Shown piece after piece: positions 1-64,000 of a stretch of 64,000 bases of DNA. The DNA comes from Diatrype stigma. Taxonomy: Eukaryota; Ascomycota; Sordariomycetes; Xylariales; Diatrypaceae. The notes beneath the pieces were generated by a model. That model was not told the DNA's origin, ran no database searches, and was given only the letters and a program-made list of their open reading frames with translations. The stretch is from assembly GCA_022225965.2 (NCBI GenBank), contig JAKJXP020000053.1, forward strand, positions 1 to 64,000, given 5' to 3'. The position numbers were made by a program, and so were the translations under genes. Positions within the stretch are counted from its first letter, which is position 1, and the number at the start of each line of letters is the position of its first letter.

Positions 1-6
1 TTTGTT

Positions 7-47
<41 letters not shown>

Positions 48-3000
48 CAACCTCTGCCAACGTTGTTTTACGGCCAGCCACCTTGATACTCCCTGGATCC
101 GCGTTGTGTTCTGAATTTCTCTTTTTCTTTTCTTCACTACACCCATCTGTTGCATATTTCATTTGCACTGCATCGATCATCGAGATCTGGCTTTGATTTC
201 ATTTGAACTTTTCGTCCGGGAGCTGGATCTCTTCCGTTCAGGGGAAGGGAAAACTAGGAAAAGGCGGCTAAATCAACGGAAGGGGGAGGGAAACTCTACA
301 AAAAAACAGCGGCTGGTACTGGTAGATAAGATTTGACTTGCTTCTGAAGTTTGTCTCCGATGATTGATCAACAGATCAGATATCACGCGAATGACTTCAC
401 CTACGTAGACTAGGAAAGCAGAATAGTACAATTGATTTTCTCTGTTCACCTCATGGCCCTGCGACCTTTGATTGCCTATGTGTTATGTCAAAAAAATGTT
501 AGATGCTGTCAATTGTAATGGAGCCCACGATAGAAGAGCAAGACCAGACCCAAGCCAATGGCAGATCGATCGATCGCAGCAACTGTGCCCCTGGAACGCA
601 TTTTACCAACTCCTGCAATTCCAGTGTATCATTAATCACCTGTAGTTCCCTTGTCACCCTGGGTGGGCCTTCCATGCCTCGTTGGTAGGTATTGATAAGA
701 TCGCACGCTTTCCTTTCTTTTTTCCTTCCATTGCTACGCTACTAACTACCTACATACATACAGATAGAGACGTTGTGTATCCAACAGTTGCTGATTACTT
801 TGCCATGTCTTTGTTCCCGCGGTAGGCTTTGAATTTTTACTGCCCCCACGTATACCCCACTCCAACCCCCCTCGCCTCGCCGCCTTTATCGATTCGCTAA
901 TGGTGATGACGGTTAATGGGCGGTGACAGCGATGATGAGATGGAAGAGGGGGGCTTTGCGTTGCAAAGCCGGGCGAGGGGGCGAACAACTGCGCATGCGA
1001 AACTAAGTTACTACTTACCTATTAACCAACATACATGAACTAACTTGAACTACCCAATATTCAATGTAACATGATTACCTACCCCCGGCCTTCCCCCAAA
1101 CCCCTCCCTCCCCCTCAATCTATAAAGTACAATGACTGCACTGATGTGGGATGAGACTCCCAGTGCGCGCCTCCTATTGGCTACCGGATTGCTGGTAACG
1201 GACTAATCTAATCGGTCAAGGGTGGTGTGGATTGTTGGATATCATTAGCGTGTGCTGCCTTTTTTTTTTTTCTTTCTTTTCGGTTTTTTGCCTTGCCCCA
1301 GCCTGCCTTCCAGATGGATCTATCGACCGAACGAACGGACCCGAGCGAGGTCCCCCCTTCTCCACCCCGGCGTCATTGTTAGCCTTGTAGGTAGTCGTCT
1401 CATTGCTATTATTCTTGTCATTCAATGACTCTATGATCATGGTGACTAACTACTAGTTAGGTTATACATGACTGAAATATACCAAACCCGGGGGACTATA
1501 TGCACCAATACATTGAATTGCGTTCTATTGCGTAGTGTGGCATGGCATAGTATAGCATTTGTGGAGAGGCCTAACTATTCTTTGTGGTGGCAATTCTTCT
1601 CAATCTCTTCTCGTTCCTACGAGGGCTAACTGAGACCTGTTTAGGGCTGCTATCTACCTCAATTCTTAGTTAAATTGTAGTAGATCCCAGTGAGTGACAC
1701 ATACATACCTGCCCATGTCACACCGTTGGTTATTCGTACGCCTCTTTGTTACCTCTGATAAGGCCGGTGTGGTTTCCCCGTTCTCCTCTAGAGAGAGCAT
1801 CAAATGGCACCAGTGGGCAGAACGCAGAGGACCAGGGGAGGCAGTGAGGTCACGGTCGGGCCTCACTAGCCGGGCAGCTTATTCTCTCTTACATGCTTAA
1901 ATTACCAATCGCTATTATAGAATGTACTCGGCCATGTTGAACGAGGCAGAATCCATCCACTTCTACGTGCCAAGCCTCGTTGATCTTGATCTCGCGGCGT
2001 CGATGGTATGGGTGGCGGCAGGCACCGACCGAGATCCATATCTGCTGTGGTCCATACCCCCTTTCAACGGTTGGCCATTGGCGTTGATCAGCATCACCAC
2101 TGGCACGCACGCACCGATTGCCAATGACTACCCGCATTAGACTAGCAGACACGATCGAGCTCCAACTGCTGAAACAAAGCATAGCTGCTACAACCACTCA
2201 CCATGACTTGAGCGAATGCAGCCATACCTTAGATACTTGCCTATAGTAGATCTCTCGGTGTCTGGCAACCACTAATGCGAGCTATGTAACTTGCGTGGCT
2301 CTCGGCCATGTTGCTCCTGCATTGCATACATGCATACCTATATATCTACATTCATGCCATGTGATTCCACGCGAATGTCATGGCTTCATGCCAATGCCTC
2401 GCTGATCTTCGCTCAGCTAACGCATGCTAATTCTCTAATACTGACGCCGGAGCCGATACGCCAGATACCTGGGTATGAACCTTTGTCCCCAACGGTGTAG
2501 CATGGCCACGCTACCGTTACCGCTTCCACTTGCCACGATAGCTGCCGCTGCCGTTGCGTTTCGTTCTGACTAAGGGCCTTGGTATGAATGAGCTGTGTCA
2601 CCTTGTCACCGCGCAGGTGGCACGAGATCAAAGAAACCTGAAACAGCACACTAGCTCAAATCATAGCCACCACGCAGTGTACGCGCGCCTGGGTAACCAA
2701 TCCCCGCCTCTGGATGGCATCGTCCGACCAACTGCGCCAGTATGGCACTTACCCCAGCCTACAGGGTTTTACCTACCTACCCACCCAGGTAATCCGGAGA
2801 AACCCAGGAAGACGGTGAAGGAGAATTGACTAGAGGATAGAGGGGCTAGGGGGTAAGTCAGAAAACGTTTCTGTGCGCCCTGGGTTTTCCCCCCTCATGG
2901 TGTACCAATCTCTGTTACTGTGCTGCCCTGTCCCCTGTCCTGCCACAATGCTGTGCCATATATCCCGTCTTATCGATCTTCGTCCATCCGTTCATACACT

Positions 3001-3600
3001 GCCGCGCCTGCGCTTCGTTACGTGGGTGGCCATGATCGATACAAAAATAGCGCACCTGCTTTACTGGACAGCCAGACTAGTCTCAGCCACTGTAGATAGA
3101 TAGTCCGGTTTTATATCGCGCTAATGTGACTACAAAGGTAGCTAGCTATCATAGACCGCAAAAGGGCGTGTTACAAGCGGTAGAAATATTCCCCTCTTGG
3201 GTCCAGAAGTGGGTAAACGTGCCGAGTATCTATCTAATTCCCAGAGCAGATCGCTAGGTTACTTGTTAGAACAGTCCGGGTATTGTTACCATCTGTCCCC
3301 GCGTGTCTCACATAGCACTAGCAGCTAAGATTAGCTACTGGTGTGCTCCACCCCCGCTGGATCAGGAGAGGAAGAAGAATAGGCGAAGTATCTGAGATCA
3401 GCCTTATCACGCCGGGAGGGGGCACGGGGTAATCATCGTCTTATTGCGAGCTACTACCTCGCCATGTGTCCAGTGTCCCAGACACGTACCGGGAGCGTGT
3501 AACGAGTTTGGGCGAGACAGGTAGAGTGGAAAAGAGGATGAGGAAGGGAGGGGCAAAGGTCCCGGATCCAGAGTCCTGGGGCTGAAATAGCCGGGCTGGA
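1..3600. other. Gene-poor intergenic stretch
   Basis: No convincing gene is visible on either strand; the open frames are short and lack recognisable motifs. The stretch opens with a run of 39 T residues (about 9-47). It carries many short TACC/GGTA microsatellite-like motifs and pyrimidine-rich tracts (for example near 1081-1120 and 1259-1290). Some of this could be UTR or non-coding transcript sequence, but nothing in the sequence shows it. Confidence 0.5.
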
Positions 3601-6600
3601 CCACGATATCGAAATTTCAACACGTGTAGATAGATAACACCGGTAGTGCTCCTACTATTCCATACATCCGTGGCACCGGACTGTCTGTAGCGGGAACCGT
3701 ATGTTCAATGGATTCCTGTTGCCTACGTGTGGGTGTTGCACCGTGGAGAATCTTGTTGAGGGAAAGGACGGCAAGGTTCTTACACCCACTGCTGCTCCAC
3801 GTGCTCCAATCTAGACTCCGGTTCAGCCGTTCCTGGGGGTTGTTTGGGAGAGGGAGCTGCATGACCGGAGAATACTGGTAAATTATTCTGATTACATATG
3901 CAGTTATGTATATAGCCCTGTACCTTGACTTTGAATAGGGACCACTAGTGATTACCTGTGAGGCTCTAGATACGCCAAGTTTTGTCCCCATTGCTACGCT
4001 ACGGCATACTAGATGCACACGTGGGTTTCGATGCGACCATTATCTAAGACTATCCAGCATCGGGTCCAGGGATGTGTTCATGTCTGTCTTACCCCGACTG
4101 TTGAACTCGCCGTCGTCAATACTCGACATGGCGGCATGTGTCAAAAAGCGGGAGCTAATGCAGAGCCGGAAAAGAATTCCAATGGCAGGACAGAACAGGA
4201 GCTTCTAAGAAGGTTCCTTTTCCTGAGACAAAGCATCATATGACAGGTTGAGAGCCCTTTGATCGAGTACCTGCCTATCTAGGTAGGCGAGATGATGGTG
4301 TGAGGTTTCAAAATCAGCATCTTAACTCTTTGTCGGGTCTGGCTTCGAGGTCCTGGTTTTAGAGTGCTTACTTTGTAGCACGAAGTTGATGTGTACCTGT
4401 CACCGCCATGGCTTCCTTTGTTATCTGATATACCCCACACTTATACATGCATGCCTAGTCAAGACCTCTGTGTTCCATACTGTCTGAACGGTTCTAGACA
4501 CTCCTAAGTTGCGCTAGAGATCCAGCAACCCTCTTGATGAAAGTTGGAATGTTGAAGTACCTACTTAGTGAGTTAACAGGCAGATAAGCAGTTCGGAAGC
4601 GATATGTTGCATTGAATCAACCCGACGTCTTCGTGTTACGTGGCAAAATCATGTCGTCATATCAATGGCATATGAAATGCTTTATGCCTCAGATACAATG
4701 CACCTCATTAGGTATCTCACTGTCATACACATGGTACTCAGGCTTACTATACAGCCTGTTGGCCTTGGTAACACGAAACATCTGCTCATCCATCGTCTAC
4801 CTTGATGTAACTACGTGACAATCCAAGAAACCGACAATGCAACGCTACAATGGCACATAGCGAGTACATGATGCGGTACATGCACGTAGGCTTTTTCGAC
4901 TCGGTCTCCGGGACATGCCTGGATTGCACGCAGCTCATCCTATCATGGATGCAACCCTCCATGCAACCCTAGATGCAACCCCCCCAAGCCCCCTCAAGCA
5001 TGTAGTCTATTGAGTATCATGGTACCTACTTGGAATAATACCCTGGCTGCATGGACGATATCTATAGGTGGAGCCCTGAAGGTGGAGATCGCCAGGCGTT
5101 CAGGCCGTCCGGTCGCAGTGGCAGAGTGGATGGCCTAAAGTGAATTCTGAAGCTAATTAGCCACCAAGCCCCGCCGTTGGCTAGCCCCATTAGCTAGCCC
5201 CATTAGCCTCCTGCTACCGACCAACGACAGCGCTGCGTTTCGACCAATTGGGCAATTGGCCTAAGTTACCGACTACCCCACACGCTAACGGTTTGGCAGA
5301 TCTCAAGGAGCGAAAAACTCGCTTCATTATGCTTTTCTCCTGGCCTCTACCAGGCTACCGACTGTGATTACCACCGGGGCTGTGTATGCGTATGCACATA
5401 CTACATATGTATATGATATTGGTAGGTAGGCAGGTAGCGACCAAGATTGGACGAAGCCCACGTGGAGAGCCTATAGGCTGCCCGGTCATATTCACGGGTC
5501 GTGGCCCCTGGCCATTAATTCCCCTAGTGAGACCGACCGACTGACCGGAGAGTGCCGTTTGAGTGCCCGATCATATATCGACTATCGACAGCCGAAACCC
5601 GCTGCGTGGGCGATGCAACCCTACCCCTATCCTAGCACCCAGCCTGCCTATCTAGCGCCTGGGGCTGAGCTGAGTTGTGACCGACCTCTAGCTATTGTAT
5701 TGCGTTGTATTGTGCTTCTGCCTCCAACCCACCCTAGAGAGCCGGGCCAATTGACGAGGGCGGGGAAATTAGACCATCGCGGTGTATTACCCCAGCTTGC
5801 TAACCTATAAGGTAGGTCTATGTAGGTGTTGGCAAGGGCATGGTGTACGGGCCCGAGACTATCGCAAATGCAATTTGCTGGATGGCAGGTATCGATTGAT
5901 AGTCTTCATTCGAGGCTGGAAACCTGCGCGATCTGCTTAGATGAGATCGGAGGAGATAGGGTCCCTGCACATCCGCCTCGCCAACCTCTCCCACCACCAC
6001 CACCACCCTTTGACAGGGGACTAGAGGGATTTTGAGGCTCATGCAAGGTGCAATCTTCCTATCTCTGTCCATGTGCGTATCAGGTAGTTTACGTATTGAT
6101 CTGACATGGTTGGTCTGTCGCCAACATGTAGTCTTCCAAAGGTGTAGTTTGGGACCAACCGTCGGACTAAGGTGGGGTTGCCGGACGGTAGCACTACCGC
6201 TCCGTCGCGTGGAATTCTGATAGTGATCTGGTTATCAATGTCTAGGAAATTCAAACTCAAGGTCCTGGCAAGTCGACGGAAGATTTAGTTGTAGCCCCCA
6301 ACCTCTTGCTACTCTTGGCATAATCATAGACTCGGTCAAAACTGCCAGTATCCGGTGTAAAATAGGCATCAGCTGGACTAATGGTTTTGGATATAGTGTA
6401 CATCCGACGAATATGCATTGATTCGCATATGGCTGCTACGTTCTTTTCGCGATGTAACTTCAACCCATGTCCTAATAAGGCAGACCACCGTGGATCACTT
6501 ATAAGTTGCTTACCTAGTTCGAAAGATGTTAACACTCAGTTGATATGTCTTTTCTCACATGCTGTAATCAAAAATTGATTTGGTGCGTGACTTGATAGTA

Positions 6601-7620
6601 TATTGCATTGCAAATCTGTCGGCTATCATATACACAACCTTCTCGGAAACCAAGCATATGATAGAAAGGAACATCGAAAACAAAAGTTAAAAAAGAGAAT
6701 CTAAAGCAGTGTGCCTAAGAGTGTTAAGAAGGGATCCAAGAGGGAATTAAAATTTGGTTAGACCCTTCGGAACGAAGGCATGATGAAGCCTAACGACTCC
6801 CGCCCCTGTAAGATGCAGTAACATTTTATGATCCAGCGGTTGATGAAGTTGTTTATTTCAGGTCCTGATGGTTACAATACATGCTATACTGCCCAAGGTC
6901 TCGTGTAACATGGTAACGGGCGTCAAAGCTGAAATAGTTCATCCCATTCCTGAAAGTAGAGTGGAGTAACGCGGACAGTGTTCAATTGTTGCGCTTCTCA
7001 TATTCCCCTAGCTCATGAAGTATGTTTAGAGTCAGAGTAGAGGCAGTAGAAGCATTAGCAGAGTCCGCTGGCAATACGGCTAGACTTCCTTGCTCCAGAG
7101 TATCTGTAGGGTGCTGATCATACCAGACATCTGCGTCCTTGGAGCTGCTCATGGGGTAATCGAGGATCATCTTGAGTTTGGTCTGGCACCGTTGAGTCGA
7201 GGTAATTCTCGGTATAATAGAGCCTTATTCAAATCGCAGCATGTTTGGCACGGCGGAGCTTGCTAGGTAAAACACTGGGGCCAGGGGGTTCAGGGGTCTT
7301 GCTTCGAAGAGTCATCCTTTCGATGTTCATGTTTCGAAGAATTTCCCTTCGATGAACTTGTTTTTTGTTTTTGTGACTCTGGGGCACCATTATGGGTTTG
7401 GACAACCACAATAGTAATAATAATAAGTTTATAGGACTGGCTATAAATAGTCTAATACCTTCTGCTTCTATTGCTTTGAACATGAGGAGAGCAGTAACTG
7501 AAAGAAACGGCGTCTTCTTTGGTTCTACTTTGGTGCCTCTCTCATTATCACTTGAACAACTATCCAGTCACAACCTTGGGGTATTACATTCTGTTGCAAT
7601 ATACTAAGAATGTATTGGAA
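3601..7620. other. Gene-poor stretch with weak ORF fragments
   Basis: No gene can be supported. A short direct repeat of ATGCAACCC units lies near 4950-4982, and a tandem of GCTAGCCCCATTA units near 5180-5212. On the minus strand, adjoining open frames at 6039-6535 and at 6982-7483 look slightly protein-like; the second has a leucine-rich hydrophobic segment followed by a basic tail. They do not join through clear splice sites and match no family I recognise, so they may be eroded gene pieces. Confidence 0.4.
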
Positions 7621-10600
7621 ACGATATAGTGAATCAGTATGTGGTCTTAGTGATATGCTGCGTTTTATAACATACCGGTGTGCTAAGGTGGAATTATCCA
7701 CAAGGCAAAGTAATATAACACCACGGAGATTTGAGCAACCCCTGAATTCTTGATAACGTACATCTGCGTAATTTTAGGGAAGCCCCTAAGCTGAAGAGCG
7801 AGGTATTCCTTCGACTTTTGATGATAGTGTTTAATGTGCTTAGGAATGACCATAAGTACCTATATCCCACAATCTCGATTCTTCGGCATCACCAATGGTG
7901 TGTCTTTGAAATGAGCTGCATCAGGATCTACAAACTTCCTGTTGCGAGCCAGTAACGTTGTGTCGTCATTTAGCAAGCAATACGGTTGAAAACCAAATAA
8001 CCCATGTAATGAGGAGAGGCTTGTATCTGTAGCTTATTATTCCTTAACATCTCGTATATTGCAAGTCTAACCGGTCTGATGGTAGGAAAAGGTAAGAGCA
8101 GTTCCTTCTCGGAATGCAATAGGTACGTAGACACAGCCAGCAGGGGCTTCAGTCAGATAATGCAAGGCCTTGTTCACGGCAAACCCCCTCCCCGATCATA
8201 GTTGATAATTGATCACTACACGCGGAAGGTTCAGGTTTCCGTAATACTATTTTCCAAATATATATACCATACCTATAAATACCACACCATGTTTCTGCTC
8301 AAGACCATGAAATACAGTTCCCGTCGCCGTTTTCGCCTGTAGCATTTTTGAAACGTTTGACTTTGGCAGCACGATGCGTGGAATCCGGGCATGGCTTTGC
8401 GGCACCTGTCACCCGTGTTTAGAGGAGCCGGTGCGACGGCGGATATTACGTGCATGGGATGAAGTGGCAGTGAGTTCTCTGTAGCCAATCTAGTCTGCAG
8501 AGACCCTTGAAGTTATCATGAGTAAACGTGTGTGGTAAGCCAAGAGCGTCTGTAGGCTGTTCTACCTCGTAGCATGGACGTTATAAGACAACCCAAGGAT
8601 TCACATCCATATTCTTAGTCTGGGTATGGTCTTAGTTCAAGTATAATAGAAACTCCAACTGAATTCTTGGGCGATTATTCAAATTCGCACCTAGTAGCAA
8701 CTTGCTTATCATGTTGTAACATCGCCCAATACCTAACATTGACACATATCCACTCCGTAAAGAATCTATCCTTAATTGTATAGCCCCAATATGCTAGACC
8801 AAACACCAAAGGAGAGAGGGAAGGCTTCGAAAGACCACGTGCTTACGGTGTGACGTCAGACATATTCATATCTCTAACTTCACCTCAAGCAGTGAGTTGG
8901 ATGATATGAACTATCGTTCACCACAACGACTCCGGTTCGGTTCATAGGTCAATGCAACGGGCTTTCATAGTTCAGGCGACTTATCTAGAGATGGTTTCAC
9001 AGCTATTCTTACTCGAGCCTTGCCATTGTTTCATGAGTACTTGTGATATAATAAACCTGACTACATTAATACAGTCCACTCACGAATAGTGGTGGTGCCA
9101 TGAAGGCAGGCACAACTAACACACCCTCCCCTACCTTCCCCCTTTCTCGAAAATACTTTAGTCCTTCCGTTGGTAGCATCACCACAGCCCAGCGTCACGA
9201 GTCACGACGCTGTAGCCCCAATGATAGTTGGAAAAGGACACTAACTCGAGGATCGAGTTAGCCGAAGCACAACGCCCCGAAGTATGTAGGTGACCGGGCT
9301 ACCGCACTGTGGTGCCCTCTGCAACACTGGCCTCTCGAGGCCGTGTGCTGTGTCAGAGGCGTCGACTATACTTTATCAGATATCAGCACGCACAGCCCTA
9401 GACGGGTGTAGCGGAGTGCCATCTGCTATTTCCGGCTACATTCACGTTACGTAGGTAGCTGCTCATGCGTGATATACATATTGGGGCGGGCGCACAGGGC
9501 CTGCCCGCTCCCGCTCCCGCCGAAGGCTTCCTATGTGCATAGGTACGTTATGTGGTAGGTTGGTAGCTGTTCAGTCCGTAGATCCGCAGCCAATCGCTCT
9601 ACCGGTGGTAGCAGCGCCCTGGACAGGATGGAACCTGTGAGCTACCAGTCCTGCTCAATGTATCCGAGTGCGATGATGAGGCGCACGACCAACCACTGGC
9701 AGTCATCCCAGGTGACGTTCGCTCTGCGAAGCACATTGATAATTATGATGACCTTGTACAATCGCAACAAACGTGGGGGTAAAAGGCCTCGCCTTGAAGA
9801 GATGAAGAAGCAGGATTCAACAGCATTACGCCAGTCAACCAGTCAACCGGATACCAAGACAAGTAGTGTTCGACCGCCTTACCGCTCCGCCTATTCCTTC
9901 TGCAGTTCGCCCCCTGACCATCCACCCATCTATCTACCCACACCTAACTACATATCTGTGTCTTGTCACCTGCAGCCTCATCCCGCGTGCATCGATTCTG
10001 CAAGTTTCATGCAAGTGGGCGAGCGAGCCTGTTCAAAGGATAGAAAAGGGGGGATGGAGCGGGGAGAGACTCGCCATCGCTGCAGTTCATGACAGCAGCA
10101 GCTGGCAGCGGCGAAATGAAGCCGAATCGTGCAGCGACCTGCAGCGAAGCGGCGTGGCCGCTTCGCCCGGCTAGCTGCTAGCTAGATATGTAGTTGGCTC
10201 CCTCTAGAATGACCCAGTCGTTTGAAGAGCCGAGCGTACCATCCAATGTACCTGTCTACATCGAGTTAGGTACCACGATGGACATGTATATGGCTTGGCT
10301 AGAATATTCCCAGTACCTTGTTGAACAACTTGCCCAGCGCTTACTCAGGTACATGTGAGTATCTACTCGAGCGTGCCACGCTCAGCGTGGCTATCAAGGT
10401 AGGGCAGTGCGTAGTTTCCTACAGTCGAGAGTGTCTGATGCACCCCTAACACATGCACATATGGTGGGTTGGTATTGCATCATGGAATATTGCGCCCATG
10501 TGACGTGTGCCTGTAGATGGTTAGTCATTCTTAGCCCCTCAGACCGGAGAAGGCGGGCAGCCCCATTAATGATCTATCTAGTGATGTTTGTGTCACGTAC

Positions 10601-11133
10601 AAGACCAGAGCCCACTGCACGGACTGCTTTGCCTGCTTACTATTGTTCTCACACCTAGGTGTACCAACCTGCTTTCTAGTCGGGCTGTTAGTCGTACCAG
10701 AAGACCATCTAGTACGAGAAACGAGAAGCCAAGATAGCCTTCCGATCGGATCCGCACTGTAGCGAGCTATTGACATTGCAGCACCACTAGGGTGTACAGG
10801 TACAAAGGTTACGGCCAGGCAAGGCTGCTGTTACTACATTGTACCATCCTTGCTTGTGTAACAGAACCTAGTCATCCCGAGGAAGAAAAGACTACTTGAC
10901 GAAGAGGCGGGGGAGATGGAATGTAGTCTGGGTTATGTACACGTAGAGTCGTTGCGTTGCGGCGTTGCCTAAGATGATATCATGTGCAATGAAGTCATGT
11001 ACGGAACCCATAGTGAAGCTCCGTGGCAATAGGGCGCACAGGGGGGAAACAACTTGCTAGTATCGCATACGCTTGATGAAAGGTCGCTCTCATAATATGA
11101 AGAAAACGTAGCTGTATATAATGCCATTGTAAC
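7621..11133. other. Intergenic region downstream of the XLF gene
   Basis: No gene recognised. The open frames at 9628-10174 overlap one another in different frames, are rich in Ser, Pro and His, and lack motifs. The stretch holds the 3' flank of the minus-strand XLF-like gene that ends at 11134. Confidence 0.45.
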
Positions 11134-12810
11134 CTAGAACCTCCTTTTCTTCTTCGCTGGCGCGGCAGCTTTGCGTTCGAGTTCCTTCGCCAGCTCGGCG
11201 CGTTTCCGCTCCGCCTTCTGCTCCATGGTTTCCTCCTCTGCTGCTGCTGGTGGTTCCACGGACGACTCGGCTTGCGGTCGCCGCCTCGAGTCGCCCCCTG
11301 TGCTTTTCCCGATAGCCCCTAGCTTCTGTCTTGGCCGTGGACCTGTGCTGGACTCGACCGACGTTGCTCTCGACTGCTCCTCTGGCGGGGCGGGAGTGGT
11401 CCGAGATCGACCACCTATCGGCCCGAGGCCTCCACCCCTCCTCTTCTGGACTGGTGCGGCTGCTGGAGAGGCGCGGGGTGCGGATCCGGTTTCGGATTCC
11501 GATGCCGTCTCGTCGTCCTCTTTGGGCGGTGGTCGAGCCGGTGAGGGCGACTTCGCCAGTGGCGGCGATGATGCCTTCTTACTCCCTCCGATAGCTCCTA
11601 CTGGCTTTGATCGGGTGTTCCTAGCCGGGCTTGGCTTCACGGGTTCTGGATCCGATTCAGAAGCAGTGTCATCGTCGTTGGGAACAGTATGCGATGATTG
11701 ACTCTGAGATTGAACTTGGCTTAATCCCCTTTTACCCCCAAGGACACCCAGGCGGGGATAGGGCCTCTCTTCAACATTTGGGTGGCTATCTGGTATCAGC
11801 GCAAGACTATCACCCTCATCCGTCGTGTCCCCGTCTTGTATGGCGACTTGCCTGCGACCCCGGTTCTTCTTGGCAGAGACTGGCGTAACCTGCGTGGCCT
11901 GCGTGGCCTGGACCTGAAAATCATCATCGCTATCCGCAGCTGACTTTCCCTTATCTGGTGTAGATGGCCGTTCTTCTGCCGAGATTGTCTGCTCTTGAGG
12001 CTTGTTTATAGCGGATTTTGTCTCAAATGACCCCCACCAGTCATTGACCTGACTAGAAACTTCGATACCCCCCCTCTCGCCGTCTATACTGCTGTTGCCG
12101 AATGCATTTAGCAACAACGATGAGACGTCTTGAGGCATCTCCAAAGTAGATGCACAATGTGTCCGCCATTGATCTTCGTTGAAGGGTGCGAGGCCTTGCA
12201 CCTTTTCCTCAGCCATTGCCCTAGTGGCCTTGCGCTTGATCGGAAGTGAGTGAAACACGTGTTCTAAGCCCGTGCCAACAGCTAGCAGCTTATCGACTAA
12301 TCTATTGATGACCGCATCTTTCTCCTTGAGCCTAGAGACGAGGTACTCGGCTTCTTGTGCCCGCACCTGATTACTCCGAATGAGCGGGACAACCAGGTCC
12401 GAGGCTAGCACGTCAGGCTGGCGCTTGGTCAAGTAGACGGGCCACTTCAGAGGTTCCAGTGGTTTCGGCAGCACACAGGCAATCTGGAGAAGGAGGTCAC
12501 CAGTGCCATGCGGTGACAGAGTGAGGCTAGTGAGCCCATGGTCGGGCGACGTGGGGTCAAAGGCGGCCTCCAGCTTGGACAAGAACACACGCCACTGCTC
12601 CTTGTCGCCGTCACTCAGATCGATGCTGGTATCCTCGTTGAGGCTTCGCTTGAGGATACCTTTTCGATCAAGACTCTCGGTCCAGATATTGGCCAGGTCA
12701 GTGATCTCGAGACTATAGGATGATGACTGGACGTTGAACCCGGGGGAGACGAGTAGCGCCGGGAGATCGGGAAATGTGGGTAACGGGCGCCATCTCAGAT
12801 TCGATGTCAT
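11134..12810 (-). CDS. nej1: XLF/Nej1-like non-homologous end-joining factor
   Basis: Single-exon protein of 558 residues. Residues 1 to about 125 resemble the XLF/Nej1 globular head, with a start rich in W, P and L and the segment EPLKWPVYLTKR. An alpha-helical, charged stretch at about 135-185 fits the dimerising coiled coil. Residues from about 250 onward are disordered and low in complexity (Ser, Pro, Ala, acidic residues). The protein ends in a basic cluster followed by Phe (KKKRRF), which resembles the C-terminal Ku-binding or basic tail known in XLF and Nej1. By family knowledge it would act in the nucleus with Ku and DNA ligase IV to bridge broken ends. The disordered tail of about 300 residues is longer than in human XLF (299 residues in all), but long tails are usual in filamentous fungi. 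The family call is by motif recognition and quite likely; the gene symbol is by analogy with yeast. Confidence 0.8.
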   Translation of the reverse strand: MTSNLRWRPLPTFPDLPALLVSPGFNVQSSSYSLEITDLANIWTESLDRKGILKRSLNEDTSIDLSDGDKEQWRVFLSKLEAAFDPTSPDHGLTSLTLSPHGTGDLLLQIACVLPKPLEPLKWPVYLTKRQPDVLASDLVVPLIRSNQVRAQEAEYLVSRLKEKDAVINRLVDKLLAVGTGLEHVFHSLPIKRKATRAMAEEKVQGLAPFNEDQWRTHCASTLEMPQDVSSLLLNAFGNSSIDGERGGIEVSSQVNDWWGSFETKSAINKPQEQTISAEERPSTPDKGKSAADSDDDFQVQATQATQVTPVSAKKNRGRRQVAIQDGDTTDEGDSLALIPDSHPNVEERPYPRLGVLGGKRGLSQVQSQSQSSHTVPNDDDTASESDPEPVKPSPARNTRSKPVGAIGGSKKASSPPLAKSPSPARPPPKEDDETASESETGSAPRASPAAAPVQKRRGGGLGPIGGRSRTTPAPPEEQSRATSVESSTGPRPRQKLGAIGKSTGGDSRRRPQAESSVEPPAAAEEETMEQKAERKRAELAKELERKAAAPAKKKRRF

Positions 12811-13941
12811 TTCTTTTCTTGTTCAGGTTGTCCCTTTTCACAAGGGAAGATGAAATTCGCGACAATAGCAAAAAGATTCACCGGCTAACGCTCTCAGATT
12901 TCGACGTCAAGGCTTGAAACTCAGCGAGGCTGGGAAAGGTTCGTTATTTGGTTAGGCATTAGGCACGATGGTGAAGTTGGAAGTTGGAAGTTGGAACTTG
13001 GATTGCAACGCATTATTTTGGTGCTAACCCGAAAATGGCATTAATACATACTGTGCTAATTATACTGTGCCCTGCAGCCTGGACCCTTGAAGCAATACGC
13101 CCAGTCACGTGCTTATGATCTCTCTTCCGACTTCATAATCCAAGCACCGCTCGATGGTCGACCAGATCGATCTACCATACTAATGGTTCTTCCCAGAAGC
13201 AACCCGGTGTTGCACATGGCCCGTCTTATTTCAGTCACTTGGTCTCGTAAAGGTCGCAGATACAGTTGCAGTCGTACGGTGTACCTTACACCACAACGGC
13301 GCCAACGCTATCTCACAAGGCAAGCTCCCGATGGGTCACTACGTAATTAGGCCTGGCGCGGCGGCCCTTCTTGCACATGCACGCGCCACACCCGCTCTAT
13401 TTATATGAGACTGATGTCGCAGTGGCACGGCGGTTATGCTAATTATCCACATGGCGAGTCCTGACCTGGATGCTGGATGGTGTAAGGTGCGTTCATGTCA
13501 TGGCACTGTCATTCGACTGTCACTCATTGAGTAGTTACCAGATCGGGCATCTGTTTGTGTTTCCCAATGACAAGAAGAGTAATCTAGGTAGTGTGGCCAG
13601 ACCCTTTCTTCCTGAGAGGCGATATCGAAATACCCCGTCGTCTCATTCAACTTGTTCCTTCGAGTTCCTAGGTACTTTATCATACCTCGTCGGTATAATA
13701 CATCTCTTAGCAACGCCCGTTCTTCTAATACCCCAGGAGTTGCTACATTATGTATGGAACTTATACGTGTCTGGCTATTGACTCCCGCAGCAGTAAGTTG
13801 ATATCGGTCATCCAAATTCCGAGGAGATTGAAGGCGTGGTTCCATAGATCTCCTTGTATTTCACCATAAATCATTCCAAATGCTTTCTCGGAAACTTGAC
13901 GTTCTAAAAAACATATTTCGATACTATAAGACAATAGTCAT
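12811..13941. other. Intergenic, upstream of the XLF gene
   Basis: Holds the 5' flank of the minus-strand XLF-like gene, including a short tandem of GTTGGAA units near 12973-12995. The open frames at 13470-13845 are short and show no motif. No other gene seen. Confidence 0.4.
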
Positions 13942-15347
13942 TTACTTCCTCTTGGTTCCGCCCTTCGTTGGTTTTTCCTTCTTCTCCCTGTCCTTTCCCG
14001 CTTTCCATGACCTTTGAGGGGTTGACCGTGAATCCCCCCTCGTGTTCTGCCTCTTTCTCTCAGCACCCTCCCAGTCATACAGCTCCGGTCGCACTCTGAA
14101 CACAAACCAGTGTTAGCATGGGTTTGAAGCGGTACAATTCGATGGCTCAATTATACTATATCATCATCCCTATGGCATACCAGGGAGGGGAGTTTTGGTT
14201 TCTTCCTCGGTGGATTCCTGGTGTATGTGGGTAGATGGGTGCATAAGTACAAGGTGAATCAGTAGGGTGGGCATAGTGTTCATGATAACATTGAACTATT
14301 GCCCCCAACCATGGGATACAAAGAAAAGTAGATGTCTACCAACCTTGGATAGCCTTTCGGTAGTTTTTCACGTCTGAAATCGTATCTTGTCCATCTATCA
14401 TATGACGTCTTCTCTAACATCCTCGTCCATATGTATGGGCCTTTGTGTCGACCTTCTTTTATATCTTCATTATAGCTGTCTATCGTGTCGTCGAATCCAC
14501 GTTCGTCGGCCCATGCTGTGAGTTCCTTTCCACATGGGTGCGTGTCTACAAGGGCTATATACTCTTTGTTGTAGATGGGATGGGGAACAGTTTTTGAGCG
14601 GCTAAAGTCGATATCAAGGTCTCGGAGATAGTTAGGGCTCCTTACGTCGTCAATAAAGATTCCAATTCTATGGATAGCGTTGATGTCACGTATCATCTTA
14701 GGGATCCTTTTCGGGTCTAAGAATGGATATTGTCTTGGTCCCTCGGGTATAAACTCTTTAACAAGGGCTCGAAGTGGAAGCTCCTTGAAGTCTTCTGAGT
14801 CGCGATCGGGTATTTGCGAGTCACCTTTCTCTCCCAGCTTCCTCTCGTGATCATCAGTCAATATGATATAGCCGTAGCACTTTATGGTTAGATGCTCATT
14901 TCCGGTTTCTTTCAAGCGTCCATATGCTCGGCATTCGGAAGTAAAAGCATCCAGATATACCTGTATCTTTTCTATCGTCACATCGTCGGGTAAAAATCGA
15001 CGGATGAAACTTAGGTAAGGTTCGAAGAAACCGAACTATCAACCAACTGACATTAGCATGGTCTCGCATTAAGCCAGTCAGATTAGGGGTCATATATTAG
15101 ACTTACTATCTTTGAAGCGAATATCTTATTTTCTATAGAAACTTTCCATACGGCTGAATCTGCACCAGATTCTATGTGCTCGATGAAATCGATTTCTAGC
15201 TTTGGTCCAGAATACTGGAAGGGTTGTAATTTCGGCCCCGGAAGATCGGGAAGTGAAGCTATGATTGCACGATGCTACCAAGGTAAGGAATAGGTGGATT
15301 ATGGAGATACCGCAAGTAAAGTAAACTACGTTCTTTGTTGATAGCAT
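13942..15347 (-). CDS. Fta2-domain (Sim4 complex-like) / kinase-fold protein, multi-exon
   Basis: The frames join by splice signals: an exon from about 15274 to 15107 (donor GTAAGT), an exon 15035-14344 (donor GTTGGT) and a last exon 14095-13942 ending in TAA. The first of these encodes LPDLPGPKLQPFQYSG, then SAVWKVSIENKIFASKI, which looks like the glycine-loop and lysine region of a kinase-like fold. The second continues FGFFEPYLSFIRRFLPDD and holds an HRIGIFIDDVRSPNYL segment where a catalytic loop would lie. The last exon gives VRPELYDWEGAERKRQ and a basic tail. This pattern matches the many fungal proteins annotated as kinetochore Sim4 complex subunit FTA2 domain proteins. Most of those are probably lineage-specific paralogues, not true kinetochore subunits. 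The beginning is uncertain: a short first exon starting at 15347 (18 nt, donor GTAGTT) fits in phase, but its donor is weak. The function is inferred only. Confidence 0.6.
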
Positions 15348-15600
15348 AGTACCTTGTTTCGATCAGACAAAAAGGGGTTCTTTGTTTAACTGCGTATATA
15401 GGCTACTTAATCATGGAGTTCCAATAGCCGTGTAATTATCCGTCGAATATCGTGTGGTAGGTGTTCACCATACGCCGTCTGAATAATTGCTTGAATGAGA
15501 GACCTCGTAGGAATGAAAGTCTGGAGACAAGCCGTTGGTTGTCAGCACTGGCGGGTTCAACAAAGTTGCCTTTCCCAGACTTCCCACTGTTACGCCCCAG

Positions 15601-16029
15601 TTACACACTCAATTCAGCCTTTTGTATAAAATCCCTCGTATAGGCAGTATCGATGAACTCCACAAACTCCACAATTTGTGTTCCATCTTCGTTCATCTTC
15701 AATGCCATGAAGTATTCAGCCTCGATAGGCCCGGCCGGCGTGTCGCCTGCAGACTTCAAATGGGCGATAACCTGGCGTGTGGTTTCGTCGATCATCGGTT
15801 CGAAATCGCTCTGAATAATGAGCCGCAGATTCGGTACCGTTTTCTTCAAATCCATCACGAAATCCGAATACTCCTTGTTGGTGCGGTCTGGAATCCCAGA
15901 TGTGGTAGGGAACATTCGATGCACGCATTGGGGGCTACGGCAGGCAATGACAGAGTCAGGGGTCATTTCACCATACCTGTCGAAAGCGGTTTTGGCTGTT
16001 TTCCAGAGTTGGTCACGAAGTGAAGACAT
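15601..16029 (-). CDS. SnoaL-like / NTF2-like fold protein
   Basis: Intact 142-residue single-exon protein. The pattern is typical of small fungal SnoaL-like proteins: an N-terminal helix (LRDQLWKTAKTAFDRYGEMT), a short conserved VIACRSPQCVHRMFP segment, then NKEYSDFVMDLKKTVPNLRL, and paired beta strands near the end (EYFMALKMNEDGTQIVEFVEFID). These proteins have a cone-shaped alpha+beta fold that can act as a cyclase, hydrolase or small-molecule-binding domain; many have no known substrate. No signal peptide or membrane segment is visible, so it is probably cytosolic. It lies about 250 bases upstream, on the same strand, of the Fta2-like gene. No biosynthetic core enzyme is nearby, so I see no support for a role in polyketide synthesis here. 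Confidence 0.65.
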   Translation of the reverse strand: MSSLRDQLWKTAKTAFDRYGEMTPDSVIACRSPQCVHRMFPTTSGIPDRTNKEYSDFVMDLKKTVPNLRLIIQSDFEPMIDETTRQVIAHLKSAGDTPAGPIEAEYFMALKMNEDGTQIVEFVEFIDTAYTRDFIQKAELSV

Positions 16030-16845
16030 TGCTTTTGCTTTGTTCTGATTTGGTAACGGTGGCTGCGATGTTCATGATCTAAACCACCGGGAGAGCTTAA
16101 TATATATTCCATAGTGACTGTCTAATGGTGGAGTCTTCGGGCTTAACTTATTTATATCCGTCTGTTGAATCCGAAGCCAAGCCCGTAACCATGCAACCAG
16201 AGTGTCGATCTACTCTCTACTCCACGGTCTCCACGGATTATCCACGAGCTATTTCTAGCTATCTACGAAGCCTTGAATTTGGTGTCCACAATGTGGCCAT
16301 TTATGAGTCCCTCTCGTGACCACCCGTAGACACGAAATTTCGGGGTCCGACCCATGGCTTAGAGATTTTGTATACCAGTATGTTGAATTTAAGTTAACAT
16401 ATAGCTACACGACGCCATTACGATCTTTTACTGAGAAGCGGGAGGAAGAGAGGTCGCTCGGGCAAAGGAGGTGAAAAGAAGTTGTAGGTCAACTTTTGAA
16501 TTCCATGGTAATATTTAGGCAAGGGGAAGCTTTGTTTTGCGCAACCATCCAGCTAATTCCTAATAATTCCGTATCTTGCCCGTATGCAAGCCATAACTGT
16601 CGCGTTTCTGAATAGCCCTTCTATTGACGTTTTGCTACACTCTGCTAAAGCTCTAAGGAAGGAAAGAAAGGGAAGAGCGTCTGGGACGTATGGGGGGAGA
16701 TCGGACCTCTATATAGGCCCAAATAAACCCCCCAGGGGGGGTCCCCTGCCAGAGCGTTATACCCACTCTAGAGCAGCTCCAAATAGACCCATTTTACCGC
16801 GACAATAACCTTGATCGAGGCCATATTGATACTGCAACTTTGTTC
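16030..16845. other. Intergenic
   Basis: No gene recognised. It contains the upstream flank of the SnoaL-like gene and, near 16725-16745, a C-run followed by a G-run able to form a hairpin, close to a TATATAGG stretch at about 16710. Confidence 0.4.
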
Positions 16846-17805
16846 TTAACTACTGCCTTTATCAAGAAATGGTGATGATTCCTCGTGTCCGTTGTGCAGT
16901 GTTGTCGTATCTGACTGTGTGTCGACATCCTCTGGAAGGATCTCGCTGCCCATCTCCACATCCAAGGCAATGAAGTCGCGAGCTATTTCCAGCTTTTCCT
17001 TATACCTCCCATAACTGTCATATACGCCGACTACCATGGCGGAGACTGTAGCGATACTATTGGGCCACTCGCCAAACTTAATCAGCATAACACACTGAAA
17101 TGGCGGTGATAGAGAGAAAGACGATTTTTCGCTGGTAGCTAGCTGATGGCAAAGGACAACGATGAAGATCGATAAGTAAGACTTACCAACAGATTACTGC
17201 TGTCGCGTATGCGAAAACTCCCACTTTGACTCCACGGGTGGATTTGGATACAATAATGTCACCAGCCAAGCCCGCGCTACCTCCAATGATGAATAGGTAT
17301 AATCTTATGACGATGTCTCTCCGCTCTTGCTCGGGCCTCCCCAGATCCTTATCTACTACTAGATTCCATGAGCCATAACGCCTCGCGATGAGATGTAATA
17401 AAGCGCCGAGAAGATCCTATACATGTAGTGATAAAGGTTAGCAAGCTATCTGGTGGGAGTTGCAGTCGCTCACCAAGCATCAATACCAATTGAAGTGAGA
17501 CTTACCAGCAAGGCGCCTAGTAGCACTATGGAACCATCGCCCATACTCACTATTACGAAGTTCACACTGGTAATGGGCAACAGAATATGGCTAAGAATGG
17601 CTAGGGTGAAGGCGAACCTCCAGGAAAAGAACATGCCCGCCATGTCGAGAAGAAGAGAGCCGATTGCTGACTTGCTATGGACATGACATATATCTTTCCC
17701 TCCTTGAATAATAGTAATGAGGCAAGACATTTTGTCTGATAAAACCTTTGAAATTAAGGGTGGGGTTGGGACCTGGTGAGAACAGAAACATATCGATTCT
17801 TTCAT
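16846..17805 (-). CDS. Putative integral membrane protein, three exons
   Basis: Exons 17805-17506, 17416-17187 and 17131-16846 join in phase through introns with GTAAGT donors and TAG/CAG acceptors, giving 816 coding bases (271 residues). The joined protein has hydrophobic segments encoded at about 17690-17620 (IGSLLLDMAGMFFSW then FAFTLAILSHILLP), 17590-17510 (NFVIVSMG then SIVLLGALLDLLGALLHLIA) and 17290-17190 (LYLFIIGGSAGLAGDIIV then GVFAYATAVICC). A hydrophilic C-terminal tail is rich in Asp, Glu and Ser. No signal peptide is obvious. An internal Met 25 codons downstream could be the true start. I do not recognise the family. The splice joins are well supported because every alternative phase hits a stop, but the function is unknown. 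Confidence 0.55.
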
Positions 17806-18543
17806 GTCCTGGGCATGTCGACTCCCTCGGTGGTCTACTACATGTATTTATAGGGCTTGCCGTCATGCCAAGATGCCCCTTTACGGTCTCGGTCAGGGCA
17901 GCTTACACCACTGTCATCATCTGATCATTGATGTGGTGGCTGATGGTACACAGAGGGAGTAGCCACCGAATCCCCCTGATTTTATTTGAAGTTGCTCGAG
18001 CGAGGTAGCGAATGAAGGGAATTGACTCGATTAAAGCGCACGTTGAGCCTTGGACCGGTAAGATTCGGCTACGTCTTCCGCACCTCAACGTCCACACTAC
18101 TCAGATCCCAGCTTACTATCACCGGAGTATTCAGCCCTTGCTTTAAGCCAATGTATTGTAGGATATGTCGAGGTATCAGTAATCCACAGTGTTGACCAAC
18201 CTACAAAGGAGTTACTACTTATTTGACAACCGTCTTGAGATAAGTATGGGGGCACCAGATCCAAATACACGTCACAAGAAGAAAAAACATAAAAAACACG
18301 ACACTTCATACAGAACAAAGTAGAATTTAACATTTGGTATCTAGAAGTCACCCAGTAGCCTTTCCGTATCCTTCCATGATGTCCAACATTGGTAACAGCC
18401 TTCCCAAGCGCCATTGTATCCAACGCCGCAACTTGGCACAACCAAGAGCTTGATACCATAATGCAATGATTCAATCGAACCCAACGAAACGTATAGTCTA
18501 TTACCAAAAAGCACGCAGTAGGTAACTATGTAGGGCCCATGGA
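17806..18543. other. Intergenic between two minus-strand genes
   Basis: No gene supported. The open frame at 18097-18507 is partly the 3' flank of the neighbouring membrane-protein gene and shows no motif. The stretch contains the promoter side of the 16846-17805 gene. Confidence 0.4.
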
Positions 18544-20313
18544 TCACCCATCGATCATGCCAGTCTCGCCGCGGGCCCGCGACAGCGCCTGCTGCAGGCG
18601 CTCGTTCTCCTCGGCGCGGATGCGACTGCGGGCGGCCTCGAGGCGCTCGACGCCGGCGTTGATGGTCTCGATGTGAACGCTCAAGGGGATGCGGTCGGGG
18701 CCGCCGTTGCCGTCGCCGCCGTGGCCGTCGACGCGCAGCAGCTCGGGGGCGGCGACGCGGTCGCGCAGGTCGCTCAGCTTGGTCTGGATGTCGCCGAGGT
18801 CGTGGAGGAGGCCGACGAGCTGGGCGACGGCGGCGCCGCGCTGGGCGTCGATGCGGGACAGGAGGCTGATCTGGCTGCCGAGGTTGTGGAGGCGGCGGGC
18901 GTTGGCGCCGACGAGCGTCCAGAGCGTCCAGAGGATCTCGCTCTTCTCGGCGCGGGCCGCGTTGCCGCCCGCCACGACGTGCTCGTTGATCAGCTGCAGG
19001 TGGGACTCCGCCTGGCGGAGCTGGCGCAGCGCCGCCTGCGCCTCGAGGATCAGGCCGGCGATCTTGTCCGACACGAGCGCCGTGTGCTCCACGTACTTGT
19101 CCAGCAGCGCGCGCTCGTCGAACACGGCCGGCTGGAAGGGCGCGAACAGCCAGCCCGTGATCCAGCGCGACATCAGGTTGTCGTTGGCCTCGCGGCTCGC
19201 CGCCACCGAGTCGATGAACCGCGACGTCCACCGGTTGATGCTGACCACGCTGTCGACGGCGCTGCCGACGTGCGTGTTGAAGATCTGCAGGTCGTCGGCC
19301 ACCTGGCGGATCGTCTCGATGTACTGGTCGAACTCGCTGACCAGCTCGTTGCGGTTCGGCAGCTCGCTGAACTTCACCATCGTGCGCAGGTCGCGGACCG
19401 AGGCCTCCGTCTGCTTCATCTCCATCGGGAGCGACACCCCCGCCGCCGAGTCCTCTAGCACCTTCTCGAAGTCGCCCTGGGCGGCCATCAAGCCGTCGAA
19501 CTCGACCTGAGTGCGGCTGGTGGGATCTGGCGCTGCCTTGGGGCAGAAGGGCATGTCCACAAAGGAAGCGCCGGGTATCCGACATAAGGGAGACATGGTT
19601 GCTGAGATAGACTCGGTAATCATGTTCTTGAACACCATGCCAGTCCCGATGCAGATGTACACGGCCAGAAGGATAGCTAGGGGCCATTTCGAGTATCGAA
19701 GCGCCATGCCGAGAACTGATAAGCACCAGGCTGTGGTATCGAACAAGAAATCGGGAGCAGCAGACGCGAATCTCTCGGCTGGAGGTGGCCGCTGCCTCTC
19801 TGGAGGTTCTCTTGGTCCAGGCCCATCTCGAAACTGGCGAACAGCAGAGGTTCGCCTCTGGGGGCTCATGTGTGTTACCTGCCCTTGATAACCCCTCCTT
19901 CTCATCGGTTGTTGTTGTTGTTGCATATCCTCCATGGTAGGTCGTATTGTTCTTGATGAGTGGGTAAGACTATGAGATGGGCTTTGGACGTCAACTCTTG
20001 GCCAGCGGAATTCTGGCACCGGGGTTCTCTCTTCGTCCAAAGATCCATACCTTGTCGAAGCGAGCGAGGGCTGAAAGGGCACGCGCGTAATTAAGCGATC
20101 ATCATCAGCCCTATCTGCCATGCGACCGATGCTGTCCTGGGATGCACCGCTGTAGTCTTGTGATGACGAGGATATCTGGGATGGCCCGCTTGATAAGATA
20201 AGGTCGTCCTCATAAGGGTCATGGACTATGGAGGTATCAAAGCTGTCATTCTCTCCGCCTTCGACCATGCGCCAGGAGCTTTCCACGGGGATGTTGGTCT
20301 GTTTTCTAGACAT
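18544..20313 (-). CDS. Conserved fungal single-pass membrane protein with coiled coils
   Basis: Single-exon protein of 589 residues. The first 185 residues are disordered and rich in Ser, Gln, Arg and Pro, with a short poly-Gln stretch. A strongly hydrophobic region follows at about 187-235 (FLFDTTAWCLSVLGMAL, then WPLAILLAVYICIGTGMVF), giving one or two membrane spans. From about 265 the protein is predicted helical with repeated Leu/Ala/Glu/Arg heptads, ending in a charged helix. This layout suits an organelle or nuclear-envelope membrane protein with a large helical domain, but I know no function. The 3' two thirds is very GC-rich, which creates long antisense open frames without independent support. 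The gene faces away from the ThrRS gene across a shared upstream region. Confidence 0.65.
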   Translation of the reverse strand: MSRKQTNIPVESSWRMVEGGENDSFDTSIVHDPYEDDLILSSGPSQISSSSQDYSGASQDSIGRMADRADDDRLITRVPFQPSLASTRYGSLDEERTPVPEFRWPRVDVQSPSHSLTHSSRTIRPTMEDMQQQQQPMRRRGYQGQVTHMSPQRRTSAVRQFRDGPGPREPPERQRPPPAERFASAAPDFLFDTTAWCLSVLGMALRYSKWPLAILLAVYICIGTGMVFKNMITESISATMSPLCRIPGASFVDMPFCPKAAPDPTSRTQVEFDGLMAAQGDFEKVLEDSAAGVSLPMEMKQTEASVRDLRTMVKFSELPNRNELVSEFDQYIETIRQVADDLQIFNTHVGSAVDSVVSINRWTSRFIDSVAASREANDNLMSRWITGWLFAPFQPAVFDERALLDKYVEHTALVSDKIAGLILEAQAALRQLRQAESHLQLINEHVVAGGNAARAEKSEILWTLWTLVGANARRLHNLGSQISLLSRIDAQRGAAVAQLVGLLHDLGDIQTKLSDLRDRVAAPELLRVDGHGGDGNGGPDRIPLSVHIETINAGVERLEAARSRIRAEENERLQQALSRARGETGMIDG

Positions 20314-21206
20314 CTTTACAAGGCGTGCTTTGGACGAAGCTGCCCGAGTTACTATGGCTGCCTGCCAGCTGTGTTGTTATCTGGTTCAAACGGCCAACAA
20401 TACTGTGGACTTGAGTTTGTCTCAGAAGTAGATGATTTTAAGCGCATGTGAGAGCAGCACAGGCAGCACAGCACACGCACGGGACCTGGTGATCAGAAGA
20501 CGTTTCGGGACCTTGAACCAAGGTGGCAAAACGCGAACAGAGAGAGGGTAGACGCGATAGTTTTATAGCCCGACCGAAGTTAATGATGTTCGAATTTAAG
20601 CCTCACATACAGGGATATATATATTTCGAGCAAGGGTGCATGACTCACATACAGGAAAGGAAACGCTATGATGGATGAAGATAGGTGAAGAGTGTCCAAA
20701 GCTTCGTTAGAATCAGGCAGAGTCCAAAAGCTTCATAATAGTCATGATATGAAACATTTAATCGTGCAGCTCTGTTCGCCTCTTCAGGTCGAAGATGACG
20801 TTGAAATGTCCCGGTGACAGACTTGCCTCTAGGTCACATGAGGAAAGAGAGCGCCAACGCATCACCTAATGATTGGCTGGGCTCCAGGCATCCCGCTGTG
20901 TCGTTAGCGCGCGGGCCTGAAGCTGCAGGGCGGGCAGTCGAGGGCAATCGCATCATCGCGTGGCAGGTCATGGCGCTAATCCTGTTAGAGTAATCAATTT
21001 CAGAGCTCCAGCAGCTGTCCGGCCTCCACTTTATTATCGCGCTTTAACTATTATCGCTACGATTATCGCTACGAAGTACTTCGTAGATCTGCTGTTGCTG
21101 TTATCTCTTATCTCTTAAGAAATTCCGTAGGAGGCTTTTGGGGACTATTGTTATTATACTTTGTATACATAGGCGATCCCACCAGGAAACACTCCGAAGT
21201 CGATTG
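20314..21206. promoter_or_regulatory. Divergent promoter region (membrane protein / mitochondrial ThrRS)
   Basis: About 0.9 kb lies between the two opposed starts, so it should carry both promoters. It contains the exact 18-base palindrome CTACGAAGTACTTCGTAG at 21069-21086, preceded by two near-direct copies of TATCGCTACGA. The half-site CTACGAAGTAC recurs near 23817 and 24053 in the next divergent intergenic region. No known factor is assigned to this site. Confidence 0.4.
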
Positions 21207-22730
21207 ATGGGCGGCATGCTCTTTCCAAGAGCTGTGAGGGTAGGGGCCCGGATATCGAGTCAATTGGCTCGAGCACAGCACCCACACACTCAGACTCCTA
21301 GACACGTAGATAGACCTGCACTTAGACCTGTAGGTCTTTCGAGATGTCTCCAAAGGAGCTGTTCCTCACACGCATCGAACTCTCATTTACCGAAACCACC
21401 CGCCGATCATCGACAGCTCGGGGTCCAGCAAGGACTTTTCACAACCTCCATATATAGCCCGGGATCTCCGATTCTCTTACCGAATGGCACTCGAATATTC
21501 AACCGTCTTGTCGAGTATTTGCGAAAACAATACGTGCGATATGGATTCGACGAGGTTATCACGCCCACCATCTACAAAAAGGCGTTGTGGGCGAAATCCG
21601 GACATCTAGAGAATTACAGCGACGACATGTTTACCGTCACTAGCACCTCTCCTTCACGAAGCGATCAAACAGAAGCTGGCGAGCAGGAGGAATATGGTCT
21701 CAAGCCTATGAACTGTCCGGGCCACTGCCTGATTTTCGCTTCTCAGCGACGGAGCTACCGCAACCTACCGATCCGATACGCCGACTTTTCCCCTTTGCAC
21801 CGGAATGAAGTCTCAGGGGCGCTGAGCGGTCTGACACGAGTGCGACGGTTTCACCAAGACGACGGACATATTTTTTGCCGCCCCTCGCAAATCGAGGAGG
21901 AAATCAAGAAGACGCTCGACTTCGTGAAGGTTGTTTACTCCACCCTAAAACTGGGCAGCTTTCGCCTCGCCCTGTCGACTCGGCCAGCAGAACAATATAT
22001 CGGGACGGTGGAAGATTGGGAAGGTGCCGAAAATGCACTGAAGAGAGCACTGGATGCATCGGGCCAGGAGTGGACGGTAAACGAAGGAGATGGTGCATTC
22101 TACGGACCTAAGATCGACATCGTCCTGAAGGACTCAGATGGCAAGGAGCACCAGACTGCAACCATCCAGCTTGATTTCCAATTGCCAAAGCGATTCGAGC
22201 TAGAGTACCAGGCCCCAGCTCCCGAGTTCGAGCGACGCGGAGAAGTTACAACAGATCCCGAAAAGCTGGCCGAACTCGGCCCCGTCACCCCGGTCCTGAT
22301 CCATAGGGCGGTCCTAGGCTCAGTCGAGAGACTAATGGCACTTTTGATCGAACATTACGATGGAAAGTGGCCATTTTGGTTAAACCCACGACAGGTCATG
22401 ATTCTTACCGTAAACGATAGCGAGCCTGTCCTGGGCTTAGCAAGGCGGGTGCAGGACATCCTCTTAGGTAGAGATGGACCGGCAGATGTTTCATGCTCCC
22501 CGTCGCATTTGGCTGTCGACATCGATAGTAGTCCACGTAGTTTGCCGCTGAAGGTACGGGAGGCTAAGGCGAAAGGCTACAGTGTGATCGCCACTGTCGG
22601 CCCGAAAAACGTTTCAACCGGTACACTCACTGCTGACACGAGGGGACTCGACGCGGATAACAAGCATAAAGAGATGGTCCCAGAGGCCCTGCTTGAGTAC
22701 CTAGAGGCAAAAATTGCTTCCTACCAATGA
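21207..22730 (+). CDS. MST1: Threonyl-tRNA synthetase, mitochondrial
   Basis: Charges tRNA-Thr with threonine. The open frame begins at 21138, but the Met at 21207 (or 21216) is preferred because the following residues (LFPRAVRVGARISSQLARAQ) form an Arg/Ser-rich amphipathic mitochondrial presequence. The class II catalytic core starts at about 21440 with IYSPGSPILLPNG. Motif 1 includes FDEVITPTIYKKALWAKSGH. The zinc/threonine-site region has KPMNCPGHCLIF. Motif 2 has ADFSPLHRNEVSG with VRRFHQDDGHIFC. Motif 3 is PVLIHRAVLGSVERLMALL. A C-terminal anticodon-binding domain follows (QVMILTVNDSEPVLGLARRVQ). The TGS and editing domains of the cytosolic enzyme are absent, as in yeast Mst1, and the length of about 507 residues fits. 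No intron is seen. It lies tail to tail with the bHLH gene, with about 120 bases between the stops. Confidence 0.92.
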   Translation: MGGMLFPRAVRVGARISSQLARAQHPHTQTPRHVDRPALRPVGLSRCLQRSCSSHASNSHLPKPPADHRQLGVQQGLFTTSIYSPGSPILLPNGTRIFNRLVEYLRKQYVRYGFDEVITPTIYKKALWAKSGHLENYSDDMFTVTSTSPSRSDQTEAGEQEEYGLKPMNCPGHCLIFASQRRSYRNLPIRYADFSPLHRNEVSGALSGLTRVRRFHQDDGHIFCRPSQIEEEIKKTLDFVKVVYSTLKLGSFRLALSTRPAEQYIGTVEDWEGAENALKRALDASGQEWTVNEGDGAFYGPKIDIVLKDSDGKEHQTATIQLDFQLPKRFELEYQAPAPEFERRGEVTTDPEKLAELGPVTPVLIHRAVLGSVERLMALLIEHYDGKWPFWLNPRQVMILTVNDSEPVLGLARRVQDILLGRDGPADVSCSPSHLAVDIDSSPRSLPLKVREAKAKGYSVIATVGPKNVSTGTLTADTRGLDADNKHKEMVPEALLEYLEAKIASYQ

Positions 22731-22847
22731 ACAATGACAGCTACCTAGGCTATAGGGATGTTCAAAAGACGCGCTTGTATAACAGATATAGAGTACCCGT
22801 GTTCTCTAAAATGAATCCCGTCGTAATGGAAAAGATCCCCGCTCTAA

Positions 22848-23462
22848 CTAGAAATTCGGACCTATAAACCCACTGTTTCCGGTGTCGGGGCTGGGACCGG
22901 GGTTTTGCTCGTCATGACCCGGCGGGTAGTATTGCGAAGATGCATCTTTCATCGTCATGCTACGTTTTTCCTGGAGTAACTCCAGGGACCGGAGAGCTCT
23001 AATAGTGACCAGGTTAGGCAATGCAAATGCAGCCAAGTGAGCTATAAAGTGAGTGGGATAGTGCTTACTCCTTGTATTTCTCGTCCACAACCTGCCCCTC
23101 AGCCTCGAGGCGCAAGATCAAGTCACGGCGCTGTTCCAATTGCTCCCTTATGTACTCGACCGTTTTCTTGAGGACTAAGCCTTCGGAGCGCCCCTGGCCC
23201 TCAAGGCCGGGTACAAGGGCGCAGAGGCGGTCGAAGCCGGCTCGAATGGCTTCGCGACGCTTTTGCTCTAATGGTATAGCAGATTAGTGTCAGGTCTGAC
23301 GAGTTCCACCCCGTCCGTCTCACTCCAACTCTGAGACTACCAGTCCTTACCTGATGCGATGTGATTTTGCTTCTTTTCTTCCTCCGTGAGACGAGGCTTC
23401 GTATCTTCCGGTGCACCCGGATTTGGTCCCTCGGGTGGTGAGCTGGAGCTTGGTCCGGACAT
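22848..23462 (-). CDS. bHLH(-Zip) transcription factor, INO4-like, three exons
   Basis: Exons 23462-23351, 23267-23069 and 22998-22848 join in phase (462 bases, 153 residues) through introns with GTAAGG and GTAAGC donors and TAG acceptors. The join rebuilds a clear basic helix-loop-helix: basic region and helix 1 with HIASEQKRREAIRAGFDRLC, a loop rich in Gly and Ser (PGLEGQGRSEG), then helix 2 with LVLKKTVEYIREQLEQRRDL. A leucine-rich zipper-like extension runs into exon 3 (EKYKEALRSLELLQEKR). Without splicing, a stop at 23065 would end the protein right after the bHLH, so the third exon matters for dimerisation. Small fungal bHLH proteins of this form resemble yeast Ino4, which pairs with a second bHLH partner. 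The targets here are unknown. The gene lies back to back with the Maf gene. Confidence 0.82.
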
Positions 23463-24419
23463 ATTGGGTGCGGAGGGGGGCTAGGAGAACAAGAATTTGA
23501 TAAGGCGTAAATCAATTGATTGTCTAAGCAATACAGTACTGGAAAGTCTCGTATTGGAGAAATAATGCTAGCTTAAGATGCTGCTGACTTGAGTGAAAAC
23601 CAACGTGCTCAGCTTCGAATGTTGAATGTAACAACTTGGACGATGGGTATGCATAAGACAGGATATGGAGAACATCGTATTAAACATTACGCCTCGGAAC
23701 AGATTTGGCATTAAGCTGAGGATGGAAAGACGTTCCCGATTAAACTCAACATTGAGGGTGTGCCATACTCTTGGACAGAAGCTGCGATGCGATTTGGGCG
23801 GGTAGAGACTTCTTTCTACGAAGTACACATGCTTTTAACACATGGAAACACAGAAGAAAGCATGTGACGCGACCAGACGTCAGGACCCGCCCGCCTTCCA
23901 CGAGTGCACGAGGCTACGAGGCCCCCTTGTAATTGCTCCATTAACCTTGCAGGGCCACAGGCTAACAGCAGAGGTATGAAAGCCCCGCTTCTTGCCGCTG
24001 GAGTACCTACCTAGACTAACTAACTAGGTAGCACCTGCAGGTTGGCAGGCTCTACGAAGTACAGCATTATGTAATATGGCAATGTGGAATTTGGGCTAAG
24101 CTCGAATCACCTTTTGGGGGGTGACGCAAGTACCGCCTGGAAGCCTGGGACCTGCATCCAACCCCACCAGCACTACCATCCACCAGCAACTTCCTCCCTA
24201 CCGCACCCAACCCCTTAAAATCAAGATTCAGGGGGCCTAGAACTAGGTTGGCAATAACAGACGGAAGGAAACCTCCTGGTTCAGTCGCATAGAAAGCTTC
24301 AGCTTCCTCCCTTCCACGAACGCCGAAGTCGACCGACCCTGACTACCTCACCGCCATCATCACCATCACCATCACCAACCCGCTACTTAGGACCCCCATT
24401 CCTCCGAAGATAAAGAAAG
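23463..24419. promoter_or_regulatory. Divergent promoter region (bHLH / Maf)
   Basis: About 960 bases lie between opposed starts. The right end carries a CAC/CAT-rich triplet tract (about 24346-24378) just before the Maf start, probably in its 5' UTR. CTACGAAGTAC half-palindromes lie at about 23817 and 24053, matching the full palindrome in the ThrRS promoter. A CTAACTAACTAGG stretch is at about 24017. No gene seen. Confidence 0.4.
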
Positions 24420-25562
24420 ATGGACGAAAAGCAGCCCCTCATGTCTCCCGCCGCCGCCGACGACGACAACGACAGCATCAAGGCGCCGAGCGAAGCCCCG
24501 CCCCCCTACATCACGGCAGCGCGGTCGCACGGGATCCCGCTGCGGCAGTCGGCGCCGATCCGAAAAGGGCCGATGCATGCTCCGTCAGCATCTGTACCGT
24601 CCATACCGCTTCCACTGGGTCCGCCACAGCCGCTCGAGCTACCCATCGTCCAGTACATGCGGACGCACCGAGTGATCCTGGCGTCGGCGTCGCCGCGGCG
24701 GCGCGCCATGTTCGCGCAGCTGGGGTTGAGCAACATCGAGGTCCGCCCCAGCAAGAAGCCCGAGGATCTGCCCAAGACGGAGCTGGGGCCCTTCGGGTAC
24801 GTGACTGCCACCGCGCGCCAGAAGGCGCTCGACGTGTACCAGGAGGCCATCGCGGAGCTCGCCGAGGCCGAGGAAAGCAGGGAGAAGGCGGAGGCGGGGA
24901 TTGCGGAATCCGAATCAGAGGAATCTGGAGAAGAGGACGAAGAGGAGGCTGCAGAGGACGCAACAGAAACCACGAATCTACACAAGAAGACAAAAACCCC
25001 CAGCAGGAAGAACAAGAAAGGCGGCGAACCACCGCCCGCAGCGCGGCAGCCCCACCCGGGCGGCGACCCGGACCTGGTGATCGCGGCCGACACGGTGATC
25101 GTGACGCGGGACGGGCAGATCCTGGAGAAGCCGTCGTCGGCGGCGGCGCACGGGCGGATGCTGCGGCACCTGCGGGACACGCGGGCGCACAAGGTGCTGA
25201 CGGCGGTGTGCTGCGTGGCGCCGCGGGCGGACGCGCAGCACCCGGGCTACGAGATGCGGACGCACGTCGAGGAGACGCGGGTGCTGTTCGCGCGCGAGTC
25301 CGACGGCCTGCCCGACGACGTCATCGACGCCTACGTGCGCACGCGCGAGGGGGCCGACAAGGCCGGCGGCTACGCCATCCAGGGCGTCGGCGGCATGCTG
25401 CTGGTCGAGCGCGTCGAGGGCGCCGTCGACAACGTCGTGGGGCTGCCGGTCCGGAGGTGTTTGGCCCTGTGCGAGAAGGTCGTGTTTAAGCAGGGCACGG
25501 CGGATGGCGAAGATAGCGAGGAGGAGACGGATGAAGAGGAGGATGGGGAGGGGGGGTTCTAG
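24420..25562 (+). CDS. Maf-family nucleotide pyrophosphatase with acidic insertion
   Basis: Maf proteins hydrolyse non-canonical or dTTP/UTP-type nucleotides to the monophosphate and pyrophosphate. The 380-residue protein has a Pro-rich N-terminal extension of about 80 residues, then the family signature VILASASPRRRAMFAQLGL. Next come VRPSKKPED, the aspartate motif IAADTVIVTRDGQILEKP, the HKVLTAVCCV strand, THVEETRVLF, and the catalytic-site region TREGADKAGGYAIQGVGGMLL followed by VDNVVGLPVRR. Between the helix after the first motif and IAADTV lies an extra highly acidic and then basic segment of about 70 residues (repeated Glu/Ser/Asp, then Lys-rich), not present in bacterial Maf. The C-terminus is again acidic. 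Single exon, with strong GC bias in the catalytic half. Known family; exact substrate not predictable. Confidence 0.87.
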   Translation: MDEKQPLMSPAAADDDNDSIKAPSEAPPPYITAARSHGIPLRQSAPIRKGPMHAPSASVPSIPLPLGPPQPLELPIVQYMRTHRVILASASPRRRAMFAQLGLSNIEVRPSKKPEDLPKTELGPFGYVTATARQKALDVYQEAIAELAEAEESREKAEAGIAESESEESGEEDEEEAAEDATETTNLHKKTKTPSRKNKKGGEPPPAARQPHPGGDPDLVIAADTVIVTRDGQILEKPSSAAAHGRMLRHLRDTRAHKVLTAVCCVAPRADAQHPGYEMRTHVEETRVLFARESDGLPDDVIDAYVRTREGADKAGGYAIQGVGGMLLVERVEGAVDNVVGLPVRRCLALCEKVVFKQGTADGEDSEEETDEEEDGEGGF

Positions 25563-26529
25563 AAATTCGATTGGATCTGAGTGGATGATCAGAGATGGGG
25601 AGGCGGGCGGGGTGAGATGCGTACGATACGATGTGCGCCCGGTAGAAGAGAAGGCAGTGCTGCCTGGTCTACCGATGAATGCATATAAATCAGGGCATAT
25701 GAAAGGGAGACTCTCAAGCAAAAAATAGAGCTTATGTTATGTTGGGCATGGAAAACAGGTCTCCGCCGAATCGTTCCACTTCGAAATACCTATTTCAACA
25801 CAGGACGTACATTTGAACCATTGATTAAGGACTATTGGATCTGTTCACGTTTCGTGACCGCGTTATTTGCAGCTGATTAATACGGAACGCCTCTCTACTA
25901 CTCGCGAAATCTTGGTCCATCCTTGTATCGCGATTGCTAGCCTCCCCTATCCAAAGTCTCAAATCCGGTCACCGGATGGATACGCACGAAACACCTATCC
26001 CCAATAGCGGAACCCTAAGTCCCTGGAGCAGATGACGAGATTGAGGACACCCTTGTGGTCAGCTGCTTGTGGTGAAGGTACTATCAACGATACCCCTGGG
26101 GTTGACATAACTCGGAGGACAATGGCTCAATCCAGCCGTCGCAGCAGGTTCCCCCCGTTTTGTAAGACTTGGAAAACCCCCTTGGGATCATGCCTGGCCG
26201 CCGCCTTTCCAAGCCTCTCACGACTGTCTGGGCGGGCCATAACTTTCCAACAACGTTTGTGCGGGACCGGCATCGTTCATGAACTCGAAATCGAGGCATT
26301 TCCCGCTCGACCTTGCGAGCTGCTCCGCGCCTCGTCGTAGGTCGTTCACATTTCGCTGTCCTTATCATCCAGATTAGCCTCTGACCAGAACCCGGCAAAT
26401 GCATACCCTAAACATCCATGAAATTGGTTCTTAATTAATGGCAAGAGAAGGGCATGAGAGAAGGGGAAGTGTATCACAGCGCACCGTGTAAGATTGGCCC
26501 ACTACGACTTACAGTCCTGTACAACTTAC
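25563..26529. other. Intergenic
   Basis: 3' flanks of the Maf gene and of the decayed oxidoreductase. The open frames at 26032-26404 (both strands) have no recognisable motif. No gene supported. Confidence 0.4.
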
Positions 26530-27760
26530 TTTATATCCATGGTGTTTCCGCCTCTCTCCTAGCCTTATACAACAGCATTTAACACTAACGGTTGTATCTT
26601 GTAGAATATATCAGCAAACACAGTCTTGTTCGCTTCGAGCCAAAGCTCATGAGCTTTGACGTATAGATCGAGAGAAACCCTGGTGGCTGTTACGGCAAGC
26701 GAACGTTGCTGTAGTGAGAAGTGCTTACCTCGCACTCGTCGCATCGTACTGTATGCTTGCTATCAGTGATCCGATGGTACCGTCGGTCCATGGAACTGCG
26801 ACGGTCATAAGACTCTTGAGGTTAAGGAAAGGATCAAAGGCACCTAGTATATCGGTCAGCGTATCCGCATTCATCGAACCCACCGCGACGAAAGTCAAGT
26901 TGAAGCTGACAAACAAGCCAATATTAGGGTCTGATTCCATAGACTTCTGTACCTCGATAGTGTCCTGGAGGATGTTGACGTAGTCAGCGGGGTCGTACAG
27001 ATACACCGCGCACCTGGTTTTGGTTAAGGGGGAGGTCTTAAAGTCGAAACTCGCTACACTGCCTATCAATCGTTACAATAGATTAGCAGACAACGACTTG
27101 TATAGACCAACTTCTAGGTCAGTCAAACCTACCAGGTCTAGACGAACCAGAGTTCGTCCGTCCCCCTTGGAAGCTCTCCGGAAATCCGGGAGCGATTCCG
27201 AATTAGCGTTAAGGACTGAACAATCGCTCAAGATAACCTTCCCAGCTACGATATATATATATATATATATATATAACTATCAAGAATTACTTATACGACC
27301 AGACTAACTCACCTCAAAGTCCCTCACATTGTCTGCAGTCAGGCCGTGTATATTTGGAGATACTGGAATACCACCTGAAGGTATTCTTTTTAGCATCTGG
27401 ACGACAGAATGCTATCTCGCCAGATCATAGCACCAAGTGTGTCATCTGCGACACCGACTCCCAAGTTACGAACACCCATTGCCGAACGCCCACGCTCTTC
27501 GAAAACGCATACATATCTCCCCAGGTGCTTCCTCCACCTGCGCGCACAGTGCCATCGCCGTCGCCATCGTCATCTAGAGACAGGGTCTTTGATACCACTC
27601 AAATCGAATAATGATGCCTGAGGATGTTGAGCTTACAGTGGTGTCCATAATGGATGTCCTACTTGATGTCGAAGAGGAGGGTTGGGTATTAATGGGTTGG
27701 CGTAGTAAAGCCAGCGACTCTGGTCCAAAGGAAACGAAAGGTAAAGTACTACCCGTGTTT
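26530..27760 (-). pseudogene. Decayed FAD-linked (PCMH/BBE-type) oxidoreductase
   Basis: Fragments in order along the minus strand spell a berberine-bridge type flavoenzyme. They are GHPLWTP and DLSGIKDPV (about 27670-27590), then TVRAGGGSTWGDMYAF (27560-27500), MGVRNLGVGVADDTLGG, IPVSPNIHGLTADNVRDFE (ending at a GTGAGT donor near 27310), AGKVILSDCSVLNANSES (27240-27190), and the body SVASFDFKTSPL...DPADYVNILQDTIEVQ (27065-26725). A further exon follows after a clean GTAAGC...CAG intron (26690-26555). The reading frame is broken: an apparent extra base near 27606, a frame change near 27498, a shortened glycine-rich segment near 27170, and two stops (TAA, TAG) just before a conserved-looking ERGGN motif near 26550. 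Functional relatives oxidise alcohols, sugars or alkaloid precursors with bicovalent FAD. I judge this copy non-functional, but a heavily spliced functional gene is not fully excluded. Confidence 0.6.
27251..27275. repeat. (AT)n microsatellite
   Basis: About 12 AT units, lying in the presumed intron of the decayed oxidoreductase just before its TAG acceptor. Confidence 0.9.
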
Positions 27761-28240
27761 CAGGATGCTCATAGGGGGTAAAGCCAGGAATAGGGGCTGA
27801 GGAGGCAATGATGCAATAAGGTGTTTTAAGACTATAGCTATGCTTTCAAATCAAGAATTATGTAAGTCCCATATAACTGAGCATTCAAACATTTCAATAC
27901 TATGAAACGTAAGAGTCCGATTTTGAGAATAAGGAACTCCCAAGGTTGGTATTTGCCTTATAGACTCAGGGAGCATCCCCCGTGTTAGAGCCCCTGATTC
28001 GCTTAGCCGCAGCCAGGACTCGCAGGTGGTACATGTGCTAACTGAGTAAGTAGTCTATGCAATCACTTTTCACAAAGACCATTAATTTGATTTTGGTGAG
28101 TCATCACTCCTAGTGTATGAGCCTGCACGGCTTATATTCCATGTCGTCCCTAGTAGCCTGGTCCCACATCGCGTCCACGAAAAATTTGCACTTCATATAT
28201 CCCACTAAGTGGCCCGTTTTCAACCAGAACAGCTTCTGTT
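27761..28240. other. Intergenic, upstream of tRNA-Lys
   Basis: AT-rich, with no gene recognised. It holds the 5' flank of the tRNA gene and, on the other strand, the region where the start of the oxidoreductase should have been. Confidence 0.4.
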
Positions 28241-28391
28241 GCCCGGTTAGCTCAAGTAGGAAATCCCCCAACTCGCTTTCTCATGAGCAAATGACTAACC
28301 TATATGCATAGTCGGTAGAGCGCAAGACTCTTATTCCATCTCTGGATCTGAGCTAATCTTGAGGTTGCGGGTTCGACCCCCGCATCGGGCT
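28241..28391 (+). tRNA. tRNA-Lys(CUU) with anticodon-loop intron and a 56-nt D-loop insertion
   Basis: The cloverleaf folds completely when two segments are removed. The acceptor stem GCCCGGT (28241-28247) pairs with ATCGGGC (28384-28390), discriminator T at 28391. D stem GCTC (28250-28253) pairs with GAGC (28318-28321). The anticodon stem CAAGA pairs with TCTTG, with anticodon CTT at 28330-28332. The T arm is GCGGG TTCGACC CCCGC. A 22-nt intron (28334-28355) sits after position 37, the usual eukaryotic tRNA intron site. A second 56-nt segment (28256-28311) interrupts the D loop between AA and TCGGTA. It begins GTAGGA, has ACTAAC 13 bases before its end and ends CATAG, like a fungal spliceosomal intron. 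It splits the Pol III A box; the B box is intact. A run of seven T (28435-28441) could terminate Pol III. The decoded amino acid is certain if spliced; expression is uncertain. Confidence 0.85.
28256..28311 (+). other. GT...AG intron-like insertion in the tRNA D loop
   Basis: 56 bases, with unique boundaries because neither end base matches the neighbouring tRNA base. Its length, 5' GTAGGA, CTAAC-type branch motif (28294-28299) and CATAG end are those of an ascomycete mRNA intron. Removal restores the canonical GCTCAATCGGTAGAGC D arm. Confidence 0.7.
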
Positions 28392-28434
28392 CAATTCCCG
28401 ATGCATCTCATCAAGCGAGATACTTCGAATTCAA

Positions 28435-28441
28435 TTTTTTT
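28435..28441 (+). terminator. Possible Pol III terminator
   Basis: Seven T residues on the coding strand, about 44 bases after the tRNA 3' end. Oligo-T tracts end Pol III transcription; the distance is rather long. Confidence 0.45.
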
Positions 28442-30610
28442 GGCTGTTATAGGGCGAGCATACCAAGCCGACGAAATAGAAGATTTTTTTCTAATATACG
28501 AGCATGACTACGACGCAACTGATGACCACCTCGGTTTGGAGATTGCCTCAATCAGATGAGATCGGGAGGCAACATCTGGTTAACTTCAGTCTTAGAAGGG
28601 ATTCTAGCTTGTACCATACTCAGCCTGACTGTAGGATTTGCTGGATGCAGCAAGACGGTATAACAAAAGAGATAAAAGGAGTTGCACTTATACAGCAGAA
28701 TTACTGCTCCAAACGTATTACTACTGGAAGCACATTACTGTATAAGATAAAGGAAACAATGGCTTCCATTGTACTAGAAAGGATAGGGACAATTACCGCA
28801 TTAGGAAATACTCTATATATAAATAGGGGTAGCAGCCACCTAGCTGCTATACCCGAAGTCTACACCTTTCGCACCCATAACAATCTAACCCCTATACTTA
28901 AATACTTACCATTAATCGCTTCAGCTTAATCCTACTTATTAGTGCCTATTTACTCCACTGCCCAATCCGTATAATCCTATGTCGTATAACCTTATACGGA
29001 TAATGAGTGGGAAAATGTGATCGAGACTCTATTCGAGTGGACGCAGCTGAAGGCGATAGATCCGCTGTCCGGCACCGGGATACCGAGGGAGTGGCAGGCG
29101 GTCGCCGACATCTTCGGCGCCAGCGGAAGTGAGGTTGCGCTATGACAGGGGGTGCTTAGCTAATAGTTCTTTAACTTCCAATGAGTGCTTTGGGGTTATT
29201 ACATGGAACCTAGTAATAAGAATGAGTAATCGGTGGATACCACCAAATGAGCTGTTGACTAAGGAGATGGGATGTGTTTCTCCAAGTACGTTCACTACTA
29301 GGGGGTAGGGGGTTAGATATAGAGTCAAATACTCGTTCGAGTGGCATCATATACATTGCTAGATAGCCACCAATCTACTCTGTGAAACCCCTTAGTTACT
29401 TTTATAGCATAGATGCCCTCAGCTTTCTTAAGTGTTAGCCATGAGAACAGCCAACTCCAGTGACCTGCTATCCTATGCTCTAGCGTTCATCCCACTCCTA
29501 CTTTTAGATACAAGTGGCACATCCGTTCACGATCTCGCTGTCTGCATCGCTTCTTCCAATCTTCACATTACTTCCCCAAAATCTCCGCCCTAAGCACTCA
29601 CCAAGCAGGCAAGTACCCTTATAAAAAGCTATTCTAACCCCCCTCACCCCCTCCTCTGCCCCCCACCTGTAGTGCATTTGCGTTCTTATCTATCACAGAG
29701 GTGCCAACGCAAGCAGGACCACTAGCCGTTCAGGAAACCTACCGGCTGATGGGGTTGTCCTAGTTCAAAGGACCTGAACATACGGGTCCAAAGGGCTCCT
29801 TGTCATGATTACCCAGCTCTATATCAGGCCGCAAGGGGGCCCACCCTGGCTACATACTAGAGTTTGCGTGAGGGGGTCGAGGGTGACCTGGCATCAAGGG
29901 GTGGCTGGCTGTCTACCCAATAGCCACCCGGAACGCTCCCCGCTCATCTGGGGCAACCATTGAGGTGTCCCCGATGAACCCGTGGTAGCGTGGGTGGTTT
30001 TGAGCGACTACTTTGGCGGATATCCTTGTCTTGGCAGGAGTTTGCGGGCATCTATCCTATCATCTGTTGCAAGTCTCGTATCCTGTTGTCGATATTTTCA
30101 AGGTTCGTCGTTTTCAGCTGCGAAGTATCCAAATTTCTGGACCGCTATCTACTGAATCAATACTACCCAATCGAGCTACTTGCACCCCCCTAGTCTCCAA
30201 TGCATAAACTACTTTCCGTCCGTTATATGCAGCAGCTAGCTTTGCTACCAACCCAAGAAATGCAAAGCCATTAGACCCTGGGGATATCATCCATGCTTAG
30301 AAAACTCGGAACGCCTATCATGCGCCCTCAGCTTGACGCCGTAGTGCTTGCATATTCGTATGCAATTTTTTACCCCCGAAAAAACCAACCCCAGACTCCG
30401 GCCCTCAACGCCGCTGATTTTGACATACCCCCCATTCGACAACTGCCACCCTAACCTACTGGCATTATATATTCGGCTTATTTGATTCAAAAAAAAGTAA
30501 GAAAAGAAGAAAAGCCACTAATCGAAACCTGGGAATACACTTCTTGCTAGCCGTTTCCCTATTATGATGTTTAGGAGTTTTCCGTATCAAAGTGTTCACC
30601 CGTTATAGAG
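28442..30610. other. Intergenic with probable gene fragments
   Basis: No complete gene. A 141-codon frame at 28504-28929 (+) has no known motif. A GC-rich patch at 28999-29145 (+) stays open in one frame (WENVIETLFEWTQLKAIDPL and onward, ending at TGA). It reads like the C-terminal end of a protein, with nothing upstream to complete it, and sits just after the dyad CGTATAACCTTATACG (28983-28998). The rest (29150-30610) holds no recognisable gene. Confidence 0.4.
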
Positions 30611-32580
30611 TTACTCACATGGAGGTCGCCCGTCGTCACTGTTCGATTCGTCGACAGGGACGATGAGTTCTCTGGTTCGTCCTGGCATGACAGCCGCGGG
30701 ACTCGGTCTGGCGATCACTGATCGCTCGGGTAATTCGATGGACTCGTTGTGTTTTGTAGCGGAAGCCGTGAAACGTATATGTCTCTTGACAGAACTGCTC
30801 CAAGAGTACAGCCTCGTGCGCTTGCTCTCAGATTCCGAAACCTCCACAACTTGTGGCCTAAGTCGCCTCGTCGCAATTTCTCTCCGCACCATCCCATTCG
30901 TGATCTTAGGGCAGTAGCCACGTGGGAGCATAGAGACTTTGCATACCGGGCAAAGAGAACTGACATCACTTAAGAAACTGTCAATGCAGTCGGGGTGGAA
31001 AATGTGGCCGCAAGGAAGTTCGCGAATCACAGTCTGCTTTGATTGGAATTCTTCCAGGCAGATCTGGCAGTCGGGCTGATAATCCGTGGCATGCTCGCTC
31101 TTTTCGGCTTCGGCTTCGACATTCTTGTGGCTTTGTGCGACCGAGGAAGGTCTGGTTGTCGGGGACAGGGGAACTGGTGGCTCGTAATTGTACGTAAACA
31201 GAGGGAATGTTTGAACGTGATCCAGCGGGACTTTTAACCGCTTGATACCCAGAGTTTCGAGGTTGACTTCGCCAGACTCGACCCGACGGCGCAACGATTC
31301 CCGCCGTTGGCGTTGGACGCAGTGCATAAGCAGCGATGTGCCACCAATAACGGTGACCAAAACACCGACTATTATAATGACGAACAGCCAGACGGCAAGT
31401 GTGGCTGAGTTGTTCGATATGATCAACTCGGTCCATACCCGGACATAATCGGCTGGGTCCGGATGAAAAGTGGACGTGATGTTACTGCCGAAGGGAACTT
31501 GGGATAAGTCGCCAGAATACAGACTCAACTGCCGCATCATCCGATCCCCTGCTGCACTGGAGATGGCATAGACTGGAAAGTGGTTGCTGGTTCTCCAATC
31601 ACTGCCATCCTCGAAATCCCAGACAGCATCCTTGGCATCTGGAGGCTGCGAGGTGTCACCGTCCGGCTGATAAACCAATAAAGCCCGTAACGAATCCTTC
31701 TTGACGGATGCAAAGAATGACTTGGTGCATTCCGTGTTGATCCATGGTGCGAGCGCGACCAGATTATAGTTAGTCATAGGGAGATTCGCTCGTCGAGTAA
31801 CATTCTGCGGGATGTATGTATTGGCCTCTGGACATGGATCGCCTGATGCCAGATCAGGCACATACATCAAGCCTTGAATTACACCATTCTTCGTCGGTCC
31901 GTAACTTGTTGACAGTGTTGTTATGTTCTCAGTAACATGCTCAGAGTAAGCGAGCTGGCTCTAGAGACAAAGGCAACCAGTCAGCACATGAAACGGGACA
32001 CGTGAGTGAGCAACTTGAGGGCCAACATACCGATAGAGAGGTGATGTTTCTAATGATGGTGCTTGGGGTTGTTTGACCGCCCGATAGGATGGGATTGCTG
32101 AACAACAGGCTATCGGTACAAGTCAGTAAGACCGCATGAGTTATAAGACATTGGAGATCCGGTCGCCCCTAAAGGATGAGATTGACGAAAGTGATACGAT
32201 CTGTAGAATGAAGGGAAAGAAGAGTGTTGAACGATGATACCAAGTAGTATAGGGAAGGTAAATCCTAGTGGCGTAGATGACGTCGCATCTCATATAGCCC
32301 TAACGTTGGGGGTGAGGTATTAAAGAGTGATGCATCGACAGCAAAACACACGACACTATACATAATAGTCTGCGCATCGCCTAGCCGCATCGCCAACGGG
32401 GTTACATGCAGCGCTTGGCAAAACTCAATTGAGGAAAGGGGATAGGAGATAGATAGGGGCTAGAGGATATAGGATATAGGATGTAGGATGTAGGATGTAG
32501 GATATAAGACGTAGGATGGAAATGGTGCTGTCTTGGCAAACTTACACGACATTCCTGACTTCGGTGAGTGCTGTTGACAT
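30611..32580 (-). CDS. PA-TM-RING-type E3 ubiquitin ligase
   Basis: Main exon 31960-30611 and exon 32109-32031 join in phase. A 35-nt exon 32580-32546 (donor GTAAGT) also joins in phase and offers an ATG, giving 487 residues. The N-terminal half is lumenal or extracellular, with Asn-glycosylation motifs (NIT, NVT, NNS) and the PA-like segment YNLVALAPWINTECTKSFF. One membrane span follows (WLFVIIIVGVLVTVIGGTSLL), a basic stop-transfer, then a RING-H2 finger: CQICLEEF, CGHIFHPDC and CPVC. A basic, Ser-rich C-terminal tail ends the protein. Members sit in endosomal, vacuolar or Golgi membranes and ubiquitinate membrane proteins. The first exon is unsure: no signal peptide is encoded in the 35-nt exon, and the 436-nt intron is long. 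An alternative hydrophobic leader (TTTIALLLLATIAAPP) is encoded further upstream at about 32950-32900, but does not join cleanly. Confidence 0.75.
32461..32520. repeat. AGGATRTAGG minisatellite
   Basis: About six units of a 7-10 base purine-rich motif (AGGATATAGGATGTAGG and variants) lie inside the long 5' intron of the RING gene. Confidence 0.8.
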
Positions 32581-32726
32581 AAGTCAGTTACCCGTGCCAA
32601 GCATTAGGTGATGTTTGATCAGGCTTTGCCAAGAGACCCCAAGAGACCCCAAGACGCGGGGAGTGGGAAGCCAAGAGCAATCATCAATGCTTAGCCAAAT
32701 GCTTAGCTGTAGAATAACGGGATGGA

Positions 32727-32751
32727 CGAATGAACGAATGAACGAATGAAA
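32727..32751. repeat. GAATGAAC short tandem repeat
   Basis: Three to four 8-base units (ACGAATGA) in the 5' flank of the RING gene. Confidence 0.75.
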
Positions 32752-32971
32752 AGAAAAGGGCTGGCCAAGACATACACATGCTCTTAATTCATTGTAAGTT
32801 GGTACTATTGAGACATCATAACCGGTAAGGAGAGACATGGACAGGCCGGCGAGAAACCACTGGTTATCAGTGCAGTGCTCTTGGTCTTGGTGCGCTGGGG
32901 GGGCAGCGATGGTGGCAAGGAGAAGAAGGGCAATTGTTGTTGTTCTTGGCAAGTTCAGGAGTCGAAGGGAA

Positions 32972-33042
32972 ACGTGCAACGTGCAACATGCAACGTGCAG
33001 GTGCGAGTGCAAGTGCGAGTGCGAGTGCGAGTGCAAGTGCAA
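32972..33042. repeat. GTGCAA/GTGCGA hexamer array
   Basis: About eleven hexamer units alternating GTGCAA, GTGCGA and GTGCAG. Translated on the minus strand it gives a His/Ser/Leu run, which makes a spurious open frame. Confidence 0.85.
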
Positions 33043-33114
33043 CGCGAGGCGAGGGTTCGTGTTTGGCAGGTAGGATTAGTGAGTAATAGTAGGTCGGTGC
33101 AGGCCCCCCGGGTC

Positions 33115-33160
33115 TCGGGCAACGGGCAACGGGCAACGGGCAGCGGGCAGCGGGCAGCGC
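33115..33160. repeat. CGGGCAA heptamer array
   Basis: Six 7-base units, three of CGGGCAA then three of CGGGCAG, about 75 bases from the hexamer array. They are separate motifs. Confidence 0.85.
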
Positions 33161-36100
33161 AGCAGGCGCAGCACGAACTACCTAACGAAGCGACAAAAGC
33201 TTTGCTTAATTGATGATCATCCAGTCCGGGTTCCAATTTAACAGTCAATCAATCAACCGTCGTGTCGGTGCCGACTTATAGGTATTAGCAGGAGTCAGGT
33301 ACTGGGTACGTGTATGTAGGTAATGAGTGCTTTTCTCTTTTCTCTTTTCTCTTCTTCTTCTTTCTTTCTTTCTTTTCTCAAGTTGCCTTGCTTTACCAAC
33401 ACCCCATCATTCAACTTAGAGTAGGTAGTTATGAGATGGCATATAAGGTTTGTAAAAGGGCAGGGCAAGCAACAAGCAACGTGAGGCGGGAACGGAGCAG
33501 GCGGGTAATGAGAACTGCACAGTGAGCTACCGTACACTGAGCGCACACTGATCGCTGAAGGGCTGGATCTCGGTCAAGAGGGAAAAGGGTGCAGTGCCAA
33601 GAGAAATGACAAAGCGTTAGGATCTGGGGATGCCCAGGTGGTCATACAACACTCGGACCCCCCCTGATCCTCCTAGCGGGTAGACTAATAAGTTGACCTA
33701 ACCTCGAGCTACGGCTACTGCAGCATGCTGGACTAGCTGGACTAGCTGGACTACATGGAGTTAGCTCGTGGGCAGTTGGTCGAGCCAGGCGTGCGTACCT
33801 TAACTATAGTCAGCTATAGTCTAGGCTAAGTAGCGAAATCGTCACATCGATAACATGCGCCTACTATAGTGAATGGTAAGATGAGTATCTACGCGCGTAT
33901 CTATGTAGTTACATGGCCACCGTATGTATGTAGCTGGCTAGCAGCGCCAGGTAAGGATATATCCCTATTCATCCATATGCAACTCACTCCAGCTTCATCG
34001 TCAGGAAGCAGGCTTTCAACTTGAAGTCATCAAATGCCGGAGGAGGCTAGTTACCTAGTAGCTAACAGACACATGGGTGTGGCCGGTCGGATCGTGCCAG
34101 GTGGGTACGAGATGTAGTAGGCTTACTTATACGCGGCTTATACGTATGCGCTTGCTTGTACGATTGTACGAAATGGAATCGCATCGCCTGACTCAGTTAC
34201 GCACCTCATAAGCCACCCCGTTCTGCCTGTCGTCAGCTTTTAGTTGGGGAAAGGGGAGGGGGGCTTTTGGATGTTGGCTGTGCAAAAAAAAGCTTGTCTT
34301 CAGCCGTGCATATATCCCACCCCCCTTACTTAGATAACATGATGGCCGCATAAAGCAACCAACGATCTGTCCCGGTGTTCCGAGATGTGAGGCCTGGTTG
34401 CTACGCACATACTATGTAATATGTCGTCAAGCCGCTGTTGCATTGCAGGTGCATTTATTTGTAAATACAATCATAAGCCTGCAATATCTCTCTCTTAAGA
34501 ATCACATAAGCGGTTTTATAAACACAATACTACTACCATAGATACTAGCTAAGGTAGAGATTAACATCTTAACACGTCCAGATAAACTCGTCAGCGGTCG
34601 GGAACCTACATACCTGCATACCAGCGTGCACTACATCCGTAGCATGGGCTGTGAGTATGCCGTGAGTATGTATGGTTCACATTTTACATCTCTTGACTGG
34701 CTGAACCGGCCGCTTACTGTGTTACCTGATGACAATGCCCACCATTCAAGTCGAGCGGATGGGTGGCGGTGAAACACCAGCACCCAACTGGCCAAATGAG
34801 AAGGGCTCATTGGTGTATTCCGCGTCTATTGGCAGATCAGGTGTCGACAATTCCAAACACTCTGCCAGCCAGCCCCGGGTGGCCTAGCTCATCGGTAGAC
34901 TAACTACATACCAAGTATGTAGGTGCAATACATTAACGCGGGGATCCCTACATAATGTATGTACCTACATACATTGTCGACTCGGGTGGGCGTGTGTGGA
35001 ATTTGTATAGAACCTGGAAGGCAACAGGTTCAAGGTTGCTTCATAATCGTACCCTACCCCACAACGGGATACCGCTTATTGTGACCCGACGCCGACACCC
35101 GGTGCTACCGTGCCCTCCTACTAATAATATTCCGACACCACTCCCACATCATGCGGTGATTTTGCCTTGACTACCAAATATCATATAGACTTAACAAGGA
35201 CATATCTTCGAAAACTCATCATATCACCAGTGCTAGACTACCTGATCAGGTAATTGCGTGGGCCATACAGATCGTCGGTAGTTCCCGAGGAAATATCCCG
35301 AGTCTTCGTAAGTAAACGTGCATTCATGATTGAACACGCGGGACCGAGCTGAAGCGGCCGGTACTTAAGACGGTAATAAACCCCGATGTCCATCTAGTTC
35401 TGCGCCACGATGTGCTGTGGCTGGCTCAACTAGGCAATCAGTGTCGCTTTCAGTAGTGTTCCCGAGGTTATTCATTACTCAGATTAACGGCGGCATATCT
35501 CGTCACATGGTAGGTAGTGTCATTCATGAACATCGTGGATGGTGAGTGCGCCGTCGTCGTTTGGCCATATCACAGGCAGTTAAGAGTTCCCGAAGTTCTG
35601 GTTTGCAAGCACTTCTCGTGTCTTCGAAATACAAATCCAGGGCCCGGCCGCCCGGGAAACTGCAAGGGACCAGGTGCATGGTGATGATAACTAGATAGAG
35701 CACGTGTAATGTTGCAATGTATATAACACAACAACCTTACCTATCTTGTCTTACTTGCTACGTAATGAACGCATGTCACAACTTGACTAATTTTATCGCT
35801 AATGTATTATTACATATATCGATAATCGATAGTCCTTCATAGACATAGGTTGAATATTTATGAGAAAGTTTATCCTCCAGTATAACGTAATCAGTCTATA
35901 TAGTCACGAGTTTGTTCTAAGGTGCGTCTTATCAAAATACTTTATAAGCTTAACCAGAACTCAAACTAACAATAGATAGTGAATGGTCCTCAAAAGATTC
36001 CAAGTTGGAAAGATTCATGTCACGTATGTAAAATTGTGTATAAATGATATCTGCGCAGGGTCAGTATGAAGGGTTTAAGGACCGGTCTAATGAGCTCAGT

Positions 36101-36987
36101 GGTGGACGTCCAAGCCCGGTCAGGGGCTGCCAGATTCAATAGACATATGGTTAATAGAGGGCAACATCAGGCAATAGTCTCGGGTGGCAGGTTGGCACAA
36201 GTAGCAGAAAGAACTTGCCTGCAACAAGACCAATCCATTGGACATCTTCCAACAGCCACTAAACTGTACTGCGAAGAGGGGAAGATTATGAAAATCTGAG
36301 AAGGCCAAAATAAGGACATTGCGGGTGAATACTAGGTCTATACTTGAACGTCGATAGATCTCTATCTTGCGCCCGTACATAAAGCGCGGGAGAATCGCAA
36401 GTTGGTGTTATCAAGAGACTAAGGTATGACCAAATTACTTTGAGGGTCAGCTTTTTTAGCTGATTTACCCTGTTATCGCGCCGTGAATAAATTAGTTATA
36501 GGCAATTGCGTTGCCATATATCCGGTGCAGGCCTCAAAGCTAAGCTGCTAATGCTCCCCTGAATAGGGGGTCATTAATATAGAGCTTGTATAAGTCACTA
36601 CTGGGATTTCGCGACGGGATCCCCCGTGCCCAGCCCAACAATCTTGGCTATACAGCTTTCGCAGCTAGGCATCTATGTTGCTTACTTGCTGCCTAGTCGA
36701 AGGATTTGTGCGCGGTGTTTTTATGTAATGCTTGGCAGCTGAATTGGTTTAATCTAATTGCAGCAAAGTTGGAAGTTTTAGTGGGAATGGAAGGAGTCTA
36801 GACTACACGAACTACTTACGCATACAGATATTCATAATATGCACGGATATAAGCAGGCAGCACTCGCAAAATCCTACAACTACCATCGTGGAATCGCAAG
36901 TTGACGTGAACCAAGAAATTCTCTATATAACCGAAAAATCTTCACGCCCGCCCCTGCATACAAGTATCAGATTTCCCGAGTATCTGG
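33161..36987. other. Gene-poor intergenic stretch
   Basis: 3.8 kb with no supported gene on either strand. There is a pyrimidine-rich CTTTT/CTTCTT tract (33331-33378), a CTGGACTAG tandem (about 33728-33753) and scattered TACCTA/TAGGTA motifs. The small frames at 34193, 34955 and 36066-36380 have no motif. Confidence 0.45.
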
Positions 36988-38031
36988 GTGACCAAGCCTG
37001 TATCCGTCATGTCGCTCTCCGGGATGTGGGTCGCCACGGCGCAGACAACGGCGCTCACCGCGCTCACCAAGATCTTCCGGCATGAGGCAGGGCGGTGGCA
37101 GTATTCCAGTGTCTGGGAAAACGAGGCGTTCGCAAACTTCACGCGGGAGGCCGTCATATTCCTCGCTAATGGTACCGATACCGAAGCTTCCGTCCAGAGC
37201 AACGGCACCATCCTTCTCAATGGTACCACTATCGACTGGTTACCTACGAGTCTCGGGGGCTCGGGTCACTTCGCGACAGAAGAATCCCCGTACTGGTACT
37301 ATATCAGCGAGCTCCCCCGCGCCCTCCTCCTGAGCTGCCTCACCTGCGCGCTCTGCTACTGGTGGCAGGTTTGGTTGGAGCACCGGCTGCCGGGCCGGTC
37401 GCGGCGCGTCGAGATCGTGAAGCAGAGTGGTCCTGGTGACGAGAAGGTGGAAGGCGGAGAAGACGGCCGCGAAGAGCAGGTCGTGAAGCGGTGGATAGCA
37501 CAGGGAAAGGTTCAGCGGTCGTCCCTGAGCTGGGGTAACACGCTGCTCAAGTGGATTCTCGACATCACGATCGGTGAAACCTGCCTCAGACTCGTCCATT
37601 CTACGCTGGAGATGATGATGGATAGGAAGCCGTTTTCCGAGATCACATCCTATTGGGAGTTGGTATGATTGTCTCGTCTTTCCCCTTTGGATCTATGCTT
37701 GGCTTGAGCTGCCGCGCATGACTTTTTGACTGACGTTGCAAAAAAATATTAGAGTCAATTGACCACCAATATGCTTATGAGTTTCATATCGCTTTGGCCG
37801 CTGTACATGTTTATTTCGCATGCTGTCATTCCGGTACAAAGACGTCTCCCCGTCAGAGCAGCGGTGTTTCTCCTTTACACTATCCTCTTTGAAGCTCTCT
37901 TCCGGGCTGCTATTTCTTGGCTCATAAATTCGGAGCTTGCCCAGGGTTTACTGCGTGACATCACCCTATGGCTAGCGCAGGGGACAAGCGCACCAGAAGG
38001 TGATAGCCTGCATCTGATCGACGAGCTTTAG
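36988..38031 (+). CDS. Putative fungal membrane protein, two exons
   Basis: Exon 36988-37662 (donor GTATGA) and exon 37753-38031 (acceptor TTAG) join in phase to 317 residues. The region before the first clear membrane span holds three Asn-glycosylation motifs (NFT, NGT, NGT) and a WYYISELPR segment. The span is encoded at about 37315-37380 (ALLLSCLTCALCYWWQVWL). A basic and acidic loop follows. Exon 2 adds two or three hydrophobic helices (MLMSFISLWPLYMFISHAVI; VRAAVFLLYTILFEALFRAAI). An extracellular or lumenal glycosylated N-terminal domain with several C-terminal spans is the likely topology. The start could instead be the Met at 37009, and further 5' exons are possible. I do not recognise the family. 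It lies just upstream of, and on the same strand as, the DUF7924-like gene. Confidence 0.5.
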
Positions 38032-38246
38032 CAGATTGAACCTGTCTGCCAGTAAACTGTAGTAAAGGCTGCAGGGTCTCTATGGGGCAGAATCATTTGT
38101 CATATCCTGTAGGCCTATCCAACGTGGGCGCAGCAGCCAATTCGCTATAATATGGCTATCGATACATAGTGGAAGTTTTTAATGACATCTCCTCGCACAT
38201 TACTCAATATATGATTATGGACCTAAAACATAATGAATCGAACTGA
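38032..38246. other. Short intergenic / possible hidden 5' exon of the next gene
   Basis: No start codon for the following frame is found here before the in-frame TGA at 38244-38246. A 5' exon could lie further upstream, but none is obvious. Confidence 0.3.
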
Positions 38247-39242
38247 AGGCTGTTCACCTCCCTAACCAAAACCACGAGCGATGGATCTACAATAAGGGAT
38301 GGCAGGTATCGAGAAAGTAACTTGAAGCTTAACGGGATTATATTGTTCGCTTCTAGAGATGCTCCGCCAGAACATATAACCAAACTATGTTCCACCCTAG
38401 AGGAATCTCGAAATTCGCCTGAACTGTCCCCCGAAGCAATTGAAGAATATTTGACGATAATAGAGGACCTTCAGCATGGGGACCCTTCCGAGAGCGAAGT
38501 TCAAGATGCCCTGACTTCGATGTTTTTTCCTTTCGAAGTTGGAAACATGACTCTGAAGAAGTCCGGAAAGGTTGACTTTCTGCGGAAATTTGTCCCCAAC
38601 TCCGATTCTACGCCGGCAATAGTCGTTACTCCTCGACCTGACATAGTTTACGGGTATAGTGCTCGATCACCAGGTCCCCTTTCGCAGGCACAACAACTGT
38701 CGGTCCAGAACTGGGCGGACATTAGCACTGTGAACAACTTCTCCTTGACGTTCCCTTTCGTCGTAGTGGAGATTATGGCAGAAGGGCATGCCAACGGCAA
38801 TCCATGGGTTGCCGTTAGTCAGTGTTTGGGAGGCTACAAAACATGTGTCAATGTTGTCCTTCAACTCAATCAGCTTCTCATGGATTCTACAGGTGCTAAC
38901 ACGGTAAACGATGCATCATTTGGTATCGTCATGGACCAAAAGAGTGACACAGTTCTCGTGGCTTGGAAGGGGGACGAGCTTAAGTATCTTACATGGGAAC
39001 TTGGCTCTTTTCTTCTTGGACGACCGAAGGACTCTATCCAGTTTCGGAAGATAGTAAAGAATATCATGGATTGGGGTGGGAATCAACGGCTCAAGGAGAT
39101 CCAGGACGCCTTGGACCTCATCGCCGAAGAAAATCGAAAGGCAGCATCTTCGGCAGCCAGATCCAGAAGTCCGCCCGAGGCTTCGGGGACTCGGATGAAG
39201 GTTCCAAACGTCCTCTACGTACGAACTCAGGAGGTGCAATAG
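38247..39242 (+). CDS. DUF7924-like fungal protein, 5' end missing or unresolved
   Basis: Open from 38247 to the TAG ending at 39242 (about 331 codons), but with no ATG until deep inside the domain (Met at about 38520); TTG at 38322 is not a credible start. The reading contains the hallmarks of the fungal DUF7924 family: YRESNLKLNGIILFASRDAP near the beginning, ESRNSPELS, then PRPDIVYGYSARSPGPLS, LTFPFVVVEIMAEG and NPWVAVSQCLGGYKTCVN. The D...ExK-like spacing in PDIVYGY...VVEIM recalls PD-(D/E)XK nuclease folds. The usual Lys after Glu is Met here, so catalytic activity is doubtful (inference). The C-terminal tail is basic and Ser-rich. Either a 5' exon is hidden upstream or the gene lost its 5' end. 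Members are common, variable accessory genes in fungi with no proven role. Confidence 0.55.
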   Translation, partial: RLFTSLTKTTSDGSTIRDGRYRESNLKLNGIILFASRDAPPEHITKLCSTLEESRNSPELSPEAIEEYLTIIEDLQHGDPSESEVQDALTSMFFPFEVGNMTLKKSGKVDFLRKFVPNSDSTPAIVVTPRPDIVYGYSARSPGPLSQAQQLSVQNWADISTVNNFSLTFPFVVVEIMAEGHANGNPWVAVSQCLGGYKTCVNVVLQLNQLLMDSTGANTVNDASFGIVMDQKSDTVLVAWKGDELKYLTWELGSFLLGRPKDSIQFRKIVKNIMDWGGNQRLKEIQDALDLIAEENRKAASSAARSRSPPEASGTRMKVPNVLYVRTQEVQ

Positions 39243-39466
39243 TGAAGACAATAATGGCAGCCTGTGTAGGGCTGGTCGGGCAAATACAATAAGACAAATT
39301 TCACCTCGTCTTGATACGGGAAGTTACGTGACAAATAGTGCAGATGCAACTTGAAACAGCCTATTTAAATATAAAATTCTGGTTTTGTCAATATATACAG
39401 GTTCAAAGAATAGACATATCTAGTTTCTCAAGACTTTTATATCAATACAAGTTTCTCCAGGCTACT

Positions 39467-39503
<37 letters not shown>

Positions 39504-39554
39504 CGGGGGGGGGGGAATNNNNNNNCACCCCCCCCCCCCCCCCCCCCCCCCCCC
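39467..39554. other. Assembly gap flanked by poly-G and poly-C
   Basis: A G-run (39467-39515, one C inside), then AAT, seven N (39519-39525), then a C-run (39528-39554). It is most likely a sequencing or assembly failure at a G-rich tract, not biology. The true length is unknown. Confidence 0.85.
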
Positions 39555-39573
39555 GCCACGACATTTCACCTAC

Positions 39574-42522
39574 TTACGCAGGCAACAAGGGGTTCGGGTA
39601 CCCCGGGTCGGTGATGCGCACGCGGACGACAGGGCTCAGCCAGCTGTCGTAGCCGGCGGGGTCCTCGTAGTCGTAGCCGTAGCGCAGGGCGCGGAAGAGG
39701 ACGCGGTAGTCGGCGTTGGGCAGCTGGTAGATGGTGCCGTTGTCGAGCGCGACCGTGGCCCACTGCCAGGGCTGGCTGATGGCCCCGTAGCCGCGCCAGT
39801 ACCACTGCCACGGGTTGACGGGCTTGTCGTGGCCGCCCACGATGGTGGCGAAGGCCCCGTAGGACTTCACGCCCAGGAAGTCGTCGAGCCCGTCCAGCGG
39901 CGGCGACGACAACGACAGCGCCGTCCCGTTGGCCGCGGGGTCGAACCCATACACCGTCGGCACGAAGTCCGTGTCGGCCGCCACGACGTCGAACCGCGCG
40001 TACGCGCACGGCTGCCGGATGCTGCCCACGAACTGCGGGTTGTTGTCCACGCCGCCGCTGCCGTCCGCCGGCGCCGGGAACGTGAACGTCATCAGGTCGT
40101 TGTCGCGCGCCCCCGTGTTGGACGCGCCCAGGTACGGCAGCTCGGGGACGCCGGCCGGCGGCGCCGGCGACGAGCCCCCGCCCGTCGTCAGGTTCGTCGT
40201 GTCGAGCACCGCGATGCTGGCGCGCTCGTACGGCACGCCGGCGTACGGGACCACCAGCACCTCCTCCTCGCCGTCGGCGTCTGCGGTGACGGTGATGTAC
40301 CCGCCGTACACGGGCAGCTTGGCCGGGTCGAGATCCGTCGGTGCCGCGATGGTTACCTCGACCGTGGCCTTGGCCCCGGCCGCGACCTCGACGCTGTCGG
40401 ACGAGAATTCCGCCGACGCGTAGGAAGCCGCGCCGTTCGCCACCCATCGCCACACGTTGTTCACGTTGGCGTCGAAGACCTGCGGCAGCGCGTCGACGGC
40501 CGCCGCGCCGCGGTGGCCGAGCGCGTAGGTGCGCGCGCGGCCCGACGTGTTCTCGATCGTGAGGGTCTGGACGGGCGGGGCGGCGCTGTCGCGCAGGTTG
40601 AGCTCCGTCGGCGATACGCGGGTCTCGTAGTTGATGGCCCTCAGCGCGTTGATCATGCCGGCGCCCTGCTGGGCCGTGCTCGTCCACAACTCGCCGTCGG
40701 CTGCCCGGAGCGGCGTCGCGGAATTCTGCAGGCGCTGGGCGATCTGCTCCGGGCCGAGGTCCGGATGAGCCTGCTTGACGAGGGCGTAGACGCCCGCCGT
40801 GTGCGGCGTGGACATGGACGTGCCGGAGATGAGCGCGTACCCGTTGCCGTCGGTGACGGGCCACGTGCTGAGGATGTTGCCGCCCGGCGCGCCCAGCTGC
40901 GGCTTCAGCGACATCTCCATCGTCGGGCCGAAGGTCGAGAAGATGCTGACGGCGCCCGGCGTCGCCTGCGTCGCGTCGTGCACCGCGCGGTCCGCGAACG
41001 ACACCGTATAGTCGGAGCCCTGCGCGTCGAGGCCGGCGCGCACCTTGTCCGACGCCGCGAGCCGGAGCTGCGCCACGTTGACGCCCGGCTGGTCCCCGGG
41101 CGCCTCGACCCGGATGTTCGCGGTGTCGGCTATGGCCCACCAGACGTTGGTGATGCCGGTCTTGTTCGCCAGCGCCGTCAGCTGCCACGAGCACTGGGAC
41201 GTCGGCGAGATGAGCGCGATGAGGTGGTCCTTGTCGGTGAAGCCGGAGGTGAGGTTCAGCCAGGTATCGGCCGTGCAGGAGGTCTCCTCCCCGGGCGTCG
41301 CGAAGACGTGGTACGGCGCCGAGTCCGCGAACGGGAAGACCTTGGCGTACTCGATCGTCTCCCCGTTCGAGTCGGCCGCGTTGTACACGGTCACGAACTT
41401 GTCGTTGTCGACGGACGCCACCGCGATCACCGACGGCTCGAGGGCGGGCTCGGAGGCGAAGTAGGGCCCGCGCTCGCCGTCGTTACCGGCTGAGATGACG
41501 AGCCCCACCCCCTTGTCCCGGATGCCAGCGAGCAGCGTCTTGTACGGGGATCCCGTCTCCCAGATGTCCGCGTACCCGACAGACATGCTGATGAGGTCCA
41601 TGTCGTCTTCAGCCGCCATTTCGAGAGCCTGCATCATGATATCGTCCGTGGCGCTCCCGAGGCAGCCGAAGATCCGATACATGTGCAGCTCTGCGTCAGG
41701 CGCGACCCCGAGGACGCCGAACCCGACACCTTCGGGATCTTGTGCGGCGATGATGCCTGGTATGGGGTGGTCAGCTTTATTCCCAAATTTTTTTATTGAA
41801 AGATTCATCTAATTAAGAAGCTTACCTGCTACATGCGTGCCATGACCGCCCTCAAGACATGTAGCGAGGGGGTCGTTGTCCGGAACTGGTGTGTTTGTCC
41901 CATCGTAGTCTTCGCCGACCAAGTCATAGCCTCCGGCAACCTTGAACCCCGGACCAAAACCGCCGCCCAAAGCCGGGTGACGATAATCAATACCAGAGTC
42001 GACGATACCGATCTTGACGCCCTTTCCGGTAATGTTAAGCTTGTGTACCTCGTCGACGGCAGTCATCTTCAGTGCGTGGTTGATATCGCTAGTTCCGATG
42101 ATATGGGGCAGCGAAGCATTGTCCCTCTTGACGTGGACATCTGAGGAGAACGCATTCGTCCCGACAGCGGAAGTCGGCACGGAGGCGCCGTACGGTCTGG
42201 GCCGGTCGTGTAGCCGATTCGGCCAGATGTTCTTTACCTCGGGCAGGCTCGCGAGCGCCGAGACATCCCCGGCGTCGACGGACAGTCCGTAGAAGTACTT
42301 GGGGTTCTTGAACTCATGACGCACCGAGTAGTCTGCCAACGCGCGCGCTTGGAGGTGGAACTCCGAGTGCACATCCCGTTTACTCAATGAGGAACCCTGA
42401 TCCAGCTCGATGATGAAGCCAAGGTTGGTCGGCTCAGAGGTGTCGTAGAGGTTCACAAACTGGGACGCGGATACAGCCGGAATAACGGCGGCCGCAGCCA
42501 AGGCTGAACTGAAGAGCTTCAT
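39574..42522 (-). CDS. Secreted subtilisin-like serine protease (S8) with PA and Fn3-like domains
   Basis: Exons 42522-41826 and 41756-39574 join in phase (2880 bases, 959 residues). The GTAAGC...CAG intron splits the conserved HGTHVAG|IIAAQ motif. A signal peptide (LFSSALAAAAVIPAVSAS) is followed by an inhibitor_I9-like propeptide to about residue 130. The catalytic triad is visible: Asp175 in IVDSGIDYRHP, His227 in GGHGTHVAG and Ser546 in ISGTSMSTPHTAG, with oxyanion Asn324 in ISAGNDGE. A PA-type insertion lies at about 370-470. An Fn3-like/C-terminal domain begins at about 610 (VQTLTIENTSGRARTY). It resembles the large minor extracellular protease (vpr-like) subtilases used in nutrition or host protein degradation. 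The stop codon is TAA within GCGTAAGT, which is also a good splice donor, so a last exon could be lost in the adjacent gap. The GC-rich body produces long antisense frames that are not genes. Confidence 0.9.
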
Positions 42523-44041
42523 CTTGGAGGGAGGAAGGCCTTCAGACTCAACGTAGCAGTTGCTCTATACATCATCACGAGGGCTCTATCTACGGTCTAT
42601 ATATACTCCTCCCGCCATGATCCAGAACCAAAAGCCTTGGCTCGACGGCGGAGAATGTCACATTAGCATCATGCCTGATCTGACATATCCATAGGGCCTA
42701 GGTTACCTATGCGCCGTAAATAGAGCAGTAGAAGAAGCACCAACATGATGAAGTTCCCCAAAGGGGATAAGCAGCCTACCTCGAGGGTCGTTCTAGCCAT
42801 TCTGCTTTACTCTTCCACCTTCCCCAAATGACAACATATAAAGAGACGAAAGGTAATGAAGCGCGCCAGCCCATCGCGAGCTTACCTTTCAGCTAGTAAT
42901 TCTCGAATGACAAGCCCAGGCGACTACATCTCAGTAAGGTTGAGAAAGGAAGGTGGATGAAATTGGCCCTCTTGGCACGCAGGACAGGGGTTCAGGAGGG
43001 CTGCATGTTGTGAGGCTGCGCCGTACAATGGTGAATATGCAAGGTACGGCGGGCCTCTCGGCCTACCGGCGCCGCGATGGCACGTAACATCAGTCGCGAT
43101 GGAGTGGGATATAACTGTGATTTTATATCTCTTCTGTTGCTAATAATAAGATTCCTGCTTTCTCGTGAACCTCGTACCCGATGCCGTGACCCGTTCCCTG
43201 ATAGCTCGGCATCTTGGACCGACTATAGGATGGGGTGGGCCAGTAGTGAATGAACACAGAACAATGACCAGCCTGCAACGGGTACCGGTAGGGCTAGCTG
43301 AAAAAACGATGTCTTTATCACTATAATCTCATCATACCTCTATGAAGCTTGGAAGACGCGAGGAGCCCTCGGGATATCATTGGCTTTGTGCTGGCTTTGT
43401 AATGGCTTCAAACGCTAAGTGCATGAATGTTGGTGTGATTTGTGTAAGGAGGATACCTGAATACCTACCTAAAGAGAGGAGTTATAGTTACCTAAGTACT
43501 TAAGTATGTAGGTATGCACTTGTCGCGCTATAGCCTATAGGTAACTCCGGGTGCTTCGTAGCTGTGGCGTCTAAATGTGGCGTCTGATTTGAATCAACCG
43601 GTCTGAACACTGCTTTCTCCTCAGGCCCTGTGGCGGGTTAGTTGGAACCTTGGCTGCTTGGTTGAAGCGAAGCTCTGTGCTCCGGTGGCTCTGAACGTTA
43701 ATGGTCGACCTGGTATGTACCTACATACATACATAAGCAGCATAAGGTATGCGCCCTACCAGGCGGCCGGGGTGCCAGGCTGACTGATGGTGAGACAAAC
43801 GAGTGACGTGCATCCAGTGCATCCAGTGCATCCAACGCAACTTCACTCAATCATCGCTCACTTCATATTAACCGCAACATCGCCCGAATCCCCCGGATCC
43901 CCCGAATCCATGTGTTGACTATTGCTTCAAGAGCTCCAATCGTAGGGTCTACCGAGGCCGCCAGGCGCTACCAGGAACTAACTATATTTTCGACGCATAC
44001 CTTCTCTATCCCGCGCCGACACCACCGTTACCTCAACCACC
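42523..44041. promoter_or_regulatory. Divergent intergenic region (subtilase / Ada3)
   Basis: 1.5 kb between opposed starts carries both promoters. Features seen: TATATATA about 75 bases before the subtilase start (about 42596-42605), TACCTA/TAGGTA motifs and CTTAAGTATG near 43455-43520, and GTGCATCCA repeats at about 43809-43836. No gene. Confidence 0.45.
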
Positions 44042-46316
44042 ATGCCTCCCGCTCCCGGCCAAAAGGGAACGGGCAAAAAGGGTGCCGGCGCCATTCGACA
44101 GCGAAGTCGCAACACCACGCCTATGTCCGGTCCTATTAACCCTCCTGCATCTACATCTAGCACCAGTATCCAGGTCGATCCCATCGAGACAGAGTTCCTG
44201 GAGCTGAAGTTAGAATCCGTCCGCAATCTGTCCTACGATGACCTCGTAGAACCCAGTCCCTCCAATGCTGTGATCCCCGATTCCAAGAACCTGGATGGAC
44301 TGATAACCAAGCTCACCAAGTTGCACGAAATAATCGAGCGGCGCGGCCAGTGGTGCGATAAAGGAATGCGCCTGGTCGCCATGCAGAGGAAGAACCACAT
44401 TGACGAGGCAGCCGAGGATAGAGGCGACAGGGCTGAGGAAGGAGCCAAGAAGGCTAATAAGAAGAAACGAAAGGCGAATGACAGTCTTGCAGCTCCCAAG
44501 GATACGAACACCGGTGCGTTGCGTTGCTCTACTTTGTGCATTTCCATGTCCAGTTTGACCTTCCCTTCCCCCTCCACTTGTATTGCCATCTCTGGCTCTT
44601 GTAGTTGCTGTAGCGGCGCAGGCCATGACATGTTATGACATGCCGATACCCTCAGTTACTACTCCACCAATCTGCACCAACCTATAATTCAATATAGGCT
44701 CAGCAACCCACGCACATGACTTTCACCACCCAACTTTTAAACGAAGGCAGTCCTTGTTTTGCATCATAAATCTAACCAGATCCACCTGTACAGAAAGATC
44801 CTCTCCTCTACGAGAGGGAAGTGGCAAACCCCGAAAACCTTCCCGCGATAACGATTCCGCGAGCTCTTCACTTTCTCCAGTTGCGCCCGCAACACCGGGC
44901 GCCATGGATGTCGACGAAAAGGCGAAGCTGGAGAATAAGGAGGAGGATGAAGAATCCAGCTCAGAGGACGAAGGCGCTCCTCCCCGTCGCGAGGCTCCCC
45001 AGTTCCAGACCTTCGGCGAAGATCCTTCGACTTTCCCCGACCCTACCGTCTACGAGATACGCGATGTCAAGCCTACCATGTCTGACGACGAGTTAAGAGA
45101 GATATTCTCGGTCGCCGTCTTTCCAAAGACAGACCTTGCCGACCTGATAGCTGGCGATCCTCCCGATAAGGATTTTAGTAGTGCCAAACCGACGAATCAG
45201 ATCAGCTTCAGCACCTTCTCTTCATACATTGAACCGTACTTCCGACCCTTTTCAGAAGAAGACCTTGCTTTTCTGAGAGAGCGCGGCGACCGCATGACAC
45301 CGTTCATCATGCCAAAGCGGGGCAAGAAGCACTACGCCGAGATCTGGGCTGAAGAGGATGGCGCCATGGCTGTCGATTCTAATCCACAAGGCAGGGATAA
45401 GCTCCAGCCGAACCAACCTCGAGGCAACATCGACAACATGGACGACGATGTTGCCGAGACTGACAAGCTATCTGTCGGACCGGTGCTTTCGCGTCTTCTC
45501 CAAGCATTGCGCCCCGAGGGTCGCGCGCAGTCCAGCGAGGACAAGCCGATGACCAACGGAGTTAACGGCGACGCCGAAGTGAAGGAGGAAACCAACGGTG
45601 ACGTGGCGGCGGCGGCGGCGGGCGCCGCCGCCGCAGGAACGCCCGGCGGCGAAGAGACGAAGAGCCTACCGCCAGCGGCGTTCATGCCCGAGTCCTCGAG
45701 CGAGGCGTGGAAGAAGGCGACGCACCCGAAGCTCGACTATACGCAGGTGGACGAGCGCATCAAGCAGGAGCTGCGGCACATCGGCTTCCTGCCGCAGGAG
45801 GGGTTCGAGGGGGACTACGACGGCCACTTCGACGACGAGGTGGCGGGGCGGCTACGCCTGCTCCAGGACCGGCTGCGCCAGCAGATGCTGATCAACGGGG
45901 CGCGCAAGGCGCGCCTGACGGAGCTCGTCAAGGAGCGCATGGCCCACCAGGAGTACTCGACCATCCTCGAGGACCTCGACTCCCAGGTCCAGGGCGCCTA
46001 CCTCAAGCGCACGCGTACGATGGGCAAGAGCAAGAAGGCCAAGCGTCCGGGCGGCGCGGCTGCCAGCGCCGCGGCGGCCGCCGCCGGCGGTGCGGCCGGC
46101 ATGGCCCGCCCCGGCATTGGCGACGTCACCCGTACCCTGATGGAGCGCCGCAAGCGCTGGATCGACAACATCGGCACCGTCTTCGACGACGAGAGCCTCG
46201 GCAAGGTGCCCCGCGTCACCGACGGGCCCGACAGCACCATCTTCAAGCCCGAGATGATGGCCGACCTCATCAAGAAGGAGCGCCAGAGCTGGGACGAGGA
46301 GGTCGAGGAGGAGTGA
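44042..46316 (+). CDS. ngg1: SAGA/ADA histone acetyltransferase subunit Ada3 (Ngg1)
   Basis: Exon 44042-44513 (donor GTGCGT) and exon 44794-46316 (acceptor ACAG) join in phase to 664 residues. The join runs [13 protein letters not shown]. Residues 1-40 are basic and disordered. A helical N-terminal segment follows ([43 protein letters not shown]), then a Lys-rich nuclear stretch and an acidic region. The Ada3 C-terminal region is clear: [61 protein letters not shown] and [19 protein letters not shown]. In yeast this part binds Ada2 and Gcn5. It is expected in the nucleus as part of the Gcn5 acetylation module. Alanine-rich tracts occur near 45610 and 46060. The 280-nt intron is longer than average. 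The 5' exon start has a good CACCATG context. Confidence 0.88.
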
Positions 46317-48236
46317 ATGGATAGGACCAACCAATCAATAAACGTACCAAGCGATTCGGACCCGATTGTTGTTCTTTCCCATAAAGGAGACAAAAGGCGC
46401 GCGCGAGATGCGAGGTGCGAAGTTTTCATTCTCAGACAAAGACTTTGTTTACCCCTTTCATGGTGCTGATGGATGGCTGGCTGGACGGAAAGCCCTTGCT
46501 GTTGCAAAAGGGCTAGTCAGGAAAAAGGCCTTGGGGAAAGGGGGTTCTCTGCTGTTCATGACTGCGTTAGGAAAAGAGACACAAAGGCGTTTGTAGGCTT
46601 TTTATGCTATGCATGTATCGATGATACCACTTATTCTGGCGTTGGTAAGGGGGGTTTTTCCGACAGTCCGAGAACAAGCATACTACTACGCGGTGCTGTC
46701 CGCCTATAGGGATAGGGAATGCATTGGACAGCTTAGATCAGTCAATGGTTATTATTGCTTTAAGCAGCCGTATTTCGGTTTTAATACGAGTATTTCCCTA
46801 TGATTTACCTGTTCAATTGACAACTATTGAGACGGTTTATTGATCAATGATCATGTCTGTGACAAGCAGGTTTGTCCGCGCGGTTCAAGAATAGCTTTGC
46901 CAGTGATTCGGTGGGAATATAGTTGAAGGGGTGGGATCTTATGAGGTATAGTCACGGGTTCTTCTTAACCCTCGCAGCTGATGGGATACGCTCGTCCTCT
47001 GGAAAGTTGTAACTTGTCAGCAGTGGTGTGCCAAATGGGTAGCCCCCCTTGGGGGGGGGGGGGGGGGGGGGTGCCTAACGTTAGGGCTATAGGGGTGGAT
47101 ACGGGCTAATACCGCGTATATAAGCGGACTTCGGGGCCACACAGGGCCTGCCAGAAACTTCCCCCCTTAAGCAACACAATTACCGTTTCCCTGACTGCTG
47201 CATTCTGACATAACTAAATGAAGCACCAGTGGGGTCTTTTTTCCATCTCCCTTTCCCTAAAATGACGTCTTTCTATCACATGCCGAAGTCAAGCAGACAG
47301 TTAATTGTAGAATTTACCACATGATTATGCTAGGCAAGCCATGTTTTTATCTAATCATGCGTCACTCCTATGAGTCCTGAGCGTTGTCCCTTATCATTCT
47401 CTACAAAGCATCGTGCTCATACCCAAGTAAGTCATCTAGCCATTGTTCAAACTTGAGTATATCGAGCGCGGGTACGCTGTTTTACACAGACGAACTAAGT
47501 GTTCTTCTGACCGGAAAGCCACTCAAGACCCTAAAGGATTATTTTAGTACAATTTCGGCCTTTACAGGAAGGGCAGAAAGGCCCAAGGGAATGTTTTTAG
47601 TAGGCTAATATATGGCTGCTCATGCGGCGTTCTTGGAAAGCCGGAATTTTTAGGGTAACATGCTCATATGTACGATGAGCTGATGTCTTTCTTCTGTGAT
47701 AATGGTGGACATAGTTACAGCCTTATTACGGACAGTCCGACTACGATGAATACTAATGGGCGAACAGAGGATTGATATTTCTCAACTGCGGTTACTGTTT
47801 CGTTAACCAGGTTTCGTTCAAAGCTGATTAGATAAACACGGAACCTATGGCATTCATTGTATAAACTGTGTTTGTTTGGAAACGCTTCTGTCTTTGTATC
47901 GGTAACTGGAAGGTTAAGTTAAAACGACTGAACAATAGGATTGTATGTGTATCGAGGGCATTGTAATAGTTAAAGGGCCGCTTAACAAAGCAAATTAAGA
48001 GATATCGTTATATGTTTCGTGATCAACAGAGCTGTTCGGCCAGATGTGTATATTTCCTAGCTGGCAATGTCTATATAACCCAGGTTTCGCCTCGCACGAT
48101 AGAGAAAAAATCTCCAACGACCAACACAGACTTTCCATCAATAGACCAGACTGCCTTGATAGGAAGCTTTGATCTGTCCAACACAGCTCCGAAACACAAA
48201 CCACACATCAGACACTTACCTCCGAACATCGCAAAC
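46317..48236. other. Intergenic with a poly-G tract
   Basis: No gene supported. A run of 21 G (47051-47071) follows GCCCCCCTT and could form a hairpin or G-quadruplex. The adjoining TAACGTTAGGGCTATA has a near match on the opposite strand at about 32293-32309 (TATAGCCCTAACGTT). The open frame that precedes the next gene (48012-48236) is 5' UTR. Confidence 0.4.
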
Positions 48237-49499
48237 ATGGGTTACGGTATTATTGGTGACCGGGAGCTTAGGAGTCTCGGGATCACACGAACTGATCTGG
48301 CCATGGCAAGACAAGGTAGGTTGAGACCCATGGAAACTCGGGCGGCCCGGGCTCGGAGACTTCATGGAGGAGTGAACCAAGCTACAAGGGCTCCAAGGGC
48401 GAGAAGAAGACGCCGGGCTGCTGTTAACCATTATGTATCACCTCCGCTAACCCCTCCGCAACCCCCGCTAACCCCTCCGCAACCCCAGCCAGTCCCCCCG
48501 CAGCCCCAGCCAGTCCCTCCGCAACCCGCGCAGCTCCCCCCGCAAGGGGTACTTGACATGCCCCTCGAGATCCTGCTCCAGATCGTCGGACACATGGATC
48601 CAGCCACGCGGATCGGCCTTGCCCAGGCATCGCCGATTCATTTCGTGAACGCAAACTTCAACATCTTCGTCCAAGACGCCCAGTTCCAGGTCCAGCTGCA
48701 GGACACGCCTCCCCACACGGAGACCGACGACACGAGGCCGCTCCTCCTGTGGGCCATCGAGAACAACGTGGGCCTGCCCGTCCTCGACCAGATCATCACG
48801 GCGTACCAGCACGTGAACCCCGGCCAGTGGGCGGACTCGATCTGGGGGCCCTTGGCCCGGGAGCTGCCGACCCCGCTGTGGGCGGCGATCCGGGTCGCCA
48901 GGCCGGACGTCGTCGACCTGCTGCTGCAGCGCGGCGCGAACTACGGGACCAGGTACTGCCTGATGCTGCGCGGGAGATGCAACCGCCAGGGGTACCCCCA
49001 CCACCAATGTCTGCATCCGCCCGCACATCCGGCCCCGTTGGAGCAATGCTCCGACGCGCTGGAGTATGCGGTCAGAGCTGTGTCGACGTACCTCGACCAC
49101 AGGGACCAGCGACAGGCGATCGTCCGCCGGCTGGTCCAGGCAGGCGCGAGGTTCGAGCTCCTCGATGCCGGGGACAATATATCGGCGCTCTTCAGACGGG
49201 CCACGTGGCATGGTCTGCACGACGTGCTGATCCTCATGATGGACGAGATCTTGAACCTCCCATCCGGGGATACCCGGCGCGCGCGCCTGGCAGGGGCGCT
49301 GGACGAGATGCTGCGCCGGGTAGCATGTGACCTGCCCCGGGACGGGGATCACAACATGCTGCTCGAGTACCTCGTCAACCGCTGGGCGCCTACTACCTAT
49401 CACATCCAGCAGTTATACGATAACTGCCAGGCGGAAGGGCGGTTGCATAGCATGGCTGCTATTCGAAGAGCGCGAAGAGCGCTAGGTCTGCAGAGGTAA
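48237..49499 (+). CDS. F-box-like protein with ankyrin-like helical repeats
   Basis: 420 residues counted from the ATG at 48237 (AAACATGGG context). The open frame extends 75 codons further upstream, but that part looks like UTR. A basic N-terminal region (Arg-rich, RARRRRRA) is followed by a Pro/Gln tandem (LTPPQPPLTPPQPQPVPPQ) at about 65-100. Next is an F-box-like helix, LDMPLEILLQIVGHMDPATRIGLAQAS. Downstream are helix pairs of ankyrin type (TPLWAAIRVARPDVVDLLLQRGAN; RRLVQAGARFELLDAGDNISALFRRATWHG). F-box proteins recruit substrates to SCF ubiquitin ligases; the repeats would bind the target. This is an inference from architecture, because such fungal F-box/ankyrin proteins diverge strongly. 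The coding part is much more GC-rich than its flanks. Confidence 0.6.
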   Translation: MGYGIIGDRELRSLGITRTDLAMARQGRLRPMETRAARARRLHGGVNQATRAPRARRRRRAAVNHYVSPPLTPPQPPLTPPQPQPVPPQPQPVPPQPAQLPPQGVLDMPLEILLQIVGHMDPATRIGLAQASPIHFVNANFNIFVQDAQFQVQLQDTPPHTETDDTRPLLLWAIENNVGLPVLDQIITAYQHVNPGQWADSIWGPLARELPTPLWAAIRVARPDVVDLLLQRGANYGTRYCLMLRGRCNRQGYPHHQCLHPPAHPAPLEQCSDALEYAVRAVSTYLDHRDQRQAIVRRLVQAGARFELLDAGDNISALFRRATWHGLHDVLILMMDEILNLPSGDTRRARLAGALDEMLRRVACDLPRDGDHNMLLEYLVNRWAPTTYHIQQLYDNCQAEGRLHSMAAIRRARRALGLQR

Positions 49500-50458
49500 G
49501 TGCGGCAGATGGAAAAGGTTGGTCAGCGATGGACCGAAGTGAAGTTGCCATGCCAAGGTAACGTGGGTGAGTACTAGGTGAGTGTCAGCGTCTTGTTTGT
49601 TTGATCTGTTTACTGTTTGATTTAGCGATGTTTCTTGAGTTGAACAAACTCTTCTACTTACTAATGATATCGAGAGTTGAACAAACTTAAAGATATCAAT
49701 ATTAATCAAATTCATAAAACCTGAGCAATTAGTTATGCCGCCTTGCCCGTCTTGTAACTTACACTTGAAAGATATTAGCTGCATAAGATATAGCATTATA
49801 CAGGCCCGTTGTGGTTCTTCAGCGAAGTTCTAGAGCCCTTGGTGTCTCTCACCAGGATGGTACCTACATACCTAAGTATCTTTGACTGTTACTGTTGCAT
49901 TGTTAGCCCCAGCATATTGCAGTATCTATAGGTATGTAAATACCAGAATACCTACTGGGCATCGAATCAACTTACAGATGCCGAGTTGTAACCAACAACC
50001 GTCCACGGGTACATCTAGCTCCTTATCTGGCCGAACTTACGTAGAATCAGAGTTGCGGGGTACGTAAGTGGGTCATCCCGTCCGAGATCTCCCTGAAACT
50101 TCTCCCCCTCCCCCACCACAGACTATAGTTCCAACAGCTGAGAGCTACACTTGAGCTAAGCTGCTCTACATACAGGTAATGGTTACAGCAGTGTGGGTAG
50201 ATAGATACCTAGGTCCGGTAGGTGTAGATACGAATAAACTCACCACTGCAGATAAGGTGTCAAGATACATACATACCTACCTAGGTAATGTACTAGACCA
50301 GCGCTGGACAGTTTGCGGTGTCCAGGTATAAATAGTAGCAACAGCAAATGCATGCAGATAAGCCTGAGAGTCCGCGACCACTAACCTAAAACTCCTCCTT
50401 GGATATATTCACAAGTCGGTCGCTTGAGTCGCATCAGAGCAACCACAGGCACTCCAGG
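49500..50458. other. Intergenic upstream of urease
   Basis: No gene supported. It contains TACCTACCTAGGTA-type motifs (50269-50287) and should hold the urease promoter. No GATA cluster could be judged by eye as significant. Confidence 0.4.
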
Positions 50459-53400
50459 ATGCATCTCGTCCCCAAAGAGGTATGTATGTAGCACATGTGC
50501 ACGACGACAAGATAACTCTCCAGTCGGAGCAGGAGGATATATCGTGTCTGGTGTCTGGTGTCTGTGTCTGGTGTCTGTGTCTGGTGTCTGGTTATACGAC
50601 GTAGCATGGCGAGATCTAAGCTAACATGTCACCAACCTGCTACGTAATTCCAGCTCGACAAGCTCGTCATCTCCCAGCTGGGCTTCGTGGCCCAGAAGAG
50701 GCTGGCAAGAGGTCTGAAGCTGAATCATACCGAGGCCACGGTAAGTCCAGTCGAGAGCCCTTACCCACGACTTCCGTCTATGCCCGTCGGCCCAATCGGA
50801 GTTCTAATACCCACTTAGGCCCTTATTGCCAACAACCTCCAAGAGCTGATCCGCGATGGCCAGCACTCCGTCGCGGACCTCATGTCCCTCGGGACCACCA
50901 TGCTGGGCCGGCGTCACGTGCTCCCCTCCGTCCTGGCCACGATGCACCAGGTGCAGGTCGAGGGTACCTTCCCCATGGGCACGTACCTCGTGACGGTGAC
51001 GAACCCGATCGCCACCGAGGACGGGGACCTCGCGCGGGCGCTGTACGGGAGCTTCCTTCCCGTGCCCAGCGCGGACCTCTTCCCCGTGCTCGAGCCGTCG
51101 GCCTACGATGCCGTCAAGCAGCCGGGCGCCGTCGTCGTCGCCGTGAAATCTATCTCTTCTTCCTCCTCCAAAGAGGGATCTACGGATGACGATCCGAGCG
51201 GCGGCGGCAATGGGCGAATAACGCTGAACGCGAACCGCCGCCGCATCCGGCTGCGGGTCACCAGCACGGGGGACCGCCCCATCCAGGTCGGCAGCCACTA
51301 CCACTTCGTCGAGGTGAATCCGCAGCTGTCGTTCGACCGGGCGCGCGCGTACGGGTTCCGGCTCGACGTGCCGGCGGGCACGTCGGTGCGGTTCGAGCCG
51401 GGCGACGCCAAGACGGTGACGCTGGTGGAGATCGGCGGGCGGCGCGTGATCCGGGGCGGCAACAGCCTGGCGACGGGCCCCGTGGACGTCGCGCGCGCCG
51501 CCGACATCGTCGCGAAGCTGCAGCAGGCCGGGTTCGCGCACGCGCCCGAGGAGCCCGTCGGCGGGCTGGCCGACACGGGGCTCGTGGCCGCCGCCTACAC
51601 GCTCGACCGGGCCGCGTACGCGGCCATGTTCGGCCCCACGACCGGCGACCTCGTGCGGCTCGGCGCCACCGACCTCTGGGTCAAGGTCGAGCGCGACCTG
51701 ACGGCGTACGGCGACGAGTGCAAGTTCGGGGGCGGCAAGACGCTGCGCGAGGGCATGGGCCAGATGACCGGGTGCCCGGACGCCGAGAGCCTCGACCTCG
51801 TCATCGTCAACGCGCTCATCGTCGATTACACGGGCATTTACAAGGCCGACATTGGCGTTAAGGGCGGCATGATCGTCGGCATCGGCAAGGCCGGCAACCC
51901 GGACGTCATGGACGGCGTCACCGAGGGCATGATCGTGGGGAGCTGCACCGACGTCATCGCCGGCGAGGGCAAGATCGTCACCGCCGGCGGCTTCGATTCC
52001 CATATTCACCTCATCTGTCCCCAGCAGGCCTACGAGGCCATCAGCTCGGGCATCACCACTATGCTTGGCGGTGGTACGGGACCGAGGTAAGTAGTTGCGA
52101 AAGCCCTTTAATCTGTTGTAATCCCCGTGGCCCCGATCAAGGAAATTTGGGGAAGACTCTCCGTGGCAATTAGACTGACACCTGGGGACAGTTCCGGCAC
52201 AGCGGCTACGACCTGCACGCCCGGGGCCCACCTCATGGAGCAGATGCTGCAGGCGTGCGACGAGCTGCCGGTCAACATCGGCATCACGGGCAAGGGCAAC
52301 GACAGCGCGCCGGAGGCGCTGCGAGAGCAGGTGATTGCGGGGGCGTGCGGGCTGAAGCTGCACGAGGACTGGGGGTCGACGCCGGCGGCGATCGACGCGT
52401 GCCTGAGCGTGTGCGACGAGCTGGACGTGCAGTGCCTGATCCACACGGACACGCTGAACGAGTCCGGGTACGTGGAGGCGACGATCGCGGCGGTCGGGGG
52501 CCGCACGATCCACGCGTACCACACGGAGGGCGCCGGGGGCGGGCACGCGCCCGACATCATCAGCGTGGTGGGGCTGCCGAACGTGCTGCCGAGCTCGACG
52601 AACCCGACGCGGCCCTACACGCGCAACACGCTGGACGAGCACCTCGACATGCTGATGGTGTGCCACCACCTGTCCAAGGACATCCCCGAGGACGTGGCGT
52701 TCGCCGAGAGCCGGATCCGGGCCGAGACCATCGCGGCCGAGGACGTGCTGCACGACCTGGGCGCCATCGCCATGATGTCGTCGGACTCGCAGGCCATGGG
52801 CCGCTGCGGCGAGGTCATCCTGCGCACCTGGAACACCGCCCACAAGAACAAGGTCCAGCGCGGCTTCCTCGGCGAGGACCTCGGCACCGGCGCCGACAAC
52901 TTCCGCGTCAAGCGCTACGTCAGCAAGTACACCATCAACCCGGCCCTCGCCCAGGGCATGGCCCACCTCGTCGGCAGCGTCGAGGTCGGCAAGCTCGCCG
53001 ACCTCGTCGTCTGGGACCCGGCCTGGTTCGGCACCAAGCCCGGCCTGGTCGTGAAGAGCGGCCTGATCGCCTACGCGCAGATGGTGAGCATCATATCTTA
53101 CATCTACCTACCCCCCTCTCCCCCCCTCCCCTCCCCTCCTATCCAACACCCACCACCCCTCTAAGCTTCTGCTTAACCACGAATACAATACTAAATGCAA
53201 CAAACCAAAAAAAACAGGGCGACCCCAACGCCTCGATCCCGACGGTGCAGCCGGTGATGTCGCGGCCGATGTTCGCGCCGCTCGTGCCGCAGACCAGCAT
53301 CCTGTTCGTGTCGCAGGCGAGCGCGGACAGCGGGGTGCAGCGGCGGTACGGCCTGCGGAAGCGCGTCGAGGCCGTCCGCGGCTGCCGCTCCGTCGGCAAG

Positions 53401-53538
53401 CGCGACATGCGCTTCAACGACGCCACCCCCCGCATGCGCGTCGACCCGGAGCGCTACACCGTCGAGGCCGACGGCATGGTGTGCGCCGCCGAGCCCGCGG
53501 CCGAGCTGCCGCTCGCGCAGGCGTACTACGCTTACTGA
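50459..53538 (+). CDS. ure1: Urease, five exons
   Basis: Hydrolyses urea to ammonia and carbamate. Exons 50459-50479, 50654-50740, 50819-52086, 52192-53083 and 53218-53538 join in phase (2589 bases, 862 residues). It is a fused gamma-beta-alpha fungal urease: gamma part [27 protein letters not shown], beta part [14 protein letters not shown], alpha part from about residue 185 ([20 protein letters not shown]). Active-site residues are all present: His431/His433 (DSHIHLICP), carbamylated Lys514 (GLKLHEDWG), His543 ([12 protein letters not shown]), His569 ([14 protein letters not shown]), flap His617 ([13 protein letters not shown]) and Asp657 ([10 protein letters not shown]). A Ser-rich insertion near residue 145 ([15 protein letters not shown]) slightly lengthens the protein. 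Nickel loading needs accessory proteins UreD/F/G, which are not in this window. The enzyme is cytosolic and usually under nitrogen control. A 16-G run starts one base after the stop codon. Confidence 0.95.
50544..50592. repeat. GTGTCTG short tandem array in urease intron 1
   Basis: Six to seven copies of GTGTCTG/TGTCTGT lie within the first intron of the urease gene. Confidence 0.8.
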
Positions 53539-55389
53539 GGGGGGGGGGGGGGGGTAGGTGAGGTGAGGGGAGGTGGTTTTAGGTTGAGGGATCTTGGTAT
53601 ACTAGATTGGATATACATATATCATGGGCAGATCAGATCAGATCAGATGGATCGTTTAGGGGGTTAGGTTAGGTCAGGAGTAGATGGTTACTACCTAGTT
53701 ATGTGGTTACGTCTGGTTTTGGATATACATATATGTAGTTGGTGCCGTGCAATATTTGGACGTAAGGTCCTCTTCGAGTCAGGGGCAGGGGAGGTCTTGG
53801 GGGTGTACCTCCATCTCTACCTTACTCTCCTGTTAATATAAGCCCTATTTGCCACATTGTTGATTCCATAATTTCTTTCCACGTTCCGTTAAGAGGTCTC
53901 ATATTGCGATTATTCGACGCATACGGAATCGCCCCCAGAATCCAAGGGTTGTACAAAGAAAGCAGTTGTGTTGTATTGAGTGAGTGTAAAGTGTCGGGCT
54001 CTGTAGGTAACTACCTAGGTAGGTACAGGAGCTGGACAGTGACAGTGTCAGTGAGGAGGGATAGAAATGGTGTAAGATGATTGGCCAGGTAATATGCTGT
54101 ACGTTGCGTTGCGGTGCTCCCGAGTCAGTAAGTGCGGGATAATACATACACCCAGTCTCGCCAGCACATTGGAAGGGACGTACAAGTACATACCTACTTA
54201 CCTACATGTGGTTATACGAGAGTCCGTAGTACCAGGGCATCCGTCGTTCCCCTTATTGGAAAAGAGGATGTGGCTCTGGTATATGATCTATAGGACGCGA
54301 ATATGATCACTTTGCAGGATCTCATACACCAGCCTACATACATATCGACTACGAAGAAGGAATAACTACCCAATTTAATCACCAATGCCACCTTGAGGTG
54401 TAAATCAGATCAGGGAGTGGTGAGTTGAGTGCTCAAGCCCGGAGTTCAGGAGGTCGGGGGATGCCTGTCCAGGGATCCGCTATAAGACACCTAAGAGACT
54501 CGCTGAAGGCATGAGTCGTTGTAGGTACAGCACGAAGCAATGGTCTGCCGCCACTCGACCAGTATGTTCCTAGTATATACCAGATAGGTATATGTATATA
54601 CATACGGGCATGTAATCGATAGATATATTAATCAACTTGAGGTCCAACATCCCGCAATAAGGTCTTTACAACCAGATGGTTTGTCTGAGGGTTTCCGTCC
54701 TGAGCACAGGGAATACATCACAGGATGAAGGACGGTAGGCTAGAAGTTGAATTCTAGGGTTCATAGCTACTACTCACAAGGTTGAGAAGAGAGATGGTTT
54801 TGCTCTCGTTCTAACCAACAACATAACGGTATATTTGAGTGATCACGCCTACATCGGCTGGCATATAGACACTCGCAAGCTCTACCATTACCGAGCTAGT
54901 CAGAAAGAATATCAGACTAGGGTTGAGGCATCTGCTCCGACTTGATGCAGAGGTCCTGCTACGTTATGCATTTTATCGTTCACTGCATTGCTTCGCATCA
55001 CCTGGGCATAGGACAAAGTTATTTACTGGCTATCAATTGTGCAAATCCCCTCTTAATACAAAAGCAAAGCATAATCCATCCAGCAGGACCGACAAGAACT
55101 CCTTAAACCCTCACAACCCTTCCGACCAAGCCCTCGCATTGCCCTTTAGACCATCAAGAGCACGGCCCTCAGAATCATAATTCATACAGCGCAAAGAACC
55201 CCTTCGCTCAGCCGAAGCATAGCATGTGGTTTCAGCGATATCCACTCCATACTCTGCCTAGGTATAGCTATTCGCGTCCATCCCCGTGCCTCATATAAGG
55301 CAGTTGATCTCATCAATAATACGAAAGAGGTATCTTCAAAAGCAGCACAAACAAGAAAAGAAACGTACGAGGCGTTGAAAACACCTTGC
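53539..55389. other. Intergenic between convergent genes
   Basis: 3' flanks of urease (+) and the HMG-box gene (-). It starts with a G16 run (53539-53554), then AGATC repeats (GATCAGATCAGATCAGAT at about 53629-53647). Scattered TACCTAGG motifs occur. No gene supported. Confidence 0.45.
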
Positions 55390-56942
55390 CTAGTTCTTCT
55401 TCTTGCGACTGGACTTCTTAGGTTCCTCAATGGGCGTCTCGGCTACTTTGGAGGCTCTCTTTCGCTTTTTGTCAGGACTAGCAGGCGTAGCGGTCTTAGC
55501 AGCACTCGCCTCAACATCGTCAACATCAGCAGCCGCGCTCTTGCGCTTCCGAGTTTGCTTCGGCTTGGGGGTATCTTGAATCGGAGTTGGCGGTGCCGGG
55601 GCAGTAGCCAAAGCCAACTGCTCGGCAATGGCATCTTGATCGTTCGGCGGAGGGAGAGCTTCCTCTCCAGATAGGACGGGCTGCGGGATGCCATTGGTGT
55701 CGGCATATGCCAGGGCTTCCGAGTCAGTCATGGCTCTAGCGTCCACGTTGCCGGCCTTGTACGACTGCACACGGGCATTGTACAGTCTGAGGTTGAACTG
55801 GTACGCGTTGTTCCACGCCTAGCAAGTGGGTTAGCAGCTTATCATCATACAGGCGTTTTGAGGCAACTCACAGTCTTCTCAGCGGGGGTCATAGCTGCCC
55901 ATCGGCGTTGACCTTCTTCCTGAACAGCACCCTTCGGAGCATCGGCGCCGAGATCGTTGGCAATGATGGGGCGGGCGGTCTGCATGTAAAGGAAGTAAGG
56001 CGTCAAAGGTCGCTTCGGAGCATTGGGATCATGCTGACGCTTTTTGCGCTCCTTCTTCTCTTCTACCTGGGGGGCAAGATCGTTCAACTGGTTAGCAATA
56101 CCATCCAGACCGGCAATCATAGCCGACAGATGAGGGCCACCACCATTGTCAAACGGAGTGGGCTCCCCAATAAGGAGGTTCGTTTGGCGCAGGAAGTCAT
56201 CAGAGAAATTCTTCATGAGACCCAAGATGGTCGCAAAGCGGGTATGGACCTGTTTTTCATGTTAGAAAATGTCTCTCTATCATTAATCGGCGTGTTGCAG
56301 CCAAGCGGCCAACCCTCGTGGACAGATAATGGGAGTTATGTGCAGATCAAGTGTAAATGTAGATGCCGTTGCTAGTAAGAAGCGGGGCAATTCATCACCA
56401 TGCGGTGCATCAACCATCCCACCACAGATAATGCGTATTCTGTGACACAATACAAGATATGGTCTATACTAATAATCATGCCCTCCCTCTGTCCTGAGTA
56501 TCCCAACCATGATAGGCATGGAATGGTCGGAGTGCTTGACATGGGATGAAGTCGTACACGTCGAAACGCGATTGCAATCCGCAGAATGTTGATATCGGGG
56601 TTTACATGACACGCGAACAGGAACAATGATGGGCAAGGCAGTGTTGTGTTGCGCAGTGGGGTAGATAGGCAGACGGGCAGATAGGGCAGAGCGCGGGTAG
56701 ATGTACAGGTATGGGGTATGGGGTCATCGATGTCAACTTACACTGTCGCGAACTCTGATGAACTGGTCGACGTCGACGCTTCTAGTGGGTACCCCAGGGA
56801 GGGAGCCCGGCGGCGGCGCTACAGGAGCCAGCTGAGGTTGAGGCGCCATCTGGAGAGGTTGTTGCACTGGCATCGGGGCCATTGCCTGGGGCACAGGTGC
56901 GGGCTGAGGTTGTTTGGCGTCGGCTTTCTTAGGACGGGCCAT
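55390..56942 (-). CDS. HMG-box DNA-binding protein, three exons
   Basis: Exons 56942-56742, 56249-55872 and 55818-55390 join in phase (335 residues) through GTAAGT...CAG and GTGAGT...TAG introns. The N-terminus is Pro/Gln-rich (PMPVQQPLQMAPQPQLAPVA). It is followed by a helical segment (VDVDQFIRVRDSVHTRFATI; LMKNFSDDFLRQTNLLIGEP). One HMG box follows: HDPNAPKRPLTPYFLYMQTARPIIANDL, then GAVQEEGQRRWAAMTPAEKT|AWNNAYQFNLRLYNARV. The C-terminal third is acidic/Ala-rich and ends in basic nuclear-localisation clusters (KKRKRA; SSRKKK). Such non-sequence-specific HMG proteins act as chromatin architects. Similar fungal proteins are compared with Nht1 of the INO80 complex or with Hmo1; I cannot decide between them. 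Intron 1 is 492 nt, unusually long for this organism. Confidence 0.85.
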
Positions 56943-59900
56943 TGTTTAGTTGAGTTGAATTGCCCTGGAATGCACGTGTGGAGTTGCCAGGTTCTAACTC
57001 TAACGTGGTGAGGTCGGCGCCGCGTTAGGTGCTTGGGAGTGCAGCGAGCTGGGCGTAGTGAATGTGATTGTATAGCGCGCCCTGGGTAGGTGGTGGAATG
57101 AGTTGTTTGGGGGATTGAATGCACTGGCAAATCTTCCAATCTTCAGGTCAAAAGCAGAAGTAAAAGGGAAAAGTTGGAAGGGGCAGTAGCCTGGGGCCTC
57201 GGGGGGTTCTAGTGAGTTTAAATCAGTAAAAGTGGGTCGCGCGAGTGATTTTAACGCCCGGGAGGGGAAGAGGAAGAAGCTCTGGAGTCTGCAGAAAAAT
57301 TCAGTTGCCCCAATCTGTCCGCTGCTAAGCCCGCGCTTCCCTTACCATTGATGCGCCATTGATCCTCCCTTCCACCCAACTAAATCAGGTACTAACATCT
57401 CGTGGTATCTCTACTTTGTACCTCACCTGGATGCACCACAGCCAGCAGCTTGCAATTGACATTTATTAGCCTCAATTTCAAAATTAAGCTACTTCTAATG
57501 TAGATTGTATGTTGTGCATCTGCTTGTTTCCCAGTTGAGGCTTCAAAGTTGGGCCATTGGCGCCGTTGGTTCTACTGTCGGGCTCAGAGTCCAGCAGGTC
57601 TTATGTATCTGGTTTCAAGGGCTTGGGTACTTGGACATTGGAATTGCCGCTATCGTAATCAGTCGAGGAGGTGCAAATGCAGGCAGACTCAAGGCTAGAG
57701 GCCAGGGCCCAACTCTGCCTACCATACCCTACCGGGCTACATAAGGTCAGCCATAGGGTGCAATCCCCACTCACAATCAGTAAATCAGTCCCAACTCCCA
57801 GGCCAACCAGGCACGCCAGGACATTTGACCTCTCAGGCTGGCTGCCTAGAGAGAGAAACAATGATTGAACGTCCCAGCAGCTGCAATAGTACCTACCTAA
57901 TAGGTAATAACAATGAAAACTGTAGGGTAAATAGGTGGTACCACAAGCTTAGCAAGCATATGCGCCACGCACTTTCTCAGCGCTAAATCACTGATGCGGG
58001 CAGTTCTCATTTCAGGTAGGTAGCTCCAGCCGCCCATCAGCATTCTCTGTCCAGGAATCATCTTCCAATATCGTTGCCAACCCTCATGCCTTCTGCTACA
58101 GAATAGCGGCTGCCCGCTAAGCGTTACGTGTTGCGCAATCAACAAATTCACAATGTTTGAAGACTTGTTGCTAACCGTACAGCTACCCATATCAAATGAC
58201 AACCCTATGCTACCTAGGTAAGTAGGTACCTAGTATACACGGAGGTAATAGGGATGTATGTACGCAACGTTATATCAAACCTACGTGTTATTTTATAGAT
58301 ATCTCAGGTCATTATATGTGTTCCTATAAACCATTCAATAAAAACAGCAGCAATGTCACCCACTCTAGCACGCGATAGAGAGAGGCTGTTCGTAGTGCTT
58401 CATGCCGCCTTTCAGGCGCTACCTATCCAGATTCCAGATATCCCATGCCTCCTACAATCAACTTGCAACCCCGCGGGATGATCAATCTCTGATGCTGCAG
58501 GTCTCCTTCGATAGTGCACCAGCCATCCAGACACATACGGTAGTGTCCACTCTTGCGAAGCTCCATAAGCGAATCATATGTGCGTAATTCCAGCGGAGTG
58601 CAACCTCGTTCGCATCGGGTGCATGTGAGTGTGGCATCCCCCAATTCCGAACCGTCAGATTTGTGATGAAGTGGTACTTCGTACCGTGATTTGACTGGCT
58701 GGATGCCGCAGTCCACTAATCACCCCCCCTAGGAGTAGCAGTGTTTGCCGAGCCCTCCCGCTAGGCTGCCATGTTGCCATGTTTTGATTCATCTCTGTCA
58801 TACCTGAACCATCAGGTTAGCATCTCATCGGGCAGTGAATTCACTTGTTGTTTTCCCTTGGCTCAATCCTACCTACCTGGGTAAACAGCCCTGGCCGCCT
58901 ATCTGTAACAACTCCGGAGCATTGCCTCCCGCTGTCGAATTACCTTAGGGATCAAATTACTTGGGAATTCCTCTCTCTTTCCAGGTTACCTACTATTGCC
59001 TGGGTACCTAAGGTACCTACCTACGCTTGCGGCTTGTAGTGCTTGTCGCCCTGCATTGGATGACAACACCCTTTGGTCCCTACAGGTACATACAGACAGG
59101 TAGGTATGTAGTCAGGTGTAGAATAGTTGAATTCGGACACTGGATCAGACGGCCTACACACATAGTCCTACCTCAAGGCAAGATCCAGCGTGATGCCTAC
59201 CTAGGTATGTATCTACTTACTGCCAGGTGGCTTACTACCTAGGTATGTTTAAGTTCTAGGCTCTTGGAACGCTTCGTCGTGCGGTCTTCAAGTCCCGGTT
59301 CGCCGACCTCATTATCAGAGTAGCTATCAGGTCATTACAGTAGCTCCTATCTTCCCATGGCAGTTATCCCTGATACATCTACATATAGGTAGGCAGATGA
59401 CGCCCGCTACATATCCTTTCATTGGGTGCGTTGCTTCGTAGCTACAAGCTTAAGGCCACTGCCACGGGCAATCCAAACTTTGCGGTGGTTTTAGTTGTTC
59501 AAAAATAAGATTCAAATCACCAATGAACAAATTATCATATACCAAATGAACAAACAACCTACACCAAAAGATACAGCAACTATTTGGTAAACCTTTGCAT
59601 ACGCTACCTAGGTACTGAGTAACAGCCTCGTGTTGCACCTTAGCTGTGTTTACCTTTTGTTACCCCGCACTTGTAATGTCCAAAACTGATAAGAGGCGCG
59701 TCAGCACGATCGAAGACCGGCCTAGCTAGACGTCTCCGCAACAGCAACAACAGCAAGTTGGAGATAACAAGAAGATATACTACATATAGCTACTTGGTAT
59801 AACCGCTTGGGGGCTCAGTGATGGTAGAGATATGTAGATTGACAATTGCCTATGGGTTTGTCCGCCATTTTCTCGCAGTTAGCAAAACCAGAGCTGCAGC

Positions 59901-61379
59901 TGGATCCTAATAATGGTATATCAAAGTATACTTGTATAAACCATCTGATTCTTGCCATCTTTACTGAATATCAGAATCAACTCATCTCTGAAATCCACCT
60001 TAAGTCTGCAATTTCTTGGATCTAGATTGCCTATCCGTGTTGTGTCGACAGGATACATTCGCGCTATGCTCCGGCGCCTGCCGACATCCCACCCTATCGC
60101 CCACAAGCTCTTGGTCACATACGAAACATGCACCTGCATGAACTAAAGAAAACTGGGGCTCCCAATCACATAGCCCACAACCTGTTCTAACTATACATAC
60201 AACCCCAAACCGCATGCCTTGTTTCTAGCCCACCTCTTGCAAAAATGTTACCATGCAGTCTGGTGTTACCTAGGTATACGACCCTACCTAAGCTCTATAG
60301 TATAACCAACCTCCAGGTCTGACACTACTGTCAGCACCCTGAAAGTTGTAGCAGCTGCCGATATCCATATCATTAGGTAGGTAGATGAATAGCATGGAAA
60401 AAGGACTGATTACGCCTGAGCTGCCTAGTCAACAGATCAAAGAGTAAGCAATTCCAAGGAATTACTACAGCTTGATAGCACCTCCTTACTTTGTGCTGTT
60501 AGTCAACTAGATATATGCCCAGAACTCTCGGGGGGTAAAAAATCTCCATGGTCAGAGAAGGTTCAAATCGTTTCCATTCCTACTCATCGTGTACTACATA
60601 GTATAGCTGGCTCTGCACCAAGTTGAATATTGTGTATTCCATTGGTATTTGAAGCCCTCCTGTATGGAGTCCGTGCTAGTCTGGGCACCTAAGCCTTCCT
60701 AAAGGTGAAGGTTTATGTTGGTGCTCGGTAATACATTGCCCGGAAAAGCCTTAATACCAGTACAGCATGATCCATCAGAGTGGTAGTGATGTTGATATGT
60801 GGCCCAGCTCACAGAAATATCACCCATACCTACTTACATGCGATACCCTGCACGAGATCCAGCGGGCCGCTGTGAGACAGGCTCGGCCCGCATCGCACAA
60901 CGAACATCCCAGCTCCTACCAGACCGCTTACGATCAAAGTCGGAAGTTAAACAGCAAGTCTGAACTGCCAAAGCCAGCATACATCGAGGCAACGATAATG
61001 ACTAGATGTTAATCCCACTAAAGAAGAATCTATGTTCAAGTTTAGTTAAGTTAAGCTGGATGTGATATACAAATGTGTATTTCATACGTAAATAGCTATG
61101 CATATAGTATCAACGGTGGTAAGTCAATGCCTATATCTTGTTCCCTAAATTCGGCTATATGGATAGAATTGACTGGTAAGCAAACCTATAAGAGTAACAC
61201 CTCTTATACTTCAATTGCCTAGCAAATAACTATGCCTTTTAATATGTCAAGTAGGAGCCACTCTCCTGGTAAATATGTCTTCGGGTCTCTGTTTACCAGA
61301 TACAGTCTTTGGCTTAAATCATGATTTGACATGCTTTTACTTCGATTATATTCACGAATAAGACATGATCCACGGAGTG
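56943..61379. other. Gene-poor stretch
   Basis: The right flank of the HMG-box gene, then about 4 kb with no firmly supported gene. Motif-like TACCTACCTAGGTA elements are frequent (57890, 58213, 58995, 59190). Two minus-strand frames at 57897-58202 and 58423-58716 look somewhat protein-like; the second is treated separately. Confidence 0.45.
58423..58716 (-). CDS. Candidate small Cys-rich ORF, uncertain
   Basis: 97-codon frame with seven Cys, including TCTRCERGCTPLEL and YRMCLDGWCTIEG, spaced like a small disulphide-rich domain. It has no signal peptide of its own; a leader exon upstream would be needed, and none is clear. The next minus-strand frame (58202-57897) might be a continuation, but no good splice pair was found. 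It could be a real small gene or chance; I recognise no family. Confidence 0.2.
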   Translation of the reverse strand: MDCGIQPVKSRYEVPLHHKSDGSELGDATLTCTRCERGCTPLELRTYDSLMELRKSGHYRMCLDGWCTIEGDLQHQRLIIPRGCKLIVGGMGYLESG

Positions 61380-61658
61380 TTATCGGGCAGTGGCTGTTGC
61401 ATATAAAGACGTCACAATAATCATCCACCTGTAACGTCCCCGTCTACGGGCAGTAGGGAACCCCGTGTCTATTAAAATTGCAACCAATATAATGCTTAGG
61501 ATAAGGTAAGACGCAATTGCAATTTCGTAGAATGGACCTACTGCGGTAATTTCTGCCTCGCCTTTTAGAACGTCGTCCGCTTGACAGTTGATGGTTGGAG
61601 GGCAGGGGGGGGGGGGGGGGTAAAACCCATATGAAGGTTGTGTAAAGCNNNNNNNNNN

Positions 61659-61728
<70 letters not shown>

Positions 61729-61862
61729 AACCCATATGAAGGTTGTGTAAAGCAGTGATTGTATACTAATATTGGACACCAGCCTTGAAAGTTAATATTA
61801 CCAGAAAGCATGCCTGTATAGATTTTTCCAAATGCATCTTGAGATCTTTTCATAGCTGCCAA
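61380..61862 (-). CDS. Possible gene piece broken by an assembly gap
   Basis: The minus-strand frame runs through the gap. Its 3' part encodes a membrane span (FYEIAIASYLILSIILVAILI) followed by a basic tail and stop. The 5' part (MAAMKRSQDAFGKIYTGML) reads in the same frame before the gap. The joining region is unreliable because of the duplicated sequence and homopolymers. It could be one exon of a small membrane protein; no family recognised. Confidence 0.2.
61605..61753. other. Assembly gap with artefactual 27-bp duplication
   Basis: A G-run (about 61605-61620), a copy of AAAACCCATATGAAGGTTGT plus GTAAAGC (61622-61648), ten N (61649-61658), 68 C (61659-61726), then an exact second copy of the same 27 bases (61727-61753). 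The pattern is what an unresolved overlap across a gap gives: one locus represented twice. Confidence 0.85.
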
Positions 61863-62567
61863 TCTTCTCGCAGTGAGCCAGCCGAGTAGTTATTCGCCTT
61901 AAAACTATGTATTAAGCTATCTCTCCGTAACACACTGATATACATAGTTCTTAGCAATGACCAAAGCTGAACTACATGAAGTTCTGCACCCATAGCTCAG
62001 GGCTCAACGGTTATGATACTCAAGAGCTAGAAATATATGTAGTAGTCGTGATCTGTGAATTAGTTGTTGTATATGAAATCAGTGTAATATTTGAAACACT
62101 TCTTTCACGGGCTACTTGATTTGCAACGCATCTGACATCTGAGAAGATATCCCAGAAAACTACTTACGCGAAGTCGACTTTAAGTAAGTATTTAAGACTT
62201 GACCATTGGAGAGCACGTAGTTGTTCCATATACAGGATCATATCTGTATCTTCCCTTTCTTGACTTATTTGCTGAGCTGTTGTTCCAAAGGATGAAATAC
62301 TACATAGACCGTATAGCACCCAGACTTACTGCATAGCACCCATTAGCAGACGGCATGGTCCATGGACAGTATATAAACAAGTAACCTCGCAATACATAGT
62401 CATTGACGAATTAGCTCCTTCTAACTACCAATAAGGCAGATTGCTGTGAGGCCGGGAGATGTGCACGGGGAACTCCGTGGACTTTTCGGACTTTCCAGCT
62501 TACTCCATGGCCGGGGACCCGGGGCGGGAATCGACAGTTGTCGGGGTCACATTTCCCTAGGTACATA
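61754..62567. other. Intergenic
   Basis: AT-rich flank between the second assembly gap and the MITE-like element. No gene recognised. Confidence 0.4.
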
Positions 62568-62634
62568 CAGTACAGAAGGATATTAAATGTTTAGCGTCTC
62601 CACATGGCCCACGATATTGCCAGGTAGGTTTAGT

Positions 62635-62778
62635 GATGTAAACTCCCATACAATTTGTATGGAAGGGAACATGATTTCTATCTGATTCCTTTAGCAGCCT
62701 TATGGCTACGGCAGGAAAGCATTAACTTTATGGCAGTTTTATGTTCCATCCCATACAAATTGTATGAGAGTCTACATC
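62635..62778. mobile_element. Second, nested MITE-like element
   Basis: 144 bp with imperfect inverted ends of about 37 bp: GATGTAAACTCCCATACAAT... at 62635-62671 and its counterpart at 62742-62778. Each arm contains the small palindrome CCATACAA(A)TTGTATGG. It sits only in the left arm of the larger element; the right arm has about 22 bases at the same place. It therefore probably inserted after the larger element was formed. Confidence 0.65.
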
Positions 62779-63152
62779 TTTCATCGAAACGACTATTGGC
62801 ACCGGGCACTTTAGCTATCGACACCGGACATTAACCGTATTTGGTAAGGTTTAGCGTACTAGCCACCCGTGCCACACTTTAAGCCACATTTTTGCCCCGC
62901 TACTATCTAAGTCACTCCTTAACATTTACCTACCTACCTACCTACTTACCTACCTACCTAGGTACCTATAACCACCTATAACGTACGTACATACAGCCTG
63001 CGCCTGTACTTACGTTTATACTTGCAATTGCAATTACGTAATACATATGCAACGCGGTTACAGATTAAATAGGGTTAAATTTAGGTCCGAAAGGTTTAAA
63101 AGGACGGTAAGAGTCCCTTTGGGTATATATATATGTAGTAAGTAATGCGGTA

Positions 63153-63190
63153 GGTGGTGTGTTAAGTGGTGTGTTAAGTGGTGTGTTAGG
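63153..63190. repeat. GTGGTGTGTTAA tandem
   Basis: Three 12-base units inside the MITE-like element, next to its right inner arm. Confidence 0.85.
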
Positions 63191-63346
63191 TAGTGACTTT
63201 AGGTGGTGGATGGTACAGTGAAGGTGCGTCCAAATGCGGTTAATGTCCGGTGTCGATAGCTAAAGTGCCCGGTGCCGATAGTCGTATTGATCTTTCATTG
63301 TGGACTTTGTGGAGACGCTAAACATTTAATATCCTTCTGTACTGTA

Positions 63347-64000
63347 GGTACCAATCGGGCCCGTACCAATCTATACCTACCTAGGTAGCGGCGCGGGACG
63401 GTGTATGTACATAGTTGCGCATTGACCACTAGCATTCGCAACATCATCCGATGATCCGTTACCTACCGTACCAGCCCCGCTCCCGAATTCATGCGTGACA
63501 TGACGCCACACACCTGCATCCAAAGTTGACGGAGAGTTCGAAGCTACCCAGCCTATATACATACTTTTCGACTCCCGCTGTCGGATGGGATGAGATTTGT
63601 TTGCCTAGCGTATATAATGTTGCTGTGCTTCAGAAGCGAGACATCTGATGAACATATCCTGAAACCAATGCATAACCATGCACTATCGGAATCCTGATCG
63701 AGTTGGAGAGATGACGACACATGTTAGGCAAGCTTGTAGATCGAGAGCATGAACTAGCCCCGCTCTGTACGGAGTGAAGCCCCTCTAACTGCTGTACCAG
63801 CTCCTTATTAGGTGGCCAGCGTTAGGTAACTGGATGGCACCAACTGCCATGGCAGCCAATGGCTAGCAAGAATTGTTCCTCAGAAGTGCCTTTTACGAGT
63901 CGGAATCCACATAAAACCTACCAATCAACCTACCAGAGGGGCTGAGGGGTTGACGGAGCTCTGCGTGTGTTACAAGATTTACTAGAGATGGGTGGAACGA
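63347..64000. other. Intergenic to window end
   Basis: No gene recognised. The 61-codon minus frame at 63377-63562 is motif-free. Confidence 0.4.

Follow-up and report, generated by a model that had tools for sequence, protein, structure and literature searches.

Can a tRNA gene transcribed by RNA polymerase III carry an intron meant for the spliceosome? This question is raised by a tRNA-Lys(CUU) gene on the forward strand of the window, by which we mean the whole stretch of 64,000 nucleotides analysed here, part of contig C53 of a genome of 48.98 Mb in 224 contigs. For a 56-nt segment in the D loop of this gene the first-pass annotation had offered three options, namely an unprecedented spliceosome-type intron in a Pol III gene, a maturing ectopic tRNA intron, or an insertion that disabled the gene. 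We infer with considerable confidence that we are dealing with spliceosomal introns in working Pol III tRNA genes, both splicing and function being read from the DNA sequence.

A doubly interrupted tRNA-Lys(CUU) gene

All features described here lie on the + strand. Exon 1 (tRNA positions 1-15; 28241..28255) is the same as in four intact genes and is followed by the D-loop intron (28256..28311), a 56-nt segment of the GT-AG, spliceosome type with a homologue on contig C59. It opens with the 5′ splice site GTAGGA (28256..28261), the identical hexamer being found in the C59 copy. The branch site ACTAAC (28294..28299, branch A at 28298) lies within GCAAATGACTAACC, which is common to the C53 and C59 introns, and the 3′ splice site TAG (28309..28311) was read from the sequence; 13 nt separate the branch A from the last G. 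Exon 2 (positions 16-37; 28312..28333) and exon 3 (positions 38-73; 28356..28391), both delimited with ARAGORN and the intact genes, flank a 22-nt intron at the canonical 37/38 position, directly after A37 (28334..28355), which is the expected substrate of the tRNA endonuclease. The B box GGTTCGACCCC (28370..28380) is found 109 nt downstream of a hybrid A box, TAGCTCAAGTAGG (28248..28260), to which the exon gives the first part and the intron donor gives the GG. Alignment and folds place a 3′ trailer of two hairpins followed by ACTTCGAA at 28392..28429, and this is common to all six Lys(CUU) genes of the genome. By its sequence, a T7 run at 28435..28441 is a probable Pol III terminator.

Once both segments are taken out, ARAGORN draws a complete cloverleaf tRNA-Lys(ctt) of 73 nt plus the next base. 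On unspliced window DNA the same program did not find the Lys tRNA, returning either nothing or a false 478-nt tRNA-Ser. The first-pass annotation had placed the two segments at 28256-28311 and 28334-28355, and these coordinates are exact, their removal giving a perfect tRNA identical to the four intact genes. Its description of the first segment as 56 nt long, starting GTAGGA, with ACTAAC 13 nt from the end and CATAG at the end, was likewise borne out in full. By inspection, moving the GT-AG border of the D-loop intron breaks the match to the uninterrupted genes. The cloverleaf after splicing, the A and B boxes and the T-run are all present, as they are in the Lys gene on C59. On the best reading of these features, the window gene holds two introns of different kinds, a putative U2-type intron in the D loop and an ordinary tRNA intron at 37/38.

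Six Lys(CUU) genes, two of them interrupted

The 15-mer at the 5′ end of the window gene occurs at six places in the genome. An anticodon-arm pattern occurs at 12, and six of these are Lys(CUU) genes, the same six as the 15-mer places. Four of the genes are uninterrupted (C12, C40, C122 and C170), each holding the whole 73-nt spliced sequence. A second interrupted tRNA-Lys(CUU) gene, at C59:144242-144367, lacks the 37/38 intron and carries a 53-nt insert (C59:144257-144309) at the same D-loop site, homologous to the window intron and diverged from it. Removal of either Lys insert restores the tRNA of the intact genes exactly. Alignment of the two introns over 56 columns gives 36 matches, 17 mismatches and 3 gaps, and two blocks are fully conserved, the initial GTAGGAA and the GCAAATGACTAACC that surrounds the branch site. 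We also considered, and rejected, an introner-like repeat, as the window intron with its flanks matches two places only, both of them Lys genes (E <= 10; very common words skipped).

The trailer varies among the six genes over the region equivalent to 28382-28441. Its first hairpin takes in the 3′ end of the tRNA itself (28382-28389), GCATCGGG pairing with CCCGATGC, and shows one change in C40. In C59 both sides of the second stem are changed, from ATCTC/GAGAT to ACCTG/CAGGT. CTTCGAA and the T-run follow the second hairpin, and the variant CCTTCGAA is found in two of the six genes (C40 and C122).

A count of other Lys(CUU) genes had been put forward beforehand as a possible refutation, and four intact copies do exist. 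Therefore, the window gene need not be essential, and both interrupted genes could be dispensable, given the four uninterrupted ones. This is the best footing for a rival reading in which an insertion disabled a Lys(CUU) gene that was later duplicated, the Arg gene described below having met a similar fate. It can also appeal to a 2014 review, part of which states that eukaryotic D- and T-arm insertions mostly affect one of many synonymous genes and are supposed pseudogenes (PMC4090602). We nevertheless regard dead copies as improbable. Exon decay of the kind expected in pseudogenes is absent from the Lys genes, all 73 exon sites being identical in the six copies. Over 53 aligned sites the introns show 17 differences; at that rate some 23 differences would be expected in the 73 exon sites, and the probability of none is near 5e-13, although some of this exon agreement may be due to gene conversion between the six Lys copies, which would weaken this argument from rates. 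Moreover, the fully conserved parts of the intron include the splice signals, and no damage is seen in the trailer hairpins, the T-run or the cloverleaf. The earlier suggestion of a gene disabled by insertion is thus weakened, both by identical exons around diverged introns and by an Arg gene for which no other copy was found.

An interrupted tRNA-Arg(CCU) gene

The Arg gene in question is a tRNA-Arg(CCU) gene on contig C1 (C1:127921-128044), a low-scoring Rfam tRNA match (30.5 bits) with a 52-nt insert in its D loop. The insert follows G19, runs GTAAGTTGC...GCTAACCAAAGTTCCAG and occupies a site that differs from the Lys site. Its signals are the donor GTAAGT, the branch sequence GCTAAC and the acceptor CAG. 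Because the gene was reached via its 3′ half and not via intron motifs, the donor and branch site constitute independent support. The spliced C1 sequence is drawn by ARAGORN as a complete cloverleaf tRNA-Arg(cct) with a 3-bp D stem, and the unspliced sequence is missed or misread; A and B boxes and a T-run are present. When folded to minimum energy, the spliced Arg tRNA does not adopt the cloverleaf that ARAGORN draws. The acceptor was set so that the D arm closes, there being no uninterrupted Arg(CCU) copy for comparison. An AG 6 nt upstream would yield a 46-nt intron and a longer D loop, and the border can slide by one base.

No other Arg(CCU) tRNA was recognised by eye among 4 + 4 pattern places, read from the anticodon on, in searches that allowed anticodon-loop introns of up to about 59 nt and required a standard B box; this also speaks against dead copies. 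Of 4,705 codons counted over ten of the window's reading frames, 34 are AGG, a codon that tRNA-Arg(UCU) could likewise decode; one gene for the latter was noted, on C59 (L033).

Splice signals of the three inserts

All three D-loop inserts start with GT, end with AG and contain RCTRAC, namely ACTAAC, ACTAAC and GCTAAC in C53, C59 and Arg, with 13, 11 and 12 nt, respectively, from the branch A to the last G, inside the 6-36 nt from the acceptor taken as the range for a U2-type branch site. For comparison, a segment was taken to pass a signal test if it starts with GT, ends with AG and holds RCTRAY 3-36 nt before its end. Random segments of matching length, taken from the window and the fetched loci, passed in only 84 of 400,000 cases (0.02%). 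ARAGORN lists 26 introns in the fetched loci, none of which passed; several are mis-parsed, three of these in the very genes under study.

No usable mRNA-intron consensus could be derived de novo from the window, where a search scored 238 hits vs 288 in the reversed control. Therefore, three urease mRNA introns of the window and published frequencies were used instead. By eye, the urease introns begin GTAAGT, GTAAGT and GTGAGC. In Fusarium, part of a study of 2,022 introns gives GTAAGT as the donor consensus, with G at +4 in 4% and A at +6 in 14%, CTRAY in 91% and a pyrimidine before AG in 93% (PMC5677156). For Xylariales (Hypoxylaceae) introns, GURWGY is the donor used in a passage of PMC9024468. 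Set against GTRWGY, the Arg donor GTAAGT fits and both Lys donors, GTAGGA, deviate at +4 and +6. Judged by the Fusarium frequencies, the Arg intron is typical throughout, and the Lys introns depart from the norm only in their donor.

A donor site that may complete the A box

The first-pass annotation had the insertion splitting the A box and asked how such a gene would be transcribed. The box is indeed split, at A15, directly after which the Lys intron begins; however, it is re-formed by the intron itself. GTAGG places a GG three bases past the exon's TAGCTCAA, so that TAGCTCAATCGG is replaced by the hybrid A box TAGCTCAAGTAGG, and this fits the pattern TRGNNNARN1-3GG. Three bases precede the GG in the hybrid box, compared with one or two in the presumed nuclear genes that match; not every fetched tRNA gene matched the pattern. 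In the Arg gene the intron lies beyond an intact A box. The distance from the end of the A box to the B box is 109 nt in C53, 84 nt in C59 and 83 nt in the Arg gene, and Pol III should tolerate such distances.

Rare as GTAGGA is, both Lys copies have retained it, in keeping with a second role in supplying the GG of the A box. The simplest explanation of so rare a hexamer would be that the promoter holds the Lys donor to GTAGG. The Arg donor, its intron following an intact A box, would be free to be GTAAGT.

Junction structure and predicted folds

The D-loop inserts might alternatively be ectopic introns that the tRNA endonuclease removes, a type found in Cyanidioschyzon merolae and in cryptomonad nucleomorphs; D-arm introns do exist in those algae, according to passages of two papers (PMC4090602, PMC9602550). 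We consider this unlikely to a greater degree than dead copies. At the three pairs of D-loop junctions, 1, 1 and 2 of the 4 positions of an archaeal-type BHB helix pair, which is about chance. Among 1,000 sampled structures each, a BHB-like core helix appeared at the D-loop junctions in 0, 0 and 0.1%, compared with 80-99.7% for four canonical introns, in a test of limited power in which a score of 0 was also obtained for the 22-nt 37/38 intron of the window gene. In that case the modelled anticodon loop probably pairs with the intron instead. Even in the control L031, core and outer helix occurred together in only 23-26% of samples. By this modelling the D-loop inserts are probably not tRNA-endonuclease introns, and the earlier option of a maturing ectopic tRNA intron loses ground, no BHB being found at the junctions within the limited power of the sampling. 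Moreover, that option would leave GT-AG plus RCTRAC in all three inserts unexplained.

The spliceosome-type option is favoured because it concerns two Lys paralogues and an unrelated Arg gene, with conserved signals and no BHB. For both Lys precursors that retain the D intron no cloverleaf is predicted, and in the predicted fold of the corresponding Arg precursor the acceptor, anticodon and T arms are kept. Without the D intron and with the 22-nt intron, the window precursor is predicted to form a cloverleaf in which anticodon-loop bases are paired to the intron. As the precursor of the window gene folds as a cloverleaf only after removal of the D intron, these models suggest that D-loop splicing precedes ordinary tRNA splicing. 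For C. merolae, a passage of PMC9602550 has the D- and T-arm introns supposedly removed before the anticodon intron.

The predicted folds of the two Lys precursors that retain the D intron, together with the structured trailer common to the six Lys genes, would suit loci that now make a retained-intron Pol III RNA with another role and no tRNA. However, every Lys exon site is unchanged while the intron diverges outside the splice-signal blocks, and we hold this reading to be very unlikely. An assembly or read error is scarcely credible: no sign of one was seen, the window's 17 N lying at 39519-39525 and 61649-61658, both >11 kb away, and it would have to have struck on three separate contigs, at loci whose introns are partly related and partly independent, and to have left exactly the intact-gene tRNA at both Lys loci.

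Census and other observations

In a general Rfam tRNA search, 63 of 1,714 candidates were scored, giving at least 55 matches. A census of standard B boxes with CTAAC or CTGAC upstream of them turned up, by eye, D-loop introns at 2 of 19, 1 of 22 (first 80 letters) and 0 of 16 places. Further cases may exist in the genome. Many CTAAC matches upstream of B boxes were rejected by eye, being 5′ flanks (CTAACAA) or CTAACAT D arms of Glu(CUC). Neither the Lys nor the Arg gene had a match in viral, bacterial and archaeal contig collections, a result uninformative on fungal relatives.

The search also brought up several families with tRNA-like features. An RNA-like multi-copy family (L067, L072, L101 and further places) measures 191-224 nt in three read copies. 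Its tRNA-like ends GCCAGGTTGGTG...GACCCAGGTTCGATYCCTGGACCAGGC are followed by a T-run and it contains a second, internal B-box-like GGGTTCGATTCCCTG. A second RNA-like family (L087, L093), of 184-188 nt in two read copies, has the form GGTCCGCAGGTGTCGTTGGTACGCAC...ACCAGGTTCGATTCCTGGGCGGACT plus a T-run. By their ends, L074 and C11:158264 join this second family, L074 as a diverged relative. Neither family has an Rfam match above the cut-off. Moreover, 17 fetched weak tRNA matches (L039-L046, L049-L057) are one dispersed AT-rich repeat with a tRNA-like core, which looks like the product of repeat-induced C-to-T mutation (RIP).

Within the window, the - strand at 51746-52034 matches Rfam RF02514, the 5′ ureB antisense sRNA, with 112.9 bits, opposite a fungal urease gene (~50.7-53.5 kb). 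We take RF02514 to be a family of Helicobacter origin, and the match most likely reflects protein-coding conservation and not an RNA. The seven N at 39519-39525 stand between a G-run and a C-run, adjoin a subtilisin-like gene and resemble a scaffold gap with low-complexity edges. Lastly, its proteins put the window near Xylariales fungi: the closest named match of its threonyl-tRNA synthetase is from Monosporascus cannonballus (80%), below three further matches at 82-84% and ahead of Hypoxylon and Daldinia species. Hypoxylaceae presumably belong to the same fungal order (Xylariales) as the fungus of the window.

Proposed maturation and its implications

We hypothesise the following route for the window Lys gene. 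TFIIIC would bind the hybrid A box, made of exon 1 and the intron's GTAGG, together with the normal B box, and Pol III would transcribe the gene. The spliceosome would then remove the D-loop intron in the nucleus, upon which the cloverleaf could fold. End trimming would fall to RNase P and RNase Z, and removal of the 37/38 intron to the tRNA endonuclease and ligase. The same route would apply to the Lys(CUU) gene on C59 and to the Arg(CCU) gene on C1, the sole Arg(CCU) gene found. Here we infer transcription, spliceosomal removal, the order of the steps and the function of the product.

A further-reaching proposal, which we hold with somewhat less confidence but still think rather likely, is that in this fungus the spliceosome is obligatory for making nuclear tRNAs, including the only Arg(CCU); that D-loop introns were gained at least two times independently; and that the donor in the split A box has been shaped for both U1/U6 and TFIIIC. 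On this proposal the window gene would depend on two unrelated splicing machineries, most likely acting in a set order.

Should the introns be spliced, the spliceosome would work on Pol III tRNA precursors, and decoding of AAG and AGG could be limited by mRNA splicing. Intron gain would then extend to genes that a standard tRNA finder misses, ARAGORN having been correct for 0 of 3 in unspliced DNA. Moreover, these genes would offer a natural test of a donor site and a Pol III promoter that share bases, and a small, clean system for intron gain.

Comparison with known systems

Part of a 2026 review treats tRNA splicing as spliceosome-independent and separate from mRNA splicing (PMC13149111), and none of the literature matches listed reports a nuclear tRNA gene with a spliceosomal intron. 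Canonical 37/38 introns are like the second intron of the window gene and the introns of other tRNA genes in this genome; they differ from the D-loop inserts in position and signals. The ectopic introns of red algae and nucleomorphs resemble the present ones in that D-arm introns occur and some genes have two or three introns, as passages of PMC4090602 and PMC9602550 describe. In C. merolae, however, BHB motifs seem to be the endonuclease determinants, according to part of PMC4090602, whereas here BHB was not found and the signals are of the mRNA-intron type. The stwintrons of Hypoxylaceae come from Xylariales, for which many sequence-similar introns are described, as excerpted from PMC9024468; the window intron, in contrast, belongs to no repeat family, its matches with flanks being the two Lys genes.

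Two further parallels come from other structured RNAs. According to part of a 2017 study, frequent interruption is known for no small structured RNAs other than U3 and U6 (PMC5832005). Its passages on U3 snoRNA describe normal spliceosomal introns, mostly in the 5′ half, with intron-plus and intron-minus copies coexisting in eight genomes (PMC5832005). Fungal U3 is thus like the present case in having spliceosomal introns in a structured RNA and interrupted alongside uninterrupted copies. It differs in that the host is not a tRNA, and in that introns of U3 paralogues are almost always very similar, by the same passages (PMC5832005), whereas the two Lys introns are well diverged. Fungal U6 genes carry spliceosomal introns gained several times, to go by the title of Canzler 2016 as cited in PMC5832005. 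In this genome no intron was found in U6, a single match (C103:111417-111512) covering the whole 105-position model. Of the "unprecedented spliceosome-type intron in a Pol III gene" of the first-pass annotation, the spliceosome type is therefore the part we favour, and "unprecedented" has to be given up, the fungal U6 case being known from the portion of PMC5832005 cited here. In both U6 and the present genes the intron lies inside a small structured Pol III RNA; the host is U6 there and a tRNA here. On this reading the kind of mechanism is known, and it is the host RNA that is new.
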